A model generated the notes under the pieces. That model had not been told where the DNA came from, made no database searches, and saw only the letters and a list, made by a program, of their open reading frames with translations. The translations under genes were made by a program, and so were the position numbers. 64,000 nucleotides of DNA from Rhodospirillales bacterium URHD0017 (lineage in GTDB: Bacteria > Pseudomonadota > Alphaproteobacteria > Reyranellales > Reyranellaceae), in NCBI GenBank assembly GCA_900110395.1, contig FODP01000006.1, forward strand, positions 292,821 through 356,820, in the 5' to 3' direction. Shown here piece after piece: positions 1 through 64,000 of the stretch. Position 1 is the stretch's first letter. Every line of letters starts with the position of its first letter.

Positions 1-563
1 TCGACGCGCACCGCCGGCAACGAGCTACCGCCCAGCACCACCTGGCCGACGCCGGTCACCTGGCTCAGCTTCTGCTGCAGGATGTTCGATGCCGCGTCGA
101 ACAGGCGGCCCTGGCCAACGATGTCCGAGGTAACGGCCAGCACGACGGCCGGCGCGTCGGCCGGGTTGACCTTGCGGTACTGCGGGTTGGTCGGCAGGTC
201 GCTCGGCATCTCCATGCGGGCGGCGTTGATCGCCGCCTGCACGTCGCGCGCCGCCCCGTCGATGCTGCGCGACAGGTCGAACTGCAGGGTGATTCGCGCA
301 TTGCCGACCGTGCTCGCCGAGGTGATCTCGGTGACACCGGCGATGGCGCCGAGGGCGCGCTCCAAGGGCGTGGTCAGGCTGGTCGCCACGGTCTCGGGCG
401 AGGCGCCTGGCAGGCTGGCCGAGACCTGGATGGTCGGGAAATCGACCTTGGGCAGCGGCAATACCGGCAGCTTCAGGAAGGCGACCAGCCCCGCCAGCGC
501 AACGCCGATGGTCAGCAAGGTCGTGGCCACCGGCCGGGCGATGAAGGGCGCCGACAGGTTCAT
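1..563 (-). CDS. RND efflux permease, MdtC-like (partial, 3' end outside window)
   Basis: Inner-membrane proton-driven permease of a tripartite drug efflux pump, HAE-1 RND family. About 187 N-terminal residues are visible. They start [17 protein letters not shown], contain the first membrane segment, and run into the porter domain with the family motifs [37 protein letters not shown] and [14 protein letters not shown]. The ATG at 563 shares four bases (ATGA) with the stop of the preceding RND gene, so the two are translationally coupled. Two tandem, non-identical RND genes after one adaptor is the MdtA-MdtB-MdtC arrangement, in which B and C form a mixed trimer. The substrate cannot be read from sequence. 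Confidence 0.9.
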
Positions 564-3500
564 GTCAGCGGCCTCTCGCTGGCCGTCGGGTCCGCGCCCG
601 GCCGCGCCACCGGATTGGCCGGCGTGTCGAGCGGCGCGCCGCGCAGGCGGCGGCCCAGCCGGTCGAAGGCGAGATAGATCACCGGCGTGGTGAAGAGCGT
701 CAGCACCTGGCTCACGATCAGGCCGCCGACGATGGTGACGCCGAGCGGCGAGCGCAACTCCGAACCGGTGCCGCTGCCCAGCATCAGCGGCAGCGCGCCG
801 ACCAGGGCGGCCACGGTGGTCATCAGGATCGGCCGGAAGCGCAGCAGGCAAGCCTGGTGGATGGCCTCCTGGGGTGTTTTGCCTTCATGGCGCTCCGCAT
901 CGAGGGCGAAGTCGATCATCATGATGGCGTTCTTCTTGACGATGCCGATCAAGAGCACGATGCCGATGATGGCGACGACGCTGAGATCGTAACCGGCCAG
1001 CATCAGCGCCAGCAGCGCACCGATGCCGGCCGACGGCAGGGTCGACAGGATCGTGATGGGATGGATGTAGCTCTCATAGAGCACGCCCAGCACGATGTAG
1101 ACCGTGACGATGGCGGCCAGGATCAGCAGCAGCTGGCTGTCGAGCGACTTCTGGAAGGCGAGCGCCGCACCCTGGAAGTGCGTGGTCATGGAGAGCGGCA
1201 TGCCGATCTCCTGCTTCGCCGCCTGGATGGCGTCGACCGCCTGGCCCAGCGCATAGCCCGGCGCCAGGTTGAAGGAGATGGTGGTGGCCGGGAACTGGCC
1301 GAGCCGGTCCTGGCGCAGCGGCGCGGTGCGCTCCTCGAAGGTGGCGATCGACGACATCGGCACCTGCTTGCCGCCGGCGCCGGGCAGATAGAGGTTGGCG
1401 AGCGAATCGATGGAGCGGCCCATCGACGGCTCGACCTCGTAGATCACGCGGTACTGGTTGGACTGGCCATAGACCGTCGAGACGATGCGCTGGCCGAAGG
1501 CGTCGTAGAGCACGTTGTTGACCGAGGCGGCGGTGATACCGAAGCGCGCGGCGGCGTCACGGTCGATCTTGATGAACAGCGAGAGGCCCTTGGCCTGCAT
1601 GTCGGTGGTGGCGTCGACGATCTCGGGCAGCTGCTGCAGGCGGTCCATCAGGCGCGGCACCCAGACGTCGAAATCCTCGGGCTTGGTGCTCTGCAGGACG
1701 AACTGGTACTGCGTGCGGCTCACCGTCGAATCGATGGTGAGGTCCTGCGCCGGCTGCATATAGAGCGAGATGCCCTGCACCGACGCCGTCTCGCGCTGGA
1801 TACGGCGGATGATCTGGCTGGCCGACAGGCTGCGCTGGTTGCGCGGCTTGAGGTTGATCAGCATGCGGCCCGAGTTGAGGGTCGCGTTGGTGCCGTCGAC
1901 GCCGATGAAGGAGCTGAGGCTCTCGACGTCGGGATCCTGCAGGATGGCCGCCGCGAGCGTGTTCTGGCGCTTGGCCATGGCGTCGAAGGAGATCGACTGC
2001 GGCGCCTCGGTCACGGCCTGGATCAGGCCGGTGTCCTGCACCGGGAAGAAGCCTTTCGGGATGACGACATAGAGCACGACCGTCAGCACGATGGTGCCGA
2101 CAGCGATCAGCAAGGTCAGCGGCTGGTGGCGGAAGACCACGATCAGGCAGCGGTCGTAGATGCCGATCAGGTGGGCGAACCAGCCGGCGCCCATCACCTC
2201 GTCATGAGGCGCTTCCGCTTCGCGATGCGGATGCACCGCCGCCGGTGCGGCGTGCGTCTCCCTCTGGCGCAGGAGCTGGGCGCACATCATGGGCACCAGG
2301 GTCAGCGACACGACGGCCGAGATCAGGATGGTGACCGAGAGCGTGACGGCGAATTCGCTGAACAGGCGGCCGACGACGTCGCTCATGAACAGCAGCGGGA
2401 TCAGCACGGCGATCAGCGACACGGTGAGCGACACCACGGTGAAGGCGATCTGCCGGCTGCCGCGCAGCGCGGCCTCCTTGGGATCGTCGCCGCGCTCGAT
2501 GTAGCGGGCGATGTTCTCGATCATGACGATGGCGTCGTCGACCACGAAGCCGGTGGCGATGGTGAGCGCCATGATCGAGAGGTTGTTGAGGCTGAAGCCC
2601 GCGAGATACATCACCGCCAGCGTGCCGACGAGCGACAGCGGCACCGAAAGGCTGGGAATGAGCGTGGCCCGCCAGTCGCCCAGGAACAGGAAGATCACGG
2701 CGACGACCAGGATCACCGCAAAGCTGAGCTCGATCTGCACGTCACGCACCGAGGCGCGGATGGTGGTCGTGCGGTCGGTCAGGACGGCGACGTCGAGCGA
2801 GGCCGGCAGCGTCTCGCGCAGCTGCGGCAGCAGCTTCTTGATGCTGTCGACCACCTCGATGACGTTGGCGCCGGGCTGGCGGCGGACGTTGATGATCACC
2901 GCCTGGGTGGTGTTCGTCCAGGCAGCGAGCCGGTTGTTCTCCTGCCCCTCCTCCACCGTGGCGACGTCCGAGATCCGAACCGGCGCGCCGTTGCGGTAGG
3001 CGACGACGACATCCTTGAACAACTTGGGATCGGTGATCTGGTCGTTGGCGTTGATGGTGTAGGCGCGCGCCGGGCCGTCGAAGTTGCCCTTCGGCGTGTT
3101 GACGTTGGCGTTGGCGATCGTCGTGCGCAGGTCGTCGATGTTGAGGCCATAGGCCGCGAGCGCCGTCGGATTGGCGCGGATGCGCACGCCGGGCTTCTGG
3201 CCGCCATCGAGGCTGACCAGGCCGACGCCGGGAAGCTGCGAGATCTTCTGGGCCAGCCGCGTGTCGACGAAGTCGTAGACCTTGGTCAACGGCTCGGTCT
3301 TGGAGGTGACGGCGAGCGTCAGCACCGGCGCGTCGGCCGGGTTGATCTTGGCGTAGGTCGGCGGCGAGGGCAGGTCGGACGGCAGGAGGTTGCTGGCGGC
3401 GTTGATGGCGGCCTGCACCTGCTGCTCGGCGACGTCGAGGCCGAGTTTCAGATCGAACTGCAGGGTGATCGACGAGGCGCCGGCCGAGCTGGTCGACGTC

Positions 3501-3739
3501 ATCTGGTTGAGACCCGGCATCTGGCCGAACTGGCGCTCCAGCGGCGCGGTGACCGACGAGGTCATGACCTCGGGGCTGGCGCCGGGATAGAGCGTCAGCA
3601 CGCGGATGGTCGGATAGTCGACCTGCGGCAGGGCCGACAGCGGCAGGAACCGGTAGGCGATGGCGCCCACGAGGATGATGGCGACCATCAGCAGCGAGGT
3701 CGCCACCGGACGCTCGATGAAGATCCGCGACGGGTTCAT
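560..3739 (-). CDS. RND efflux permease, MdtB-like
   Basis: Full-length RND permease of 1059 residues, the usual size for the family (about 1040). The frame is open 58 codons further upstream, but that part is proline/arginine-rich and lies antisense to the end of the adaptor gene. The ATG at 3739 gives the canonical N-terminus ([17 protein letters not shown]) and lies 13 bases after the adaptor stop. The RND pattern is visible: TM1, porter loops, the TM4 segment [20 protein letters not shown] with the acidic pair used in proton relay, a second large loop, and the C-terminal helices [20 protein letters not shown]. It probably pairs with the downstream MdtC-like subunit. Drug specificity is unknown. 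Confidence 0.94.
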
Positions 3740-3752
3740 GTCGCGGTCGGGA

Positions 3753-5045
3753 TTACTGGTTGGGCTGGGCGGCGGCTGCGCCGCCGGCGCCACCGCCGCC
3801 GTTGGCCTGGCGTCGCCTCTGCTGCTGCTGGGGTTGGCCGGTGCCGCCCTGCTGGGAATCAGGCGGCGCGTTGGCGATCGGCGGGCCCGACGCGGCGCGC
3901 GGCGGACCGCCACCCGGACGGCGGATCTTGGCGCCGTCGCGCAGGCGGTCGGTGCCGTCGATCACGACCTGGTCGCCGGGCTGCAGGCCCTTCACGATCT
4001 GCACCTTCTCGCCGTCGGTCGCGCCAAGTTCGACGACGCGGATCTCGACCGTGTCGTCGCCCTTGACCAGATAGACGAAGGTGCCGGGCTGGCCGCGCTG
4101 GATGGCGGCCACGGGCACGACCGTGGCGTCCTTCACCGTGTCGACCAGCAGGCGGACATTGACGAACTGGTTGGGGAACAGCGTCTCGTCCTTGTTGTCG
4201 AACACCGCGCGCAGCTTCACCGTGCCGGTCGTGATGTCGATGACGTTGTCGTAGGTGTCGAGCCGTCCGATGCCGAGCTCGTTCTTCTGCGCGCGATCGA
4301 GCACGCGCACCTCGAGCTTGGCGCCGGCCTTCAGCCGCTCGCGCACCGACGGCAGCGTGTCCTCGGGGATGGTGAACAACACCGAGATCGGCTGGACCTG
4401 GATGATGATGCAGATCGAGGTGGCGTCGCTCATCGACACGTAGTTGCCGGGATCGACGGTGCGCAGGCCGATGCGGCCAGTGAGCGGCGCCACGATCTTC
4501 GTGTAGGTGACGTTGAGCTTGGCGGCGTCGACGGCGGCCTGGTCGATGACCAGGGCGGCCTCGTACTGGCGGACCAGCGACTGCTGGGTGTCGAGCTGCT
4601 GGCGGGCGATCGAATCCTGGGCGACCAGCTTGCGATAGCGCTCGAGGTCGACCTGGGCGTTCTTGAGTAGCGCCTCGTCCTTCTGCTGCTGGCCGATCGC
4701 CTGCTGCAGGGCGACGTCGTAGGGCCGGGGATCGACCACGGCCAGCAGGTCACCCTGCTTGACCATCTGGCCTTCCTTGAACTCGACCTTGATGAGCTGG
4801 CCGGTGATCTGCGTCTTCACGTTCACGGTCTGCAGCGGCACCACGGTGCCCAGCGCCCGGATCACGACCGGCACTTCGCCCTTGGCGGCCGTCGCGATCC
4901 CGACGGGCGTCGGCGTGCCGGCGCCGAACCGGCCCGCGCCCTGCCGCGGCGCAGGCGTATTTCCGGTCTGCGAAATATACCAGCCGGCGCCCACCACGAT
5001 GGCGAGCCCCAAGCCGATCCCGATCAGGGTCCGCAGCCTTTTCAT
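3753..5045 (-). CDS. RND periplasmic adaptor (membrane fusion protein), MdtA-like
   Basis: Periplasmic adaptor linking the two RND permeases to an outer-membrane channel. The protein has 430 residues: an N-terminal membrane anchor or signal (about 5-25), a barrel-sandwich/lipoyl half ([20 protein letters not shown]), an alpha-hairpin rich in Q and A (about 105-165), then [20 protein letters not shown] and a beta-barrel domain. The C-terminus is an unusual low-complexity Gly/Gln/Pro/Arg tail (last ~60 residues). An AAGGA Shine-Dalgarno (SD) sequence lies a few bases before the ATG at 5045. No TolC-like gene is visible, so the channel is encoded elsewhere. Confidence 0.92.
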
Positions 5046-5231
5046 CCTGTCCTTATGCCCCCAACGCGCGCCAATTGCTTATCAGTACGGACCGATTCGT
5101 CAGAATCTCCCCCGCGGGTCCGATGGGCGCAAGGTAGCGGCCAATGACGGCCATTCGATGAAACGCGCGGGGAACCGAAAAGGTCGCGTGGCGACAAACG
5201 GCCGTCCGTGCGCGGGAGCTCGACGCCGCCA

Positions 5232-5249
5232 TGATAACTTGGGTTATCA
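5232..5249. promoter_or_regulatory. Operator-like palindrome TGATAAC-N4-GTTATCA
   Basis: Perfect 7-bp arms TGATAAC and GTTATCA around the spacer ttgg, in AT-rich DNA about 190 bp upstream of the efflux adaptor start. This is the size and symmetry expected of a dimeric repressor site. No regulator gene is adjacent, so any link to the efflux operon is inference. Confidence 0.4.
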
Positions 5250-5307
5250 AGCCGTGCAACTCGGAATCCATAATTTTTGCGTGCCGTACGCCGCCATAAT
5301 GCACCGC

Positions 5308-5331
5308 CAGACACATCATATGGTGTGTCTG
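5308..5331. promoter_or_regulatory. 24-bp palindrome with CATATG core
   Basis: Arms CAGACACA and TGTGTCTG (8 bp, perfect) flank an inner CATATG palindrome; the only non-complementary pair would be a T/G wobble in RNA. It lies about 265 bp upstream of the mdtA-like start and is unrelated in sequence to the dispersed hairpin families A-C. Candidate operator. Confidence 0.4.
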
Positions 5332-5418
5332 AGGGGCCTCTGCACGCCAACGGCGAGCAACGCCGGGCGAATTTTTTCCGCAAGGAGCCTGAAAACGGGG
5401 CGGCATCGGACGCACCCT

Positions 5419-5486
5419 GTCATCCCGAGCGTGAGCGAGGGACCTTTGCTGTTGCCTCAAAGGTCCCTCGCTGCGCTCGGAATGAC
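5419..5486. repeat. Dispersed intergenic palindrome, family C (copy 1)
   Basis: An inverted repeat that starts GTCATCCCGAGCG and ends GCTCGGAATGAC, with arms containing AGGGACCTTTG and CAAAGGTCCCT. It sits just 3' of thiC. Related elements occur at 17321-17394 and 56513-56587 with the shared scheme GTCATCCTGAGCG ... GCTCAGGA.GAC. It could form a strong RNA hairpin and act as a transcript end, but no U-tract follows. Confidence 0.75.
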
Positions 5487-5512
5487 AGTTATTCGGGCGT
5501 CGACGCCGTGCG

Positions 5513-7490
<1,978 letters not shown>

Positions 7491-7503
7491 TTGGACGAGA
7501 GTC

Positions 7504-7531
7504 AGTCTAGGCTGAAATCGACCTGATGCAA
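7504..7531 (-). promoter_or_regulatory. Putative thiC promoter
   Basis: On the minus strand TTGCAT (7531-7526), 16 bp, TAGACT (7509-7504) resembles a sigma-70 promoter (weak -35, 4/6 -10). The predicted start near 7497 falls just before the riboswitch begins, which supports the placement. Inference only. Confidence 0.4.
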
Positions 7532-7646
7532 ACGTTGAGATCTCCCCAGAGATCGGGCGCTTTTTCACTACGTGCGCAGTCGCCTGAGCGAACGATCGAG
7601 CCAAAACCAGGACGATCAACTACTCTCGACCGAGGGAGAGAAAGCA

Positions 7647-9248
7647 ATGCAGCGAGAGACGATCCAGATCACGGTCGCATCCCTTCTTGCCGGCGCGACG
7701 ATGTGGTCGACCGCTGCCAATGCCGACGTTCCGACGATCATGCCCGCCGTCAAATGTGAAACCTTGGCAGGGACCGCCTTTGCCGGTTCGGCCATGGTGG
7801 TCGAAACGGCTGAGGCCGTGGCGGAAGCGCCGGCGGGAACCGTGCAGATGCGCCCGCCCCTGCCGGACACCGTGGGCGTTGCGATCCCGTCGAATTGCGT
7901 GGTGCGCGGCGTGATCGACCGGCGCGTCGGGGCCGAAGGCAAGACCTATGCGATCGGGTTTGCGATCGCGCTTCCCGATCGCTGGAACGGACGGTTCCTG
8001 TTCCAGGGCGGCGGTGGCTTGAACGGAGCGATCCGGCCGCCGCTCGGCCCGCAGGCGATCGGCGAGGTGCCCGCCCTGGCGCGCGGTTTCGCGGTCGTCT
8101 CCACCGACAGCGGCCATCAAGGCGCCGTGTTCGACGCCTCCTTCATGAAGGACCAGGAGGCGGCGCTCAATTTCGCCCAGGCATCGATCGGCAAGGTGAC
8201 GGCCGCAGCGAAGACGATCATCGCCCACTACTACGGCCAGGGGCCGACGCGCTCCTACTTCGTCGGCTGCTCGACCGGTGGCCGCGAAGGCATGATCGCC
8301 TCGCAGCGCTACCCCGCGGAGTTCGACGGCATCGTCGCCGGCGCGCCGGCCATGCGCACAGGCCGCTCCAATCTCGGACTTGCCTGGGCCAACCACGTCT
8401 TCGCGCAGATCTCCCCCAAAGGCGAGACCGGCAAGCCCGATCCCAGCAAGGCGTTCTCGCCATCGGACCAGAAGCTCGTCACCGACGCCATCGTCGCCGC
8501 CTGCGATGCCAAGGATGGCCTGAAGGACGGCATGATCTTCAACATCCGCCAATGCACCTTCGATCCGGCATCGCTTGCCTGCAGCGGCGCCAAGACCGAT
8601 GCGTGTCTCGCCGCCGATCAGGCGAGTGCGCTTGCCAAGGCCTTCGCCGGCCCGAGGAACTCGCGCGGTGCCCCGTCCTACTCGCCCTTCCCGTGGGACA
8701 GCGGCATCGCTGCCTCGGGCGTTGCGATTCCCGGCATCCTCGTCACCGGCGCGCGCAGTCCGGTCAATCCCAACGTCTACGAGACGATCGATGTCGACGC
8801 CATCGAGGACCGGATGAATGCCGACGGCATGGACCGGCTGCAGGCCACAGCGAGCTGGACCAACCTCAACAGCTTCTTCGGGCGCGGCGGGAAGATCCTG
8901 TTCTATCACGGGGTCAGCGATCCGTGGTTCTCGGCGCTCGACACGATCGACTACTACGAGCGCATGGCGAAGAGCTCGGGCGGCATCGACCAGGTGCGCG
9001 CCAACTCGAGCCGGGCTTTTCTCGTGCCCGGCATGGGCCACTGCCAGACGGGCGCAACCCTCGAGGGCTTCGACCTGCTGCAGGCCGTCGTCAACTGGGT
9101 CGAGCAGGGCAAGGCGCCCGATTCCGTTGTCGCCAAAGGCCCGGCATTCCCCGGCCGCAGCCGGCCGCTTTGCGCCTGGCCGCAATACGCCGCCTACAAG
9201 GGCCAGGGCGATCCCGAGGATGCCGCCAACTTCGAATGCCGTGACTGA
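7647..9248 (+). CDS. Secreted tannase/feruloyl esterase family protein
   Basis: Esterase predicted to hydrolyse ester bonds of plant phenolics (gallate or ferulate esters). The product has 533 residues with a cleavable-looking signal peptide (residues 1 to about 27, ending AANA). The family's catalytic set is visible: nucleophile in GCSTGGREG (Ser209, with the preceding Cys208), Asp425 in HGVSDPWF, and His465-Cys466 in PGMGHCQ. The Cys-Ser / His-Cys pairing is typical of the tannase family, where a disulfide links the two Cys beside the catalytic residues. The ATG at 7647 is preceded by GAGGGAGAG. It diverges from thiC. The true substrate (tannin, feruloyl or aromatic-polyester type) is not decidable. 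Confidence 0.9.
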   Translation: MQRETIQITVASLLAGATMWSTAANADVPTIMPAVKCETLAGTAFAGSAMVVETAEAVAEAPAGTVQMRPPLPDTVGVAIPSNCVVRGVIDRRVGAEGKTYAIGFAIALPDRWNGRFLFQGGGGLNGAIRPPLGPQAIGEVPALARGFAVVSTDSGHQGAVFDASFMKDQEAALNFAQASIGKVTAAAKTIIAHYYGQGPTRSYFVGCSTGGREGMIASQRYPAEFDGIVAGAPAMRTGRSNLGLAWANHVFAQISPKGETGKPDPSKAFSPSDQKLVTDAIVAACDAKDGLKDGMIFNIRQCTFDPASLACSGAKTDACLAADQASALAKAFAGPRNSRGAPSYSPFPWDSGIAASGVAIPGILVTGARSPVNPNVYETIDVDAIEDRMNADGMDRLQATASWTNLNSFFGRGGKILFYHGVSDPWFSALDTIDYYERMAKSSGGIDQVRANSSRAFLVPGMGHCQTGATLEGFDLLQAVVNWVEQGKAPDSVVAKGPAFPGRSRPLCAWPQYAAYKGQGDPEDAANFECRD

Positions 9249-9323
9249 GCCGACCGCCATGTAGCCAAGGAACCCTTGGGGGCCATCCACGTTCGCTGAA
9301 TGGCTTCACTTGGGAGAATAACA

Positions 9324-10823
9324 ATGGCCAGCTACAGGGCGCTGTTTGCGGCGGCGGTCATCGCTGTTGGCTGTGGTCATGGCGTAGCGTCCCACGCGCA
9401 AGGCTATCCGCCTGAAGGATATGCACCGCTTCTGTTCGATTCCGCCGACACCAAATTCGTCTTTCGCCTGAACGGCATGCCGTGGATCTGCCGCGGCGAC
9501 ACCTTCTGCAAGCCGGTCAAGATCGACGGCGTCGCCGACAAGGACCTCGCGCAGGCGGCCATCGAGCCGCTCGGCCACGCGGGGCCGCGCTACCTTCTCT
9601 CCTACAAGCAGGCCAACTTCGAGAAGGGCAAGGAAGTGGTGCTGTCCTGCACCGAGGAGCGCTGCGGCAAGCTCGATTCGACCGTGGGCGATGCGGCGTG
9701 GCTGGGCAATTTCCAGGTGAAGCAAGGCGACCGCACATTGAACCGCACGGCCATCCTGCGCCGCCTCGAGGCGAAGGCCGGCCGCGCCCAGCTACTGTGG
9801 TGCACCGAGAGCGATTGCTCGGAGCTGCCGATCACGCGCGACGGCGAGCTGTACCTCGTCCACATGGGCAGCGGCCGCCATGACGGTCGCACCGTGGCGT
9901 GGCTGCGCGACAAGGCGGGTGCCGTCCTGTCCTGCGGCCAGGCCGAGGAAGGCGTCAGCGATCAGCTCACCTGCGACAAGAGCCGCATCGTGCTGCAGGA
10001 TTTCCCCGCCGCCCCGACGGTCGCGGCCGCACCGCCGCCGCCTCCGGCCGCGCCGGCACCCGCACCGGCGCCAACGGCGACCGATGCCGAGCGCGCGACC
10101 CTCGCCGCCTCCATCGATCGCGCCATCGCCGCCGGCGACTTCGCCACGGCCGATCGCCTGATGGCCGACGCCACGCGACGCTTCGCCGGCTACTCGGCAT
10201 GGCCGCCGCTGCAGCAGAAGCTCGCCAAGGCGCGGGCCGATGTCCGGCAAGCCGAGGCCCGCCGCCTGATCAACGAGGCCCGGCGCTTCGCCCGAGCCGG
10301 CGACTTCAATCACGCCGAGGCCATGCTGCAGGAAGCCGACAAGCAGATGCCGGGCTTCGCCGAGACGGCCCAGGCCCGCGCCGAAATCGCCAACCTGCGG
10401 ACGGCGCAGGGCCAGCGCTATCGCGACCGCCAGCAGTTCGAGGCGGCCATCGACCAGGCGCTGGCGGCGAACCGACTGTTCGAAGCCGAGCGGCTGCTCG
10501 CCGATTATGCACAGCGCTACGGCCAGGATCCCGACTATCGCGCGCGGGCGAGCCGGCTGGCCGAGTTGCGCGGCGCCGGGCCCAACCAGGCACGGCTGAC
10601 CGAGGCGCGCACTCATATCGCGTCGGCCCGTCAGGCCATGGCGCGCAACGATTTCGGCGAAGCCGACCGCCATCTCGATCTCGCCGACAAGGCCGCGCTC
10701 GGCTTCCCCGAGATCGCGCAGGCCCGCGCCGATCTCGCGCGCCGCATCGCCGAGGTCCGGCGCAATCCGCCGACGCAGACCGGCAATCTGCCGCCGCCGC
10801 CTCCGGGACCGCGGAGCCAGTGA
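9324..10823 (+). CDS. Secreted Cys-pair / helical-repeat protein of unknown function
   Basis: I do not recognise a named family. The 499-residue product has an N-terminal signal peptide (ending near SHAQG), then a region with four to five cysteine pairs (WICRGDTFC, LSCTEERC, LWCTESDC, LSCGQAEEG...TC), each about 5-13 residues apart. A Pro/Ala linker follows (about 235-252), and then three degenerate alpha-helical, TPR-like units that share a pattern of small residue, GDF.EAD/EAM and Ala/Arg-rich helices. The end is a Pro-rich tail. The ATG at 9324 follows GGGAG. It lies 75 bp after the tannase-like gene on the same strand and could be co-transcribed. An envelope-binding role is a guess. Confidence 0.75.
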   Translation: MASYRALFAAAVIAVGCGHGVASHAQGYPPEGYAPLLFDSADTKFVFRLNGMPWICRGDTFCKPVKIDGVADKDLAQAAIEPLGHAGPRYLLSYKQANFEKGKEVVLSCTEERCGKLDSTVGDAAWLGNFQVKQGDRTLNRTAILRRLEAKAGRAQLLWCTESDCSELPITRDGELYLVHMGSGRHDGRTVAWLRDKAGAVLSCGQAEEGVSDQLTCDKSRIVLQDFPAAPTVAAAPPPPPAAPAPAPAPTATDAERATLAASIDRAIAAGDFATADRLMADATRRFAGYSAWPPLQQKLAKARADVRQAEARRLINEARRFARAGDFNHAEAMLQEADKQMPGFAETAQARAEIANLRTAQGQRYRDRQQFEAAIDQALAANRLFEAERLLADYAQRYGQDPDYRARASRLAELRGAGPNQARLTEARTHIASARQAMARNDFGEADRHLDLADKAALGFPEIAQARADLARRIAEVRRNPPTQTGNLPPPPPGPRSQ

Positions 10824-10964
10824 AGTTGAGCTTCTGAGTAACACTCAATTGTTCGCACCAAGACTGCGGACGTCTTTCCTAACGGCTCGACGCGTCGACA
10901 CGTAAGATAGCCGCGCGATTTGGGGCGCGCCGCCGCGAGGTGGCGACTCGCGGGGAGATTTGCG

Positions 10965-13900
10965 TTGGATCGTTGCGTGACGAAGCGCCGCCGTGCGCTG
11001 ACGGCCGGCCTGCTGCTCGGGACCTGTCTGTCGCCCTTGCCGGCCTGGGCCATCGACGTCGCCAACGAGACCCAGCTGCGCAACGCAATCTTCGCGGCCA
11101 ACGGCGGCGGCGACAGCAACATCAACGTCACAACCAACATCACCCTGACGCAGTCGCTGCCGATGATCACGGCAAGCGTCACGGTGACCGGCAATGGCAA
11201 CACGCTCGACGCCAACAATGCCGGCCGCGCCTTCTTCGTGCAGGCCGGCACGGCGTCGGTCTCCAATCTCACGATCAACAACGCCGTGGCGCAGGGCGGC
11301 GCCGGCGGCACGGCCAACAACACGAATGGCGGCGGCGGCGGCGGCGGCCTGGGCGCCGGCGCGGCGGTGTTCGTGAACACCGGCGCGGCTGCCAGCCTCA
11401 CGAACGTGACGGTGGGCAATGCCTCGGCGACCGGCGGCGCGGGCGGCGTCGGCAGCGCCGGCGCCGGCGCCGGCCAGGGCGGCGGCGGCGGTGGCGGCCT
11501 GGGCGGCGCGGGCGGCGCTCCGAGCGGCGGCGGGGGTGGCGGTGGCGGCGGCTATGCCGGAACCGGCGGCGCCAGCGCCGGCGGCGCCAACGGCGGCGGC
11601 GGCGGTGGCGGCGAGTTCGGCACCGGGGGAAGCGCGCTCAGCGTCGGCGGCGGCGGTGGTGCAGGACAACGGGGCAACGGCGGCAGCGGCAACCTCGGCG
11701 GCGGCGGCGGCGGCGGCGCAACGGCGGCCGGACAGAACGCATCAGGCGCCACTGGCGGCGCGGGCGGCGCGCCTCAGGGCGGCCAGGGCGGCAACCTCAC
11801 CGGCGGCGGCCCCGGCGGCACCACTTCTGCCGTTGCCGCGGGGGGCGGCGGCGGCGGCCAGGGCGGCAACAACAACGGCAGCACCGGCGGTGCCGGCTTG
11901 CTTTCCGGCGGTGGCGGCGGCAGTGCGGTCAATGGCGGCACCGGCGGCGCTGGCGGCATCGGTGGCGGTGGCGGCGGCGGCAGCAATGTCCGAAACGGCG
12001 GGGCCGGCGGCGATTTCGGCGGTGGCGGCGGCACGGGCGGGGTCAACGGCGGCAATATCACCGCTGGCCAGGGCGGCTTCGGCGGCGGCGGCGGCGGGGC
12101 AAGCACGGCCGCCGACGTCAACACCTTTCGGGGCGGTCAGGGCGGCTTCGGCGGCGGCGGCGGCGGCGGCCAGGCGGCAGGCGGGGCCGGCACCCTGGGC
12201 GGCGCAGGCGGCGCCGGGTCGGGCGCTGGCGGCGGCGGCGGTGCGGCGCTGGGCGGCGCTTTCTTCGTGCGCGACGGCGGCACGCTCACCGTCAACAACA
12301 GCACTCTTGCGGGCACCTACGGCGTCACCGGCGGCACAGCCGGTGCCGGCGGCGCCGGAGCGGGCCAGGCGCAGGGAACGACGATGTACTTGCAGGGCTC
12401 GGGGGCGACGACGACGCTGAACGTCGGCAGCGGCACGCAGACGCTGTCGGGCGCCGATGCGGTGGCGGGCGGCGGCAACCTTACCAAGAGCGGCGCGGGC
12501 ATCCTGGCGCTCAATGGGGCGAACACGAACTACAGCGGCGTCACGACGGTGACGGGCGGGCTGGTCAACTTCGCGGCGGGCAACAATCTCGGCAGCGGCA
12601 ACGTCACGCTGAACGGCGGCGGCCTGCAATGGGCGACCGGCAACACCACCGACATGTCCTCGCGGCTGAACGCGCTGGGCGCCGGCGGCGGCACCTTCGA
12701 CACCAACGGCAACAACGTGACGCTGGCCACTGCCATCAGCGGCGGTGCGCTCACCAAGCAAGGCACCGGCACGCTGAGCCTCACCGCCACGAACACCAAT
12801 ACCGGCGCCACGACGGTGTCGCAGGGGACGCTGGCGCTATCAGGCAGCAGCAGCATCGGGACCTCGAGTGGTCTGACGGTGGCCAGCGGCGCCACCTTCG
12901 ACACGAGCGCCGTTGTGGGCGTTTCGGCCATCCAGACCCTGGCGGGCGGCGGTACGGTTCAGCTCGGCAACGGCCTGAACCTCATCAACGCCGCAAGCGA
13001 GTTTTCCGGCTCGATCCAGGGCAGCGGTCCCCTCGGGATCGTGGGCGGCACTGAGACCCTTTCCGGTGTCAACACCTACACTGGGATCTCGCTGATCGAC
13101 CCGGGCGCGACGCTGGCGCTCAAGGGCGCGGGCTCCATCGCAGATTCCGCACCCGTCAATTTCAACGGGCTGGGGGGACCAGTCCCCGGGATGTTCGACA
13201 TCTCGCAGACCAACTCCGGCGCCACGGTGTCCGGACTGTTCGATGTCGGTCTCGGACTCGGGCTCGGCGCCGTCGCCCTCGGCGGCAAGACGCTTACCAT
13301 CACGTTCGGGGCGCTGCTCGACGGCGTGATCCAGGATGGCGGGATCGGTGGCGGCGTTGGCGGATCGCTCATCATCTCCGCGCCCGGGGTCGGCGCGACG
13401 CTACGCGGCATCAACACCTACACCGGGTCGACCACGGTTGTCGCGAACGGCCTGCTGGCGCTGTCCGGCAACGGCAGCATCGCCTCGTCGAATGGGCTCA
13501 GCCTGTCGGGGGCGGGCGCCACGTTCGACATCTCGGCCGCCACCGGCAGCGTCACGATCAAGGACCTCTCGGGCGTCGCCGGCTCGACCATCCAGCTCGG
13601 CGGCAATTCCCTGTTCGTCGGCACGGCGAACTCGACGACCTTCGCCGGCGTGATCGACGACAGCAGCGGCCCCGGCGGCGGCCTCGTCAAGCAGGGCAGC
13701 GGCACTCTCACCCTCACCGCCGCCAACACCTACACCGGCGGCACGACGATCAACGCCGGTCTGATCAACTTCAACGCGCTTGCCAACTTCGGCAGCGGCA
13801 ACATCACCCTGAATGGCGGCGGCCTGCAGTGGGCGGCGGGCAACACCGCCGATGTCTCCTCGCGGCTGGTGCTGGCCGGTGGCGGCGCCATGTTCGACAC

Positions 13901-16088
13901 CAATGGCAACAACGTCACCCTCGCCGGCAGCTTCGGTGGCACGGGCGCCCTGACCAAGGCAGGTGCCGGAGTCCTGACGCTCGCGGGCAACAACAGCTAT
14001 GGCGGCGGCACCACCATCACCGGCGGCCTGATCAACTTCGCGGCCACCGGCAATCTCGGCACCGGCCTGGTGACGCTGAACGGCGGCGGCCTGCAGTGGG
14101 CGACCGGCAACACCACCGACATCTCCTCCAAGCTGGCGCCGCTGGGCTCGGGCGGCGGCACCTTCGACACCAACGGCAACAGCGTCACGCTGGCGAGCGC
14201 GATCACCGGCAGCGGCGGCCTGACCAAGGCCGGCCTCGGCACGCTGATCCTCTCGGGCAGCAACAGTTACTCGGGCGGCACGGTCGTGTCCGGCGGCACC
14301 CTGCAGGGCAACAGCTCGACCCTGCAGGGCAACATCCTCAATAACGCCGCCGTGGTGTTCAGCCAGACGGGCAGCGGCACCTATGCCGGCAACATGTCGG
14401 GTAGCGGCAGCCTCGCGCTGCAAGGCGGCAACACGCTCGCCCTCACCGGCGCCAACACCTACATCGGTCCGACGACGGTGACGGGCAGCAAGCTCGTGGT
14501 GAACGGCTCGCTCGCCAGCACGGTGACGCTCGACAGTGCCTCCACGATCGGCGGCAGCGGCACCATCGGCGGACTGGTCTCCAACGGCGGAACGCTGACG
14601 CCCGGCAACTCGATCGGCACCCTGAACATCGCCGGCAACTTCAGCCAGACCGGCGGCATCTACCAGGTCGAGGCCAACGCGCAGGGCCAGGCCGACCGCA
14701 TCAACGCCACCGGCACGGCGACGATCAACGGCGGCACGGTTCAGGTGATCGCGGCGCCCGGCAACTACGGCACCAGCACGACCTATACGATCCTCAGTGC
14801 CACAGGCGGCGTCAGCGGGACCTATTCGAGCGTCACAAGCAACTTCGCGTTCCTGACGCCGAGCCTCACCTACAATGCCAACAACGTGTTCCTGACGCTG
14901 GCCCTGCAGGGCAGCACGCCGTTCTCGGGCTTCGGCGGCAACACCGTAAACCAGCGCGCCGTCGGCTATGCGCTCGACCAGACCTTCGCCGGCGCCACGG
15001 GTGACTTCGCGACCGTGATCGCCGCACTCGCCGGCCTCAACGCCCAGCAGGCGCCGTATATCCTGAACCAGATCAGCGGGCAGCCTTACGCCGACTTCGG
15101 CACCATGAACCTCGCCTCGAATACGCTGTTCATGAACGCGCTCGGCCAGCAGATGGCTTCGGCGCGCGGCAGCACGGCCGGCACCGGCCAGCGTCAGGCC
15201 CTGGCCCAGACCTGCGACGTGGCGGCCTGCGACGCGGCAAGCCCTTTCAGTGTCTGGGCGAGCGGCCTCGGCGGCTTCGGCTCGGTTCAGGGTGACGGCA
15301 ACTCGAACACCTTCACCTACAACATCGGCGGCACGGCCGCCGGCATCGACTACCGCGTGATGCCCAATCTGCTGCTGGGCCTCGGCGCCGGCTACACCAG
15401 CGGCACGCAGTGGGCCGACAGCTTCCAGGGCAAGGGCTGGAACAACGCGGTGAGCGTGGCGGGCTACGGCAGCTTCACCATGGCCGGCTTCTATGCCGAT
15501 CTGCTGGCGGGCTATGCCTACTCGAACAACCAGCTGCAGCGGCAGATCTCGATCCCCGGCCTGCAGCCGCGCACGGCCAACGGCTCGACCGGCGCCAACC
15601 AGTTCCTGGGCCAGGCCGAGATCGGCTATCAGGTGCCGGTCTATGCGCCAGCGCAAGCGAGCATCACGCCGTTCGCGCGGCTGCAGGTGATGAGCGTCAA
15701 TCAGGCGGCGTTCTCGGAGTGGGGCGCCAACAGCCTGAGCCTCAACGTGCAGCAGCAGACCACCAACTCGCTGCGCTCGACCCTGGGCGCTCAGCTCAAC
15801 GGCGCCATCGGGCTCGGCGACACGCGGACCTTGGACATGGCGTTGCGGCTGGGCTGGCTGCACGAGTACGCCTACACCGGCCGGCCTGTCACGGCGGCCT
15901 TCGCCGGCGCGCCGGCAGCGGCCTTCACGGTGTACGGCGCGACGCCGCAGCGTGACGCGGCGGCGATCGGCTTCCAGGCCAGCACCACCGTCGCCGCCGC
16001 CACTCAGGTCTTCTTCCGCTACGACGGCGACATCGGCTCCGGCACCGACAACCACGCGCTGAACGTCGGCCTCAGGCTCAGCTGGTAG
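10965..16088 (+). CDS. Glycine-rich autotransporter (type V secretion) adhesin-like protein
   Basis: A large surface protein of about 1707 residues. Order: signal peptide (to AWA, about residue 28); short beta-helix start (ETQLRNAIFAAN); a long low-complexity Gly/Ala/Asn tract (about 110-440); many autotransporter-associated beta-strand repeats of the form LTK.GAG.L.L.G.NTY.G.TTV..G (about 505-1225); a linker; and a C-terminal autotransporter barrel (about 1427-1707) starting FSVWASGLGGFG and ending in the outer-membrane signature LRLSW. The barrel would insert in the outer membrane and display the passenger. The TTG start at 10965 is chosen because GGGGAG lies 7 bases upstream; a GTG at 10977 is the alternative. 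Probably adhesion or biofilm (inference). Confidence 0.9.
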   Translation: MDRCVTKRRRALTAGLLLGTCLSPLPAWAIDVANETQLRNAIFAANGGGDSNINVTTNITLTQSLPMITASVTVTGNGNTLDANNAGRAFFVQAGTASVSNLTINNAVAQGGAGGTANNTNGGGGGGGLGAGAAVFVNTGAAASLTNVTVGNASATGGAGGVGSAGAGAGQGGGGGGGLGGAGGAPSGGGGGGGGGYAGTGGASAGGANGGGGGGGEFGTGGSALSVGGGGGAGQRGNGGSGNLGGGGGGGATAAGQNASGATGGAGGAPQGGQGGNLTGGGPGGTTSAVAAGGGGGGQGGNNNGSTGGAGLLSGGGGGSAVNGGTGGAGGIGGGGGGGSNVRNGGAGGDFGGGGGTGGVNGGNITAGQGGFGGGGGGASTAADVNTFRGGQGGFGGGGGGGQAAGGAGTLGGAGGAGSGAGGGGGAALGGAFFVRDGGTLTVNNSTLAGTYGVTGGTAGAGGAGAGQAQGTTMYLQGSGATTTLNVGSGTQTLSGADAVAGGGNLTKSGAGILALNGANTNYSGVTTVTGGLVNFAAGNNLGSGNVTLNGGGLQWATGNTTDMSSRLNALGAGGGTFDTNGNNVTLATAISGGALTKQGTGTLSLTATNTNTGATTVSQGTLALSGSSSIGTSSGLTVASGATFDTSAVVGVSAIQTLAGGGTVQLGNGLNLINAASEFSGSIQGSGPLGIVGGTETLSGVNTYTGISLIDPGATLALKGAGSIADSAPVNFNGLGGPVPGMFDISQTNSGATVSGLFDVGLGLGLGAVALGGKTLTITFGALLDGVIQDGGIGGGVGGSLIISAPGVGATLRGINTYTGSTTVVANGLLALSGNGSIASSNGLSLSGAGATFDISAATGSVTIKDLSGVAGSTIQLGGNSLFVGTANSTTFAGVIDDSSGPGGGLVKQGSGTLTLTAANTYTGGTTINAGLINFNALANFGSGNITLNGGGLQWAAGNTADVSSRLVLAGGGAMFDTNGNNVTLAGSFGGTGALTKAGAGVLTLAGNNSYGGGTTITGGLINFAATGNLGTGLVTLNGGGLQWATGNTTDISSKLAPLGSGGGTFDTNGNSVTLASAITGSGGLTKAGLGTLILSGSNSYSGGTVVSGGTLQGNSSTLQGNILNNAAVVFSQTGSGTYAGNMSGSGSLALQGGNTLALTGANTYIGPTTVTGSKLVVNGSLASTVTLDSASTIGGSGTIGGLVSNGGTLTPGNSIGTLNIAGNFSQTGGIYQVEANAQGQADRINATGTATINGGTVQVIAAPGNYGTSTTYTILSATGGVSGTYSSVTSNFAFLTPSLTYNANNVFLTLALQGSTPFSGFGGNTVNQRAVGYALDQTFAGATGDFATVIAALAGLNAQQAPYILNQISGQPYADFGTMNLASNTLFMNALGQQMASARGSTAGTGQRQALAQTCDVAACDAASPFSVWASGLGGFGSVQGDGNSNTFTYNIGGTAAGIDYRVMPNLLLGLGAGYTSGTQWADSFQGKGWNNAVSVAGYGSFTMAGFYADLLAGYAYSNNQLQRQISIPGLQPRTANGSTGANQFLGQAEIGYQVPVYAPAQASITPFARLQVMSVNQAAFSEWGANSLSLNVQQQTTNSLRSTLGAQLNGAIGLGDTRTLDMALRLGWLHEYAYTGRPVTAAFAGAPAAAFTVYGATPQRDAAAIGFQASTTVAAATQVFFRYDGDIGSGTDNHALNVGLRLSW
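11296..12270 (+). repeat. GGC/GGN-rich low-complexity coding tract
   Basis: Nearly one kilobase of glycine codons interrupted by Ala, Asn, Ser and Thr, with repeated blocks such as GGAGGAGG, GGFGGGGGGG and GQGG. The composition resembles the PE_PGRS and similar Gly-rich surface tracts. All codons still fit one open frame. Such DNA is prone to slippage and expansion, so strain-to-strain length variation is expected. Confidence 0.85.
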
Positions 16089-16094
16089 GCTGGT

Positions 16095-17291
16095 CTAGGC
16101 GACCTTGTCGGCGCGCATGGTGGCGATGTCGGCGTCCGAGTAGCCCGCTTCGCGCAGGATCTCGTCGGTGTGCTGGCCGAGCGTCGCCGGCGGCCGGTCG
16201 ACAGATGGGCCGCCATGCTCCATGCGAAAGCCCGAGCCCACGACCTTGATCGGGCCGTGCGGCGTGTCGATGGTCTGCAGTATGGTGCGCCGGTCGAAGT
16301 GGTCGAGCTGCACGGTCTCGGGAATCGAAAGCACGCGGCCGGCCGGCACGTCGGCCTTGGCGAAGCGCTCGGCCCAGGTGGCCGAGGTCTGCTTTACAAG
16401 CTCGGCCTCGATGATGTCGTGCAGCGCCTTGTCGTTGGTGATGCGCGCCGGCCAGTCGGGGAAGCGCGGATCGGCGAGCGCATCGGCGCGGCCGATGTCC
16501 TTCATCAGGCGCTGGAACTGCGGCTCGGTCATGACGGCCAGCACCATCCAACCGTCCTTGGTCTTGTAGAGATCGCCCGTGGGCTTGCGCGTCACCGAGC
16601 GGTTGGCCGCCTGCTCGTGCACGCGGCCGGTCATCATGTGCTCGGTGAACTGCTGGGCGAGATAGCCCATCACCGCGTCGATCATGGCGACGTCGACCAG
16701 TTGGCCCTTGCCGGTATGGGTGCGCTGGTAGAGCGCCGAGGCGACGCCGAGCGCCGCCGTGGCGCCCGACATGACGTCGGCGCCGGCGAAGCCCACGCGC
16801 GTCGGACCGTTGGTTTCGAAGCCGGTGATCGACATCAGGCCGGACATCGCCTGGATCATGCCGTCGAACGCCGCGGTCTCGCGGTCGGGGCCGACCTGGC
16901 CGAAGCCCGAGACGGCGCAGTAGATCAGCCGCGGATTGATCTCCTTCAGGACGTCGTAGCCGATGCCGAGCTTGTCCATGACGCCGGGGCGGAAGTTCTC
17001 CGTCACGACGTCGGCCTTCGCGGCGAGCTTCTTCACCACCTCGATGGCCTTGGGCTTCTTGAGGTCGAGCGTGATCGAGCGCTTGTTCGAGTTGACCGCG
17101 ACCCAGGGCGCGGCAAGCCCGCGCTTCTCCCAGTCGTTGGCGCGGCTGCCGAAGCGCATGTCATCGCCTTCACGGCTTTCGACCTTGATGACGTCGGCAC
17201 CGAGCAGCGCCAGCTGGTAGGTGCCGTAGGGGCCCGCGAGCACGCGCGTGAAGTCGAGGACTTTTACGCCGGTGAAGGGTTTACCAGTCAT
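16095..17291 (-). CDS. CaiB/BaiF family CoA transferase (family III)
   Basis: Transfers CoA between carboxylates through an aspartyl-CoA thioester. The product has 398 residues, the normal length. The N-terminal block VKVLDFTRVLAGPYGTYQLA, the LGADVIKVE nucleotide-fold motif, NSNKRSITLDLK and TENFRPGVMDKLG are all present, and the catalytic Asp is in the FAGADVMSG segment. The gene ends 6 bp from the convergent autotransporter and lies 127 bp downstream of the selenoprotein gene on the same strand, with a palindrome between them. The acyl substrate cannot be told from sequence. A second, diverged member is at 36438-37580. Confidence 0.93.
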   Translation of the reverse strand: MTGKPFTGVKVLDFTRVLAGPYGTYQLALLGADVIKVESREGDDMRFGSRANDWEKRGLAAPWVAVNSNKRSITLDLKKPKAIEVVKKLAAKADVVTENFRPGVMDKLGIGYDVLKEINPRLIYCAVSGFGQVGPDRETAAFDGMIQAMSGLMSITGFETNGPTRVGFAGADVMSGATAALGVASALYQRTHTGKGQLVDVAMIDAVMGYLAQQFTEHMMTGRVHEQAANRSVTRKPTGDLYKTKDGWMVLAVMTEPQFQRLMKDIGRADALADPRFPDWPARITNDKALHDIIEAELVKQTSATWAERFAKADVPAGRVLSIPETVQLDHFDRRTILQTIDTPHGPIKVVGSGFRMEHGGPSVDRPPATLGQHTDEILREAGYSDADIATMRADKVA

Positions 17292-17320
17292 TGAGCTGCG
17301 GACTTCGCAGCCCGCCTCCT

Positions 17321-17394
17321 GTCATCCTGAGCGAAGCGAAGGATCTCATGCCTTGGCAAGCGGCGATGAGGTCCTTCGCTGCGCTCAGGACGAC
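17321..17394. repeat. Dispersed intergenic palindrome, family C (copy 2)
   Basis: Imperfect inverted repeat of about 30-base arms: left arm begins GTCATCCTGAGCGAAGCG, right arm ends CTGCGCTCAGGACGAC. It is almost identical to 56513-56587 and related to 5419-5486. It lies between the 3' end of the selenoprotein gene and the 5' end of the CoA transferase gene, and could separate their transcripts. Confidence 0.85.
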
Positions 17395-17418
17395 ACGTTG
17401 TTGCCTTGGCAGCGTGCA

Positions 17419-18345
17419 CTACGCGACGCCCGCCTTCTTGCGCTGCTCGAGCGCGGTCTGCTTCACCTTGTCGAACTCCGCGCGGCGCTTGGCGACCTCC
17501 GCGGGCGGCATGCGCTCGAGGTTGTTGTAGTCGTTCTTCCAGTCGCCGTCCTCGGTCCAGCGCAGGGGAGACTGCACCGTGGTGCGCGGTCCGACCGCGC
17601 TCTCCAGCACCTTGAGCGCCAGGTCGAGCGTGAAGCGCTGCGTGTCGGGCTCGTGCGGCTTGCCGCAGGAATTGCCGAGCGGGAAATCGCTGAACAGGAA
17701 GCGCGGCACGCCGGTGTGCTCGACGATGTCCTTGGCCGCACCCATGACCACCGTCGGGATGCCGTTCCGTTCGAGATAACGGGCGACCAGACTCACGGTC
17801 TGGTGGCAGACGGGTCAAGTCGGCACCAGCAGCGCGGCATCGACCTGGTCCTGCCGGCAGCGCGCCAGGATCTCCGGTGCATCGGTCTCCAAGGTCACGC
17901 GCTGGCTGCGGTTGGTCGGCGCGCCATGGAAACGCTTGGCGAGCTTGAAGCGGCCGGCGGCCGCGAATTCGCGCATCAGCGGCAGCGGGAACCAGGTGTT
18001 GGAATCCTTGGCCGTGGTGTGCTTGCGGTCGTAGCCGATATGGGAGATGCGCGTGTCGTGGTCGACGGCGGTGTCGCCGGAATAGACCGTGTAGAACTTG
18101 GCGCCGGCGTTGTAGGCGGCCCCCGGGCCCTGGTCGCCCTTGTCCGGCTGATAGGGCGCCGCGGTGCTGATCAGCACCAGCGTCGAGTCCGTCAACGGCT
18201 TCTTCAGCGGCTGGAACGGCGCATCGACATAGTGCGCCCAGCGGTAGGGATTGTCGTAGCCCAGCGCGAGGTAGTACTCGCGCGTGCGGCGCATGTACTC
18301 GATCGGGGCGTCGAAGTCCGGCGCGAATTGAGCGGTGTCGGCCAT
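17419..18345 (-). CDS. GrdB/PrdB-like selenoprotein B family protein (in-frame UGA = selenocysteine)
   Basis: Resembles the glycine/sarcosine/betaine reductase selenoprotein B family. Reading from ATG 18345 the frame runs 176 codons to a TGA (17817-17815) and then stays open for another 131 codons to TAG, with no frame change. The residues around the TGA are LLVPT-U-PVCHQTVSLVARYL, so Sec177 and Cys180 form a U-x2-C redox pair, and the second half (ERNGIPTVVMG, FPLGNSCGKP) continues the same fold. A hairpin with a GU-containing apical loop follows at the distance seen in bacterial SECIS elements. The total is 308 residues. It probably reduces or cleaves a small substrate via the selenol; substrate unknown. 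Automatic annotation would split it in two or call it a pseudogene. It diverges from the Bug gene at 18428. Confidence 0.85.
17786..17804 (-). promoter_or_regulatory. Candidate bacterial SECIS element
   Basis: Minus-strand hairpin ACCAGAC-CGTGA-GTCTGGT, a perfect 7-bp stem with a 5-nt loop. The loop lies 18-22 nt after the UGA and contains GU, as in the E. coli fdhF SECIS, whose apical GU is about 20 nt downstream of the UGA. SelB recognition of this loop would permit selenocysteine insertion. The stem also encodes part of HQTVSLV. Confidence 0.75.
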
Positions 18346-18427
18346 GGCGTCAACCTGCGACCGGCCCGCTGCGATGTCAATTTTGCCGGGATGACAATTT
18401 CGCAGGCAGCCCTTAGCTTTTTGCCGC

Positions 18428-19387
18428 TTGAGCAGGCTGACACGCCGTACCACCCTGGGCGCCGCCATCGCCATGGCCACGGGGCCTGCTGTCGCCCAGC
18501 TCAAGCCCCTGCACATCATGCTCGGCGTTCCGCCGGGCGCCAGTCTCGACGCCATCACCCGCGTGGTCGCCGAGAAGATGACCCGCACGCTCGGCCGCTC
18601 GGTCGTGGTCGAGAACAAGACCGGCGCCGGCGGCATCGTCGCCAACATGGCGGTGAAGCAGGCCGCAGCCGACGGCAACACGCTGCTCATGACGCCGCTC
18701 GCCACGATGGTGGCGTTCCCGCATTCCTACAGCCGGCTCGACTACGACCCGTTCAGAGACTACGCCCCGGTGGCGCATATCGCGTCGTTCCAGCTCGCGT
18801 TCGCCGTCGGGCCCAGGGTGCCGGCGACGACACTGGCGGAATACGTCGCGCTCGCGAAGAAAGGCGGCCCGGTCACCGACTTCGCGACACCGGCGCCCGG
18901 CAGCCTGCCGCACTTTTTCGGCCTGATGTTCGCCAGGGCCGCCGGCATCGAGCTGACGCATATCCCCTACAAGGGCGGCGCGCCGGCCATGCAGGCGCTG
19001 CTGTCGGGCGAGATCGCCGCGGCCGTGCTCACCCTCACCGACCTCGGCCAGCAGGCGCGCTCGGGCAAGGTGCACGTGTTGGCGACGTCCGGCGACAGCC
19101 GCTCGCCGCAGTATCCCGAGTTCCCGACCTTCAAGGAGAGCGGCTACGCCATCGAGGGCTCGGGCTGGTACGCCCTGTTCGCGCCGGCCGGAACGCCGCG
19201 CGATGTCGTGGACCAGCTGGCGAGAGCCGCGATCGACGCTGTAAAGCAACCCGATGTGAAACAACGCTTCGATCCGATCGGGCTCGAGGCTACGGGGCTT
19301 GGCCCGGCCGAACTCGCCGCCATCCTGCGCGCCGACTACGACAAGTGGGGCCCGATCATCCGGGCCTCGGGCTTCAAGGCGGACTGA
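18428..19387 (+). CDS. Bug-family (TctC-like) periplasmic solute-binding protein
   Basis: Tripartite tricarboxylate transporter-type receptor of 319 residues. The start is a TTG, the only reasonable one in frame before the signal (MSRLTRRTTLGAAIAMATG), which has a twin-arginine look. The family features LGVPPGASLDAITRVVAEK, VVVENKTGAGGIVANMAV, HIPYKGGAPAMQALLSGEI and FAPAGTPRDVVDQL are present. No TctA or TctB membrane partner is nearby, which is common for Bug proteins. They bind small carboxylates or related compounds; the ligand is unknown. It diverges from the selenoprotein gene across 82 bp. Confidence 0.88.
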   Translation: MSRLTRRTTLGAAIAMATGPAVAQLKPLHIMLGVPPGASLDAITRVVAEKMTRTLGRSVVVENKTGAGGIVANMAVKQAAADGNTLLMTPLATMVAFPHSYSRLDYDPFRDYAPVAHIASFQLAFAVGPRVPATTLAEYVALAKKGGPVTDFATPAPGSLPHFFGLMFARAAGIELTHIPYKGGAPAMQALLSGEIAAAVLTLTDLGQQARSGKVHVLATSGDSRSPQYPEFPTFKESGYAIEGSGWYALFAPAGTPRDVVDQLARAAIDAVKQPDVKQRFDPIGLEATGLGPAELAAILRADYDKWGPIIRASGFKAD

Positions 19388-19505
19388 AGAGCCAAAAGGC
19401 CGCTATCGAAGCCCAGACCTGACACCGAGTTGACCCGGCGGCCATAGTGCGGCCCAACTCGGGCGCGCTATATATGAAGTGAAAGGCTTTGCTTCGGGGA
19501 CCCGC

Positions 19506-21368
19506 ATGGCGATCAAACGGCGCGGCTTGTTGTTGGGCGGCACGGCCCTCTATCTCGGTGCCCCGGCCATCGTGCGGGCTCAGACGCAACCGCAAAGCCA
19601 AGGGGCGTCGCAGAAGATCAACGTCAGCCATGGCTTCGCCATGCACGGCGCGCCGAAGTATCCAGCCGATGCCGGCCCGCCGGACTTCCTCAATCCCAAT
19701 GCGCCCAAGGGCGGCTCGGTGCGGCTGGGCGCGCGTGGCACCTTCGATTCGCTGCATCCCTTCATCATCAAGAGCGTGCCGGCTGCCGGTATCTCGGCGA
19801 TCTGGGACACGCTGTGCTGGGCGTCGCGCGACGAGGCCTCGACCGAGTACGGGCTGATCGCCGAGACCATGGAATGGCCGGAGGACCGCTCATGGGTCGC
19901 CTTCACGCTGCGGCCGCAGGCGCGCTTCCATGACGGCACGCCGATCACCGTCGAGGACGTGATCTGGACATTCGACATCCTGAAAGCCAAGGGCCTGCCC
20001 AACTACGCCTTCTACTACGGCGACGTGCTGAAGGCGGAGAAGACCGGCGATCGCAAGGTGCTGTTCACCTTCCGCGACAACACCAACAAGGAGCTGCCGC
20101 TCATCCTCGGCCAGCTTCCGGTCCTGCCGTCCAAGTGGTGGGCCAATCGCGACTTCGAGAAGGTGTCGCTCGAGATCCCGCTGGGCAGCAGCGCCTACAA
20201 GGTCGATTCCTTCGACGTCGGCCGCTCGATCGCCTATCGCCGCGTCGACGACTGGTGGGCCAAGGACCTCTGGATGAATCGCGGGCGCAACAACTTCGAG
20301 GTGATGCGCTACGAGTACTACCGCGACGTCACCGTGCAGTTCGAGGCCTTCAAGGCCGGCGAGATCGACATCCGCCAGGAGAACATCGCGCGCAACTGGG
20401 CGACTGCCTACGACATCCCGCCGGTGCGCGAGGGCCGCATCATCAAGGCGGAGATCCCGCACGAGCTGCCGACCGGCATGCAGTGCTTCGCCTTCAACAC
20501 GCGGCGCGACTTCTTCAAGGACAAGCGGGTGCGCGAGGCGATCGCCACCATGTTCGACTTCGCCTGGACCAACAAGAACCTGTTCTACGGGATGTACAAG
20601 CGCAACATCTCGTTCTTCGGCAACTCCGAGCTCGCCTCGTCGGGCCTGCCGACGCCGGCCGAGCTGAAGTACCTCGAGCCGCTGCGCGGCAAGATCCCCG
20701 ACGAGGTCTTCACCAAGGAGTTCAAGCTGCCCGAGAGCGACGGCACCGGCAACGCGCGCGACCTCGCCCGGCGCGCGCTGGCGCTCCTCAAGGAGGCCGG
20801 CTGGGAGGTCAAGGACGGCAAGATGACCGAGACGAAGACGGGCAAGAAGCTCGCCTTCGAGATGCTGCTGAACGACGCCAGCTTCGAGCGCGTCGTGCTG
20901 CCCTACAAGCAGAACCTCGAGCGCATCGGCGTCGACATGAACGTGCGCACCATCGACACCGCGCAGTTCAAGCGGCGCGACGACGAGTTCGACTTCGACA
21001 TGATGGTGACGGGCTTCGGCCAGTCGCTGTCGCCGGGCAACGAGCAGCGCGACTTCTGGGGCTCCAAGGCCGCCGACACCAAGGGCAGCCGCAACGCCAT
21101 CGGTATCCGCGACGCCGCCATCGACAACCTGGTCGAGACGCTGATCGGCGCACCCGACCGCGAGAGCCTGATCAACGTCACCCGCGCGCTCGACCGCGTC
21201 CTGCTGTGGAGCCACTTCGTCGTGCCGAACTGGCACAGCAACACCGCCTACGTCGCCTACTGGAACCGCTTCGACCGGCCCACCAAGGCCGCGAAGTACG
21301 CGCCGGTCGCCTTCGACACCTGGTGGATCGACGAGGCCAAGGACAAGGCCCTTGGGGAGCGCAAGTGA
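19506..21368 (+). CDS. yejA: ABC peptide-binding protein, YejA-like (SBP family 5)
   Basis: Periplasmic oligopeptide receptor of 620 residues with a signal peptide (MAIKRRGLLLGGTALYLGAPAIVRA). Family 5 features include GTFDSLHPFIIKS near the start, FTLRPQARFHDGTPITVEDVI and MQCFAFNTRRDFFKDKRVREA. Size and the following yejB-yejE-yejF order match the Yej importer, which takes up short peptides and, in enterobacteria, microcin C. The ATG at 19506 is preferred over a GTG at 19479 because it begins a clean signal peptide. A large palindrome separates it from yejB. Confidence 0.9.
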   Translation: MAIKRRGLLLGGTALYLGAPAIVRAQTQPQSQGASQKINVSHGFAMHGAPKYPADAGPPDFLNPNAPKGGSVRLGARGTFDSLHPFIIKSVPAAGISAIWDTLCWASRDEASTEYGLIAETMEWPEDRSWVAFTLRPQARFHDGTPITVEDVIWTFDILKAKGLPNYAFYYGDVLKAEKTGDRKVLFTFRDNTNKELPLILGQLPVLPSKWWANRDFEKVSLEIPLGSSAYKVDSFDVGRSIAYRRVDDWWAKDLWMNRGRNNFEVMRYEYYRDVTVQFEAFKAGEIDIRQENIARNWATAYDIPPVREGRIIKAEIPHELPTGMQCFAFNTRRDFFKDKRVREAIATMFDFAWTNKNLFYGMYKRNISFFGNSELASSGLPTPAELKYLEPLRGKIPDEVFTKEFKLPESDGTGNARDLARRALALLKEAGWEVKDGKMTETKTGKKLAFEMLLNDASFERVVLPYKQNLERIGVDMNVRTIDTAQFKRRDDEFDFDMMVTGFGQSLSPGNEQRDFWGSKAADTKGSRNAIGIRDAAIDNLVETLIGAPDRESLINVTRALDRVLLWSHFVVPNWHSNTAYVAYWNRFDRPTKAAKYAPVAFDTWWIDEAKDKALGERK

Positions 21369-21373
21369 TCATG

Positions 21374-21432
21374 GGACCGCGGGCCTCCAGGCCCGCTCAT
21401 GATCATGATGCGGGCCTGGAGGCCCGCGGTCC
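21374..21432. repeat. Dispersed palindrome, family A (full copy)
   Basis: Two perfect 23-bp inverted arms (21374-21396 and 21410-21432), each itself a small hairpin built on CGGGCCT-CC-AGGCCCG, separated by 13 bases containing the palindrome TCATGATCATGA. It lies between yejA and yejB. The same architecture with A/T substitutions occurs at 61933-61991, and a half copy at 54272-54293. Confidence 0.9.
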
Positions 21433-21451
21433 GATGAGTCTCGCAGCCTAA

Positions 21452-22552
21452 ATGTTAGCCTACATCCTGCGCCGCCTGATGCTGGTGATACCGACGCTGC
21501 TCGGCATCATGGTCCTCAACTTTTTCATCATCCAGGCAGCCCCCGGCGGCCCGGTCGAGCAGATGATCTCGCAGATCCAGGGCACCTCGATCGACGCCAC
21601 CGAGCGCTTCTCGGGCAGCGCGAGCGGCGGCGAGACGGTGAAGAGCACCTCGGCCGACGCCTCGGGCGGCGGCGCCTATCGCGGCGCGCGCGGCCTGCCC
21701 AAGGAGCTGATCGAGCGCATCGAGAAGATGTACGGCTTCGACAAGCCGATCGTCGAACGCTTCTTCCTGATGATGAAGAACTATCTGGTGTTCGATTTCG
21801 GCGAGAGCTTCTTTCGCAACAAGCGCGTGGTCGACCTCATCATCGACAAGATGCCGGTGTCGATCTCGCTCGGCCTGTGGACGACGCTGCTGGTCTACTT
21901 CATCTCGATCCCGCTCGGCATCGCCAAGGCGGTGCGCGACGGCTCGCGCTTCGACCTGTCCAGCTCGACGACGCTGATCGTCCTGAACGCCATTCCCGGC
22001 TTCCTGTTCGCCCTGCTGCTGGTCGTGCTGTTCGCCGGCGGCGGCTACTTCAAGTGGTTTCCCCTGCGCGGTCTGGTGTCCGACGACTGGAGCTCGCTGG
22101 GGCCGATCGACAAGGTCCTCGACTATTTCTGGCACATGGCCCTGCCGATCGGCGCCATGGTGATCGGCGGCTTCGCGACCTTGACCTTCCTCACCAAGAA
22201 TTCCTTCCTCGAGGAGATCCACAAGCAGTACGTGCTGACCGCCCGCGCCAAGGGCCTGGAAGAACGCCGCGTGCTCTACGGCCACGTCTTCCGCAACGCC
22301 ATGCTGATCGTCATTGCCGGCTTCCCGGCAGCGTTCATCCACGTGCTGTTCACCGGCGCCCTGCTGATCGAGGTGATCTTCTCGCTCGACGGTCTCGGCC
22401 TGCTGGGCTTCGAGGCGGCGATCAACCGCGACTACCCGATCATGTTCGGCACGCTGTACTTCTTCGGCCTGATCGGCCTGGTCATGGGGATCCTGGGCGA
22501 CCTCATGTACACCTTCGTCGATCCGCGCATCGACTTCGAGGCGCGCCGCTGA
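21452..22552 (+). CDS. yejB: ABC peptide transporter permease, YejB-like
   Basis: Inner-membrane permease, 366 residues, of the DppB/OppB type. It begins [20 protein letters not shown], followed by a periplasmic loop that contains a Yej-specific insertion (about 30-95, Gly/Ser/Thr-rich). The EAA-type coupling segment ([23 protein letters not shown]) touches the ATPase. Its stop shares one base with the yejE start (TGATG). Confidence 0.95.
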
Positions 22553-23567
22553 TGACGCCGATCAATCGCCGGCGCATTGCCGTCTTCCGATCGAGCAAGC
22601 GCGGCGTCTATTCGCTGGTCGTGTTCGGCCTGCTGTTCTTGCTGTCGCTGTTCGCCGAGCTGCTGGCCAACGACAAGCCGATCCTCATCTACTACGATGG
22701 CGGTTTCTACTTGCCGCTGGTCCGCGACTATCCCGAGACCACCTTCGGCGGCGACTTCCCGACCAACGCCGTCTACACCGACGAGGAGGTGCAGAAGCTG
22801 ATCGAAGCCAAGGGCTGGATCGTGTGGCCACCCATCCCCTACAGCTACAACACCGTGCTGAAGGGCGAGGGCCGCAGGGCACTGCAGCCGCCATCCTGGC
22901 GACATTGGCTGGGCACCGACGACCAGGCCCGCGACGTCATGGCCCGCGTGATCTACGGCTTCCGCATCTCGGTACTGTTTGGCTTGGTCCTCACGATACT
23001 GAGTTCGATTATCGGCGTCATCGCGGGTGCGACGCAGGGCTACTTCGGCGGGCTGGTCGACCTCCTGTTCCAGCGATTCCTGGAAATCTGGTCGAGCATG
23101 CCGACGCTCTACATTCTCATCATCCTGGCGAGCTTCATCCAGCCCGGCTTCTGGGTGCTTCTGGGCATCATGCTGCTGTTCAGCTGGATGGCGCTGGTCG
23201 GCCTGGTGCGGGCGGAGTTCCTGCGCGGCCGCAATTTCGACTATGTCCGGGCGGCCCGGGCACTGGGTATGATGGACGCCCGCATCATGTTCCGACACAT
23301 CCTTCCCAACGCGATGACCGCCAGCCTCACCTTCCTGCCCTTCATCGTGGCCGGCTCCGTCACCACCCTGACGTCGCTCGACTTCCTGGGCTTCGGCCTG
23401 CCCGTGGGCTCGCCGTCGCTGGGCGAGCTGCTGCTGCAGGGCAAGAACAACCTCAACGCGCCGTGGCTCGCCTTCACCGGCTTTTTCATCATCGCGCTCA
23501 TGCTGTCGCTGCTGGTGTTCATCGGCGAGGCCGTGCGCGACGCCTTCAACCCGCGCAAGGTGATGGT

Positions 23568-23571
<4 letters not shown>
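22552..23571 (+). CDS. yejE: ABC peptide transporter permease, YejE-like
   Basis: Second permease of the importer, 339 residues of the DppC/OppC type. An N-terminal membrane segment is followed by a YejE-type periplasmic insert (ILIYYDGGFYLPLVRDYPE) and then the core with the coupling motif VRAARALGMMDARIMFRHILPNAM. The ATG at 22552 overlaps the yejB stop; the end overlaps yejF by ATGA, so B, E and F are translationally coupled. Confidence 0.95.
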
Positions 23572-25202
<1,631 letters not shown>

Positions 25203-25397
25203 GACGGGGTTACGGGCAGCACAAGTTGCATCCATGACCCCTCGGTCGCCGTATAACGGCGACACCTCGCCTCGCAAGCGAGGGGAAGGAACGCGACGTG
25301 TAGACTTCGCGTTCGATTCCAGCAAATCTACACGGGCATAAGGACGCTCGCCGGCAAGAGCGAGCCCGCACCGTCAAAAGGAGTGGGGAGTCCAGGG

Positions 25398-26360
25398 ATG
25401 GATGCAGTTCGCTTCGGGTCGACCTTCGCCGCGGCCATGCTGCTCGGCGCCGCGGTCGCCTTTGGCCAACCGGCGCTCACGCTCGGCACCGCCTCGGTCG
25501 GCGGCACCTACTACGTCTACGGCGAGACCGTCGCCAAGATCTTGAGCGAGAAGAGCAAGCTCCAGGTAGTGGCCCAGCAGACCCAGGGGCCGAACCAAAA
25601 TATCGTCATGGTCGACGAGAAAAAGCTCGAGCTCGGCATGGTGACCATGGGCGTGGCGCTGCAGGGGGTGCAGGGCACCGGCCCCTGGACCAAGGGCAGG
25701 AAATACGAGAACATCCGCGCCCTCTTCCCGATGTACGAGATGACGCTGCAGTGCCTCGCCCTCAAGAAGACGGGCATCGCGAGCTTCAAGCAGCTCGAAG
25801 GCAAGACGGTCGGCACGGGACCCAAGGCCGGCACGCCGGGCACCTATTTCCCGCTGATCTTCGACGCGCTCGGCATGAAGGTCATGGCGCGCAACGGCCA
25901 GAGCGCCGACATGGGCATCCAGATGGGCGACGGCGTCGTCGACGCCTTCTGCTTCGGCGCCGGCCTGCCGATCCCGATCTTCGCCGAACTCGACGCCAGC
26001 CAGCAGATCGTCTTCTTCACCTGGACGGACGACGAGATCGCGCGCATCCGCAAGGCGATGCCGGAATTCTCCGAATCGAAGATCCCCAAGGGCTTCTACA
26101 AACAGCAGCCGGCCGAGCAGAAGACCGTCGGCCTGTTCAACTTCGCCATCGCCCACAAGGAGATGGGCGACGACGTGGCCTACCTCATCACCAAGACGAT
26201 CCTGGAGAACAACAGCGCCATGGTGAAGGGCCACCCCGCGGCCAAGGAGACGATCGCGGCCAATGCCGTGCGCAACTCCTTCCTGCCCTTCCATCCTGGT
26301 GCGATGCGCTACTACAAGGAAAAGGGGATCAAGCTCGACCCCGGAGCACTGCCGAAGTAA
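25398..26360 (+). CDS. TAXI-family TRAP transporter solute-binding protein
   Basis: Periplasmic receptor of 320 residues. A signal peptide (to about AFG) precedes LTLGTASVGGTYYVYGETVAKIL, the family's first block, and KTVGTGPKAGTPGTYFPLIFDALG. Such proteins deliver glutamate- or dicarboxylate-like ligands to a fused TRAP membrane protein, but none is encoded here. The ATG at 25398 follows GGGGAG. The upstream 195 bp holds a small hairpin CCTCGC..GCGAGG around 25266-25285 and no gene. Confidence 0.9.
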   Translation: MDAVRFGSTFAAAMLLGAAVAFGQPALTLGTASVGGTYYVYGETVAKILSEKSKLQVVAQQTQGPNQNIVMVDEKKLELGMVTMGVALQGVQGTGPWTKGRKYENIRALFPMYEMTLQCLALKKTGIASFKQLEGKTVGTGPKAGTPGTYFPLIFDALGMKVMARNGQSADMGIQMGDGVVDAFCFGAGLPIPIFAELDASQQIVFFTWTDDEIARIRKAMPEFSESKIPKGFYKQQPAEQKTVGLFNFAIAHKEMGDDVAYLITKTILENNSAMVKGHPAAKETIAANAVRNSFLPFHPGAMRYYKEKGIKLDPGALPK

Positions 26361-26370
26361 TCTCGGCCGC

Positions 26371-27306
26371 GTGTCACACGCAATCGCCTACATCAGCCGC
26401 GATACCGACGGCCTGCACTGGAAGAAGGTTCTCGAAGAGGCGCTCGGTCCGATCGACTACCGCACGCTCGACAACCTCGGAAACACCGACGACATCGAGA
26501 TCGCCCTGGCCTGGAAGCCGGATCGCGGGCTGATGGCGTCGTTCAGGAACATCAAGCTGATCGTGTCGTTGGGCATGGGCGTCGACCATCTGCTGGCCGA
26601 CGACAAGCTGCCTTCTGACGTGCCGATCGTGCGCATCATGGATGACGGGCTGGTCGGGCAGATGAGCGAGTACGCCATCTTCTGGGCCCTGCGCCATCAC
26701 CGCGACATCGACAAGTACGCCGCAAGCCAGCGGGCCAGACAGTGGAAGCCGCTCGACTTCGTCGACACCATCCATCGCCGAGTCGGCGTCATGGGTCTCG
26801 GCACGATCGGCCAGGACACGGCCAGGAAGTTCGCCGCCCTGGGCTTTCCCACGGCGGGCTGGAGCCGGACGGCCAAGGCGCTGCCCGGCATAGAAACCTT
26901 CCACGCCAAGGACGGCTTCGAGAAGTTCCTGGCCCGTACCGACATCCTGGTCGATGTGTTGCCTTTGACGCGCGACACCCGCGGCATCCTCGATGCGGCC
27001 GCGTTCGCCCGGCTGCCCAAGGGCGCCTACTTCATCAACATGGCGCGCGGCGGCCACGTCGTCGACGAAGCGCTGCTGGCGGCGCTCGATTCAGGCCACC
27101 TCGCCGGCGCAGCGCTCGATGTCTTCAACACCGAGCCGCTGCCCGCCGAGCATCGCTACTGGACGCATCCCAAGGTCCAGGTGACGCCACACATTGCCGG
27201 CGCCACCAATCCGAGGACGGCCTCGCCGGGGATCATCGAGAACATCAAGCGCCTGCGCTCGGGGCGCGAGCTGATCAACCGGGTGGACCCGAAGACAGGG
27301 TATTAG
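26371..27306 (+). CDS. D-2-hydroxyacid dehydrogenase, GhrA-like (glyoxylate/hydroxypyruvate reductase)
   Basis: NAD(P)H-dependent reductase of 311 residues, matching the length of GhrA. The Rossmann motif GLGTIGQDTARKF is followed by catalytic Arg (NMARGGHVVDEALL), Glu (DVFNTEPLP) and His (TPHIAGATNPR). The GTG start at 26371, 10 bp after the TAXI gene stop, aligns with the family N-terminus; the frame is open further upstream but overlaps the TAXI gene. Probably reduces glyoxylate or hydroxypyruvate, and may be co-transcribed with the TAXI receptor. Confidence 0.9.
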   Translation: MSHAIAYISRDTDGLHWKKVLEEALGPIDYRTLDNLGNTDDIEIALAWKPDRGLMASFRNIKLIVSLGMGVDHLLADDKLPSDVPIVRIMDDGLVGQMSEYAIFWALRHHRDIDKYAASQRARQWKPLDFVDTIHRRVGVMGLGTIGQDTARKFAALGFPTAGWSRTAKALPGIETFHAKDGFEKFLARTDILVDVLPLTRDTRGILDAAAFARLPKGAYFINMARGGHVVDEALLAALDSGHLAGAALDVFNTEPLPAEHRYWTHPKVQVTPHIAGATNPRTASPGIIENIKRLRSGRELINRVDPKTGY

Positions 27307-27340
27307 CTGGGGACGCGCCACTGGAGTGGCGCGCCCCCAG
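27307..27340. terminator. Hairpin between convergent genes (palindrome family B)
   Basis: 16-bp arms (CTGGGGACGCGCCACT and its near-complement, one mismatch) with a GG loop. It fills the 36-bp gap between the convergent GhrA-like and M17 peptidase genes, so it can act as a bidirectional terminator, although no T-tract follows. The CGCGCCACT/AGTGGCGCG core recurs at 61901-61920 and 61997-62016. Confidence 0.7.
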
Positions 27341-27342
27341 CG

Positions 27343-28731
27343 CTACTTCGCAATCCGTTTCTCGATCGCCGCGAAGATCGCGCGGGCCGCCTGGGCCTCG
27401 CCGCCTTCCGGTCGCCCCGGCCGGCTGCTGTTGTTCCAGGCCATCATGTCGAAATGCGCCCACGGCACGTCGTCGGGCACGAACTCCTGCAGGTACAGCG
27501 CCGCCGTGATGGCGCCGCCGAAGGCCACGCCCGGCGCGTTGTTGATGTCGGCCACCTTGCTCTCGAGCAGGCGGCGGTAGCCCGCGAACAAGGGCATGCG
27601 CCACATCGGGTCGGTCACCGACCTGCCCGCATCGATCAGGTCGTCGGCCAGCGCATCGTCGTTGCAGAACAGCGCCGGCAGGTCGGTGCCCAGCGCCACG
27701 CGGGCGGCACCCGTCAGCGTCGCACAATCGACCATCATGGTGGGCTTCTCCGACGCGCCCTCGTGCAGGGCGTCGCACAGGATCAGGCGGCCCTCTGCGT
27801 CGGTGTTGCCGATCTCGACGGTGATGCCTTTGCGCGTCGGCACCACGTCCATCGGCCGGAAGGCATTGCCCGACACGCTGTTCTCGACCGCCGGCACCAG
27901 CAGCCTCAGCCGCACCGGCAAGTTCGCCGCCATCACCATCGCGGCCACCGCCATCACCGTCGCGGCGCCGCCCATGTCCTTCTTCATCATGAGCATGCCG
28001 GATGCGGGCTTGAGATCGAGGCCGCCGGTATCGAAGCACACCCCTTTGCCGACCAGCGTCACCTTGGGATCGCTCTCCTTGCCCCAGGTGAGGTCGATCA
28101 GGCGCGGCGCGCGCGTGCTGGCGCGACCGACCGCATGCACCATGGGATAGTTTTGCTTCAGAAGATCGTCACCCACGATCACCTTGATCCTGGCCTTGTG
28201 CGTCTTGGCGAGATCCTGTGCGGCCGCTGCAAGCTCGGCCGGCCCCATGTCGGACGACGGCGTGGTTATGAGGTCACGCGCCAGCGAGATGGCCTCGATC
28301 ATCGCCGTCGCCCGCGCCTTGTCAGCGCCTTGCGGCCACACGATCTTCACCCCGCCCGCCTTGGTTTTGTTGGTCCGATAGCGTTCGAAGCGCCAGGTGC
28401 CGAGCCCGATCGCCACGGCAGCATCGGTCGGCGATACCGGCGCAGTGTCCGACGCCAACCGCCAGGTGCCGGCCGGCAGCCGCATGGCGAGCGAACCGAA
28501 ATCCCAGAGACTGGGTTTCGCCGATAACACAACCACTGCACCGGCAGCCTTGCCGTCGCGGCCCGGCAATACGGCGAAATCGCCCGCCTTGCCCGTGACG
28601 CCCGTCGATTCGAGCCAGCCGCGGCGCGCCGCGCTCTGCTCCTTGAGCCACTTACGCCATGACGATTGTCCAACAATCTGTATGGGAAATGAAGAAGATG
28701 ACCGGTCGACGAAGGGCAGCGCCATGGACAT
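27343..28731 (-). CDS. Leucyl aminopeptidase family protein (M17)
   Basis: Cytosolic di-metal aminopeptidase, about 462 residues. The metal and active-site blocks are intact: VGKGVCFDTGGLDLKPASGM, KKDMGGAATVM and the signature NTDAEGRLILCDAL. The N-terminal domain is the shorter, divergent kind seen in alphaproteobacterial paralogs rather than that of PepA. The start is uncertain: ATG 28731 and ATG 28725 are two codons apart and a TTG lies at 28752. It probably trims peptides. Confidence 0.92.
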   Translation of the reverse strand: MSMALPFVDRSSSSFPIQIVGQSSWRKWLKEQSAARRGWLESTGVTGKAGDFAVLPGRDGKAAGAVVVLSAKPSLWDFGSLAMRLPAGTWRLASDTAPVSPTDAAVAIGLGTWRFERYRTNKTKAGGVKIVWPQGADKARATAMIEAISLARDLITTPSSDMGPAELAAAAQDLAKTHKARIKVIVGDDLLKQNYPMVHAVGRASTRAPRLIDLTWGKESDPKVTLVGKGVCFDTGGLDLKPASGMLMMKKDMGGAATVMAVAAMVMAANLPVRLRLLVPAVENSVSGNAFRPMDVVPTRKGITVEIGNTDAEGRLILCDALHEGASEKPTMMVDCATLTGAARVALGTDLPALFCNDDALADDLIDAGRSVTDPMWRMPLFAGYRRLLESKVADINNAPGVAFGGAITAALYLQEFVPDDVPWAHFDMMAWNNSSRPGRPEGGEAQAARAIFAAIEKRIAK

Positions 28732-28797
28732 GCTCACAATTCTGTAGTGCAACGGTTAACATTGCCGGCCAAAGTGAGGTGCTGGCAAGGAGGGCGT

Positions 28798-29466
28798 ATG
28801 GCCGACTTCACGCTGGTGATCGGCAACAAGAACTATTCCTCGTGGTCGCTGCGCGGCTGGCTGATGGCCAAGGCGGCCGGCATCGAGTTCGAGGAGATCG
28901 TCGTACCGCTCGACCTGCCCGAGACGCAGTCGACGATCCGCAAGCACTCGCCCTCGGGCCGCGTGCCGGTGCTGCTGCATCGCGGGCTGGCGGTGTGGGA
29001 ATCGCTGGCGATCGGCGAATATCTGAACGACCTCAAGCCCGAGGCCGGGCTGTGGCCGGCGGCGGCGGCGGCACGCGCGCATGCCCGTTCGATCTCGACC
29101 GAAATGCATGCGGGCTTCGCCGAGCTGCGCGACAAGATGCCGATGAACATCCGTGCCTCGTACCCGGGCAAGGGCATGACGCCCGCGGTGCGCGCCGACA
29201 TCGAGCGCATCACCTCGACGTGGCGGGAGACCCGCAAGCGCTTCGCCGGCGCCGCCCCCAAGGACGACGGCTTCCTGTTCGGGCATTTCAGCGCTGCCGA
29301 TGCGATGTACGCGCCGGTGGTGACGCGACTCAAGACTTACGCCGTGCAGATGGATTCCGACACCGACGCCTACTGCAAGGCGGTGCTGGCCTACCCGCCG
29401 ATGAAGGAATGGGTCGACGCCGCCAAGAACGAGCCCTGGCTGATCGAAAGCTACGAAATGAAGTAG
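28798..29466 (+). CDS. Glutathione S-transferase family protein
   Basis: A 222-residue GST: thioredoxin-like N-terminal half (FTLVIGNKNYSSWSLRGWLMAK, then RVPVLL and WESLAIGEYL) and a helical C-terminal half. The Ser residues of NYSSWS are in the place of the usual catalytic Ser/Tyr. AGGAGGG lies just before the ATG at 28798, which rules out the longer frame. Substrate unknown. Confidence 0.92.
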   Translation: MADFTLVIGNKNYSSWSLRGWLMAKAAGIEFEEIVVPLDLPETQSTIRKHSPSGRVPVLLHRGLAVWESLAIGEYLNDLKPEAGLWPAAAAARAHARSISTEMHAGFAELRDKMPMNIRASYPGKGMTPAVRADIERITSTWRETRKRFAGAAPKDDGFLFGHFSAADAMYAPVVTRLKTYAVQMDSDTDAYCKAVLAYPPMKEWVDAAKNEPWLIESYEMK

Positions 29467-29478
29467 GCCGTCACCGGC

Positions 29479-30723
29479 ATGATGGCTGACATCGTCCGAC
29501 CGCTGGCGCTCGCGGCCAGCCTCCTCGGTCGCTTCTGGCCGCAACTGCTGCTGATCGGCGCGCTAGGCTATATCGCGCGCGACCTTCTCCTGAATGCGGC
29601 GGTCGGCGTCGGCCTGCACAACCCGCTCGGCGGCATGGTGGTCCTGTCGCTGGTGGTGCTCACCAAGCTCATGGTCGTGGTGCTGATGTTCGCGGCGTTG
29701 CGGCCGGGCATGCCGGCGGTCGCAGCCCTGCGGCAGGACGCGTCGGTTGCCACCGCCGGCGGCCGGCCAGCGGCGGGCGACCACATGCTGGCGGTGACGG
29801 CGGCGGCGATCCTGCCGTTCTTCGCCTATTACGCAGCCTGGGGCTTCCTCGGCGACACGGTGAGGGAATATTCGCGGCTGGCGATGCAGCGCGTGCCGTT
29901 CGGCGAGAGGCTCAACATCTTCAACTTCACGCATTCGCAGGCCATGATCGCGTCGGTCGCCGCCTGCTGGGCGATCCGCTGGTTCGCCAAGCGCATGAAT
30001 GCGCGTGCCCGCCGGCCCTACTGGCGATTGCTGATCGTGGCGGCCGATGCGACCTGGATCTTCATCGGCCTCTATGCACTCGGCATCTGGAAGAACGAGT
30101 TCATCACCTGGATCGGCGCGGGCGCGATCCTGCAGAGCCTGAACGAGCACCTGCCGTCGCTCGGCATGGCGGCACAGGCCGCGGACGACTTCATGCCGGT
30201 CGAGTTCCGTCGGGCGCCTTTGTTCGAGCAGCTTCAGCGGCTCTTCTTCTATGCGCTCCTGCCCCTGGTCTGGCTGGTGATGGCCGCGATCATCAACGGT
30301 TACGAGCTGTCCGCCGCGACCGCGCCGCTGCCCATGACATCCCGCGCCGACACCTGGCGCAAATGGTTCAAGGACTTCGTGAAACATTTCGTCGGCGGTT
30401 ACCGCTCGCGCTACCAGCCGATCTGGACCTGCCTTCGTCTCACCTTGAGCAGCGGACTGGCCACGCTGATCACCTTCGTCATCGCCTATCGCGCGCTGCG
30501 GTGGATCGGCGGCTGGCTGTGGTACGGGGCGACGCGCACCATTGGCGTCGACGACCTCGCGACGTGGCAGGTCATCGCCAACGTCCTCGACGTGTTCATC
30601 GGCAGCCCGAGCGACCTCGACGGCGGCATCCTGCTCGACGCCGCGCGCATCGCCCTGCTCGCGGCGTTCCTGGAATACGCCGTCGCGACCCAGCGCAAGC
30701 GGACCGAGGCGCTGGTTACTTGA
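29479..30723 (+). CDS. Polytopic membrane protein of unknown function
   Basis: 414 residues with roughly eight hydrophobic segments (about 10-35, 48-68, 98-120, 140-160, 178-200, 245-270, 315-340, 375-395). No family motif recognised. A second ATG follows immediately (29482). Its end overlaps by 8 bp the end of the convergent gene 30716-31240, part of a set of three small anchored proteins; the packing suggests they may work together, but nothing in the sequence proves it. Confidence 0.75.
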   Translation: MMADIVRPLALAASLLGRFWPQLLLIGALGYIARDLLLNAAVGVGLHNPLGGMVVLSLVVLTKLMVVVLMFAALRPGMPAVAALRQDASVATAGGRPAAGDHMLAVTAAAILPFFAYYAAWGFLGDTVREYSRLAMQRVPFGERLNIFNFTHSQAMIASVAACWAIRWFAKRMNARARRPYWRLLIVAADATWIFIGLYALGIWKNEFITWIGAGAILQSLNEHLPSLGMAAQAADDFMPVEFRRAPLFEQLQRLFFYALLPLVWLVMAAIINGYELSAATAPLPMTSRADTWRKWFKDFVKHFVGGYRSRYQPIWTCLRLTLSSGLATLITFVIAYRALRWIGGWLWYGATRTIGVDDLATWQVIANVLDVFIGSPSDLDGGILLDAARIALLAAFLEYAVATQRKRTEALVT

Positions 30724-31240
30724 ATAAGAGATAGGCGGGCATTGCCCCGCCGATGCTGACGCTGAGCGCGAGGCCCGCGGCACTCTCCGGAACGGTGAAA
30801 GTCTCGGCCATGGCGATCGTCTTGCCCTTCTCCGCCCGCGCCAGGCCATAGCAGCGCGGCTTGTCGGCGGCGACGGGGCGGCCCTGTCGCACCGCGCGCC
30901 CTGGCAGGAAGACCGGCAGCCAGCGCCGGCCCTTGTCGTCGGTGAGGGCGATGGTGCAGGGTCCCGCCTGGAGCAGGGCGGGATCGTCGACCATGGCGTC
31001 GAACTCGGCAACGATCAGGGTCGTGTCCGGCGTGGCACCCGGCAGCCGCGTCAGACCGGTCAGTTGCCACTCGGCGCCGGCATAGGCCTGCGCCTTGCCG
31101 CGCTCGACGGCTATGGGCGTGCTCAGTCGGCTGCGGCGCCATTCCGACAGGCTGTCCCAGGAATTGACGACGATGGCTCCGGGCAGAACGACGACCAGGG
31201 CCGCGAGGCAGAGCCAATAGCGGCGTCGTTCGCCGGTCAT
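30716..31240 (-). CDS. Small membrane-anchored extracytoplasmic protein (third of three)
   Basis: Unknown function, 174 residues: one N-terminal membrane segment (YWLCLAALVVVLPGAIVV) and a periplasmic beta-rich domain with LIVAEFDAMVDDPALL and AMAETFTVPESAAGLAL. The layout resembles DUF4352-like immunoglobulin-type domains (weak, by eye). The ATG at 31240 overlaps the stop of the upstream gene by ATGA. It is convergent with the 414-residue membrane protein gene. Confidence 0.7.
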   Translation of the reverse strand: MTGERRRYWLCLAALVVVLPGAIVVNSWDSLSEWRRSRLSTPIAVERGKAQAYAGAEWQLTGLTRLPGATPDTTLIVAEFDAMVDDPALLQAGPCTIALTDDKGRRWLPVFLPGRAVRQGRPVAADKPRCYGLARAEKGKTIAMAETFTVPESAAGLALSVSIGGAMPAYLLFK

Positions 31241-31830
31241 TGGGCGCTCAGCGTCCAGGGCACGCGGCCCTGCGCCCGCGCGAGAACGAGGCTCGACTGG
31301 ATGTCGGCCGGCTTCACGCCCGTCATCTCGATGCGGGCCTGCTCGGCAAGCGGCGCCCAGGCCGAGCGCGCGATGAGCAGCGTGCCGCCGGCGACCTGGC
31401 CGTCGGGAATCTCGAAGGCCATCAGCACGGGCGTCGGCAGGCCGGGTTCCAGCCGCTGGCCGGGCAGCATGCCGGGCAGCGACGACAGCCGCTGGCTCAT
31501 GGCGTAGCGGATGCCGTTGGGACCGAGCCACTCGGCCGACAACAGCGTCAGGCTCTCGCTCAGCGCTTCCGCCGTACCCTCCGCCAGCACCCACACGCCG
31601 GAGGTGGTGAAGGTGCCGTCGCGGGAGGCACCCTTGGTCGTGAGCGTTCGCGCCAGCTGCACCTTGGCGATGTCGATGACGAAGGCGCGCGTCTCGAGGC
31701 GATGGCCGAGCTTGCCCGCGACCGGACGCGGCGAGGTGATCTCGCCATAGCCGGGCGTCGTCTGCTGCATGCCGTAGAGCACGGCCGCCGCCAGCGCCAC
31801 GCCGCCCAGCCCTTTGAGGACGGCGCTCAC
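31237..31830 (-). CDS. Small membrane-anchored extracytoplasmic protein (second of three)
   Basis: Unknown function, 197 residues. It begins at GTG 31830, which shares GTGA with the stop of the previous gene, and has an N-terminal anchor (GLGGVALAAAVLYG) and a periplasmic domain with GVWVLAEGTAEALSESLTLL and PTPVLMAFEIPDGQVAG. This is the same plan as its two neighbours, so the three are probably diverged paralogs. The frame is open upstream of the GTG but there it is antisense-like and Arg/Ala-rich. Confidence 0.65.
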   Translation of the reverse strand: MSAVLKGLGGVALAAAVLYGMQQTTPGYGEITSPRPVAGKLGHRLETRAFVIDIAKVQLARTLTTKGASRDGTFTTSGVWVLAEGTAEALSESLTLLSAEWLGPNGIRYAMSQRLSSLPGMLPGQRLEPGLPTPVLMAFEIPDGQVAGGTLLIARSAWAPLAEQARIEMTGVKPADIQSSLVLARAQGRVPWTLSAQ

Positions 31831-32408
31831 GGGCTGCTGCCGACGGCGAGCGTGACGACCGCCACCGGTTCGCGATCGAACCATCCCGGTGCGCCGTAGA
31901 GGTTGTCGCGCCGCTTGTGGATCTGGCTCGTCACTTTCAGCCGCAGCTGCTGCGGCACCGGTACGGCCGGCGGCCATTCCCAGACGGCGATCATGCGCTC
32001 CGGCATGTCGGGCTGCAGCCCGCCGGCCACCGATCTATCACGCGCGAGATAGAAAGCGGGCGACGGCAGGTTGGCGACCGGCGGGTCGATGGTGAACAGC
32101 CGATGAAACACATTGCTGGTCGAGGCCGAGCGGTTGTCGAGATCGAACTCGACCATCACCAGCTTCTTTGGGCTTGACGGCTTGAAGCCGGTGGGGGGAA
32201 TCGAGCCGGTCCGTGCGTCGCGGAAGGTGATGGACCATCGGCCGGTATCGATCGGCTGGCCGGGTGCCACGACGGGCACGGGCTTGGGATGCGCCGCGTC
32301 GTAGACAGTCATCGCAAACGAGATCGCCGCCGCGGCGGCCGCGCCGACACTGGCGACCACGAACGCAAACAGACGACGGCGCCATGTCAGGCGTTGCTCG
32401 GCGGGCAT
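31827..32408 (-). CDS. Small membrane-anchored extracytoplasmic protein (first of three)
   Basis: Unknown function, 193 residues: Arg-rich start, one membrane segment (LFAFVVASVGAAAAAAISFA) and a periplasmic domain with KKLVMVEFDLDNRSA, then ERMIAVWEWPPAVPVPQQL. It is first gene of the three-gene overlapping set; the ATG at 32408 lies 45 bp downstream of the stop of the LysE gene, so the set may continue that transcript. Confidence 0.7.
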   Translation of the reverse strand: MPAEQRLTWRRRLFAFVVASVGAAAAAAISFAMTVYDAAHPKPVPVVAPGQPIDTGRWSITFRDARTGSIPPTGFKPSSPKKLVMVEFDLDNRSASTSNVFHRLFTIDPPVANLPSPAFYLARDRSVAGGLQPDMPERMIAVWEWPPAVPVPQQLRLKVTSQIHKRRDNLYGAPGWFDREPVAVVTLAVGSSP

Positions 32409-32453
32409 GGCCCTCAGATGGGGCCGATGCGACCGGCCATCAATAGCGGCGGA

Positions 32454-33086
32454 TCAGCGGCGGCCGTCGAAAGCGAGCCGCACGGCGAGGCCGGCGAACA
32501 CCGTCGCCAGCAGCATCTGCGGCAGGCGCCGCCAACGGCCCTGGCCGGAGAACAGGCGGCCGAGCCGGCTCGCCGTCAGGATGACGACGCCGTTCACCAC
32601 CAGGCCGATCGCATTCAGCACCGTCGCCAGCACCATGATCTGCAGCGCCACCGATCCCGCCTCGGGTTGGACGAACTGCGGGAACAGCGCCAGCACGAAC
32701 AGCGCCATCTTGGGATTCAGAAGATTGGTGAACAGCCCTTGGCGGAACATGATGCCGACCGGGCGATGGCTGAGCCCGGCGGTCGGCGCGAGCACCGTGC
32801 CATCCGAGCGCAGCGTCTTCCAGGCGAGCCACAGCAGGTAGGCCGCACCGGCGTAGCGCACGATGTCGTAGGCGACGGGCACGATCAGGAACAACTGCGA
32901 CAGGCCGAGCGCGGCCGCCAGCGCGTGGCAGTAGGTGCCGGCCTGGATGCCGGCCAGGGTCGCGAAGCCCGAGACCTTGCCCTGGCTGGCGCTGCGCGAG
33001 GCGATCAGCAGCATGTCGGGGCCCGGGCTCATCGTCAGCGCCAGGGCGGCAACGCTGAAGAGCGCCAGGGTCGAAAGATCGACCAC
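32454..33086 (-). CDS. LysE/RhtB family amino-acid exporter
   Basis: Six-helix inner-membrane exporter, 210 residues. The family start is clear: LALTMSPGPDMLLIASRSASQG, followed by GFATLAGIQAGTYCHALAAALGLS and the central MFRQGLFTNLLNPKMALFVLALFPQFV. It exports amino acids or derivatives such as homoserine or lysine; ligand not predictable. It starts 4 bp after the 86-residue gene. Confidence 0.95.
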   Translation of the reverse strand: MVDLSTLALFSVAALALTMSPGPDMLLIASRSASQGKVSGFATLAGIQAGTYCHALAAALGLSQLFLIVPVAYDIVRYAGAAYLLWLAWKTLRSDGTVLAPTAGLSHRPVGIMFRQGLFTNLLNPKMALFVLALFPQFVQPEAGSVALQIMVLATVLNAIGLVVNGVVILTASRLGRLFSGQGRWRRLPQMLLATVFAGLAVRLAFDGRR

Positions 33087-33090
33087 GCGC

Positions 33091-33351
33091 CTAGAACGCC
33101 TTGTCGGTCAAAAACTTCAGGAAGGTCGTGAGGTCGGGCCTGGCCTTGGTCTTCTCGCAATAGGCGGTGAACTCGGCCGGCGTGACGTCGACCATCTTCA
33201 CGGCATGGCGGCGCGCCTTCCAGTCGGCCATCTTCTTGGCCTCGCGGAAGTGCCACTCCTCGTAGCTGCACGACGGGTAGTGACGAACGATCTTCTGCAA
33301 GGCCTCGTGGTCCGAAGCCGACTTCACTCGCGCAAAATACTGAACCGTCAT
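33091..33351 (-). CDS. Small hypothetical protein (86 aa)
   Basis: No family recognised. A basic, aromatic-rich 86-residue protein (SCSYEEWHFREAKKMADW, VTPAEFTAYCEKTKARPDL) with two or three predicted helices and no signal or membrane segment. It has normal coding character and is tightly linked (4 bp) to the LysE gene downstream, which supports it being real. Confidence 0.65.
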   Translation of the reverse strand: MTVQYFARVKSASDHEALQKIVRHYPSCSYEEWHFREAKKMADWKARRHAVKMVDVTPAEFTAYCEKTKARPDLTTFLKFLTDKAF

Positions 33352-33387
33352 CGTGGTCTTCCCTGAATGCGCCCTGGCGGGGGCTTT

Positions 33388-33999
33388 TTAGACTGAGCCG
33401 GCGGGGCCTGCCAGTCGCATCCGCCACCAGGCATTGCCGATAATCAGATGGCCGTTCCGCATCAGGGCCGGATCCAGTACGACGACGCCGCCCGGTCCCA
33501 CGAGCGTCAGGCGCTCGAGAGTGAACATCGTGCGGTAACGGATGCTGAACTTGGCCAGTTCGACCTGCTCGATGGCCAGAGCCGACCAGGGGAAAATTTG
33601 CCCGGCCACTGCAACCCCGGCGGCCGTGACGCCAATCGCGGTATCGGCCGGAGCCATTCCCTCGAGGCGTCGCGCCAGATCCTGCTGCCAGCGCCGCTTG
33701 CGCCGCCACAGCACGATGGCCAAGAAGACGCCGAGTGCGCCGACGATGAGGACGGCCCCGACCAGGACCATCGCCTGATCGGCCGGCCCGGCCACCAGGA
33801 CCATGACCGCGGCAACAATCGCTGTCACAGCCCACAGAATCAGGAGCAGCAGCCGGGTCTGACTGACCTGGGCGCTGCCCGCCTGATCCGCCGAAAGGAC
33901 CGAACCCTCGACCGACTCTTCGACGCGGAACTGCCTGACGTCCTGCTCCTCGGCCGGCGACAGAGGCTCGCGGACCTTGCCGTCGATCAGGACGCGCAT
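33388..33999 (-). CDS. Membrane protein with two TM segments, PH-like C-terminal domain possible
   Basis: About 203 residues. A cytoplasmic acidic N-terminus is followed by two membrane segments (LLLLILWAVTAIVAAVMVLV and AMVLVGAVLIVGALGVFLAIVL), a basic stretch (WRRKRRWQQDLARRLEG) and a beta-rich C-terminus (IFPWSALAIEQVELAKFSIRYRTMFTLERLTLVGP). The layout suggests a membrane-anchored regulatory or PH-like domain, not certain. ATG 33999 is chosen; a TTG four codons upstream is possible. It ends 36 bp before the 86-residue gene. Confidence 0.6.
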   Translation of the reverse strand: MRVLIDGKVREPLSPAEEQDVRQFRVEESVEGSVLSADQAGSAQVSQTRLLLLILWAVTAIVAAVMVLVAGPADQAMVLVGAVLIVGALGVFLAIVLWRRKRRWQQDLARRLEGMAPADTAIGVTAAGVAVAGQIFPWSALAIEQVELAKFSIRYRTMFTLERLTLVGPGGVVVLDPALMRNGHLIIGNAWWRMRLAGPAGSV

Positions 34000-34016
34000 C
34001 GTACTCGACAACCGGA

Positions 34017-35165
34017 TCAGTTCAGCCCGTAGAGCCGCGTGACGTTGTCGTGAACGATCTTCTTCTGCACGCTGTCGGAGAAGCCAGCGAGGTTCTGGGT
34101 CAAGGTCTCGCGCGACTTCGGCCAGATGCAGTCAGGATGCGGGTAATCCGCCCCCCAGATGATGTTGTCCTCGCCGATCAGAGGCACGATCGGCTCGAGA
34201 TATTTGTCCTGCTGGTAGGTGACGTAGCCCTGGCGCCGGAAGTAGTCGCTGGGCTTCATCTTGAAGCCGAGCGCGCGGGCGCGGTCGTGGTACTCGGTGT
34301 CCAGCCGGTCGAACACGTACGGAAGCCAGGTCACGCCCGATTCGCCCAGCACGAAGTTGAAGTCGGGATACTTCTCGCAGGCGCCCGAGGCGAGCAGCGA
34401 GACCAGCACCTCCATGGTGTCGAGCTGGAACAGGGCGGAGCGCACCAGCCGGTGCTGGATCGCATATTCCTTCTCCATCTCCGGCGTGTCGGGCGCGCGG
34501 ATGGCCTTGAAGCCCGTCGAATGGAAGGAGATCGGGAACTTGCACTCGGCCGCCGCCTCCCACAGCGCGTACCAGCCGTGATGATAGAGCGGCAGGCCCA
34601 TGCGCTTGAAGGCAAGGTCGCCGCCCTTCAGGCCCATCTTGGCGCAGCGGCGCACTTCGGCCGCCGCAGCGATCGGATCGGTGTTGGGAATGATGGCGAG
34701 CGGGAAGACGCGGTTGGGATCGGCGCGGCGGGCGAAGTCGGCCGCCCAGTCGTTGTAACGGGCATTGGCCCAGACGCGGAGCTCGGCGTCGTCGATCAGG
34801 TCGTTGATCATCAGGCAACCGTAGATGATCTCCTTCTCGAGCCCGTCACGGTCGAGGTCGGCGATGCGCAGCTCGGGCGTGGTCGGGCGCGGCTTGGCGC
34901 CGGGATAGCTGTCCCATTCGAAACCCGCTTCTTTCATCTCGTCGACATGGCCGAACGAGCCCTTGGTGTAGGGCAGGAACCCCGGGCCGACGCCGTTCCA
35001 CATGCCGCGATCCTTGTCGTCGACGAACCAGTGCTGGCCGTCGTTACGCTCTTCCACGCGGGGCGCGTTCTGCTTCCATTTGGCCGGCGCCTGCGACGAC
35101 CAGAGATCGGCCGGGCAGTAGGTGAGATCGATGTGGTTGTCGCCGGAAATGAGCTTGTGGTGCAT
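34017..35165 (-). CDS. Amidohydrolase family 2 protein
   Basis: TIM-barrel metal-dependent hydrolase or decarboxylase, 382 residues. The metal motif D-x-H is seen in SGDNHIDL, a further His in FPISFHSTGF and the catalytic Asp in IWGADYPHPDCIWP. This is the ACMSD-like subgroup (PF04909), which includes decarboxylases of aromatic acids and lactonases. It ends 17 bp before the following gene on the same strand. Substrate unknown. Confidence 0.9.
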   Translation of the reverse strand: MHHKLISGDNHIDLTYCPADLWSSQAPAKWKQNAPRVEERNDGQHWFVDDKDRGMWNGVGPGFLPYTKGSFGHVDEMKEAGFEWDSYPGAKPRPTTPELRIADLDRDGLEKEIIYGCLMINDLIDDAELRVWANARYNDWAADFARRADPNRVFPLAIIPNTDPIAAAAEVRRCAKMGLKGGDLAFKRMGLPLYHHGWYALWEAAAECKFPISFHSTGFKAIRAPDTPEMEKEYAIQHRLVRSALFQLDTMEVLVSLLASGACEKYPDFNFVLGESGVTWLPYVFDRLDTEYHDRARALGFKMKPSDYFRRQGYVTYQQDKYLEPIVPLIGEDNIIWGADYPHPDCIWPKSRETLTQNLAGFSDSVQKKIVHDNVTRLYGLN

Positions 35166-35275
35166 GGCGCGGCTCCGCAGGGTCGGAAGGCGTTAAGCTA
35201 TTGCACTGGCATCGGAATGGTACGGGCCTGCCGGCGACAGCGCCACGATGATTTTCCGCTGAGCGGGCCGGCCTT

Positions 35276-36355
35276 TCACCATTTACCGTCGACCGCCTGG
35301 CGCACCGTCTCGTAGATCAGCTGGTTGCCGGCCGCGGTGAAGTGCACGTCGCCCTTGATGTAGTAGCGGCGCATCGTGGCGTCGGCAGGCTCCTTGAAGA
35401 ACGGCGCGAAGCCATCGATGAAGCGCACGCCGCGCGCCGCCGACCAGTCGCGCCAGTGGCGGACCTGCAGGCTGTCGCGGTCTTTGGCGACGATGCTGTC
35501 GGGCCAGGGATAGACCACCAGGGTCACCCGGCACTGCCAGCCGCGGCAGAGCCCGACCAGCTTGTCGAGGTTGCCGCCGGCGATCTCGAGACCGCGCCGT
35601 CCCCAGTTCTCCAGCAGCTTCTGGTCGAACGGCCGGCGCCCCCTGTCGTGGCCGACCGACCTGTCCCAGGTGAACGAGGCGCTGACATAGGTGTCGTAGA
35701 GCAGCCGCGCCGTGGTGAAGCGCCGGATCACCCAGTGCTTGGGATCGGCATCCCAGTTGTCACGCGACGGCTCGGGCTTCGACTTGACGAGCGCTTTGCC
35801 GTCGGGCCCCTCGCGATAGATGTTGGCCTCGTCCTCGATGTCGGAAAGATCGAGGAAGACATAGACCTCGCTGGGTTTGCGGCCGATCTTCTCGGCGGCC
35901 GCCTTGACCTTCCGCCAGTAGATGATCGGGCTGTAGGACGAGACGCCGAGGTTCCACATCGCCTTGTTCTGCTTGGCCGCATCACAGGCCATCAAGCCGG
36001 CAAAACTCTGCTCGTAGCTCGAGCCGATCGCCTCGACGAAGGAATCGCCGATGACGAAAATCGCGGGCCACGCCTTCTCCGCCTCGCCCGGCCCGCAGGT
36101 GCCGGTGCGGAAGCCGTACCTGTCGGACTTCCAGGGATAGATGATGCGGCCCCACACGCGCGTCATGTCTTGGCCCGGGAAGATGTCGTGGTGATAATCG
36201 GCGTGGACGTAGGCGCGCCGGTTGCCGGCTTCGGCGGCGTCGCGATCGGTGTTGATCACCCCGGGCAGGAGCGTGGCGGTGACGACGGCGTCGAGGAAAA
36301 GCGTGATGGCGCCGATCGACAGTATCGTGCCGACGATCCGAAAGGCCTTCCTCAT
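35276..36355 (-). CDS. SGNH/AlgX-like hydrolase-fold protein, membrane anchored
   Basis: 359 residues: one N-terminal membrane segment (IVGTILSIGAITLFLDAVV) and an extracytoplasmic SGNH-type fold. The nucleophile block is FVIGDSFVEAIG, an oxyanion-type Gly/Asn is in NLGVSSYSP, and the terminal block KGDVHFTAAGN supplies Asp and His. Proteins of this kind act as esterases or acetyltransferases on polysaccharides, but no polysaccharide genes are adjacent. It diverges from the CoA transferase gene across 82 bp. Confidence 0.75.
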   Translation of the reverse strand: MRKAFRIVGTILSIGAITLFLDAVVTATLLPGVINTDRDAAEAGNRRAYVHADYHHDIFPGQDMTRVWGRIIYPWKSDRYGFRTGTCGPGEAEKAWPAIFVIGDSFVEAIGSSYEQSFAGLMACDAAKQNKAMWNLGVSSYSPIIYWRKVKAAAEKIGRKPSEVYVFLDLSDIEDEANIYREGPDGKALVKSKPEPSRDNWDADPKHWVIRRFTTARLLYDTYVSASFTWDRSVGHDRGRRPFDQKLLENWGRRGLEIAGGNLDKLVGLCRGWQCRVTLVVYPWPDSIVAKDRDSLQVRHWRDWSAARGVRFIDGFAPFFKEPADATMRRYYIKGDVHFTAAGNQLIYETVRQAVDGKW

Positions 36356-36437
36356 GACGGATATTGCCGCCTGAGTTCCATCGCGTTCTCTCCCCCACTC
36401 GGTCTATCCTAGGGCTGCGAAAACCAAGAGGGTAGCC

Positions 36438-37580
36438 GTGACCTTGCCGTTGGAAGGCATACGCGTGATCGAAGTGGGCCAAGCTCTGGCCGGGCCGCTG
36501 GCCGGCGTGCTTTTAGCCGACATGGGCGCCGACGTGATCAAGATCGAGAAACCCGACGGCGGCGACGATGCCCGCATCTGGGGGCCTCCGTTCGGGCCGG
36601 ACGGCGTGACCTCGCTCTACTTCTACAGCCAGAACCGCAACAAGCGCTCGGTGTCGCTCGACCTCAAGTCGGCGGCCGACATCGACAAGCTTCACCGGCT
36701 CTGCGAGACCGCCGACATCCTGATCCAGAACCTGCGGCCGGGCGTGGTCGACGAGATTGGCATCGGGCCCGAGGCGATGCTGAAGCGCCATCCACGCCTG
36801 ATCTACTGCTCGATCTGGGCGTTCGGCTACCAGGGGCCGCTCAAGATGAAGCCGGGCTTCGATCCGCTGCTGCAGGCCTATGGCGGCATGATGTCGGTCA
36901 CCGGCCGGGCGGAGGATCCGCCGACCTTCGCCGGCGCGTCGATCAACGACAAGGCGACGGGCATGTTCTGCACCATCGGCGCGCTGGCCGCGCTGCGGAT
37001 GCGCGACAAGACCGGCAAGGGCTGCCTGGTCGACACCTCGCTGTTCGATTCGGCGGTCCACTGGGTCGAGGGCCAGGTCAACAACTACATCGCGAGCGGC
37101 GCCGTCCCCAAGCGCCACGGCACCGGCGGCGCGGTGATCGTGCCCTACCAGACGTTCGACACGGCCGACGGCAAGCCGTTGTGCCTGGCGCCGGGCAACG
37201 ACCGGCTGTGGGCGCGCTGCGCGCACGCCTTGGGCCATCCCGAATGGGCGACCGATCCCAAGTACGCCAGGAGCGCCGCACGCGTGAAGTACAAGGACGA
37301 GCTGCTGCCGATGATCGTCCAGGCGATGCTGCGGAAGTCGCGCGCCGACTGGATCGAGGCGTTCGAGAAGGCGGGCGTGCCCTGTGCCGCCGTCAACGAC
37401 ATCGGCGAGCTCGCCAACACGCCGCAGTTCGCCGCCGCGGAGATCGTGCAGGAGCTGCCGGGCGGCGGACCCAGGGTGGTCGGCCTGCCGATCACCTTCG
37501 ACCGCGTCCGTCCCCGCTCGGCGCGGCCGTCGCCGAAGCTCGGCGAACATACCGACGAGGTCCTGCGCGACCTGCCGTAG
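36438..37580 (+). CDS. CaiB/BaiF family CoA transferase (second copy)
   Basis: Family III CoA transferase, 380 residues, only distantly similar to 16095-17291. It has IRVIEVGQALAGPLAGVLLADMGADVIKIE, NRNKRSVSLDLKS, IQNLRPGVVDEIG and the catalytic Asp in SINDKATGMFCTIGAL. The GTG start follows AGAGGG. It is monocistronic as far as seen. Acyl substrate unknown. Confidence 0.93.
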   Translation: MTLPLEGIRVIEVGQALAGPLAGVLLADMGADVIKIEKPDGGDDARIWGPPFGPDGVTSLYFYSQNRNKRSVSLDLKSAADIDKLHRLCETADILIQNLRPGVVDEIGIGPEAMLKRHPRLIYCSIWAFGYQGPLKMKPGFDPLLQAYGGMMSVTGRAEDPPTFAGASINDKATGMFCTIGALAALRMRDKTGKGCLVDTSLFDSAVHWVEGQVNNYIASGAVPKRHGTGGAVIVPYQTFDTADGKPLCLAPGNDRLWARCAHALGHPEWATDPKYARSAARVKYKDELLPMIVQAMLRKSRADWIEAFEKAGVPCAAVNDIGELANTPQFAAAEIVQELPGGGPRVVGLPITFDRVRPRSARPSPKLGEHTDEVLRDLP

Positions 37581-37771
37581 CGGCCCGCCGGAAGAACGGA
37601 TGAACGATGCATAGAGCGGCAGTCACTTCCATCCTGCCCAAAACTACCGTGCTTGTCAATAACTACAGTTAACAACGGCGCACGTCGGCCGGCGGCGCTG
37701 ACAGGTTGTTTTATTGCGACTTTTGGCGCTCCAGAAGACGCCATATCTGGGAACCGCCTTGTTGATCATAC

Positions 37772-37807
37772 CACTGCTTGCATCGCTCGATCGTCGTGCA
37801 AGCAGTG
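37772..37807. terminator. Hairpin between convergent genes
   Basis: Perfect 11-bp arms CACTGCTTGCA and TGCAAGCAGTG around a 14-nt loop, in the gap between the convergent CoA transferase gene and TauD-like gene, 8 bp past the latter's stop. It likely ends transcription in either direction. The rest of 37581-37814 shows nothing else. Confidence 0.6.
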
Positions 37808-37814
37808 CTGTCAC

Positions 37815-38687
37815 TCAGGCTGCCACCACCGGTTCGTGGCCGACAATCGTCGTGCGGTGCATGACGCGGCGTTCGTTGGGGTCGTGCGGCGTGACCGCAT
37901 GCACGGTGCAACGGTTATCCCACATCAGCACGTCGTGCGGCTCCCATTCGTGCCGATACATGTATTTCGGCTGGGCGGCGAAGGCTGACAGCTCCTCGAT
38001 CAGCTTGCGCGCGGGCCCCGCCTCCATGCCCTCGATGGCGTCGTTGTAGATCGTGCTGATGTACAGGCACTTGCGGCCGGTCACGGGATGCTTGCGCACC
38101 ATGGGATGCCACACCGGCGGCATGGCGGCCTTCTCCTCGTCGGTCGGCGGCGGCGAGCCGACCACCCGGCTCAGCATGCTGAAATCGTGGCGCGCCTTGC
38201 GGCCCGCGACCTGTCGCTTCAGGCTCTCCGGCAGCTCGTCGTAGACCATGTACATGTTGATGAACTGCGTGATGCCGCCGGTGCGGCTGATCTCGATGCC
38301 GTGCAGCAGCGAGCCCATCGAGGGCACCGGGCGGTAGCTCGAATCGGTGTGCCACTGCTGCGACGACGAGAGTTGCTTCTGGCCCGGGTCGCTTGGTTTC
38401 AGGAGCTTGTTCTGCTCGTCGACGTTGGACACCAGGAAGATCTCGCGCACCCCCTCCGAGCGCAGATGCAGCGAGGTCTGATGGAAGATCTCCGCTTCGC
38501 CGAAGTTGCGCGTGAAGGCGACATGCTGCTGGTCGGTGATCTGCTGGTCGGGGAACACCACGACCAGATGCTTCATCCAGGCGTCGTGGATGGCCTTGAC
38601 CGTCTCGGCATCGACCGGCTTCGTCATGTCGACGCCGCGGATCTCGGCGCCCAGGGCGGGGTGTCGTGGCTTGACCGTGATCGCCAT
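37815..38687 (-). CDS. TauD/TfdA family Fe(II)/2-oxoglutarate dioxygenase
   Basis: 290 residues. The iron facial triad is visible: His113 and Asp115 in QQWHTDSSY, and His263 in DNRCTVHAVTPHD. The 2-oxoglutarate-binding Arg lies in the MHRTT segment (Arg278). These enzymes hydroxylate taurine, alkylsulfates, aryloxyacetates or related compounds; with no sulfonate or aromatic genes beside it the substrate stays open. It begins 10 bp after the RibD-like gene on the same strand. Confidence 0.94.
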   Translation of the reverse strand: MAITVKPRHPALGAEIRGVDMTKPVDAETVKAIHDAWMKHLVVVFPDQQITDQQHVAFTRNFGEAEIFHQTSLHLRSEGVREIFLVSNVDEQNKLLKPSDPGQKQLSSSQQWHTDSSYRPVPSMGSLLHGIEISRTGGITQFINMYMVYDELPESLKRQVAGRKARHDFSMLSRVVGSPPPTDEEKAAMPPVWHPMVRKHPVTGRKCLYISTIYNDAIEGMEAGPARKLIEELSAFAAQPKYMYRHEWEPHDVLMWDNRCTVHAVTPHDPNERRVMHRTTIVGHEPVVAA

Positions 38688-38697
38688 TGCTTCCTCC

Positions 38698-39396
38698 TCA
38701 GCCGTTCCTGATCTCGTAACGCAGCCAGATCGCGCCGTCGTCCAGCATCTTGCAGTCCTTGAGCGTCATTCCCGTCACCGGCGCCGTCGGACCTGTCATC
38801 TCGCTTTCGGAGTCGAACACGTACGGCCCGCCGCGCGCGCCGTCGACGGTCGGCACGATCGCGAGGCTGAGCTCGTCCAGAAGCCCGGCGCGCAGGAACG
38901 AGCCGTTGACCTTGCCACCGCCCTCGATCAGGAGCCGCTTGATGCCAAGCTCCTTGTTCAGGATCTCCAGCAACAGGGCGAGGTCGAGTTCCTTCTTGCC
39001 GGCGAAGACGTAGGAGATGCCGTCGGCGCGCAGCGCCTCGAGATGGGAGTCCGGCACCTGCTCCGTCAGCACGACCACGATCGGATCGCCGCCGATGTCG
39101 GACCGGCCCCAGGCGATCTTGCCCTGAGCGTCGATCACGATGCCCCAGACCCTGGCGCCCTTGGTCGCGAACCACGGCGTGCGCGGATAGGCCTCGGTGG
39201 CGGGCTTCGCCGGATAGGCGTCCTTCTTGGCGAACTCCCGCCCGGTGACGCGGCCGACCAGCCAGGCATCGCCGCCCAGCTGATCGTGCAGGACCTCGAA
39301 CAGGTTGCCCGACTTCTCGCGCGCCGGACGCTGGCGACTTTGCCAGGTACGGCCGTCGACGCTCGAGACCATGTGGCAGATGACGTAGGGCTTCAT
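38698..39396 (-). CDS. RibD C-terminal domain (DHFR-like) reductase
   Basis: Stand-alone reductase domain of the RibD/dihydrofolate-reductase fold, 232 residues: KPYVICHMVSSVDGRTW at the start, AWLVGRVTGREFA, and the nucleotide-binding GIKRLLIEGGGKVNGSFLRAGL near the middle. No deaminase domain. Such proteins reduce pterin- or pyrimidine-like compounds, often not riboflavin precursors. The ATG at 39396 starts the domain directly; the frame is open upstream without homology. Confidence 0.88.
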   Translation of the reverse strand: MKPYVICHMVSSVDGRTWQSRQRPAREKSGNLFEVLHDQLGGDAWLVGRVTGREFAKKDAYPAKPATEAYPRTPWFATKGARVWGIVIDAQGKIAWGRSDIGGDPIVVVLTEQVPDSHLEALRADGISYVFAGKKELDLALLLEILNKELGIKRLLIEGGGKVNGSFLRAGLLDELSLAIVPTVDGARGGPYVFDSESEMTGPTAPVTGMTLKDCKMLDDGAIWLRYEIRNG

Positions 39397-39526
39397 GATC
39401 GGCAAGGCTATCAAGGACCGCCGGCCGCTGCATCCGGACGGTTCGCGCACAGCGGAACAGGTCTTGCTTGACCGGCGCTGCCCCGGCTGGAGAACATCGG
39501 TCCGGGGAGAATGAAGGGGCAAAAAA

Positions 39527-40510
39527 ATGCGTCACCTGTCGCGTCGCACCGTTCTTCTGTCGGCATTGGCCGCACCCGCGGTCGCGCGGGCGCCTCGCGC
39601 CTGGGCGCAGGGCGACTTTCCCAACCGCAGCATCCGGCTGGTGATCCCGTGGCCGCCGGGCGCCTCGGCCGACGCCTTCCTGCGCAGCATCGCCGACCAG
39701 GCAGGCAGGCGGCTCGGCCAGACGGTGGTGCCCGACAACAAGCCGGGCGCCAACGCCACCTTGAGCGCGCTTGCGCTCAAGGACGCCAAGCCCGACGGCT
39801 ATACGCTGGGCCAGATCCACACCGGCACGGTGCGCGCCCAGCTCATGGCCGAGCAGCCGAGCTACGATGCCCAGACCGACTTCAGCTACATCATCCAGCT
39901 CTCGGGCTCGGTGCACGGCATCGTCGTGCGCGCCGACAGCCCTTACCAGACGCTCGAGGAGCTCGTCGCCGCCGCCAAGGCGAGCCCCGGCAAACTGAAC
40001 TACGGCACCTTCGGCCAATCGTCGGTGCAGAACATGACCATGGTCGACCTGCAGCAGCGGCTGGGCATCGAGATGACGCACGTGCCCTATCGCGGCGGCG
40101 GCGAGCTCTATCAGGGCCTCCTGGGCAAGCAGATCGACGCCATCGCCGACGCCAGCGGCTGGATCCCGCTGGTGCAGGGCGGACAGTTCCGGCTGCTCGT
40201 CGTCTGGGGCTCCAACCGCATGAAGCTGTTCCCCGAGGTGCGCACCCTCAAGGAAGCCGGCATCGATCTGGTGGTGAACTCGCCCTATGGCATCTGCGGG
40301 CCCAAGGGCATGGACCCGGCCGTCGTGAAGAAGCTCCACGACGCCTTCAAGGAAGCGCTGTCCGATGCCGCCACTCAGGCCGTGATGGAAAAGTTCAGCA
40401 TGCCCACGCTCTATCTCGACGGGGCCGGCTATGCCGCCGCCTACAAGGAGCTGGAAGGTGTCGAGCGCGCCAACCTGAAGCGCGTCGGCATGCTGGCCAG
40501 GCAGGGATAG
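39527..40510 (+). CDS. Bug-family (TctC-like) periplasmic solute-binding protein, second copy
   Basis: 327 residues with a twin-arginine-like signal (MRHLSRRTVLLSALAAPAVARA ending RAWAQ), then IRLVIPWPPGASADAFLRSIADQ and MTHVPYRGGGELYQGLLGKQI. AAGGGG lies before the ATG. It has no TctAB partner here. It is only moderately similar to the copy at 18428-19387, so ligands probably differ. Confidence 0.9.
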   Translation: MRHLSRRTVLLSALAAPAVARAPRAWAQGDFPNRSIRLVIPWPPGASADAFLRSIADQAGRRLGQTVVPDNKPGANATLSALALKDAKPDGYTLGQIHTGTVRAQLMAEQPSYDAQTDFSYIIQLSGSVHGIVVRADSPYQTLEELVAAAKASPGKLNYGTFGQSSVQNMTMVDLQQRLGIEMTHVPYRGGGELYQGLLGKQIDAIADASGWIPLVQGGQFRLLVVWGSNRMKLFPEVRTLKEAGIDLVVNSPYGICGPKGMDPAVVKKLHDAFKEALSDAATQAVMEKFSMPTLYLDGAGYAAAYKELEGVERANLKRVGMLARQG

Positions 40511-40519
40511 AGACTGGCC

Positions 40520-40777
40520 TCAACCCAGCACAAGCAGAAGCCGTCGATAGAGCCCGCGCGTGTCGCCGAGCGGCAGCGCGTCGGCTGCACTGGGCGCCGG
40601 AAGCGGCAGCCCTTTGGCGACGATCTCGTCGAGAAGCTCGCCCGCCTCGCGCGACAGCCGGTAGATGACCTCGGCTTCGCTGACGCCGGAAGCAGAGACG
40701 CCATGAAGATCGGGCACCCAGCCGACATACTGGCCGTCACGAGTGCGTCGGATCAGTGAGTAATAGGCGGCATCCAT
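40520..40777 (-). CDS. HicB-like antitoxin-family protein, no HicA partner
   Basis: 85 residues of the HicB type: YVGWVPDLHGVSASGVSEAE matches the family's partial RNase H-like fold, and REAGELLDEIVAKGLPLPAPS closes it. No HicA-sized toxin gene lies on either side. An FNR/FixK-type box is centred 41.5 bp upstream of the ATG, with a fair -10 (TGTCAT, 40789-40784) placing the RNA start at or near the ATG itself. Confidence 0.75.
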   Translation of the reverse strand: MDAAYYSLIRRTRDGQYVGWVPDLHGVSASGVSEAEVIYRLSREAGELLDEIVAKGLPLPAPSAADALPLGDTRGLYRRLLLVLG

Positions 40778-40811
40778 TGCTCAATGACAGAGCGCCAGCC
40801 GTCCATTGTCC

Positions 40812-40825
40812 TTGATCCAGATCAA
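40812..40825. promoter_or_regulatory. FNR/FixK-type box
   Basis: TTGAT-CCAG-ATCAA, a perfect match to the TTGAT-N4-ATCAA consensus of FNR/FixK regulators. It lies upstream of the HicB-like gene at the spacing used in class II activation if that mRNA is leaderless. The neighbouring cytochrome c, rhodanese and UspA genes are also the type controlled by oxygen. Confidence 0.65.
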
Positions 40826-40931
40826 ACCGAAAGTGAGCGACGCGTCATCATTTGCGCTTCCGGCCTACGAGTCGAGCGCCATGCAGGCGTTCCGCCATCG
40901 CGGCCCAATAGGCCGCCCCGATTGCCCTGGC

Positions 40932-41276
40932 TCACTTGCCTGGCGGCGAGCCGCTTTGCTTCAGGCTGAGGATGTAGGCGATGATGCCGTCCCGCTGCTC
41001 CGCGGTCAGCCTGAACATCGGCATCCCAGCGTGCGGGGTCGTAAGGGCCACGGAGAGCGCTGTAGCGGTCATGCCAGGCGTCGTCGCCAGTGCGAGGAAG
41101 GTGGGCGCCCGCGCCTGCGGCGACTGAAGCTGTTGCGCCTGGATCGCATGGCACTCCGAACAGACCTGCCGTGCCACGGCAAGACCGCGTTCCGGATCGC
41201 CGCGTTCGTCGGCGCGCAGCGGCTGGCCGGCCATCGCAATGATCGAAATGACGAGTGCCCAAGCTGAGAGCTTCAT
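40932..41276 (-). CDS. Small periplasmic c-type cytochrome
   Basis: 114 residues: signal peptide (to about QPLRA), haem-attachment motif CSECH (39-43), and the axial Met in HAGMPMF (Met85 or Met87). This is a monohaem class I cytochrome. GGAGGG precedes the ATG at 41276; the frame extends further upstream but without signal character. It lies downstream of an imperfect FNR-type box and follows the rhodanese gene. Confidence 0.93.
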   Translation of the reverse strand: MKLSAWALVISIIAMAGQPLRADERGDPERGLAVARQVCSECHAIQAQQLQSPQARAPTFLALATTPGMTATALSVALTTPHAGMPMFRLTAEQRDGIIAYILSLKQSGSPPGK

Positions 41277-41360
41277 GCCGACCCTCCAGACGTCACCAGG
41301 CGCAACGCTCGCCCGCCGACGAGATGGCTTCCTTTGTGCGCGTGGCAGCCATCCGCGACG

Positions 41361-41374
41361 TTGACGTGGATCAA
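41361..41374. promoter_or_regulatory. Imperfect FNR/FixK-type box
   Basis: TTGAC-GTGG-ATCAA, one mismatch from the consensus. It overlaps the last codon region of the rhodanese gene and is about 91 bp upstream of the cytochrome c start, a distance compatible with activation and a leader of about 50 nt. Confidence 0.4.
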
Positions 41375-41751
41375 CCGGCCTTCTCGACCTCGCCGCCGGC
41401 ATCGACCCAGCCCTTGAAGCCACCGAGGTTCAGCACCTTGGCGTAGCCCATGTCCTTCAGCGTCTTGCCGACCAGGGCCGAGCGGCCGCCCGAGGCGCAG
41501 TAGGCCACCACCGTCTTGGAACGGTCGAACGCCTTGTCGTGCATGGCCGAGGCGGGATCGGCGCGGAACTCGACCAGCCCGCGCGGCACGGCGACGGCGC
41601 CCGGCACCTTGCCAGAGGCCGCGACCTCGGGCGGCTCGCGCACGTCGAGGAAAAGCACGTCGGACTTGCCGACAAGCTTCTTGGCGTCGTCGGGACTGAT
41701 GCGCGGCACCGCGGCGTTCGCCTCATCGAGCATCGATTGGACGGTCTTCAT
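41371..41751 (-). CDS. Single-domain rhodanese-like sulfurtransferase
   Basis: 126 residues. The active-site loop CASGGRSA holds the persulfide Cys85; LFLDVREPPE marks the first conserved block and GYAKVLNLGGFKGW the last. It may donate sulfane sulfur or detoxify cyanide. It lies 13 bp downstream of the UspA gene, so they are probably one transcript, with the cytochrome c gene following. Confidence 0.93.
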   Translation of the reverse strand: MKTVQSMLDEANAAVPRISPDDAKKLVGKSDVLFLDVREPPEVAASGKVPGAVAVPRGLVEFRADPASAMHDKAFDRSKTVVAYCASGGRSALVGKTLKDMGYAKVLNLGGFKGWVDAGGEVEKAG

Positions 41752-41764
41752 GAAATTTCCTCCA

Positions 41765-42583
41765 TCAGTGAGCCAGCAGGAGCGGGATCGGGCAGGAGGC
41801 GATCACCTTGGCGGTGGCGCCGCCCAACCCCAGGAAGTTGGACAGTTCGCCGTGTCCATAGGCGCCCATTACCAGAAGATCGGCACCCTTGTCCCTGGCA
41901 TAGGCGAGCAATGCACGGCCGCGGCCACGACCGGTGAGAGCGTGGAATTTCGCTGTATCTACGGTAGCCGTGATGCCGCGGCGGCCGAGATTGCGCAGCA
42001 GCAGGGGCGCTGCGACCTCCTCGGGTTCGGCGTCGGCGACCAGCAGGGTCACCTTGGTGGCCTTGGCCAGAAAGGGCAGCGCCGAGCCGACGGCGCGCGC
42101 GGCTTGGGTGCTGCCGTTCCAGGCGATGACAACCGAGCCGATCGCCCCCGCCTTCAGATCGGGCGGCGCGATCACCACCGGGCGGGCGCAGTCGTAGATC
42201 GCGGCCTTGACCGTCCCGGGCGCGATGTTCTCGTCGTCGGCGCCGGGCCGGCCGATCAGCACCAGGCTGGCGAACCGCCCGCTGCGCACCAGTTCGTCGC
42301 GCGTCATGCTCTCGTTGTCCGTGAAGGTGGCGCCCTTCAGCGACGCCAGCAGCTCGGCGAAGGCGCGCCGTGATTCCAGGACCCGCGCCTTCACCCGGTC
42401 GTCGGACAACCGCGAGAGGAACGGCATCGATTGCACGGTGATGTCGGACTCGTGCTCGTGATGCTCGGCGAAATGCACCGCATCCACGGTGCCGTCGAAC
42501 TCGGCCGCGATCCGGGCAGCCAGTCGGAACGACATGACGGCATCCGGCCCGCCTTCGGAAATCGCAAGAATGGATTTGTACAC
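41765..42583 (-). CDS. Universal stress protein (UspA family), double length
   Basis: 272 residues, about twice a single Usp domain. The second half carries the full nucleotide-binding pattern (GAYGHGELSNFLGLGGAT) and starts SVVIAWNGSTQAARAV; the first half is degenerate. The GTG at 42583 begins the domain directly (VYKSILAISEGG). Tandem Usp proteins in alphaproteobacteria are usually induced in low oxygen; no FNR box was found just before this gene. Confidence 0.9.
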   Translation of the reverse strand: MYKSILAISEGGPDAVMSFRLAARIAAEFDGTVDAVHFAEHHEHESDITVQSMPFLSRLSDDRVKARVLESRRAFAELLASLKGATFTDNESMTRDELVRSGRFASLVLIGRPGADDENIAPGTVKAAIYDCARPVVIAPPDLKAGAIGSVVIAWNGSTQAARAVGSALPFLAKATKVTLLVADAEPEEVAAPLLLRNLGRRGITATVDTAKFHALTGRGRGRALLAYARDKGADLLVMGAYGHGELSNFLGLGGATAKVIASCPIPLLLAH

Positions 42584-42658
42584 GCTCGGCCCCCAGCTAA
42601 GACCCCGCAAACTAGCGTCATCGAACGCTGCGTCAAAGGCCCGTGCCTGCTTGTAGCC

Positions 42659-44764
42659 TCATAGAAGCTCGGCCAGCATCCTGGCGGCGCGCGCGGCACC
42701 ATCGGCTTCGACCGGCTTGAAGGCGGCCGGACGCGCCAGCTCGGCGATCATGGCGTCGGCAATCGCCTCGGGCGTCGCCGTCGCGAACTCCATGCGCCGC
42801 CCGGCAGCGTAGCGCTCCAGGCGATGGGCGACGTGGACGTTCTGCTCGAAGTGGTTCTTCAGCGGGAAGTAGAGGAACGGCGTGCCGGCCGCCGCGAGCT
42901 CCATGCAGGTCGTGAGGCCGCCCTGCACCAGGGCGAGGTCGCACGCGGCGAGATGACGGTCGAGGTCGGGCACGAAGGCGTGCGCCTCGACGCCTGCCGG
43001 GACGCCCAGCCGCGCAGGATCGATGCGCGGACCTGCGACCAGCACCATGCGCAGGTCCGGCATCCGGGCATGAACCACCGGCCAGGCCTGCAGGATGCGC
43101 CGGAGGAGTGGTGTGCCGACGCTCGAGCCACCGACCGTGACGATGCAGATGCGCTCGTCGGGCCGGTAGCCCAGCCGTTGGCGCAGCTCGGCGCGCGGGC
43201 CGAAGTCGGTGGGATGCCGGCCGAGCACATAGCCCGAGAAATCGAAGTGCCGCGGGATCCAGTCGCGCATTTCCGGCAGGTCCTTGCCGAAGCCCAGCGG
43301 CACGATGTCCTCGGGCCGGCCGACGAAGATCGCGCGGTCGCGCACGCCGGGATGACGCTCGACGTGCTCGATCATCTCGGCGTTGTAGTCGGCGGTCAAA
43401 AAGGCCTCGCGCTCGCCGCCTGCGGGCATGGGCACGAAGCCCACGAAGTCGGTGCACCAGGCGAGCTTGGCCTTCTTGAGCTCGGGATGCTCGTGCCAGA
43501 AGTGGTCGATGTCCCAGGCCTCGTCGGCGATGACCAGGTCGTAGTCGCCCGTATCGACCGCGTCCTGGAAGGTCATGAAGTTCTTGACCAGAAGCTCGTC
43601 CATGCGGCGGATCGCCTGGAAGGCGTTGAGGTCGTGCTCGCCCGACTCTTCCTCGATATGGCGCGATTCGCTGGCGAGCCGCCAGCTCAGCGGATGGATG
43701 GTCTCGTCGTTGGCCATCAGCAGGCGTGTCACCGGATCCTGCGCCAGCCAGTCGATCTCGAGACCGGGACGGAGCTTGCGCAGCTCCTGCGCAATGGCGA
43801 TGTCGCGGCGGCCATGGCCGAGACCGATCGGCGAGGAAAGGTAGAGCGCCCGCTTCTCCCGCCCCACACGACGCGGCGATGGCCTGGGGGCAGCGACGCC
43901 GAGCCGGCGCTCCAGGAAGTCGTTGATCAGGGCGTTGCACTTGGCGGGGAAGCGGCCGAGCGGATTGTGGCCGACGCCCGCCATGGTCACCAGCTCGCCG
44001 CCGGTCAGCTCGGCGATGAGCTGGCCGCGACCGCAGGGCTGGATCCGGTCGTCTTCGCCGTGAAGCACCAGCACCGGGCAGCGGATGCGGCGGTACATCG
44101 GCTCGGTGACGTCGAACTTCGGCACAACGGACCGCGCCTCGACCGTTTTCACGATCACGGGGCCGTTGGTCTCGTTCGCCCAGGCGACGCCGTCCTCGAT
44201 CTGCTTGGTCGAATGCGGCTCGGGGAAGATGCTCGAGATGAAGTGCTCGGTGAAGTCGGGATAGTTCGCCAGCCAATAGCCGCGATTGTACTTGTCCCAA
44301 CCCTCGAAGGTTTCGCGCAGCGCCAGGAAATGTTTCGGCGTCATGTGCTTGTGGGTCGGCCCGACGACGCCGGCAACACCTGCAAGGATGGCGGCCTTCA
44401 CCCGCTGCGGATGATAGGCGGCGAGACAACAGGCGAGCAGGCCGCCGAACGACAGGCCGACCAGGATTGCCTCGCCGGCGTCCGTCGCATCCATGACCGC
44501 GAGCGCGTCGGCGACGCAATTGTCGAGCGAGTAGGCGACCGTGTCGTCAGGGCGATCGGACTTGCCATTGCCCAGCGCATCGTAGGTGATGCAGCGGAGG
44601 CGCTCGCTGAAATAGGGAATCTGCGCCTTGTAGATTCGCGAATGCACGATGCTCCAGGGCGGCAGGAAGACCATGGTCTGCGGCCCGTCTCCGTAGACTT
44701 CGTAATGGATGCGATTGCCGTTGCGTCCGGCAAAGCCTTCCTGGTCCGGCAGCTTGGCGCGCAT
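42659..44764 (-). CDS. Alpha/beta-hydrolase fused to an MGT-like glycosyltransferase
   Basis: 701 residues in two halves. Residues about 1-290 are an alpha/beta hydrolase with nucleophile in VGLSFGG (Ser105), Asp in LHGEDDRIQP and His in AGVGHNPLG. After a basic linker (AAPRPSPRRVGREKRALY), residues about 300-701 look like a GT-B glycosyltransferase of the macrolide/MurG type: YLSSPIGLGHGRRDIAIAQEL at its start and the donor-site block LVQGGLTTCMELAAAGTPFLYFPL. The whole is one unbroken frame. It is the last gene of the MddA-TetR operon, 4 bp after tetR. Substrates unknown; it might glycosylate or de-esterify a small lipid-like molecule (inference). Confidence 0.85.
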   Translation of the reverse strand: MRAKLPDQEGFAGRNGNRIHYEVYGDGPQTMVFLPPWSIVHSRIYKAQIPYFSERLRCITYDALGNGKSDRPDDTVAYSLDNCVADALAVMDATDAGEAILVGLSFGGLLACCLAAYHPQRVKAAILAGVAGVVGPTHKHMTPKHFLALRETFEGWDKYNRGYWLANYPDFTEHFISSIFPEPHSTKQIEDGVAWANETNGPVIVKTVEARSVVPKFDVTEPMYRRIRCPVLVLHGEDDRIQPCGRGQLIAELTGGELVTMAGVGHNPLGRFPAKCNALINDFLERRLGVAAPRPSPRRVGREKRALYLSSPIGLGHGRRDIAIAQELRKLRPGLEIDWLAQDPVTRLLMANDETIHPLSWRLASESRHIEEESGEHDLNAFQAIRRMDELLVKNFMTFQDAVDTGDYDLVIADEAWDIDHFWHEHPELKKAKLAWCTDFVGFVPMPAGGEREAFLTADYNAEMIEHVERHPGVRDRAIFVGRPEDIVPLGFGKDLPEMRDWIPRHFDFSGYVLGRHPTDFGPRAELRQRLGYRPDERICIVTVGGSSVGTPLLRRILQAWPVVHARMPDLRMVLVAGPRIDPARLGVPAGVEAHAFVPDLDRHLAACDLALVQGGLTTCMELAAAGTPFLYFPLKNHFEQNVHVAHRLERYAAGRRMEFATATPEAIADAMIAELARPAAFKPVEADGAARAARMLAELL

Positions 44765-44768
44765 GACA

Positions 44769-45383
44769 TCACCTCTTGGATGATTTGCCTTCGGCCATAC
44801 GGATGGCGTCGCCGACGCGGCGCAGCGACTGGCGCACCGGCCCGCCCTTCTTCTCGGCGCCCAGCAGGTAGAGGCTTTCCGCGCCGATGAACGCCGAGCT
44901 GACCAGCGCGGCGACTTCCCCGGCCGAGAAAGGACCGAGCCCGTCCAGCTCCTTGTCGGCCTGCCGCGCCACCTCGGCTATCAGCTCGAGCCAGCTCATG
45001 AGGCCGCTGCGCACGACCTTGGCGACCTCGGGGTCGGACCAGCTCGCGGCTATGAGCTCCTGCAGGACGCGCACGTAGCCCGAGGCGATGTCCTCGTCGA
45101 GATAGTCGCAGGCGCGGTCCCAGCGCTGCGACAGCGAGAGCGTCGCGTCGTGGAACATGGCGTTCTGGCGATCGAGCAGCTGGGCGTTGAGATAGTCGAA
45201 CAGCGCCAGCATGAGCCCCTGCTTGGAACCGAAATGGTAGTGGATCTGGCTGAGCGGTACGCCAGCCGCCGCCGCGACGTCGCGCGTCGAGAGACCGGAA
45301 TGGCCGTTCTGGCGCAACACCTTCTTGGCCGCTTCCAGGAGCATGGTGCTGGTCTCGACCTTCTTCGCCAGTGCGCGCGCCAT
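44769..45383 (-). CDS. TetR family transcriptional regulator
   Basis: 204 residues. The N-terminal helix-turn-helix is clear: LLEAAKKVLRQNGHSGLSTRDVAAAAGVPLSQIHYHFGSKQGLM. The C-terminal half is a helical ligand-binding domain. It lies between the MddA-like gene (30 bp upstream) and the hydrolase-glycosyltransferase gene. The two palindromes at 46211-46230 and 46244-46263 are the likely operators, which would make the operon autoregulated. Confidence 0.95.
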   Translation of the reverse strand: MARALAKKVETSTMLLEAAKKVLRQNGHSGLSTRDVAAAAGVPLSQIHYHFGSKQGLMLALFDYLNAQLLDRQNAMFHDATLSLSQRWDRACDYLDEDIASGYVRVLQELIAASWSDPEVAKVVRSGLMSWLELIAEVARQADKELDGLGPFSAGEVAALVSSAFIGAESLYLLGAEKKGGPVRQSLRRVGDAIRMAEGKSSKR

Positions 45384-45413
45384 TCCGATTCTCCCACGAT
45401 CGACGAGCGTTGC

Positions 45414-46187
45414 CTATTCTGCCGGCCTTGGATGCTCGATTTCGGGCTCGGGCCTCGCCTTGCGGCCGGGCAACGGGATCAGCATCGACACCTGCTCGCG
45501 ATAGCGCCGGTACTGATCGCCGAACAGGGCGACGAGGTCGCGCTCCTCGAGCCAGATGCCGATCAGGATATAGCCGGTGGTCGCCACGGCGAACAGCAAG
45601 TGGCCGGCGGTCATGACCGGCGTCGCCCAGAAGGCGAGGAGGAAGCCGAGATAGATCGGATGGCGCACCCGCTTGTAGATGAAGGGCGTGCGGAACCGCG
45701 GCTCCGGCAGGGTGCGGCCACGCAGTCGCGCCCATACCTGGCGTAGGCCGAACAGTTCGAAGTGATTGATCAGGAAGGTGCTCAAGAGCACCAGAAACCA
45801 GCCCAGCCAGAACACCGCCTGCAGCGCGAGCACGCCGGTGGGATGGCTGACCGTCCAGACCGGCGCCAGGATCGGCCGCCACTGCCAGAACAGCAGGACC
45901 AAAGCCAGGCTCGCCAGCAGCACGTAGGTCGTGCGCTCGACGGCGTGCGGCACGAAGCGCGTCCACCAGCGCTTGAAGGCGGGCCGCGCCATGACGCTGT
46001 GCTGGATGGCGAACAGGCCGAGCAGCAGCGTGTTGATCACCAGGGCCGGGATCAGCGGGCCCTCGGGGCCGCTGTCGATGGTCTTGGGCACCGCCAGATT
46101 GCCGGTGAAGGCGATGGCGTAGAGGAAGGTGACGAAGAACAGCGCATAGACGCCGCCGCCGTACAGAACCGAAGCGATACCACCCAT
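45414..46187 (-). CDS. Methanethiol S-methyltransferase MddA-like (isoprenylcysteine methyltransferase superfamily)
   Basis: Membrane methyltransferase of 257 residues with about six hydrophobic segments. The family region is clear: INHFELFGLRQVW, FRTPFIYKRVRHPIYLGFLLAFWATP and LEERDLVALFGDQYRRYREQVSML, typical of the ICMT-like SAM- and substrate-binding end. Length and N-terminus (VPKTIDSGPEGPLIPALVIN) fit the MddA group, which methylates methanethiol to dimethyl sulfide. GGGAGG precedes the ATG. First gene of the TetR-controlled operon. The specific reaction rests on recognition by eye. Confidence 0.75.
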   Translation of the reverse strand: MGGIASVLYGGGVYALFFVTFLYAIAFTGNLAVPKTIDSGPEGPLIPALVINTLLLGLFAIQHSVMARPAFKRWWTRFVPHAVERTTYVLLASLALVLLFWQWRPILAPVWTVSHPTGVLALQAVFWLGWFLVLLSTFLINHFELFGLRQVWARLRGRTLPEPRFRTPFIYKRVRHPIYLGFLLAFWATPVMTAGHLLFAVATTGYILIGIWLEERDLVALFGDQYRRYREQVSMLIPLPGRKARPEPEIEHPRPAE

Positions 46188-46210
46188 GGGGCCTCCCGGG
46201 GTCGGGCATA

Positions 46211-46230
46211 ATTCGGTCGACCGACCGAAT
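46211..46230. promoter_or_regulatory. Putative TetR operator 1
   Basis: Perfect inverted repeat ATTCGGTCG-AC-CGACCGAAT (9-2-9), 24 bp before the MddA-like start codon, covering the expected transcription start region. An almost identical copy lies 33 bp further upstream, about three helical turns, so bound dimers face the same side. Confidence 0.75.
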
Positions 46231-46237
46231 ACCTAAA

Positions 46238-46266
46238 GATGTAATTCGGTCGACCGACCGAGTCAA
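46238..46266 (-). promoter_or_regulatory. Putative promoter of the mddA-tetR-hydrolase/GT operon
   Basis: On the minus strand TTGACT (46266-46261), a 17-bp spacer, and TACATC (46243-46238, 3/6 to consensus). The spacer is occupied by operator 2, so repressor binding would block RNA polymerase. Confidence 0.5.
46244..46263. promoter_or_regulatory. Putative TetR operator 2
   Basis: Inverted repeat ATTCGGTCG-AC-CGACCGAGT, one base from perfect symmetry and one base from operator 1. It lies between the -35 and -10 elements of the putative promoter. Confidence 0.72.
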
Positions 46267-46293
46267 GCGCGAGGTGGCAGCGCGGCGATAGCT

Positions 46294-47448
46294 TTATGCT
46301 TCTATCGTGGGGCAGCCCGGCGGCGTGTCAGGCTCGGGAAACGTGATGGGGTCGACGCCGGAATTCCGCAACTGCTGCAGTGTCGACCGGCAAGCGTTGG
46401 CGAGTGCGCCACTGCAATGGTCGGCGTTGGCGATCGCCACGATGCCGATGGCGTTTCCGGGATCGAAGATCGTGTAAGACGTATAGCCGCGGACCAAACC
46501 GTCCTTGCTGAAATAGCCGTTGCCGATCTGCCAGCCCAGGCCCATCGGGATTGTGGTGAATTGCTGGGTTTGAGTGAGGGTGATCGCGTCTTCGATCGGA
46601 GTACTGGAGGGCGTGATCTGCCCCTCGAGAAAGGTCAGCATGTCGGCGAGCGTCGAGGACACCGAGCCGGCAGCAAGCGACGCGGAGTCTTGCACCCAAT
46701 TCGGCGGATCGGTCGGAATGTACGGGCTCTTCCGAACGGAAAACCTCCAGGACTGCAGCATCGACGAAATCACCGGCTTGTAGTCGATCTGGGTGCTCGT
46801 GAGATTGAGCGGGTCGATGACCGTTGCCCAGACGACGTTCAGCCAATTCTTGTAGTTCGTCCAATCCGTCGGCTGGGTGCCAGGGGTGCCGAAGTAGGCT
46901 TGCGACAGCAGCGTGCCGAGAAGAGCGAAGCCCTGGTTGCTGTAGTTGAACAGGGTGCCTGGCGCGTAGGTTGGCGGGAAGGCGTTGATGAAGTCCTGCA
47001 TCTCCGCGAAGGTGTAGTCGCCCAAGGCGGTCTTGCCGTTGGTACACATCCCATCCGGCCAGCCGGCGGTGTGGGTCGCGAGGTGCTGTATCAGAATTGG
47101 CTGCTCGTAGGATTGGATGGTCGCGCCCTTCGGCAGGAGCGATGCCACGGGAGTGTCCAGCGCGATCGGGATCTGTACTCCCTGCAGTGTGATGGCGACC
47201 CCGAGCGACGTCGCTGCGAACACCTTGGTATTGGAGCCGATGCACCAGACGATATTCTCGATGGGGATGGTCGGCGATTTCCCCGTATTGTAGATCAATA
47301 TGGTGCCGAAGCTCTGGTAGGTCCGCTCGCCTTGCTGGGTGACGCCGACCAGAATGCCCGGGGCCATGCCCTGCTGAGCGTAACTCTGCGGGGTGATCAG
47401 CGGGCCGAACTCGGCGGTCAGGATGGTGCCGACGGAAGGACTAGTCAT
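46294..47448 (-). CDS. Serine hydrolase, beta-lactamase/D-Ala-D-Ala carboxypeptidase fold
   Basis: 384 residues. The S-x2-K motif is SNTK (IGSNTKVFAA) and the Y-x-N motif is YSN (LFNYSNQGFALLG); the third box near GLVRGYTSYTIF is less typical. There is no signal peptide, so it is probably cytoplasmic, unlike true beta-lactamases. It most resembles class C-like esterases or peptidases. GGGGGAG precedes the ATG at 47448. To the eye the gene is less GC-rich than its neighbours (many A/T-ending codons), which suggests a different origin. It diverges from the Nif11 peptide gene. Confidence 0.85.
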   Translation of the reverse strand: MTSPSVGTILTAEFGPLITPQSYAQQGMAPGILVGVTQQGERTYQSFGTILIYNTGKSPTIPIENIVWCIGSNTKVFAATSLGVAITLQGVQIPIALDTPVASLLPKGATIQSYEQPILIQHLATHTAGWPDGMCTNGKTALGDYTFAEMQDFINAFPPTYAPGTLFNYSNQGFALLGTLLSQAYFGTPGTQPTDWTNYKNWLNVVWATVIDPLNLTSTQIDYKPVISSMLQSWRFSVRKSPYIPTDPPNWVQDSASLAAGSVSSTLADMLTFLEGQITPSSTPIEDAITLTQTQQFTTIPMGLGWQIGNGYFSKDGLVRGYTSYTIFDPGNAIGIVAIANADHCSGALANACRSTLQQLRNSGVDPITFPEPDTPPGCPTIEA

Positions 47449-47593
47449 GCGATCTCCCCCTTTTGTGTGGCTACGCACTTCAACATACTTATCGTCGAAC
47501 GTTACACCAGTTTTACAACCCTGATCCAGATGGGTAGCATGCTGCCAAAACAGTGACCTCGACAGGGTCCGCCGCTGCTCCTAGCCTGCTACC

Positions 47594-47836
47594 ATGAGCC
47601 TCGCCGACCTCGAGCGTTTCTCGAAGGCGTCGCCTGTCGTGGCCAGCCTGCTGGCAGGAGGGCGGACAGAGAGCCTGGAGGCCGCCGTCAGCATCGCCGC
47701 GGCGTGCGGCTTTCATTTCACGGTCGAGGAGGCGCGCGCCTTCTTCTCCAGCCAACCCGCGGCCGCGGTCCGCTACCTCACCGACGAGCAGCTCGAGAAG
47801 GTGACCGGAGGGCTGGTCTCGGGCGAGCCGCCTTAA
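47594..47836 (+). CDS. Nif11-like leader RiPP precursor peptide
   Basis: 80-residue peptide with a Nif11/NHLP-type leader: MSLADLERFSKASP at the start, AACGFHFTVEEARAF in the middle, and YLTDEQLEKVTGG ending in the double-glycine processing motif (Gly72-Gly73). Only seven residues follow (LVSGEPP), with no Cys, and only Ser as a modifiable hydroxy residue, so the mature peptide would be tiny. It lies beside, and convergent with (4-bp stop overlap), an export operon whose C39 peptidase domain cuts after GG. A modification enzyme is not seen. It could be a real minimal precursor or a decayed one. Confidence 0.82.
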   Translation: MSLADLERFSKASPVVASLLAGGRTESLEAAVSIAAACGFHFTVEEARAFFSSQPAAAVRYLTDEQLEKVTGGLVSGEPP

Positions 47837-50649
47837 AGGAGTTGCCGCCGGGCGAGGCGATGGAAGGCGCCGCGCGTGGCAAGGAGCTCGTCGTAGCGGC
47901 CGGTCTCAACGATGCGGCCCGCCTCCAAGACGATGATGCGGTCGGCGTCACGGATGGTGCTCAGCCGATGGGCGACGATGATGCGGGTGGCGTTCATGCG
48001 CTCGATGCTGCGCTTGACCGTGGCTTGCGTGCGGTTGTCGAGCGCGCTGGTCGCCTCGTCGAAGAACAACAGGCGCGGCTTGTTGACCAGGGCGCGGGCG
48101 ATGATCACGCGCTGGCGCTGGCCGCCCGAGATCTGGCCGCCGCCGTCGGTGACGGCGCTGTCGAGGCCCATCGGCATGTGGGCGATGTCGGCCTCGAGCC
48201 CGGCCAGCCGGACGGCGTCGAGGACCTGCTCGCGCGACAGCGGCGAGGAGCCCGCGATGTTCTCGTGCAGGCTGCCGGGAAACAGGGTCGAGCTTTCGAG
48301 CACAGTGCCGATCTGGCGCCGCACCAGCCTGAGATCGAGATCCTTGAGGTCCTTGTCGTCATAGGAAACGCTGCCGCGAGTCGGCGCTTCGAGCCCGAGC
48401 AGCAGGCGGAGCAGCGACGACTTGCCCGAGCCGGAGGGCCCGACGATGGCGATGCTCTCGGCCGGCCGCACGTGGAAGTCGACGCCTTCCAGCACCCACG
48501 GTCCGTCGTCGGCATAGCGGAACCACAGGTCGCGCACCGTGATGGCGCCGCTCAGCTGGCCGGGATCGGTCCGGTGCTGCTCGACCTCGAGCGGTGCGTC
48601 GAGGATGGGACGCAATCGGGAGAAGATCGGCAGGACATCGATCGAAACATTCACGGCATTGGCCAGGCTCATGATCGACGCCGTGAACTGGCCGAAGGCG
48701 GCGTTGAACGCGGCGAATGCCCCGACTTCGATCGGCGTGTCGCCACCGGCGGCGATGCCGAAGATGCCGATGGCGCCGACGAACGGCAGGCTCGACGCGG
48801 CGACCGCCTGCAGGGCGTTGGCGCGCAGCGCCCCGGCGGCGCTGCGACGCTGATGGGCAAAGGCGGTCGACCAGCGCGTGAACGCTCGCAGCTCGGCGGC
48901 AGCAACGCGGAGCTTGGCGATGCCGCCGATCAACTCGATCAGAAGGCCCGAAACGACGCCCATATGGGTGAACACTTGCTGCTGCTTGCGCTTCTGGACG
49001 CGACCGATCACGAACAGAAGCCCGCCCGCCACGAAGGCATAGCCGACGGCGAACAGCGTGAGCGCGCCGTCGTAGATCAGCATGATCGCCAGGCTGGCCA
49101 CCGAGAAGACGCCGCCGATCACCGCATTGACCGGCTGGCCGGTCAGGATGCGGCGCATCGAATCGACGCCGAGGATACGCCATGTCAGGTCGCCGATCAG
49201 GTACTGGCGGAAGAACGACAGGCGCAGCCGGAGCACGCGGTCCCACACGGCGGCCTGCAGGCGCTGGTCGAGCTGGGTGCCGAGGCGGACCAGCGACATC
49301 GCACGTGCCATCTGGAAGCCCGTGCCGCCGACCGCAGCGGCGATCAGCAGCAGCAGCATGTCGCTCAAGAGCGTGTAGCGCCCTTCGGGAATGGCTGTCC
49401 CCAGGATCGCGCCGGTGGCGACCGGCATCAGCAGCGCCACCGCCGCAGCGGCGGCCGAGGCGATCAGCAGCCGACGAATGTCGGCGCGCACGCCGTAGGT
49501 CGAGAAGCGCCAGATGTCGAGACCATTGGGTTTGTCGGGCAGTGGCGCATAGAGCATGTAGCCCATGGGCCTGAGGCCTTCCGCCAGGGTCGCATCGACC
49601 GCCGTCTCGCCGAGTGTCTCGGGATCGACGACGTGCCAGCGCCGTCCGCGGCACACCATGGCGAGCGGCTGGCCGGCCTTGTCTTCGACCGCGATGAAGG
49701 GTGGGCCCTGCCTCAGCCACCACTGCCCGGTCAGCGTGATCTCGCGGAAGCCAAAGCCGCTGGCGAAGGCATAGGCCTTCAGCCGCTCGAACAGTGGCGT
49801 TTGCACCCGGTCGCGCGCGGGCGTCCTGAGCTCGAAGCCTTCGGCATCGGCCAGCACCCCGAGCACGCCGGGTAGCGGATCCTGGCCAGGACGGGCGACC
49901 AGGATTGGCGCGGTCGGGCGAAACAGGACGACATCGTGCAGGCCCTTCAGCGCATGGGAGGCCCGCAGCCCATCGATGTCACGCGTCTGCTGCCAGCGCT
50001 GGCGTCGGTTGGCGTCGCGCTTGCCGAGGGCAACGGCGATGCGCTGCGCGATCGGCAGCGAGGCCTCGCCCAGCCTGGCCGGCGAGAACCGGGCCAGCAG
50101 GCTCTCGGTGTCGATCGCGAACACGTCGTTGTCGGCGGTGATCTCGGCGCGAATCTGGTTGGCGAGAACGAGGCGCGTCGTGGCAGGTGACGCCTCGGCG
50201 CCACCGCCGGCGGGATAACGCAGGATCGGCGCTGCCGATTCGAGCCACAGGATCTGCCGCGCCGTCACGCAGGCGCGGGCGGCAAAGGCCCGCCTGTCGC
50301 CGCGCGCCAGCGGCTCGGTATCGGCATCACCGTGTGGCATTCCCGGCGCGCCGAGCAGCGCCTCGTACCACGCGTCGATGGCAGCGGCGTCGGGCGCCGC
50401 ATTGGCGATCAAGGGCTTCGGTGAGGGTGGCCCCTGCTCATGCAGCATGAAGCGGACACCCGGCGTCGCCAGCGCAAAGACGGCCGCGCCTTCGGGCAGG
50501 CTGGCGAGGAACTGAAGGGGTCCCGGATTGCCCGACGCGTCGAGGACGACCGCGTAGAGGCGGGCCGCTCGCACCAGTCTTGCGGGCACGCCGAGGACGC
50601 CAAGGTCGAACGGACCCGGCGGCTCCGACGTCGAGACCGGGGCGTTCAT
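47833..50649 (-). CDS. NHLM-type bacteriocin exporter ABC protein 2 (no peptidase)
   Basis: 938 residues: an N-terminal half (about 1-385) with no recognisable catalytic motif, then six membrane helices, and a C-terminal ABC domain with [21 protein letters not shown] and LLFFDEATSALD. The size and bipartite layout match the second ABC protein of NHLM systems (TIGR03797 type). It has no C39 peptidase, so it presumably works as a heterodimer with the peptidase-bearing protein next to it. The ATG at 50649 overlaps the stop of that gene by ATGA. Its own stop overlaps the convergent Nif11 gene. Confidence 0.87.
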   Translation of the reverse strand: MNAPVSTSEPPGPFDLGVLGVPARLVRAARLYAVVLDASGNPGPLQFLASLPEGAAVFALATPGVRFMLHEQGPPSPKPLIANAAPDAAAIDAWYEALLGAPGMPHGDADTEPLARGDRRAFAARACVTARQILWLESAAPILRYPAGGGAEASPATTRLVLANQIRAEITADNDVFAIDTESLLARFSPARLGEASLPIAQRIAVALGKRDANRRQRWQQTRDIDGLRASHALKGLHDVVLFRPTAPILVARPGQDPLPGVLGVLADAEGFELRTPARDRVQTPLFERLKAYAFASGFGFREITLTGQWWLRQGPPFIAVEDKAGQPLAMVCRGRRWHVVDPETLGETAVDATLAEGLRPMGYMLYAPLPDKPNGLDIWRFSTYGVRADIRRLLIASAAAAAVALLMPVATGAILGTAIPEGRYTLLSDMLLLLIAAAVGGTGFQMARAMSLVRLGTQLDQRLQAAVWDRVLRLRLSFFRQYLIGDLTWRILGVDSMRRILTGQPVNAVIGGVFSVASLAIMLIYDGALTLFAVGYAFVAGGLLFVIGRVQKRKQQQVFTHMGVVSGLLIELIGGIAKLRVAAAELRAFTRWSTAFAHQRRSAAGALRANALQAVAASSLPFVGAIGIFGIAAGGDTPIEVGAFAAFNAAFGQFTASIMSLANAVNVSIDVLPIFSRLRPILDAPLEVEQHRTDPGQLSGAITVRDLWFRYADDGPWVLEGVDFHVRPAESIAIVGPSGSGKSSLLRLLLGLEAPTRGSVSYDDKDLKDLDLRLVRRQIGTVLESSTLFPGSLHENIAGSSPLSREQVLDAVRLAGLEADIAHMPMGLDSAVTDGGGQISGGQRQRVIIARALVNKPRLLFFDEATSALDNRTQATVKRSIERMNATRIIVAHRLSTIRDADRIIVLEAGRIVETGRYDELLATRGAFHRLARRQLL

Positions 50650-52829
50650 GCGTCCGCCTCGGCCGAGATCAGCCGGGCATAGGGACCGCCCGCCGCCACC
50701 ATGTCGGCGTGGGTGCCGCGCTCGACGATGCGGCCGCGCTCGAGCACGATGATCTCGTCGCAGTCACGGATCGTGCTGAGGCGATGGGCGATCAGCACGC
50801 AGGTCATGCCGCGCCGTCGCACCGCGCTCAGGATCGTGTCCTCGCTCTCGGCGTCGAGGCCGCTGGTCGCCTCGTCGAGCACCAGCACCGCCGGCTCCTG
50901 CACCAGCGCGCGGGCTATCTCGATGCGCTGGCGCTGACCGCCATTCAGATTGCGCCCGCCTTCTTCGATGACGCCGTCGATGTCACCCGAGAGATGCTTC
51001 ACGACATCGACGAGGCCGGCGTCGTGCACCGCGGCGAGCAGGGTGCGATGGGTGACCGTCTCGTCCCACAAGGCGATGTTGTCGCGCAGCGTGCCATGGA
51101 ACAGGCAGATGTCCTGGTCGACCGACGAGACGATATGGGCAAGCCGGTCGCGGCCCCATTCAGTAAGCGTATGGCCATCGATGAGAATCTCGCCGCTGCG
51201 CGGCGTGTAGAGGCCGGTGATGAGCTTGCCGAGCGTCGACTTGCCGCTGCCCGAATCGCCGACCAGCGCGACCCACTGGCCGGGCGCGACCTCGATCGAC
51301 ACATCATCGAGCAGCGGCGGCTCGAGCGGGTTGTAGCCGAAGTTCACGCCTTTCAGCGACAGGCGGCCGGCGGCGAAGGTCTCGACCGGCGTCGACGGCT
51401 CGGAGAAGCGCCAGTCGCGCCGATAGTGCAGCACGTCGTCGAGCCGGGTGATGTCGGCCGAGGCCTGCTGGACCTTGGCCGCCGTGCCGACCATCTGGGC
51501 AATCGGCACCGAAAAGCTCATCACCAGGCCCTGGAAGGCGACCAGCTCGCCGACGCTCAGCGTGCCCTTGACCACCTGCACGGCGCCGACGCCCAGCACC
51601 GCGGCCGTGGTCAGGCTCGACACCAGGGGCGGCAACAGGTTGGAGGCCTGCTGATAGACCGAGAGCCTCTGCTCGGAGTTCATCGCCCGCGCATGGTGTC
51701 CGGTCCACTTGGCGAAGAAGTCGCTCTCGGTGCCGGTGGCCTTCAGCGTCTCGATCGATTGCAGGCCGACGACCGAAATGGCGAACAGCTTGCCCGTCTC
51801 GGTCTGCAGGCGCAGCACGATGTCCTGCAGCACGCGCTGCATCACCGTCAGCAGCCCGACATTGAGCGCGGCCCCGCCGATGGCGATGGCCGCCAGCGTC
51901 GGGTCGTAGAGCAGCATGATGAGGCCGAGGAACGAAGCGGTGAAGCAGGTCGCCGCGGCCTGGCCGCAGTCGCGCGCCAGCAGCCGTGCGACCCGGTCGT
52001 TGGAGTCGATGCGGTTGGCGAGGTCGCCGGCGAAGCGCTGATTGAAGAACTCCACCGGCAGGCGAAGCACATGCCAGGTGAACCGCGCCGACTCCTCCAG
52101 CGCCAGCTTGAGCTCCAGCCGCAGCAGCGCCATCTGCTGCACCGCTGACAAGGCGACCTGCAGCACGAACATGGCGGCGAGCCCGACCAGCAGCGGACTG
52201 AGCCAGCCTTCGAAGCGCTTGACGAGGATGTCGTCGACGAAAGCCTTGGTCGCGCCCGGAAGAACGAGTCCCGGAATGACCATCATCAGGCTCAGCCAGG
52301 CGATGACGGCGAGGCCCACGTGGCAGCCGGACAAGCGGTGGCCCAACTGGGCCAACAGGCCGACCGATACCCCGCCGGCCTTGAACTCGGGACCGGGCGC
52401 GAAGTGCAGCACGATACCGGTGAAGCTCTGGCCGAACTCCTCGTGGGTGACGCGGCGTGGACCGGTTGCCGGGTCGTTCAGGAAGACCTCGGTATCCGAC
52501 GTGCCCTCGAGCACGAGGAAATGATTGAAACCCCAATGGACGATGACTGGAAACGGACCGGCCAAAACCTCGCCGAGCTCGAGATGTTGACCCTTGGCAT
52601 CGAGGCCATAGCGGCGCGCAGCGCGCACGATGCTCGAGGCCTTGCTGCCGTCGCGCGACACGCCGCAGGCGATGCGCAGCTCCTCGAGCGACACGCGCCG
52701 CCCGAAATGGGCGAGGATGATGGCAAGCGCGGCGGGACCGCACTCGGTGAGCTCCATCTGCAGGATGGTCGGCGTGCGGACACGGTTTCGCCGGTCGAGC
52801 CCGAGGACGCGTCGAACCCGGGAGATCAT
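50646..52829 (-). CDS. NHLM-type peptidase-containing ABC exporter (C39 peptidase + permease + ATPase)
   Basis: 727 residues. The C39 peptidase (about 1-150) carries the full triad: Cys30 in MELTECGPAAL, His103 in GFNHFLVL and Asp119 in LNDPATG. Membrane helices follow (about 165-440), then an ABC domain with GDSGSGKSTLG, LNGGQRQRIEIARAL and VLDEATSGLDA. It cleaves leaders at GG and exports the core peptide (NHLM_micro_ABC1, TIGR03796 type). The ATG at 52829 shares ATGA with the HlyD stop; the longer upstream frame is antisense-like. Confidence 0.93.
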   Translation of the reverse strand: MISRVRRVLGLDRRNRVRTPTILQMELTECGPAALAIILAHFGRRVSLEELRIACGVSRDGSKASSIVRAARRYGLDAKGQHLELGEVLAGPFPVIVHWGFNHFLVLEGTSDTEVFLNDPATGPRRVTHEEFGQSFTGIVLHFAPGPEFKAGGVSVGLLAQLGHRLSGCHVGLAVIAWLSLMMVIPGLVLPGATKAFVDDILVKRFEGWLSPLLVGLAAMFVLQVALSAVQQMALLRLELKLALEESARFTWHVLRLPVEFFNQRFAGDLANRIDSNDRVARLLARDCGQAAATCFTASFLGLIMLLYDPTLAAIAIGGAALNVGLLTVMQRVLQDIVLRLQTETGKLFAISVVGLQSIETLKATGTESDFFAKWTGHHARAMNSEQRLSVYQQASNLLPPLVSSLTTAAVLGVGAVQVVKGTLSVGELVAFQGLVMSFSVPIAQMVGTAAKVQQASADITRLDDVLHYRRDWRFSEPSTPVETFAAGRLSLKGVNFGYNPLEPPLLDDVSIEVAPGQWVALVGDSGSGKSTLGKLITGLYTPRSGEILIDGHTLTEWGRDRLAHIVSSVDQDICLFHGTLRDNIALWDETVTHRTLLAAVHDAGLVDVVKHLSGDIDGVIEEGGRNLNGGQRQRIEIARALVQEPAVLVLDEATSGLDAESEDTILSAVRRRGMTCVLIAHRLSTIRDCDEIIVLERGRIVERGTHADMVAAGGPYARLISAEADA

Positions 52830-54118
52830 CCTTCGAGGCCGAGCAGGTGTCGCATCGCCGGGATGACGAGGGTGATGGGCGCCTGGCGCTCGACGATGAC
52901 GTCGACCGCCACGCGCGTGCCCCGCGTCACCGAATAGGGCGGGCCGCGGCCGCCCCACCAGGCGAAGCCGCTCGGCGTCTGCTTGTCGAGAATGACGCCG
53001 ATCTTGGCCAACAGCGGCGCGGACGTGCCCATCAACACGTCGGTGAGCTGCGGGTTGCGCAGGATGGCGTTGAGCTCGGCCTTGGACACGCCGAGCTCGG
53101 TGATCGACAGCACGCGGCCGCGCATCGCCCCGTGCTCCTCCCGCCTGACGCTGGCCGGGTGCACATGGACATCCAACCCGGTCGTGATGCGCTTGGCCAT
53201 GTTGTTGTCGAAGACGGCGACGACCTCGAAGGCTTCGGGCGCCACCCGGCCGATGGTGGCGATGATGGTGCCCGGCACCACCACGTCGCCCTGGCCAACA
53301 CGGATCTCCTCGATGCGGCCGGCGACGGGGGCTTTCACCATCGAGCCGAGGCTGACCTCGACCTTGAGCCGTGACGCCTCGGCCTGCACCGCATCGATAT
53401 GCTCCTGCTTCTGACGCTCGAGCTCGGCGATGTTCCCGCGCTTGATGCCGGCCAGCTCCTCGACCTCGATGGTACGCGCGCGAGCGTTGGCAATGTCGAG
53501 TATGGTCCGGTCATGGTCGGCGCGGGCCTGGGCGACCTCGAGACGGCTGATGATGCCGCGGCTGAACAGCGATTCGTCGGCTGTAAGGATCTCCTGCAGA
53601 CCTTTGGCGCGCACCTGCCCCGCCGTGATCTGCTCCTCGGTCACCGCCTTCTGCCGCTGCAGCATGATGTCGACCTGGCGGAGCTCGAGCTCGTTCGCCT
53701 TCTTGAACTGATCCAGATCGACCCGCAGCACGCCCAACCGTGTCTCCAAGGTGTCGACCTGGGTCTGCAGCGCCACCTGCTGAACGCGGGCCACGTCGGT
53801 GTCGACATCGACCATATCGCCGCGCTTGACCAGGAGCTCGATGATCGGTCCGGCAACGATCGGCTGCACCGTATGGGCCGCCTTGCCGTCGGCCAGCAGC
53901 ACGCCTTGGCCGATGACGCGAGTCGGCACGGAGCCGAACATCCCCCAGATCAGGCCGGCGGCGACAATGACGGTGAGCGACGCCACCATCATGCGCATGG
54001 CCGGTGGAATGAGAACGATGCGCTCGGTGAGCTGATCGGACGAGCGCAAGCGCCGCAGCGCCTCGCTCCGGAAGACGATGCCCGACTGGTCGGGCGTGGA
54101 TGGTGTCCCCTCGGCCAT
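52826..54118 (-). CDS. NHLM-type HlyD secretion adaptor
   Basis: 430 residues of the HlyD periplasmic-adaptor kind (NHLM_micro_HlyD, TIGR03794 type): one membrane anchor (MRMMVASLTVIVAAGLIWGMF), a lipoyl half (TVQPIVAGPIIELLVKRGDMV), a long coiled coil (about 140-250, with EITAGQVRAK-like heptads) and a second lipoyl half (KAPVAGRIEEIRVGQGDVVVPG). First gene of the exporter operon. The ATG at 54118 follows GGGGG. Confidence 0.92.
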   Translation of the reverse strand: MAEGTPSTPDQSGIVFRSEALRRLRSSDQLTERIVLIPPAMRMMVASLTVIVAAGLIWGMFGSVPTRVIGQGVLLADGKAAHTVQPIVAGPIIELLVKRGDMVDVDTDVARVQQVALQTQVDTLETRLGVLRVDLDQFKKANELELRQVDIMLQRQKAVTEEQITAGQVRAKGLQEILTADESLFSRGIISRLEVAQARADHDRTILDIANARARTIEVEELAGIKRGNIAELERQKQEHIDAVQAEASRLKVEVSLGSMVKAPVAGRIEEIRVGQGDVVVPGTIIATIGRVAPEAFEVVAVFDNNMAKRITTGLDVHVHPASVRREEHGAMRGRVLSITELGVSKAELNAILRNPQLTDVLMGTSAPLLAKIGVILDKQTPSGFAWWGGRGPPYSVTRGTRVAVDVIVERQAPITLVIPAMRHLLGLEG

Positions 54119-54143
54119 GCAGCCCCCGCTGGACCTATAGCCT

Positions 54144-54179
54144 CCCCTCACCCGGCGCCATCTACGACGGGTTGAGGGG
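54144..54179 (-). promoter_or_regulatory. Leader hairpin with GTAGATG repeat, upstream of HlyD
   Basis: Arms CCCCTCAACCC and GGGTGAGGGG pair with one bulge in the expected 5' leader of the exporter operon, 26-61 bases before the ATG. Its loop contains GCGCCATCTACG (54155-54166, top strand), repeated at 54211-54222 as GCGTCATCTACG. Possible regulator site. Confidence 0.35.
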
Positions 54180-54271
54180 TCATCATGGCCGCCCGCTGGG
54201 GCTGCGACCAGCGTCATCTACGCATAACAAGAAATGATGCAGTGCCGCCGAACAAATCGGGGGCATCGAGA

Positions 54272-54293
54272 GCGGGCCAGAGGCCCGCGCTCC
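54272..54293. repeat. Dispersed palindrome, family A (half copy)
   Basis: GCGGGCC-AGA-GGCCCGCGCTCC resembles one arm of the two full family A elements. It lies directly after the sulfatase gene's 3' end and may end its transcript before the NHLM operon begins. Confidence 0.6.
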
Positions 54294-54297
54294 CGTA

Positions 54298-55860
54298 TCA
54301 CCACACGCCGAAGAAGATCCCGTGCTTCTTGTGCGTGGCCGTGCGCGCCTCGACATAGGCGTCGTCGACGGTGACCCGTGTCTTGCGCGCCTTCAGCCAG
54401 GCCGCCATCCGCTCCTCCATCTCGCGGCGGATGAGGGTGTGGGCGTCGTCGGCGCCGAGGTCGCGCAGTTCCTTCGGGTCGTTGGCGAGGTCGAACAGCA
54501 TCGGCCGGAAGCCCTGCCACCAGACGTACTTCCAGTGGTCGGTGCGCACCATGATGGCACGGCAGTCGCGCGCGCCGCGCTTCAGGATCTTGCGCGCCTC
54601 GCGAAAGGAATAGTCGAGCTCGGAGAACACGGCGTCACGCCAGTGCTCGACCTTGCCGCCGCGCAGCAAGGGCAGCAGCGAGCGGCCTTCGACGAGATGA
54701 TCGTTGGCGGGCTGTTCCAGCGCGGCAAGACAGGTCGGCACGACATCGACTGCTTCGACGAAGCGCTCGTCGACCGTGCCGCGCGTTGAGTCGGCGGCGG
54801 CATCGGGATCGTAGACAATGAAGGGCACACGCTGCGCCTCTTCATAGAACATCTCTTTTTCGCCCAGCCAATGGTCGCCCAGGAAGTCGCCATGGTCCGA
54901 CGTGAACAGGATCAGCGTGTCATCGAAGCGGCCGAGCTTCTTCAGGTGATCGAATAGCCGGCCGAGCCAATCGTCGAGCTGCTTGATCAGGCCCATGTAA
55001 GCCGGGCGCACGATGTCCGGCGCATCGGACCGCTGGAACGACTGAGACTCCTCGTGTTGGCGATAGGCCGCGAGCACGGGATGCTGGTCTAGAAGCTCGC
55101 GCTCATCGCGATTGAGCGGCAGGCAGTCCTTCGCGCCGTACATCTTGTGGTAGGGCGCGGGCGCCATGTAGGGCCAGTGCGGCTTGACGTAGCTGAGATG
55201 CAGGAACCACGGTTTGTCGCCCATGTCCTCGACAAAGCGCATGGCCTCGCGCGTCATGTAGGCGGTCTCCGAGTGCTCCTCGGCGACACGCGCCGGCAGG
55301 TGCACGTTGCGCATCTGCCAGCCCGACACCGGCCCGTCGGGACCGTCGGCCGAGATCACGTAGTCGCTCCACGGATCGTCGGAGTTGTAGCCCTGCTGGC
55401 GCAGATAGGCGGCATAGCCGCTTTCCTCGCCCGGCGGCGAGTGACCGTCGTAGCGGTCGAGCTCCTCGAAGCGGCCGGCGCGCATCAGGGCGGCAACGGC
55501 CGAGCCGCCTTCGATGCCGTAGCGCTCCAGGCCGTCGAGGTCGGGCAGCACGTGGGTCTTGCCGGCCAACGCGACGCGCATGCCGGTCGGCAGCAGGTAG
55601 TCGCCGATGGTCTTTTCGCGCACGGACAACGGCACGCGGTTCCAGGTGGCGCCGTGCGAGAACATGTAGCGGCCGGTGTAGTAGCTCATGCGCGAGGGGC
55701 CGCAGACACCAGACTGCACGTAGGCGCGCGGAAACAGCACGCCCCTGGCCGCCAGCGAATCGATGGCGGGCGTCTTGAGATGCGGATGGCCGGCGCACGA
55801 CAGATGATCGGCGCGCAGCTGGTCGCACATGATGAACAGGATATTTTTGACCTTGCCCAC
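54298..55860 (-). CDS. Sulfatase (alkaline-phosphatase superfamily)
   Basis: Type I sulfatase-like hydrolase, 520 residues, cytoplasmic (no signal). The N-terminal metal site ILFIMCDQLRADHL is followed by the formylglycine motif CGPSRMSYYTG (C-x-P-x-R), so an anaerobic or FGE-type maturase is needed. LILFTSDHGDFLGDH and LFDLANDPKELRDL are later family blocks. Substrate may be a sulfate, phosphonate or phosphate ester. It lies upstream of, and in the same direction as, the NHLM operon. Confidence 0.92.
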   Translation of the reverse strand: MGKVKNILFIMCDQLRADHLSCAGHPHLKTPAIDSLAARGVLFPRAYVQSGVCGPSRMSYYTGRYMFSHGATWNRVPLSVREKTIGDYLLPTGMRVALAGKTHVLPDLDGLERYGIEGGSAVAALMRAGRFEELDRYDGHSPPGEESGYAAYLRQQGYNSDDPWSDYVISADGPDGPVSGWQMRNVHLPARVAEEHSETAYMTREAMRFVEDMGDKPWFLHLSYVKPHWPYMAPAPYHKMYGAKDCLPLNRDERELLDQHPVLAAYRQHEESQSFQRSDAPDIVRPAYMGLIKQLDDWLGRLFDHLKKLGRFDDTLILFTSDHGDFLGDHWLGEKEMFYEEAQRVPFIVYDPDAAADSTRGTVDERFVEAVDVVPTCLAALEQPANDHLVEGRSLLPLLRGGKVEHWRDAVFSELDYSFREARKILKRGARDCRAIMVRTDHWKYVWWQGFRPMLFDLANDPKELRDLGADDAHTLIRREMEERMAAWLKARKTRVTVDDAYVEARTATHKKHGIFFGVW

Positions 55861-55907
55861 GAGTTCCTCATTCGACGGCTATGACCGTGCTGGCGTATCT
55901 AAAGCGC

Positions 55908-56483
55908 ATGACCGACAGCCCGTCCATCCGTGACGTCCTCGATTTCTGGTTCCTGCCGCTCAACCATCCCGATCACGGCAAGCCGCGCGACATCTGGTGG
56001 GCCGGCCCGCCCGAGTTCGACGCCGAGATTCGCCAACGCTTTTCGCCGGCCTTCGAACGGGCGATCGAAGGCCGCCTGGATCACTGGCGACAGTCGCCCG
56101 ACGGGGCGCTGGCGCTGATCCTTCTGTGCGACCAGTTCCCGCGTAACATGCACCGCGGCTCGGCGCACGCCTTTGCCGGAGACCCCAAGGCGATGGAGAC
56201 GGCACGGCTGGCGCTGGCGCGCTTCCATCCGGCGGCCTTCATCCCCGCCATGCGGGCGTTCTTCTACATGCCCTTCCAGCACAGCGAATCGCGGGAGGAT
56301 CAGGAGATGGGTTGCGCGTTGTTCGAACCCTTCAACGATCCCGACATGATGAAATACGCCATCGAGCATCGCGACATCATCGTCCGCTTCGGACGCTTCC
56401 CGCATCGCAACGACGCGCTGGGCCGTGCCTGCACGGACGAGGAGCTGGAATTTCTGAAGAATGCCAACCGGTTCGGGCAGTGA
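55908..56483 (+). CDS. DUF924 family protein
   Basis: About 191 residues, a conserved all-helical, TPR-like cytosolic protein: VLDFWFLP at the start, ALILLCDQFPRNMHRG, FFYMPFQHSE and HRDIIVRFGRFPHRNDALGR. The function of the family is unknown. The ATG at 55908 starts the family domain; an ATG at 55881 in the same frame would add nine residues. It diverges from the sulfatase. Confidence 0.9.
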   Translation: MTDSPSIRDVLDFWFLPLNHPDHGKPRDIWWAGPPEFDAEIRQRFSPAFERAIEGRLDHWRQSPDGALALILLCDQFPRNMHRGSAHAFAGDPKAMETARLALARFHPAAFIPAMRAFFYMPFQHSESREDQEMGCALFEPFNDPDMMKYAIEHRDIIVRFGRFPHRNDALGRACTDEELEFLKNANRFGQ

Positions 56484-56512
56484 CATCGAGGGTGGGGCTG
56501 TGCGCCCTCGAT

Positions 56513-56587
56513 GTCATCCTAAGCGAAGCGAAGGATCTCATGCCGATTACAAGCGGCGATGAGGTCCTTCGCTGCGCTCAGGACGAC
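56513..56587. repeat. Dispersed intergenic palindrome, family C (copy 3)
   Basis: Nearly the same as 17321-17394: left arm starts GTCATCCTAAGCGAAGCG, right arm ends CTGCGCTCAGGACGAC. It lies between the convergent DUF924 and macrodomain genes, and its right end includes the last codons and stop of the latter, suggesting that the element inserted at and now forms that C-terminus. Confidence 0.85.
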
Positions 56588-57075
56588 AGAATATCTCGAT
56601 ACAACGCCGCCACGTCGGCGCCGAAGCAGCAGAAGACCACACGCTCGACGCCGCCCTTGTGTGCTTTGACCTCGTGCACGGCGATCTCGGTGGCGGGTTC
56701 CTTGGGATAGCCGTAGACACCGGTTGAGATGGCCGGGAAGGCAATGCTCTTCAGCCCATGCCGCTCGGCCAGCGCCAGGCTGTTGCGGTAGCAGCGCGCC
56801 AGCAGATCGGCCTCGCCACCGGTGCCCCCGTGCCAGACCGGCCCAACAGTATGGATCACGTGCCGCGCCTTCAGCCGATAACCCTTGGTGATCCTGGCCT
56901 CGCCGGTCGGACAGCCGCCGAGCGTGCGGCATTCGGCTAAAAGCTCGGGACCGGCGGCGCGATGGATGGCGCCGTCTACGCCACCGCCCCCCAAAAGGCT
57001 TTCGTTCGCTGCGTTGACGATGGCATCGACGTCGAGGCGTGTGATGTCGGCCTCGACGATGTCGATGCGTGGCAT
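56578..57075 (-). CDS. Macrodomain protein (O-acetyl-ADP-ribose deacetylase type)
   Basis: 165 residues, single macrodomain: [27 protein letters not shown] is the ADP-ribose-binding motif of the YmdB/MacroD class, and [15 protein letters not shown] closes the pocket. It hydrolyses O-acetyl-ADP-ribose or removes ADP-ribose from proteins. The last codons fall inside a family C repeat. It starts 19 bp after the DUF882 gene. Confidence 0.96.
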
Positions 57076-57094
57076 GACCTTACCAGTAGCGGGC

Positions 57095-57832
57095 TTACCA
57101 GTACCGAACCGGGCCGGTGTCGAGGTGGACGAAGCCCGAACGCGGATAGAAGCCGACGCCGCCCATGTTGAGCGAGTAGGCGGCCTGCCGGATCTGGAAC
57201 ACCGGCACGCCCGGGAAGCGGATGTCCATGGCGTTGCCGTTCATGTGCTGGCTGTCGCGCGCCACGCCGCGGCTGACGCTGGCGAGCCAGGCATTGCTCG
57301 ACGGCGAGCGATAGGCCGACAGCACCTCGATCGAGCCGCCGTAGCCCACGATCTGCGCGGTGTGCCACAGCACGTCGAACAGCAGCGGATCCATTTCCGT
57401 CTGCGCATTGTCCCGCGAGTCGCGCAGGAAGTGGTTGAGCTGGTCGAGCGCCTTGCGATGGTAGGCGCCCTTCGACCAGTAAGTGACGGTCAGCACTTCC
57501 TGGGTGTTGAAGTTGACCAGGCTGAGGGAGCGCGGGCTCGTGATGTCGAGCGCCGGCGGCGGGTCCGACGGTGCGGGGGCAAAGCCGCCATAGCGCGAGC
57601 CGCGCAGGGTCTCGGGCTTGGTCGTGCGTTGCTGCGCCTGACGAGCCGGCGGTCGGACGACGTTGGACTGATTGGCGGGCTGGGTGGCGACCGCGGCGGT
57701 CTTCTTGACGGCCGGATTGGCGCTCGAGCCCCGGATGACCTGAGGAGTAGCCGTACCGGTCGTGGTGGATTGGGCGAAGCTCGGGCCGCCAACGGCCAGC
57801 ATAACGGCAAGACTCAACACAAAGCTGCGCAT
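57095..57832 (-). CDS. DUF882/YcbK-like zinc peptidase (M15 type)
   Basis: Periplasmic protein, 245 residues. A signal peptide (to FAQ) precedes a disordered Pro/Thr/Gln region (about 22-95). The catalytic domain has SAYRSP, the zinc motif [13 protein letters not shown] (His and Asp six residues apart) and a last His in [13 protein letters not shown]. Family members cut or bind cell-wall peptides. GGGGG precedes the ATG at 57832. Confidence 0.9.
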
Positions 57833-57872
57833 CCCCCGCCCCACTGTTGCATTTTTGTCGCGAATTTCCTTA

Positions 57873-59279
57873 TCAGAGACCGATTCGTGAGACAAAGCGA
57901 AATTCGGGATCGCGAGCCAACGCAAGGCCGATGACTTCACCAATCATGCAGAGTGTTGGCCCCTTCAGCTCTGCACGTCCCGCCTGCTGCTCGATGGTGG
58001 CGAGTGTGCCGACGACCCGCCGTTCCTGATGGGTCGTGCCGTTCTCGATCAAGGCGACGGGGGTCGACGACGGCAATCCATGCTCGACCAGGCGGGCGGC
58101 GATGATCGGCAAGGTTTCAGCGCCCATGTAGACGACGACGGTCTGGCGTGGTCGCGCCAGCATCGGCCAGTCGAGCGCGACGGTCCCATCCTTGAGCTGG
58201 CCGGTGACGAAGATGCAGGCCTGCGCATGGTCGCGATGGGTGAGCGGGATCGCGGCGGACGCCGCACATCCCAGCGCCGCCGTGATGCCGGGCACGACCT
58301 CGACGGCGATGCCGGCGCGCACCAGCGCCTCGATCTCCTCGCCGCCGCGGCCGAACACCAGCGGATCGCCGCCCTTCAGCCGCACCACGCTGTTGCCGGC
58401 GCGCGCCAGCGAGACAAGTCGCTGGTTGATCTCCTGTTGGGTCGAGCCGTGATCGCCGCGCCGCTTGCCGACGAAGATACGTTCGGCATCGCGCCGCGCC
58501 ATCGCCAACACCTCGGGCGAGACCAGCCTGTCGTAGACGATGACGTCGGCGCGTTGCAGCAGGCGATGGGCCTTCATGGTCAGGAGGTCGGGATCGCCGG
58601 GACCGGCGCCGACCAGATGCACCATGCCGGCCGGCGCGTTCTCGTTGCGCGTCGAATCGAGCAGCCGGATCAGTTCGCGGCGAGCGGCGATCTCGTCACC
58701 GGCCAGCGCCAGCTCGCCGATGCGGCCGGCGAACACGCGGTCCCAGAAGCGGCGGCGGTCGCGGGAATTATCGAGCGTGCGGCGTACCTGCGCGCGGAAG
58801 ATCTCGGCAAAGCGCGCGAGCCGGCCGATCGCCGCCGGCAAGGCACGCTCGATCTCGGCGCGAATGCGCCGCGCCAGCGCCGGCGCGGCGCCGCCGGTCG
58901 AGATGGCGATGGTGATGGGCGCGCGATCGACGATCGCCGGCATGATGAAGCTGGAGAGCCGCGGCCGGTCGACGACGTTGACCGGAAGGCTGCGCTGCTG
59001 GGCGGCGTGCGAAACGCGCGCCGCCAGCGCCTCGTCGTCGGTCGCCACGACCACCAAGGCCACGCCTGAAAGGTCGTCGTCGTCGAAGCCGCGACCGGCC
59101 CACGAGACGCGCGCTTCGGCGATCAGCTGGGCGATCTCGCCGGCCACCGTGTCGGCGATCAGGGTGACGCGGGCGCCGGCCGACAGCAGCAGCTCGACCT
59201 TGCGCGCCGCGGACTCGCCGCCGCCGACCACGAGCACGGGGCGATCCTGCAGGGCGAGGAAGATGGGGAAGGTCTGCAT
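57873..59279 (-). CDS. cysG: Siroheme synthase CysG
   Basis: Bifunctional enzyme, 468 residues. The N-terminal half is precorrin-2 dehydrogenase/ferrochelatase (VLVVGGGESAARKVELLL, FIMPAIVDRAPITIAISTGG); the C-terminal half is uroporphyrinogen-III methyltransferase (LVGAGPGDPDLLTMKAHRLL, VVRLKGGDPLVFGRGGEE). It makes siroheme, the cofactor of the nitrite reductase at the head of the visible operon. The ATG at 59279 overlaps the stop of the nitrate reductase gene (TGATG); a GTG one codon before is also possible. Confidence 0.97.
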   Translation of the reverse strand: MQTFPIFLALQDRPVLVVGGGESAARKVELLLSAGARVTLIADTVAGEIAQLIAEARVSWAGRGFDDDDLSGVALVVVATDDEALAARVSHAAQQRSLPVNVVDRPRLSSFIMPAIVDRAPITIAISTGGAAPALARRIRAEIERALPAAIGRLARFAEIFRAQVRRTLDNSRDRRRFWDRVFAGRIGELALAGDEIAARRELIRLLDSTRNENAPAGMVHLVGAGPGDPDLLTMKAHRLLQRADVIVYDRLVSPEVLAMARRDAERIFVGKRRGDHGSTQQEINQRLVSLARAGNSVVRLKGGDPLVFGRGGEEIEALVRAGIAVEVVPGITAALGCAASAAIPLTHRDHAQACIFVTGQLKDGTVALDWPMLARPRQTVVVYMGAETLPIIAARLVEHGLPSSTPVALIENGTTHQERRVVGTLATIEQQAGRAELKGPTLCMIGEVIGLALARDPEFRFVSRIGL

Positions 59280-61891
59280 CACGCCGCCTGCCTGGGCCGC
59301 GCCGCGCGCAGCAGGGCACGGATCTCGGGCCGGCAGGAGCCGCAGCTCGTCCCGGCCTTGGTGACGGCGCCGACGGCGTCGAGCGTCATGGCGCCATTGG
59401 CGATCGCGGCCTGCACCGAGGCGTTGGACACGCCGAGGCAGGCGCAGATCTCACCGCCCCGATCCGCAGCATCACCGCCGTGCAGCAGGACGCACCGCTG
59501 TTCGCTGTCGAGCTGGGCCACCGCCATGAACGGCGCCAGCCGGTCGCGGGCGGTTTCGTCGTGCGCCTTGCCAATTCTCATGACTGCTTCGAGCCGGCCG
59601 TCGCTGATGACGGCGCCCAGGGCATCCTCGCCGTCCACCCAGGGACCCGGATTGGCCGTGCGCATCGCGGCTGACAGCGCGCGGCGCGCCGACGCCAAAG
59701 GTTGCTCGCCCGCCAGCAGGTAGGCGTGGCATCCGGCGCCCCTGATGCGCGCCCAGTAGGTGACCGCGGGCAGCATGATCGGCCTGCGAGCGAGAATCGT
59801 GCCATGCCACTGGACGGCGACCCGCCTGACCTCGACCGGCGTGTGCTTGAGCTCGGGCTGCCCGGAAATGGGATCGACCGCGGGATTGACCGCGGCATTG
59901 ATGCGGCCGGCCCGCGAAAGCTGCGCCGTCCAGTGCATGGGCGCGAAGGCCTCGCCCTGGCGCAGCGCCCTCGAGAGATGCACACGCAGTGCAGCGCGGC
60001 CCCAGGCGCTGATCACCTCGGCGATGTCGCCGTCCTGCAACCCGCGCTGCGCGGCATCGATGGCGTTGAGCTCGATGGTCGGCTCGGGCCGGTGGCCGGC
60101 GAGCCGTGGCGACTTCGCCGTGCGCGTCATGGTGTGCCACTGGTCGCGCACGCGGCCGGTGTTCAGCCGTATCGGCCATTCGGTGCTGGGAGCGTGGAGG
60201 GGTTCGCGCGCTGCCGTGGCGATGAAGCGGGCGCGCCCGTCGGAGTGGAAGAAGCCGCCGTCGGCGAAGAAGCGGGTCGTGGTTGGGTGCGATCCCTTGG
60301 CAGCCGGCCAGACGAAAGGCTTCAGCGAGTCGTATGCGCTGTCGTCGATGTCGGCATAGGCGCCGATATCGAAGTCGCGCTGGCCGTCGTTCTCGAAGGC
60401 GGAGAGCCTGGCATGTTCGCGGAAGATGTCGGCGACGCCCTTCCAGGCGAACGCCTCGCCGTGGCCCAGGCGGCGCGCGACCTCGGCGATGATCCACCAG
60501 TCCTGGCGCGCCTCGCCGGGCGGCGGCAGGAACGGACGCTGGCGCGAGATGCCACGTTCGGAATTGGTGACGGTGCCGTTCTTTTCCGCCCAGGCGAGCG
60601 CCGGCAGGCGGACGCGGCAGGCATCGACGGTGTCCGACGCGCGGATCGCTTCGGAGACGACGGAGAGTTCACAAGCGGCGAGTGCGGCACGCACGGCGTC
60701 GGCGTTGGGCAGGCTGGCGACGGGGTTGGTCGCCATGATCCACACCGCCTTGACGCGGCCGGCACGCACCGCCTCGAACAGCTCGACCGCCTTCAGCCCG
60801 GCCTTGCGCGGGACGCGGTTGGTGTTCCAGAAGCGGCCGACGCGGCCGACGTCTTCCAGGGCGAAGTCCATGTGCGCAGCCAGCGTGTTGGACAGCGCCC
60901 CCACTTCGCGGCCGCCCATGGCGTTGGGCTGGCCGGTGATCGAGAACGGCCCCATGCCCGGCCGGCCGATGCGGCCGGTCAGCAGATGGCAGTTGATCAG
61001 CGCGTTGACCTTGTCGACGCCGGCGCTCGACTGGTTCACGCCCTGGGAATAGAGCGTGACGGTCTTCTCCGTCCTGGCAAACCAGTCGAAGAAGGTCTCC
61101 AGGTCGGCCTTGGGCAGGTCGCATTGCCCGACGTCGCTGGCGCGCGCGGCAATCAGCGCATCGTCCATGCCGACCGTGTGCTTGTCGACGAAGCGTTTGG
61201 CCGTGGCGCCGCGGCGCTGCAGCTCGGCCAGCAGCGCGTTGAACAGGGCGACGTCGCTGCCCGGCCGCAGGCCCAGATGCAGGTCGGCGATATCGCACGT
61301 CTCGGTGCGGCGCGGGTCGACGACGACGATGCGCATGGCCGGCCGCACCCGCTTGGCCGCTTCCAGGCGCTGGAACAGCACCGGATGGCACCAGGCAAGA
61401 TTGCTGCCGACCAGCACGACGAGGTCGGCCAGCTCGAAATCCTCGTAGAGGCCCGGCACCGTGTCGCTGCCGAAGGCGCGCTTGTGGCCGGCCACCGACG
61501 AGGCCATGCAGAGGCGCGAGTTGGTGTCGATGTTGGCGGTGCCGATGAAGCCCTTGATGAGCTTGTTGGCGGCGTAATAGTCCTCGGTCAGAAGCTGGCC
61601 CGAGACATAGAAGGCAACGGTATCGGGACCGTGGCGCGTCACGATCTCGCGGAAGCCGTCCGCCACGGTATCGAGGGCGCTGTCCCACGACACGTGGCGA
61701 CCGTCGACTTCCGGATGGAGCAGCCGGTCTTCGAGCGACAGCGTCTCGCCCAGCGCCGCGCCCTTCGAGCAAATGCGCCCGCGATTGGCCGGATGATCGG
61801 GATCGCCGACGACATCGGCCCCGCCCTTGCCATCCGGCGTGATCTTCAAGCCGCAGCCGACGCCGCAGTAGGGACAGGTCGTGCGGATCAT
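59279..61891 (-). CDS. nasA: Assimilatory nitrate reductase catalytic subunit NasA
   Basis: Molybdopterin enzyme that reduces nitrate to nitrite in the cytoplasm, 870 residues, no signal. An N-terminal 4Fe-4S site uses Cys6, Cys9, Cys13 and Cys41 (CPYCGVGC...ICSKG); Mo-MGD blocks follow (SRLCMASSV, VLVGSNLAWCHPVLF). The C-terminus adds a BFD-like 2Fe-2S domain (CACLGVSNASV...CGSCRPEI), as in many NasA proteins. It lies between the Fe-S/FAD reductase gene and cysG. The bases before the ATG lack an SD because the composite palindrome ends 9 bp upstream. Confidence 0.96.
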   Translation of the reverse strand: MIRTTCPYCGVGCGLKITPDGKGGADVVGDPDHPANRGRICSKGAALGETLSLEDRLLHPEVDGRHVSWDSALDTVADGFREIVTRHGPDTVAFYVSGQLLTEDYYAANKLIKGFIGTANIDTNSRLCMASSVAGHKRAFGSDTVPGLYEDFELADLVVLVGSNLAWCHPVLFQRLEAAKRVRPAMRIVVVDPRRTETCDIADLHLGLRPGSDVALFNALLAELQRRGATAKRFVDKHTVGMDDALIAARASDVGQCDLPKADLETFFDWFARTEKTVTLYSQGVNQSSAGVDKVNALINCHLLTGRIGRPGMGPFSITGQPNAMGGREVGALSNTLAAHMDFALEDVGRVGRFWNTNRVPRKAGLKAVELFEAVRAGRVKAVWIMATNPVASLPNADAVRAALAACELSVVSEAIRASDTVDACRVRLPALAWAEKNGTVTNSERGISRQRPFLPPPGEARQDWWIIAEVARRLGHGEAFAWKGVADIFREHARLSAFENDGQRDFDIGAYADIDDSAYDSLKPFVWPAAKGSHPTTTRFFADGGFFHSDGRARFIATAAREPLHAPSTEWPIRLNTGRVRDQWHTMTRTAKSPRLAGHRPEPTIELNAIDAAQRGLQDGDIAEVISAWGRAALRVHLSRALRQGEAFAPMHWTAQLSRAGRINAAVNPAVDPISGQPELKHTPVEVRRVAVQWHGTILARRPIMLPAVTYWARIRGAGCHAYLLAGEQPLASARRALSAAMRTANPGPWVDGEDALGAVISDGRLEAVMRIGKAHDETARDRLAPFMAVAQLDSEQRCVLLHGGDAADRGGEICACLGVSNASVQAAIANGAMTLDAVGAVTKAGTSCGSCRPEIRALLRAARPRQAA

Positions 61892-61900
61892 GGCTGGCGG

Positions 61901-62016
61901 CGCGCCACTCCAGTGGCGCGTCTTCTTCTTCCGGAGCGCGGACCTCCAGGTCCGCTCAGATTCATGTTGCGGACCTGGAGGTCCGCGCTCCCCTGACGCG
62001 CCATTGGAGTGGCGCG
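61901..62016. repeat. Composite palindrome: family B - family A - family B
   Basis: A family A element (61933-61991, two perfect 23-bp arms around 13 bases) flanked on both sides by family B hairpins (61901-61920 and 61997-62016, core CGCGCCACT/AGTGGCGCG). The two B units can also pair with each other, giving a nested long inverted repeat. It fills almost the entire 141-bp gap between the reductase gene and nasA. Confidence 0.9.
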
Positions 62017-62032
62017 CCCCCAGCGAAGACGC

Positions 62033-63598
62033 TTAGTAAACATCGCGCTGATACCGGCCGGCCTTGGCAAGGCCGTCTAGCCAGGCTTTCGCCTGCTCGG
62101 GACTCCTGCCGCCCTGCTCGACGGCGATCCTGAGCAGCGTGTCCTCGACATCCTTGGCCATGCGCTGGGCGTCGCCGCAGACATAGAAGTGGGCGCCCTC
62201 CTCCAGCCATTGCCAGAGCTCGGCGGCTGCCTCCTGCATGCGGTTCTGGACGTAGATCTTCTCGACCTGGTCGCGCGAGAAGGCGAGGTCGAGGCGGTGC
62301 AGCACGCCGCGGCGCTGCCAGTCCATGATCTGGTCCTCGTAGAGGAAATCGGCCGAACGCTTCTGGTCGCCGAAGAACAGCCAGTTCTTGCCCTTCGCTC
62401 CCCGCGCCTCGCGCTCCTCGAGGAATGCGCGGAACGGCGCAATGCCGGTGCCCGGGCCCACCATGATCGCGGCCGCACCGTCGTCGGCCGGCGGGCCAAA
62501 GCCGTGGCTCTTCTGGACAAAGATCGGGATGACGTCGCCCGGCTTGGCGAAGTCCGCGAGGTAGCACGAGCCAATGCCGGTGCGGGTGCGCTCGTTGCTG
62601 TCCCAGCGTACGGCCGACACCGTGAGATGCACCTCACGCGGATGCGCCTTCGACGACGAGGCGATCGAGTAAAGGCGCGGCTGCAGGCGGTCGAGTGCCT
62701 TCAGCAGGCCGGGCAGCGAGGGCATCACCGAGGGGAACGCCATCAGGAGGTCGAGCAGGTCAGCGTCGACCAGTTCGGCCGGTCCCTCGCCGCGGGCCAG
62801 CGCCTGCAGCTTCAGTGCTTCCTCGCCATCGAAGGCACGGGTGGCCAGGAACTCCATGCATTCGTCGCTGGGTCGGGCAATGTCGACCTTGCTCAAAAGG
62901 ACCTGGCGCAGCGGCAGGGCCTCGCCGTCGAACGCCACCATCTCCTCGCCTGTGGCGCCGACGCGATCGAGCACGGCCTGCACGAGCTGCGGGTTCTTGC
63001 GGGCGAACACACCCACGCTGTCACCCGCCTCGTAGGTGAGATCGGTGGTCGACAGGTCGAGCACGACATGGCGGACGTCCTTGCCCGAACCCGGACGGTT
63101 GAGCGGGTAGGCATCGACCAGGGTGGCAAGCGCAGGCCGATCGCGCGAACCGACGGGCGCCGACGCCTTGGGCACGGGAGCCGCCGGCGCGCCGACGCGC
63201 TGCGGTTCCAGCGCGGCCAACAGCTCCTTCAGCTTGCGCTGGGTTTCCTTGCCGCCCGGAACGCAGCGGCCCATGTCGGCCTCGGCGCCCGACCACACGG
63301 CCTCGGCGTAGGTCTGGCAGAGGTAGCCGCACTGGCCGCAATCGAGCTGAGCCATGGCGGCCATGAGCTGGCGCTCGGGTTTGCGATCCTTGGCGAGCTC
63401 CAGCCGCTCGGGCATCGCCAGCGACGCGTCGTGCCAAGGGAGGTCCTCGTCAGGCTCGGCAGCGGCGTCGGTGTGGCCAACCACCTCGCCGCTGACGCCA
63501 AGGTAGGCGGCGAAGAAGCCGTTCAGCCAGGCACGCTGCTCGGTTGAGAACGGCGCGGTCTCGGGAATGATCGAGGGGACGGGTGTAATGGCGTTCAT
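62033..63598 (-). CDS. Fe-S / FAD / NAD(P)H reductase (CysJ-like, flavodoxin domain replaced)
   Basis: 521 residues. Residues about 85-115 form a 4Fe-4S domain of the PF04060 kind (Cys87, Cys90, Cys94, Cys112 in LDCGQCGYLC...RCVPGG), where CysJ has a flavodoxin. The rest is a CysJ-type FAD and NADPH module: RLYSIASS, GIGSCYLADF and VGPGTGIAPFRAFLEERE, ending RYQRDVY. It most likely feeds electrons from NAD(P)H to the nitrite and nitrate reductases. The ATG at 63598 overlaps the previous stop by ATGA. Confidence 0.9.
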   Translation of the reverse strand: MNAITPVPSIIPETAPFSTEQRAWLNGFFAAYLGVSGEVVGHTDAAAEPDEDLPWHDASLAMPERLELAKDRKPERQLMAAMAQLDCGQCGYLCQTYAEAVWSGAEADMGRCVPGGKETQRKLKELLAALEPQRVGAPAAPVPKASAPVGSRDRPALATLVDAYPLNRPGSGKDVRHVVLDLSTTDLTYEAGDSVGVFARKNPQLVQAVLDRVGATGEEMVAFDGEALPLRQVLLSKVDIARPSDECMEFLATRAFDGEEALKLQALARGEGPAELVDADLLDLLMAFPSVMPSLPGLLKALDRLQPRLYSIASSSKAHPREVHLTVSAVRWDSNERTRTGIGSCYLADFAKPGDVIPIFVQKSHGFGPPADDGAAAIMVGPGTGIAPFRAFLEEREARGAKGKNWLFFGDQKRSADFLYEDQIMDWQRRGVLHRLDLAFSRDQVEKIYVQNRMQEAAAELWQWLEEGAHFYVCGDAQRMAKDVEDTLLRIAVEQGGRSPEQAKAWLDGLAKAGRYQRDVY

Positions 63599-64000
63599 GC
63601 CACGAGCTCCGCCGGCGCACGGTCGGCCAGATCGCGCAGGGCGGCGACCGCGTGGCGGCGCGTGAACTCGAAGAAGGACTCGGTCGGCGCCGCGCGATGG
63701 GCGAGCCAGGCGGCCAGCAGGCGCTCGAGCAGCGGCGGCAGGTCGTCGAACGCGACCGACCTGGCATACTCGCGCGCCATCGCCTGCTCGGCGGTCGAGG
63801 CGGCGCCACCGCCGATATAGACGTGATAGCCCTCGACGCTGTCTTCGCCGCGATCGACCTTGGCGGCTAAAAGGCCGATGTCGCCGACATAGTGCTGGGC
63901 GCAGGAATGGTGGCAGCCGGTGAGATGGATGTTGATCGGCAGGTCGACCGCCACACGCGCCTCGAGCCAGTCGGCGAGTCTCAGCGCATGGCCCTTGGTG
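63595..64000 (-). CDS. NirA-type siroheme nitrite reductase (C-terminal part)
   Basis: The last ~134 residues of a ferredoxin-type nitrite/sulfite reductase, the 5' end being beyond the window. The siroheme/4Fe-4S Cys pair of the second repeat is visible (HLTGCHHSCAQHYVGDIGLL). With cysG and nasA downstream this is assimilatory nitrite reduction to ammonium rather than sulfite reduction. The C-terminus is Arg/Ala-rich. Confidence 0.88.
   Translation of the reverse strand, partial: TKGHALRLADWLEARVAVDLPINIHLTGCHHSCAQHYVGDIGLLAAKVDRGEDSVEGYHVYIGGGAASTAEQAMAREYARSVAFDDLPPLLERLLAAWLAHRAAPTESFFEFTRRHAVAALRDLADRAPAELVA

Follow-up and report, generated by a model that had tools for sequence, protein, structure and literature searches.

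The window analyzed here, a 64-kb stretch of a 488-kb contig in a source genome of 8.18 Mb and 62 contigs, is predicted with very high confidence to contain a gene for a PrdB/GrdB-like selenoprotein of 308 amino acids (17419..18345, minus strand), in which residue 177 is almost certainly selenocysteine (Sec). The frame extends from an ATG at 18345-18343 to a TAG at 17421-17419 (308 codons), and its sole in-frame stop is the TGA (UGA) at 17817-17815 on the minus strand, codon 177, which is followed by 131 further codons. The sequence around this codon, LLVPT-U-PVCHQT, places Sec177 together with Cys180 (codon 17806..17808, minus strand) as the two halves of a U-x-x-C pair. The interruption of the frame by this TGA alone, the U-x2-C motif and the length of the downstream part had been described in the initial annotation, and all are borne out by reading the sequence. 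A split into two fragments by standard gene callers, also expected there, is seen in both ORF lists: under the standard code the ORF list gives 18705-17815 and 17796-17419, and separate gene calling with the same code gives 18345-17815 and 17796-17419. At this G+C content, an open frame by itself would mean little, and it is conservation that raises this frame above chance.

Homologs were searched in 121 genomes (the source genome and related ones), 75 of which had a match. The ortholog level was set at E <= 1.6e-130, and a fragment covering residues 1-85 only (G059) was kept out of the count, as were all paralog-level matches. At this level there are 70 matches, with exactly one stop, a TGA, in 64 and no stop in six. 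The genus of the window accounts for 60 of the 70 (54 with the TGA and six without), and the other ten, found elsewhere, all have the TGA. The codon itself was read in 48 of the 70 orthologs, being TGA in 42 and a Cys codon (TGC or TGT) in six, all aligned with codon 177; the UGA is thus conserved at a place where homologs have Cys, in agreement with the earlier expectation of Sec or Cys at this residue. The gene could instead be a pseudogene or the product of an error, with the TGA as a nonsense mutation or a base-calling slip and the downstream half decaying. An in-frame stop that splits the frame under the standard code is indeed the usual sign of a pseudogene, but the same single TGA in 64 of the 70 orthologs, the presence of the sel genes and the length of 308 codons in all 42 rows above 80% identity (36 with TGA and six with Cys, one genome being entered twice) argue against this reading. 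Furthermore, dN/dS against the window gene has a median of 0.16 before the TGA and 0.12 after it (34 Sec orthologs), low values that indicate purifying selection on both halves. A sequencing slip is excluded by the recurrence of the TGA in dozens of other genomes, and judging from these comparisons the pseudogene reading is in practice refuted by conservation, its probability being negligible.

The six Cys orthologs (L054-L059) have the sequence VPN-C-PVCHQT at the motif. In a scan of named genomes, with Bradyrhizobium, Rhodopseudomonas, and Belnapia among them, 80 homologs were kept from 107, and all have Cys. This count is uninformative on the frequency of Sec, since the scan pattern demanded Cys at this codon; L094, a member of the 80, duplicates one of the six Cys orthologs. 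In a draw of Pseudomonadota, the family was found in 16 of 398 genomes, two of them of the genus of the window and with the TGA, and the other 14 without a stop. Cys180 is invariant across an alignment of 37 rows, and Asp takes its place in two distant paralogs of a 17-member alignment. With the Sec/Cys column masked, a tree of 88 proteins, which takes in 30 of the 80 named Cys loci and omits short rows and those below 41% identity, needs five Sec/Cys changes. The six Cys orthologs of the genus form one group in this tree (98/62), next to the Sec clade, an arrangement compatible with either direction of Sec/Cys change.

The source genome contains genes for selenocysteine decoding, with tRNA-Sec of anticodon tca (UCA), SelA, SelB, and SelD. 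The tRNA-Sec (71.5 bits) is clustered on contig C21 with selB (448.6 bits, cut-off 242.25) and selA (564.8 bits, cut-off 267.9), and selD (377.1 bits, cut-off 125) is located on the same contig as the window, 26 kb to the left of the window start. The search for sel genes that had been suggested as a check therefore finds tRNA-Sec(tca), selA, and selB in one cluster and selD elsewhere. The tRNA-Sec model also scored a tRNA-Ser(tga), at 50.1 bits against a cut-off of 47, and the two were separated by ARAGORN; the sel families also match weakly in control genomes, so the argument on the machinery is carried by the cut-offs and the anticodon. Within the genus, SelB is above its cut-off in 62 of 65 genomes, including those of all six Cys orthologs. 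A selC gene nested in selB has been described in Alphaproteobacteria (Mukai 2021, PMC8124441); this arrangement was considered for the source genome and rejected, as the selB frame stops 32 nt before the tRNA match. With the machinery present and Cys or Sec at residue 177 of the homologs, the proposal of an in-frame UGA selenoprotein is supported, and none of the contrary observations named with it that could be looked for here was made.

A SECIS-like hairpin follows the TGA (17783..17807, minus strand), with a 7-bp stem that starts ten bases past the TGA (17798-17804 with 17786-17792), a CGUGA loop (17793-17797), and two lower pairs. Across 40 distinct Sec sequences, whose protein identity to the window protein goes down to about 30%, standard pairs fill 96.1% of the pair cells, and double (compensatory) changes occur at four pairs. 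The covariation score of 0.206 was reached by none of 500 shuffles, and controls with slid partners were 20-34% paired, with covariation scores of at most 0.089; for the count of further pair types, another measure of covariation, 28 of 500 shuffles reached the observed value. Of 64 Sec rows, which represent 62 distinct genes because two were entered twice, 63 have the apex CCGTG[A/G]G, as do three of the 80 named Cys homologs but none of the six Cys orthologs. Pairing of the hairpin is 72% in these six Cys orthologs, five of which have a broken loop-closing pair, and all of which have a break in the pair next to it. A covariance model trained on the Sec sequences gives 74.7 bits for the window, 44.5-47.7 for three Sec genes of the C15 type, and 14.7-35.7 for Cys genes. 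On the whole genome, only the three paralogs scored above noise with this model, in a scan that had all three in its training set and scored 150 of 8,229 first-look candidates.

The folding energy of the hairpin has a z of -1.9 (56 nt) or -3.0 (37 nt) against dinucleotide shuffles. Against synonymous recodings, folding was no better than expected, with a mean z of -0.16 in 37 Sec orthologs and +0.46 in the six Cys orthologs, and the recoding z of the two groups differs with a Mann-Whitney p of 0.006 when related sequences are counted singly. Since it does not separate the hairpin from recodings with synonymous codons, plain folding energy was dropped as a SECIS test, and the case rests on covariation and on the loss in the Cys orthologs. 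Six or seven of the seven stem pairs are still present in 33 of the 80 named Cys homologs, and part of the stem pairing exists because the encoded peptide dictates it. With these caveats on the energy and the covariance model, the hairpin just 3' of the UGA is taken as the SECIS element, by its position, its loop, its covariation, and the loss of its apex in the Cys orthologs.

The UGA could also act as a regulated stop in a gene of two products, with a protein of 176 residues made when selenium is lacking and the full-length selenoprotein when it is available. Release factor 2 competes with UGA recoding, and a recoding efficiency of 30-40% in vivo is reported (PMC4513850). This reading is nevertheless very improbable, considering the conserved redox pair at the stop and the long conserved C-terminal half after it, and the short form is without any sign of function.

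The best curated match of the selenoprotein is the PrdB model TIGR04483, with 79.2 bits over residues 44-250, which misses the cut-off of 300. The next models are GrdF, GrdH, TIGR01918, and GrdB, at 36.5-40.8 bits; TIGR01918 gives 38.1 bits (cut-off 65.45) and Pfam GRDB (PF07355) gives 20 bits (gathering cut-off 22), both also missed. PrdB is also matched by each of the 17 relatives tested (E 0.001 or better), and the Sec of PrdB from A. noterae and P. acidaminophilum, in AG-U-GTCHRS, aligns with U177. The window protein shares with PrdB a U-x-x-C-H motif whose Sec falls in the same alignment column, but it exceeds the 238-position model by about 70 residues, its identity to PrdB encoded on clostridial and lactobacillar plasmids is about 29-31%, and no PrdA/GrdE-type gene was detected in its genome. 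With GrdB (PF07355, TIGR01917, TIGR01918) it shares the U-x-x-C and a match of residues 84-255 to positions 253-428 of TIGR01918; unlike GrdB, it lacks a part corresponding to model positions up to about 250, and no GrdE was found. For the UGSC family (NF041046), the window protein has no match at E 0.001, and one of the 17 relatives matches (4e-4). Two related proteins are annotated at NCBI as glycine/sarcosine/betaine reductase selenoprotein B family protein, one of Roseomonas haemaphysalidis (64% identical over 93%) and one of Haematobacter massiliensis (57% identical over 99%), both on plasmids and with Cys where the window protein has Sec. By these comparisons, the window protein is homologous to PrdB/GrdB and is not a member of either family by the curated cut-offs. 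The name GrdB-like, given in the initial annotation, is acceptable for homology, with the qualification that among curated families PrdB is nearer than GrdB and that both cut-offs are missed; it is misleading as a statement of function.

Glycine and D-proline reductases work with a pyruvoyl subunit, GrdE or PrdA. The family that covers both subunits, PF09338, was not found in the source genome, nor in any of the 398 drawn Pseudomonadota genomes, a draw that matches the one used for the selenoprotein family (16 carriers of 398) in the 20 of 398 rows listed; as a positive control, two clostridial records gave five and three matches. The absence of PF09338 from the genome and from the sample, together with the positive control, indicates that the window protein most likely works without a pyruvoyl subunit. 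That it is instead a true PrdB/GrdB subunit of a D-proline or glycine-type reductase, acting with a pyruvoyl subunit and a dithiol donor, is improbable: PrdB is the best match, followed by the GrdF, GrdH, and GrdB models, the 17 relatives agree in this, and the Sec residues are aligned, but the scores lie far below the curated cut-offs, identity to clostridial PrdB is low, and PF09338 is missing from the genomes searched while being detected in the clostridial control. The window protein is probably a stand-alone selenol/thiol enzyme and not a proline or glycine reductase, as far as can be told from sequence comparison. With no pyruvoyl subunit detected in the genomes sampled, caution is advised with names that refer to proline or glycine reductase.

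An AlphaFold2 model of the window protein, made from 37 sequences, has a pLDDT of 82.1 and a pTM of 0.85; in it, a strand (170-174) precedes residue 177 and a helix (180-193) follows. No significant fold match was obtained for this model, with a best Foldseek E of 0.033 and a best VIA Z of 7.9, none reaching 8, and middling rows of Rossmann-like and LacI-like folds were taken as uninformative. The Asp/Glu-racemase-like fold, which would be expected from a strand-Cys-helix motif, is not among the matches listed. A search of solved structures with the sequence of the window protein gave no row at E <= 1, and the rows obtained with the 17-member profile (four) and with clostridial PrdB (eight) were read as chance.

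Directly downstream of the selenoprotein gene, at a distance of 127 nt, there is a gene for a CaiB-type family III CoA-transferase (16095..17291, minus strand; PF02515, 397.5 bits). Of 20 ortholog loci, 13 have a CaiB gene in this position, and these 13 represent more than one genus; of the remaining loci, one has a distant CaiB (32%) and six have none. The CaiB gene is a probable operon partner of the selenoprotein gene, as suggested by this arrangement, and the two proteins would probably act in the same pathway. Two facing GTCCTGAGCGNAGCGAAGGA-like copies were seen by eye between the two genes (17300-17400), in what looks like an intergenic inverted repeat. On the other side, the divergent neighbor encodes a TctC-type solute-binding protein (18428..19387, plus strand; PF03401, 199.9 bits), and this position is mostly occupied by a low-identity relative, or by none, in the ortholog loci. 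Across 120 loci compared, the commonest neighbor clusters were SLT transglycosylase, TctC, ClpA-like ATPase, FemAB-like, and others, which look like species synteny and were set aside as functional partners.

The frequent CaiB neighbor also bears on the proposal that the enzyme carries out, with CaiB, the reductive cleavage of a C-X bond in a CoA-linked or carboxylic substrate, in the manner of FarB, and is not a general thiol-disulfide enzyme. The GrdB relatives FarB/FarE have been proposed to break the C-F bond of fluoroacetate (PMC10838667), and the CaiB gene in 13 of 20 loci and more than one genus would fit a CoA-linked substrate. Against it, CaiB is absent from six of the 20 loci, and FarB is described as encoded with FarE, a relative of GrdE, of which no counterpart was found in the source genome or in the 398 Pseudomonadota. 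C-X cleavage is accordingly rather unlikely, though a real contender.

Additionally, the source genome has two paralogs of the window gene, 50% and 34% identical to it and with one TGA each at the same motif. Downstream of the second paralog, on contig C20 (L074:6851-8639, minus strand), come a RidA-type gene (PF01042) and a gene of the acetamidase/formamidase type (PF03069). The third PrdB-like paralog, on contig C15, is immediately preceded by a peroxiredoxin-like gene (L075:7533-8186, plus strand) with its own in-frame TGA at position 7779, in FFRGSW-U-PYCRHEL, which makes two adjacent selenoprotein genes; this pair, with a TGA in both members, occurs in three of nine loci of the C15-type paralog. 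With the three PrdB-like paralogs and the peroxiredoxin-like gene, the genome has at least four Sec-type TGA genes other than formate dehydrogenase. Other paralogs are found in tandem (L090:6340-8427, minus strand; also L211 and L214), one with U-PVCHQT and the other with U-PLDHQT, where Asp stands for the second Cys, and a glutaredoxin gene follows in all three loci that hold both genes. These redox partners, peroxiredoxin-like and glutaredoxin, adjoin the paralogs and not the window gene.

The U-x-x-C pair and the neighbors of the paralogs point to thiol/selenol redox chemistry, and here a mechanism is proposed on this basis. By analogy with the established route of Sec insertion in bacteria, SelB would bind the hairpin and bring Sec-tRNA-Sec to the UGA. 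Sec177 and Cys180 would form a U-x-x-C pair between strand and helix, at the position of the Sec of clostridial PrdB, in which the selenolate of Sec177 could act as the nucleophile on a small substrate, and Cys180 could then resolve the adduct to a selenenyl-sulfide, which a thiol carrier of the glutaredoxin or thioredoxin type would reduce again. The protein would carry out these steps without a pyruvoyl GrdE/PrdA. Taken as a whole, with the selenoprotein and the delivery and redox steps, this explanation is considered likely; for the stand-alone selenol/thiol redox role in particular, the sequence evidence leaves the chances about even.

Sec-type "PrdB" proteins with U-x-x-C have been known since 2005, and the window gene adds a member. 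The Sargasso Sea data were reported to contain 42 Sec "PrdB" genes with U-x-x-C (PMC1088965), and the GOS data of 2008 contained 235 Sec and 110 Cys forms, placed under pfam07355 (PMC2398784); the likeness of these marine proteins to the window protein is in the U-x-x-C and is drawn from their published description rather than from sequence comparison. A 2006 survey credits the Sec-decoding alpha- and betaproteobacteria and Pseudomonadales that it covered with a single selenoprotein, formate dehydrogenase (PMC1794560). Among the papers listed in a literature search, no title or abstract opening mentions a proteobacterial PrdB/GrdB-like selenoprotein, of Reyranella or other genera, without a pyruvoyl partner. 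The lineage of the window, the paralog lines, and the missing pyruvoyl partner were likewise not seen described among the papers listed. It is an evenly poised proposition that the proteobacterial PrdB/GrdB-like Sec proteins, and perhaps also the marine "PrdB" proteins, constitute a separate pyruvoyl-free selenol/thiol family rather than amino-acid reductases, with paralog lines tied to CaiB, to a peroxiredoxin-type selenoprotein, and to glutaredoxin, and with Sec/Cys swaps within one genus that keeps its Sec machinery. Genes of this kind are split by standard gene calling, and the genus offers a natural comparison of 54 genes with the TGA versus six without it, in which the Cys genes have lost the hairpin apex while their genomes keep selB.

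Two other features were observed in the window. A TPP riboswitch is located at 7381-7501 on the minus strand (71.6 bits), and a large Gly-rich protein of about 1,700 amino acids, autotransporter-like by eye, is encoded at 10977-16088 on the plus strand.
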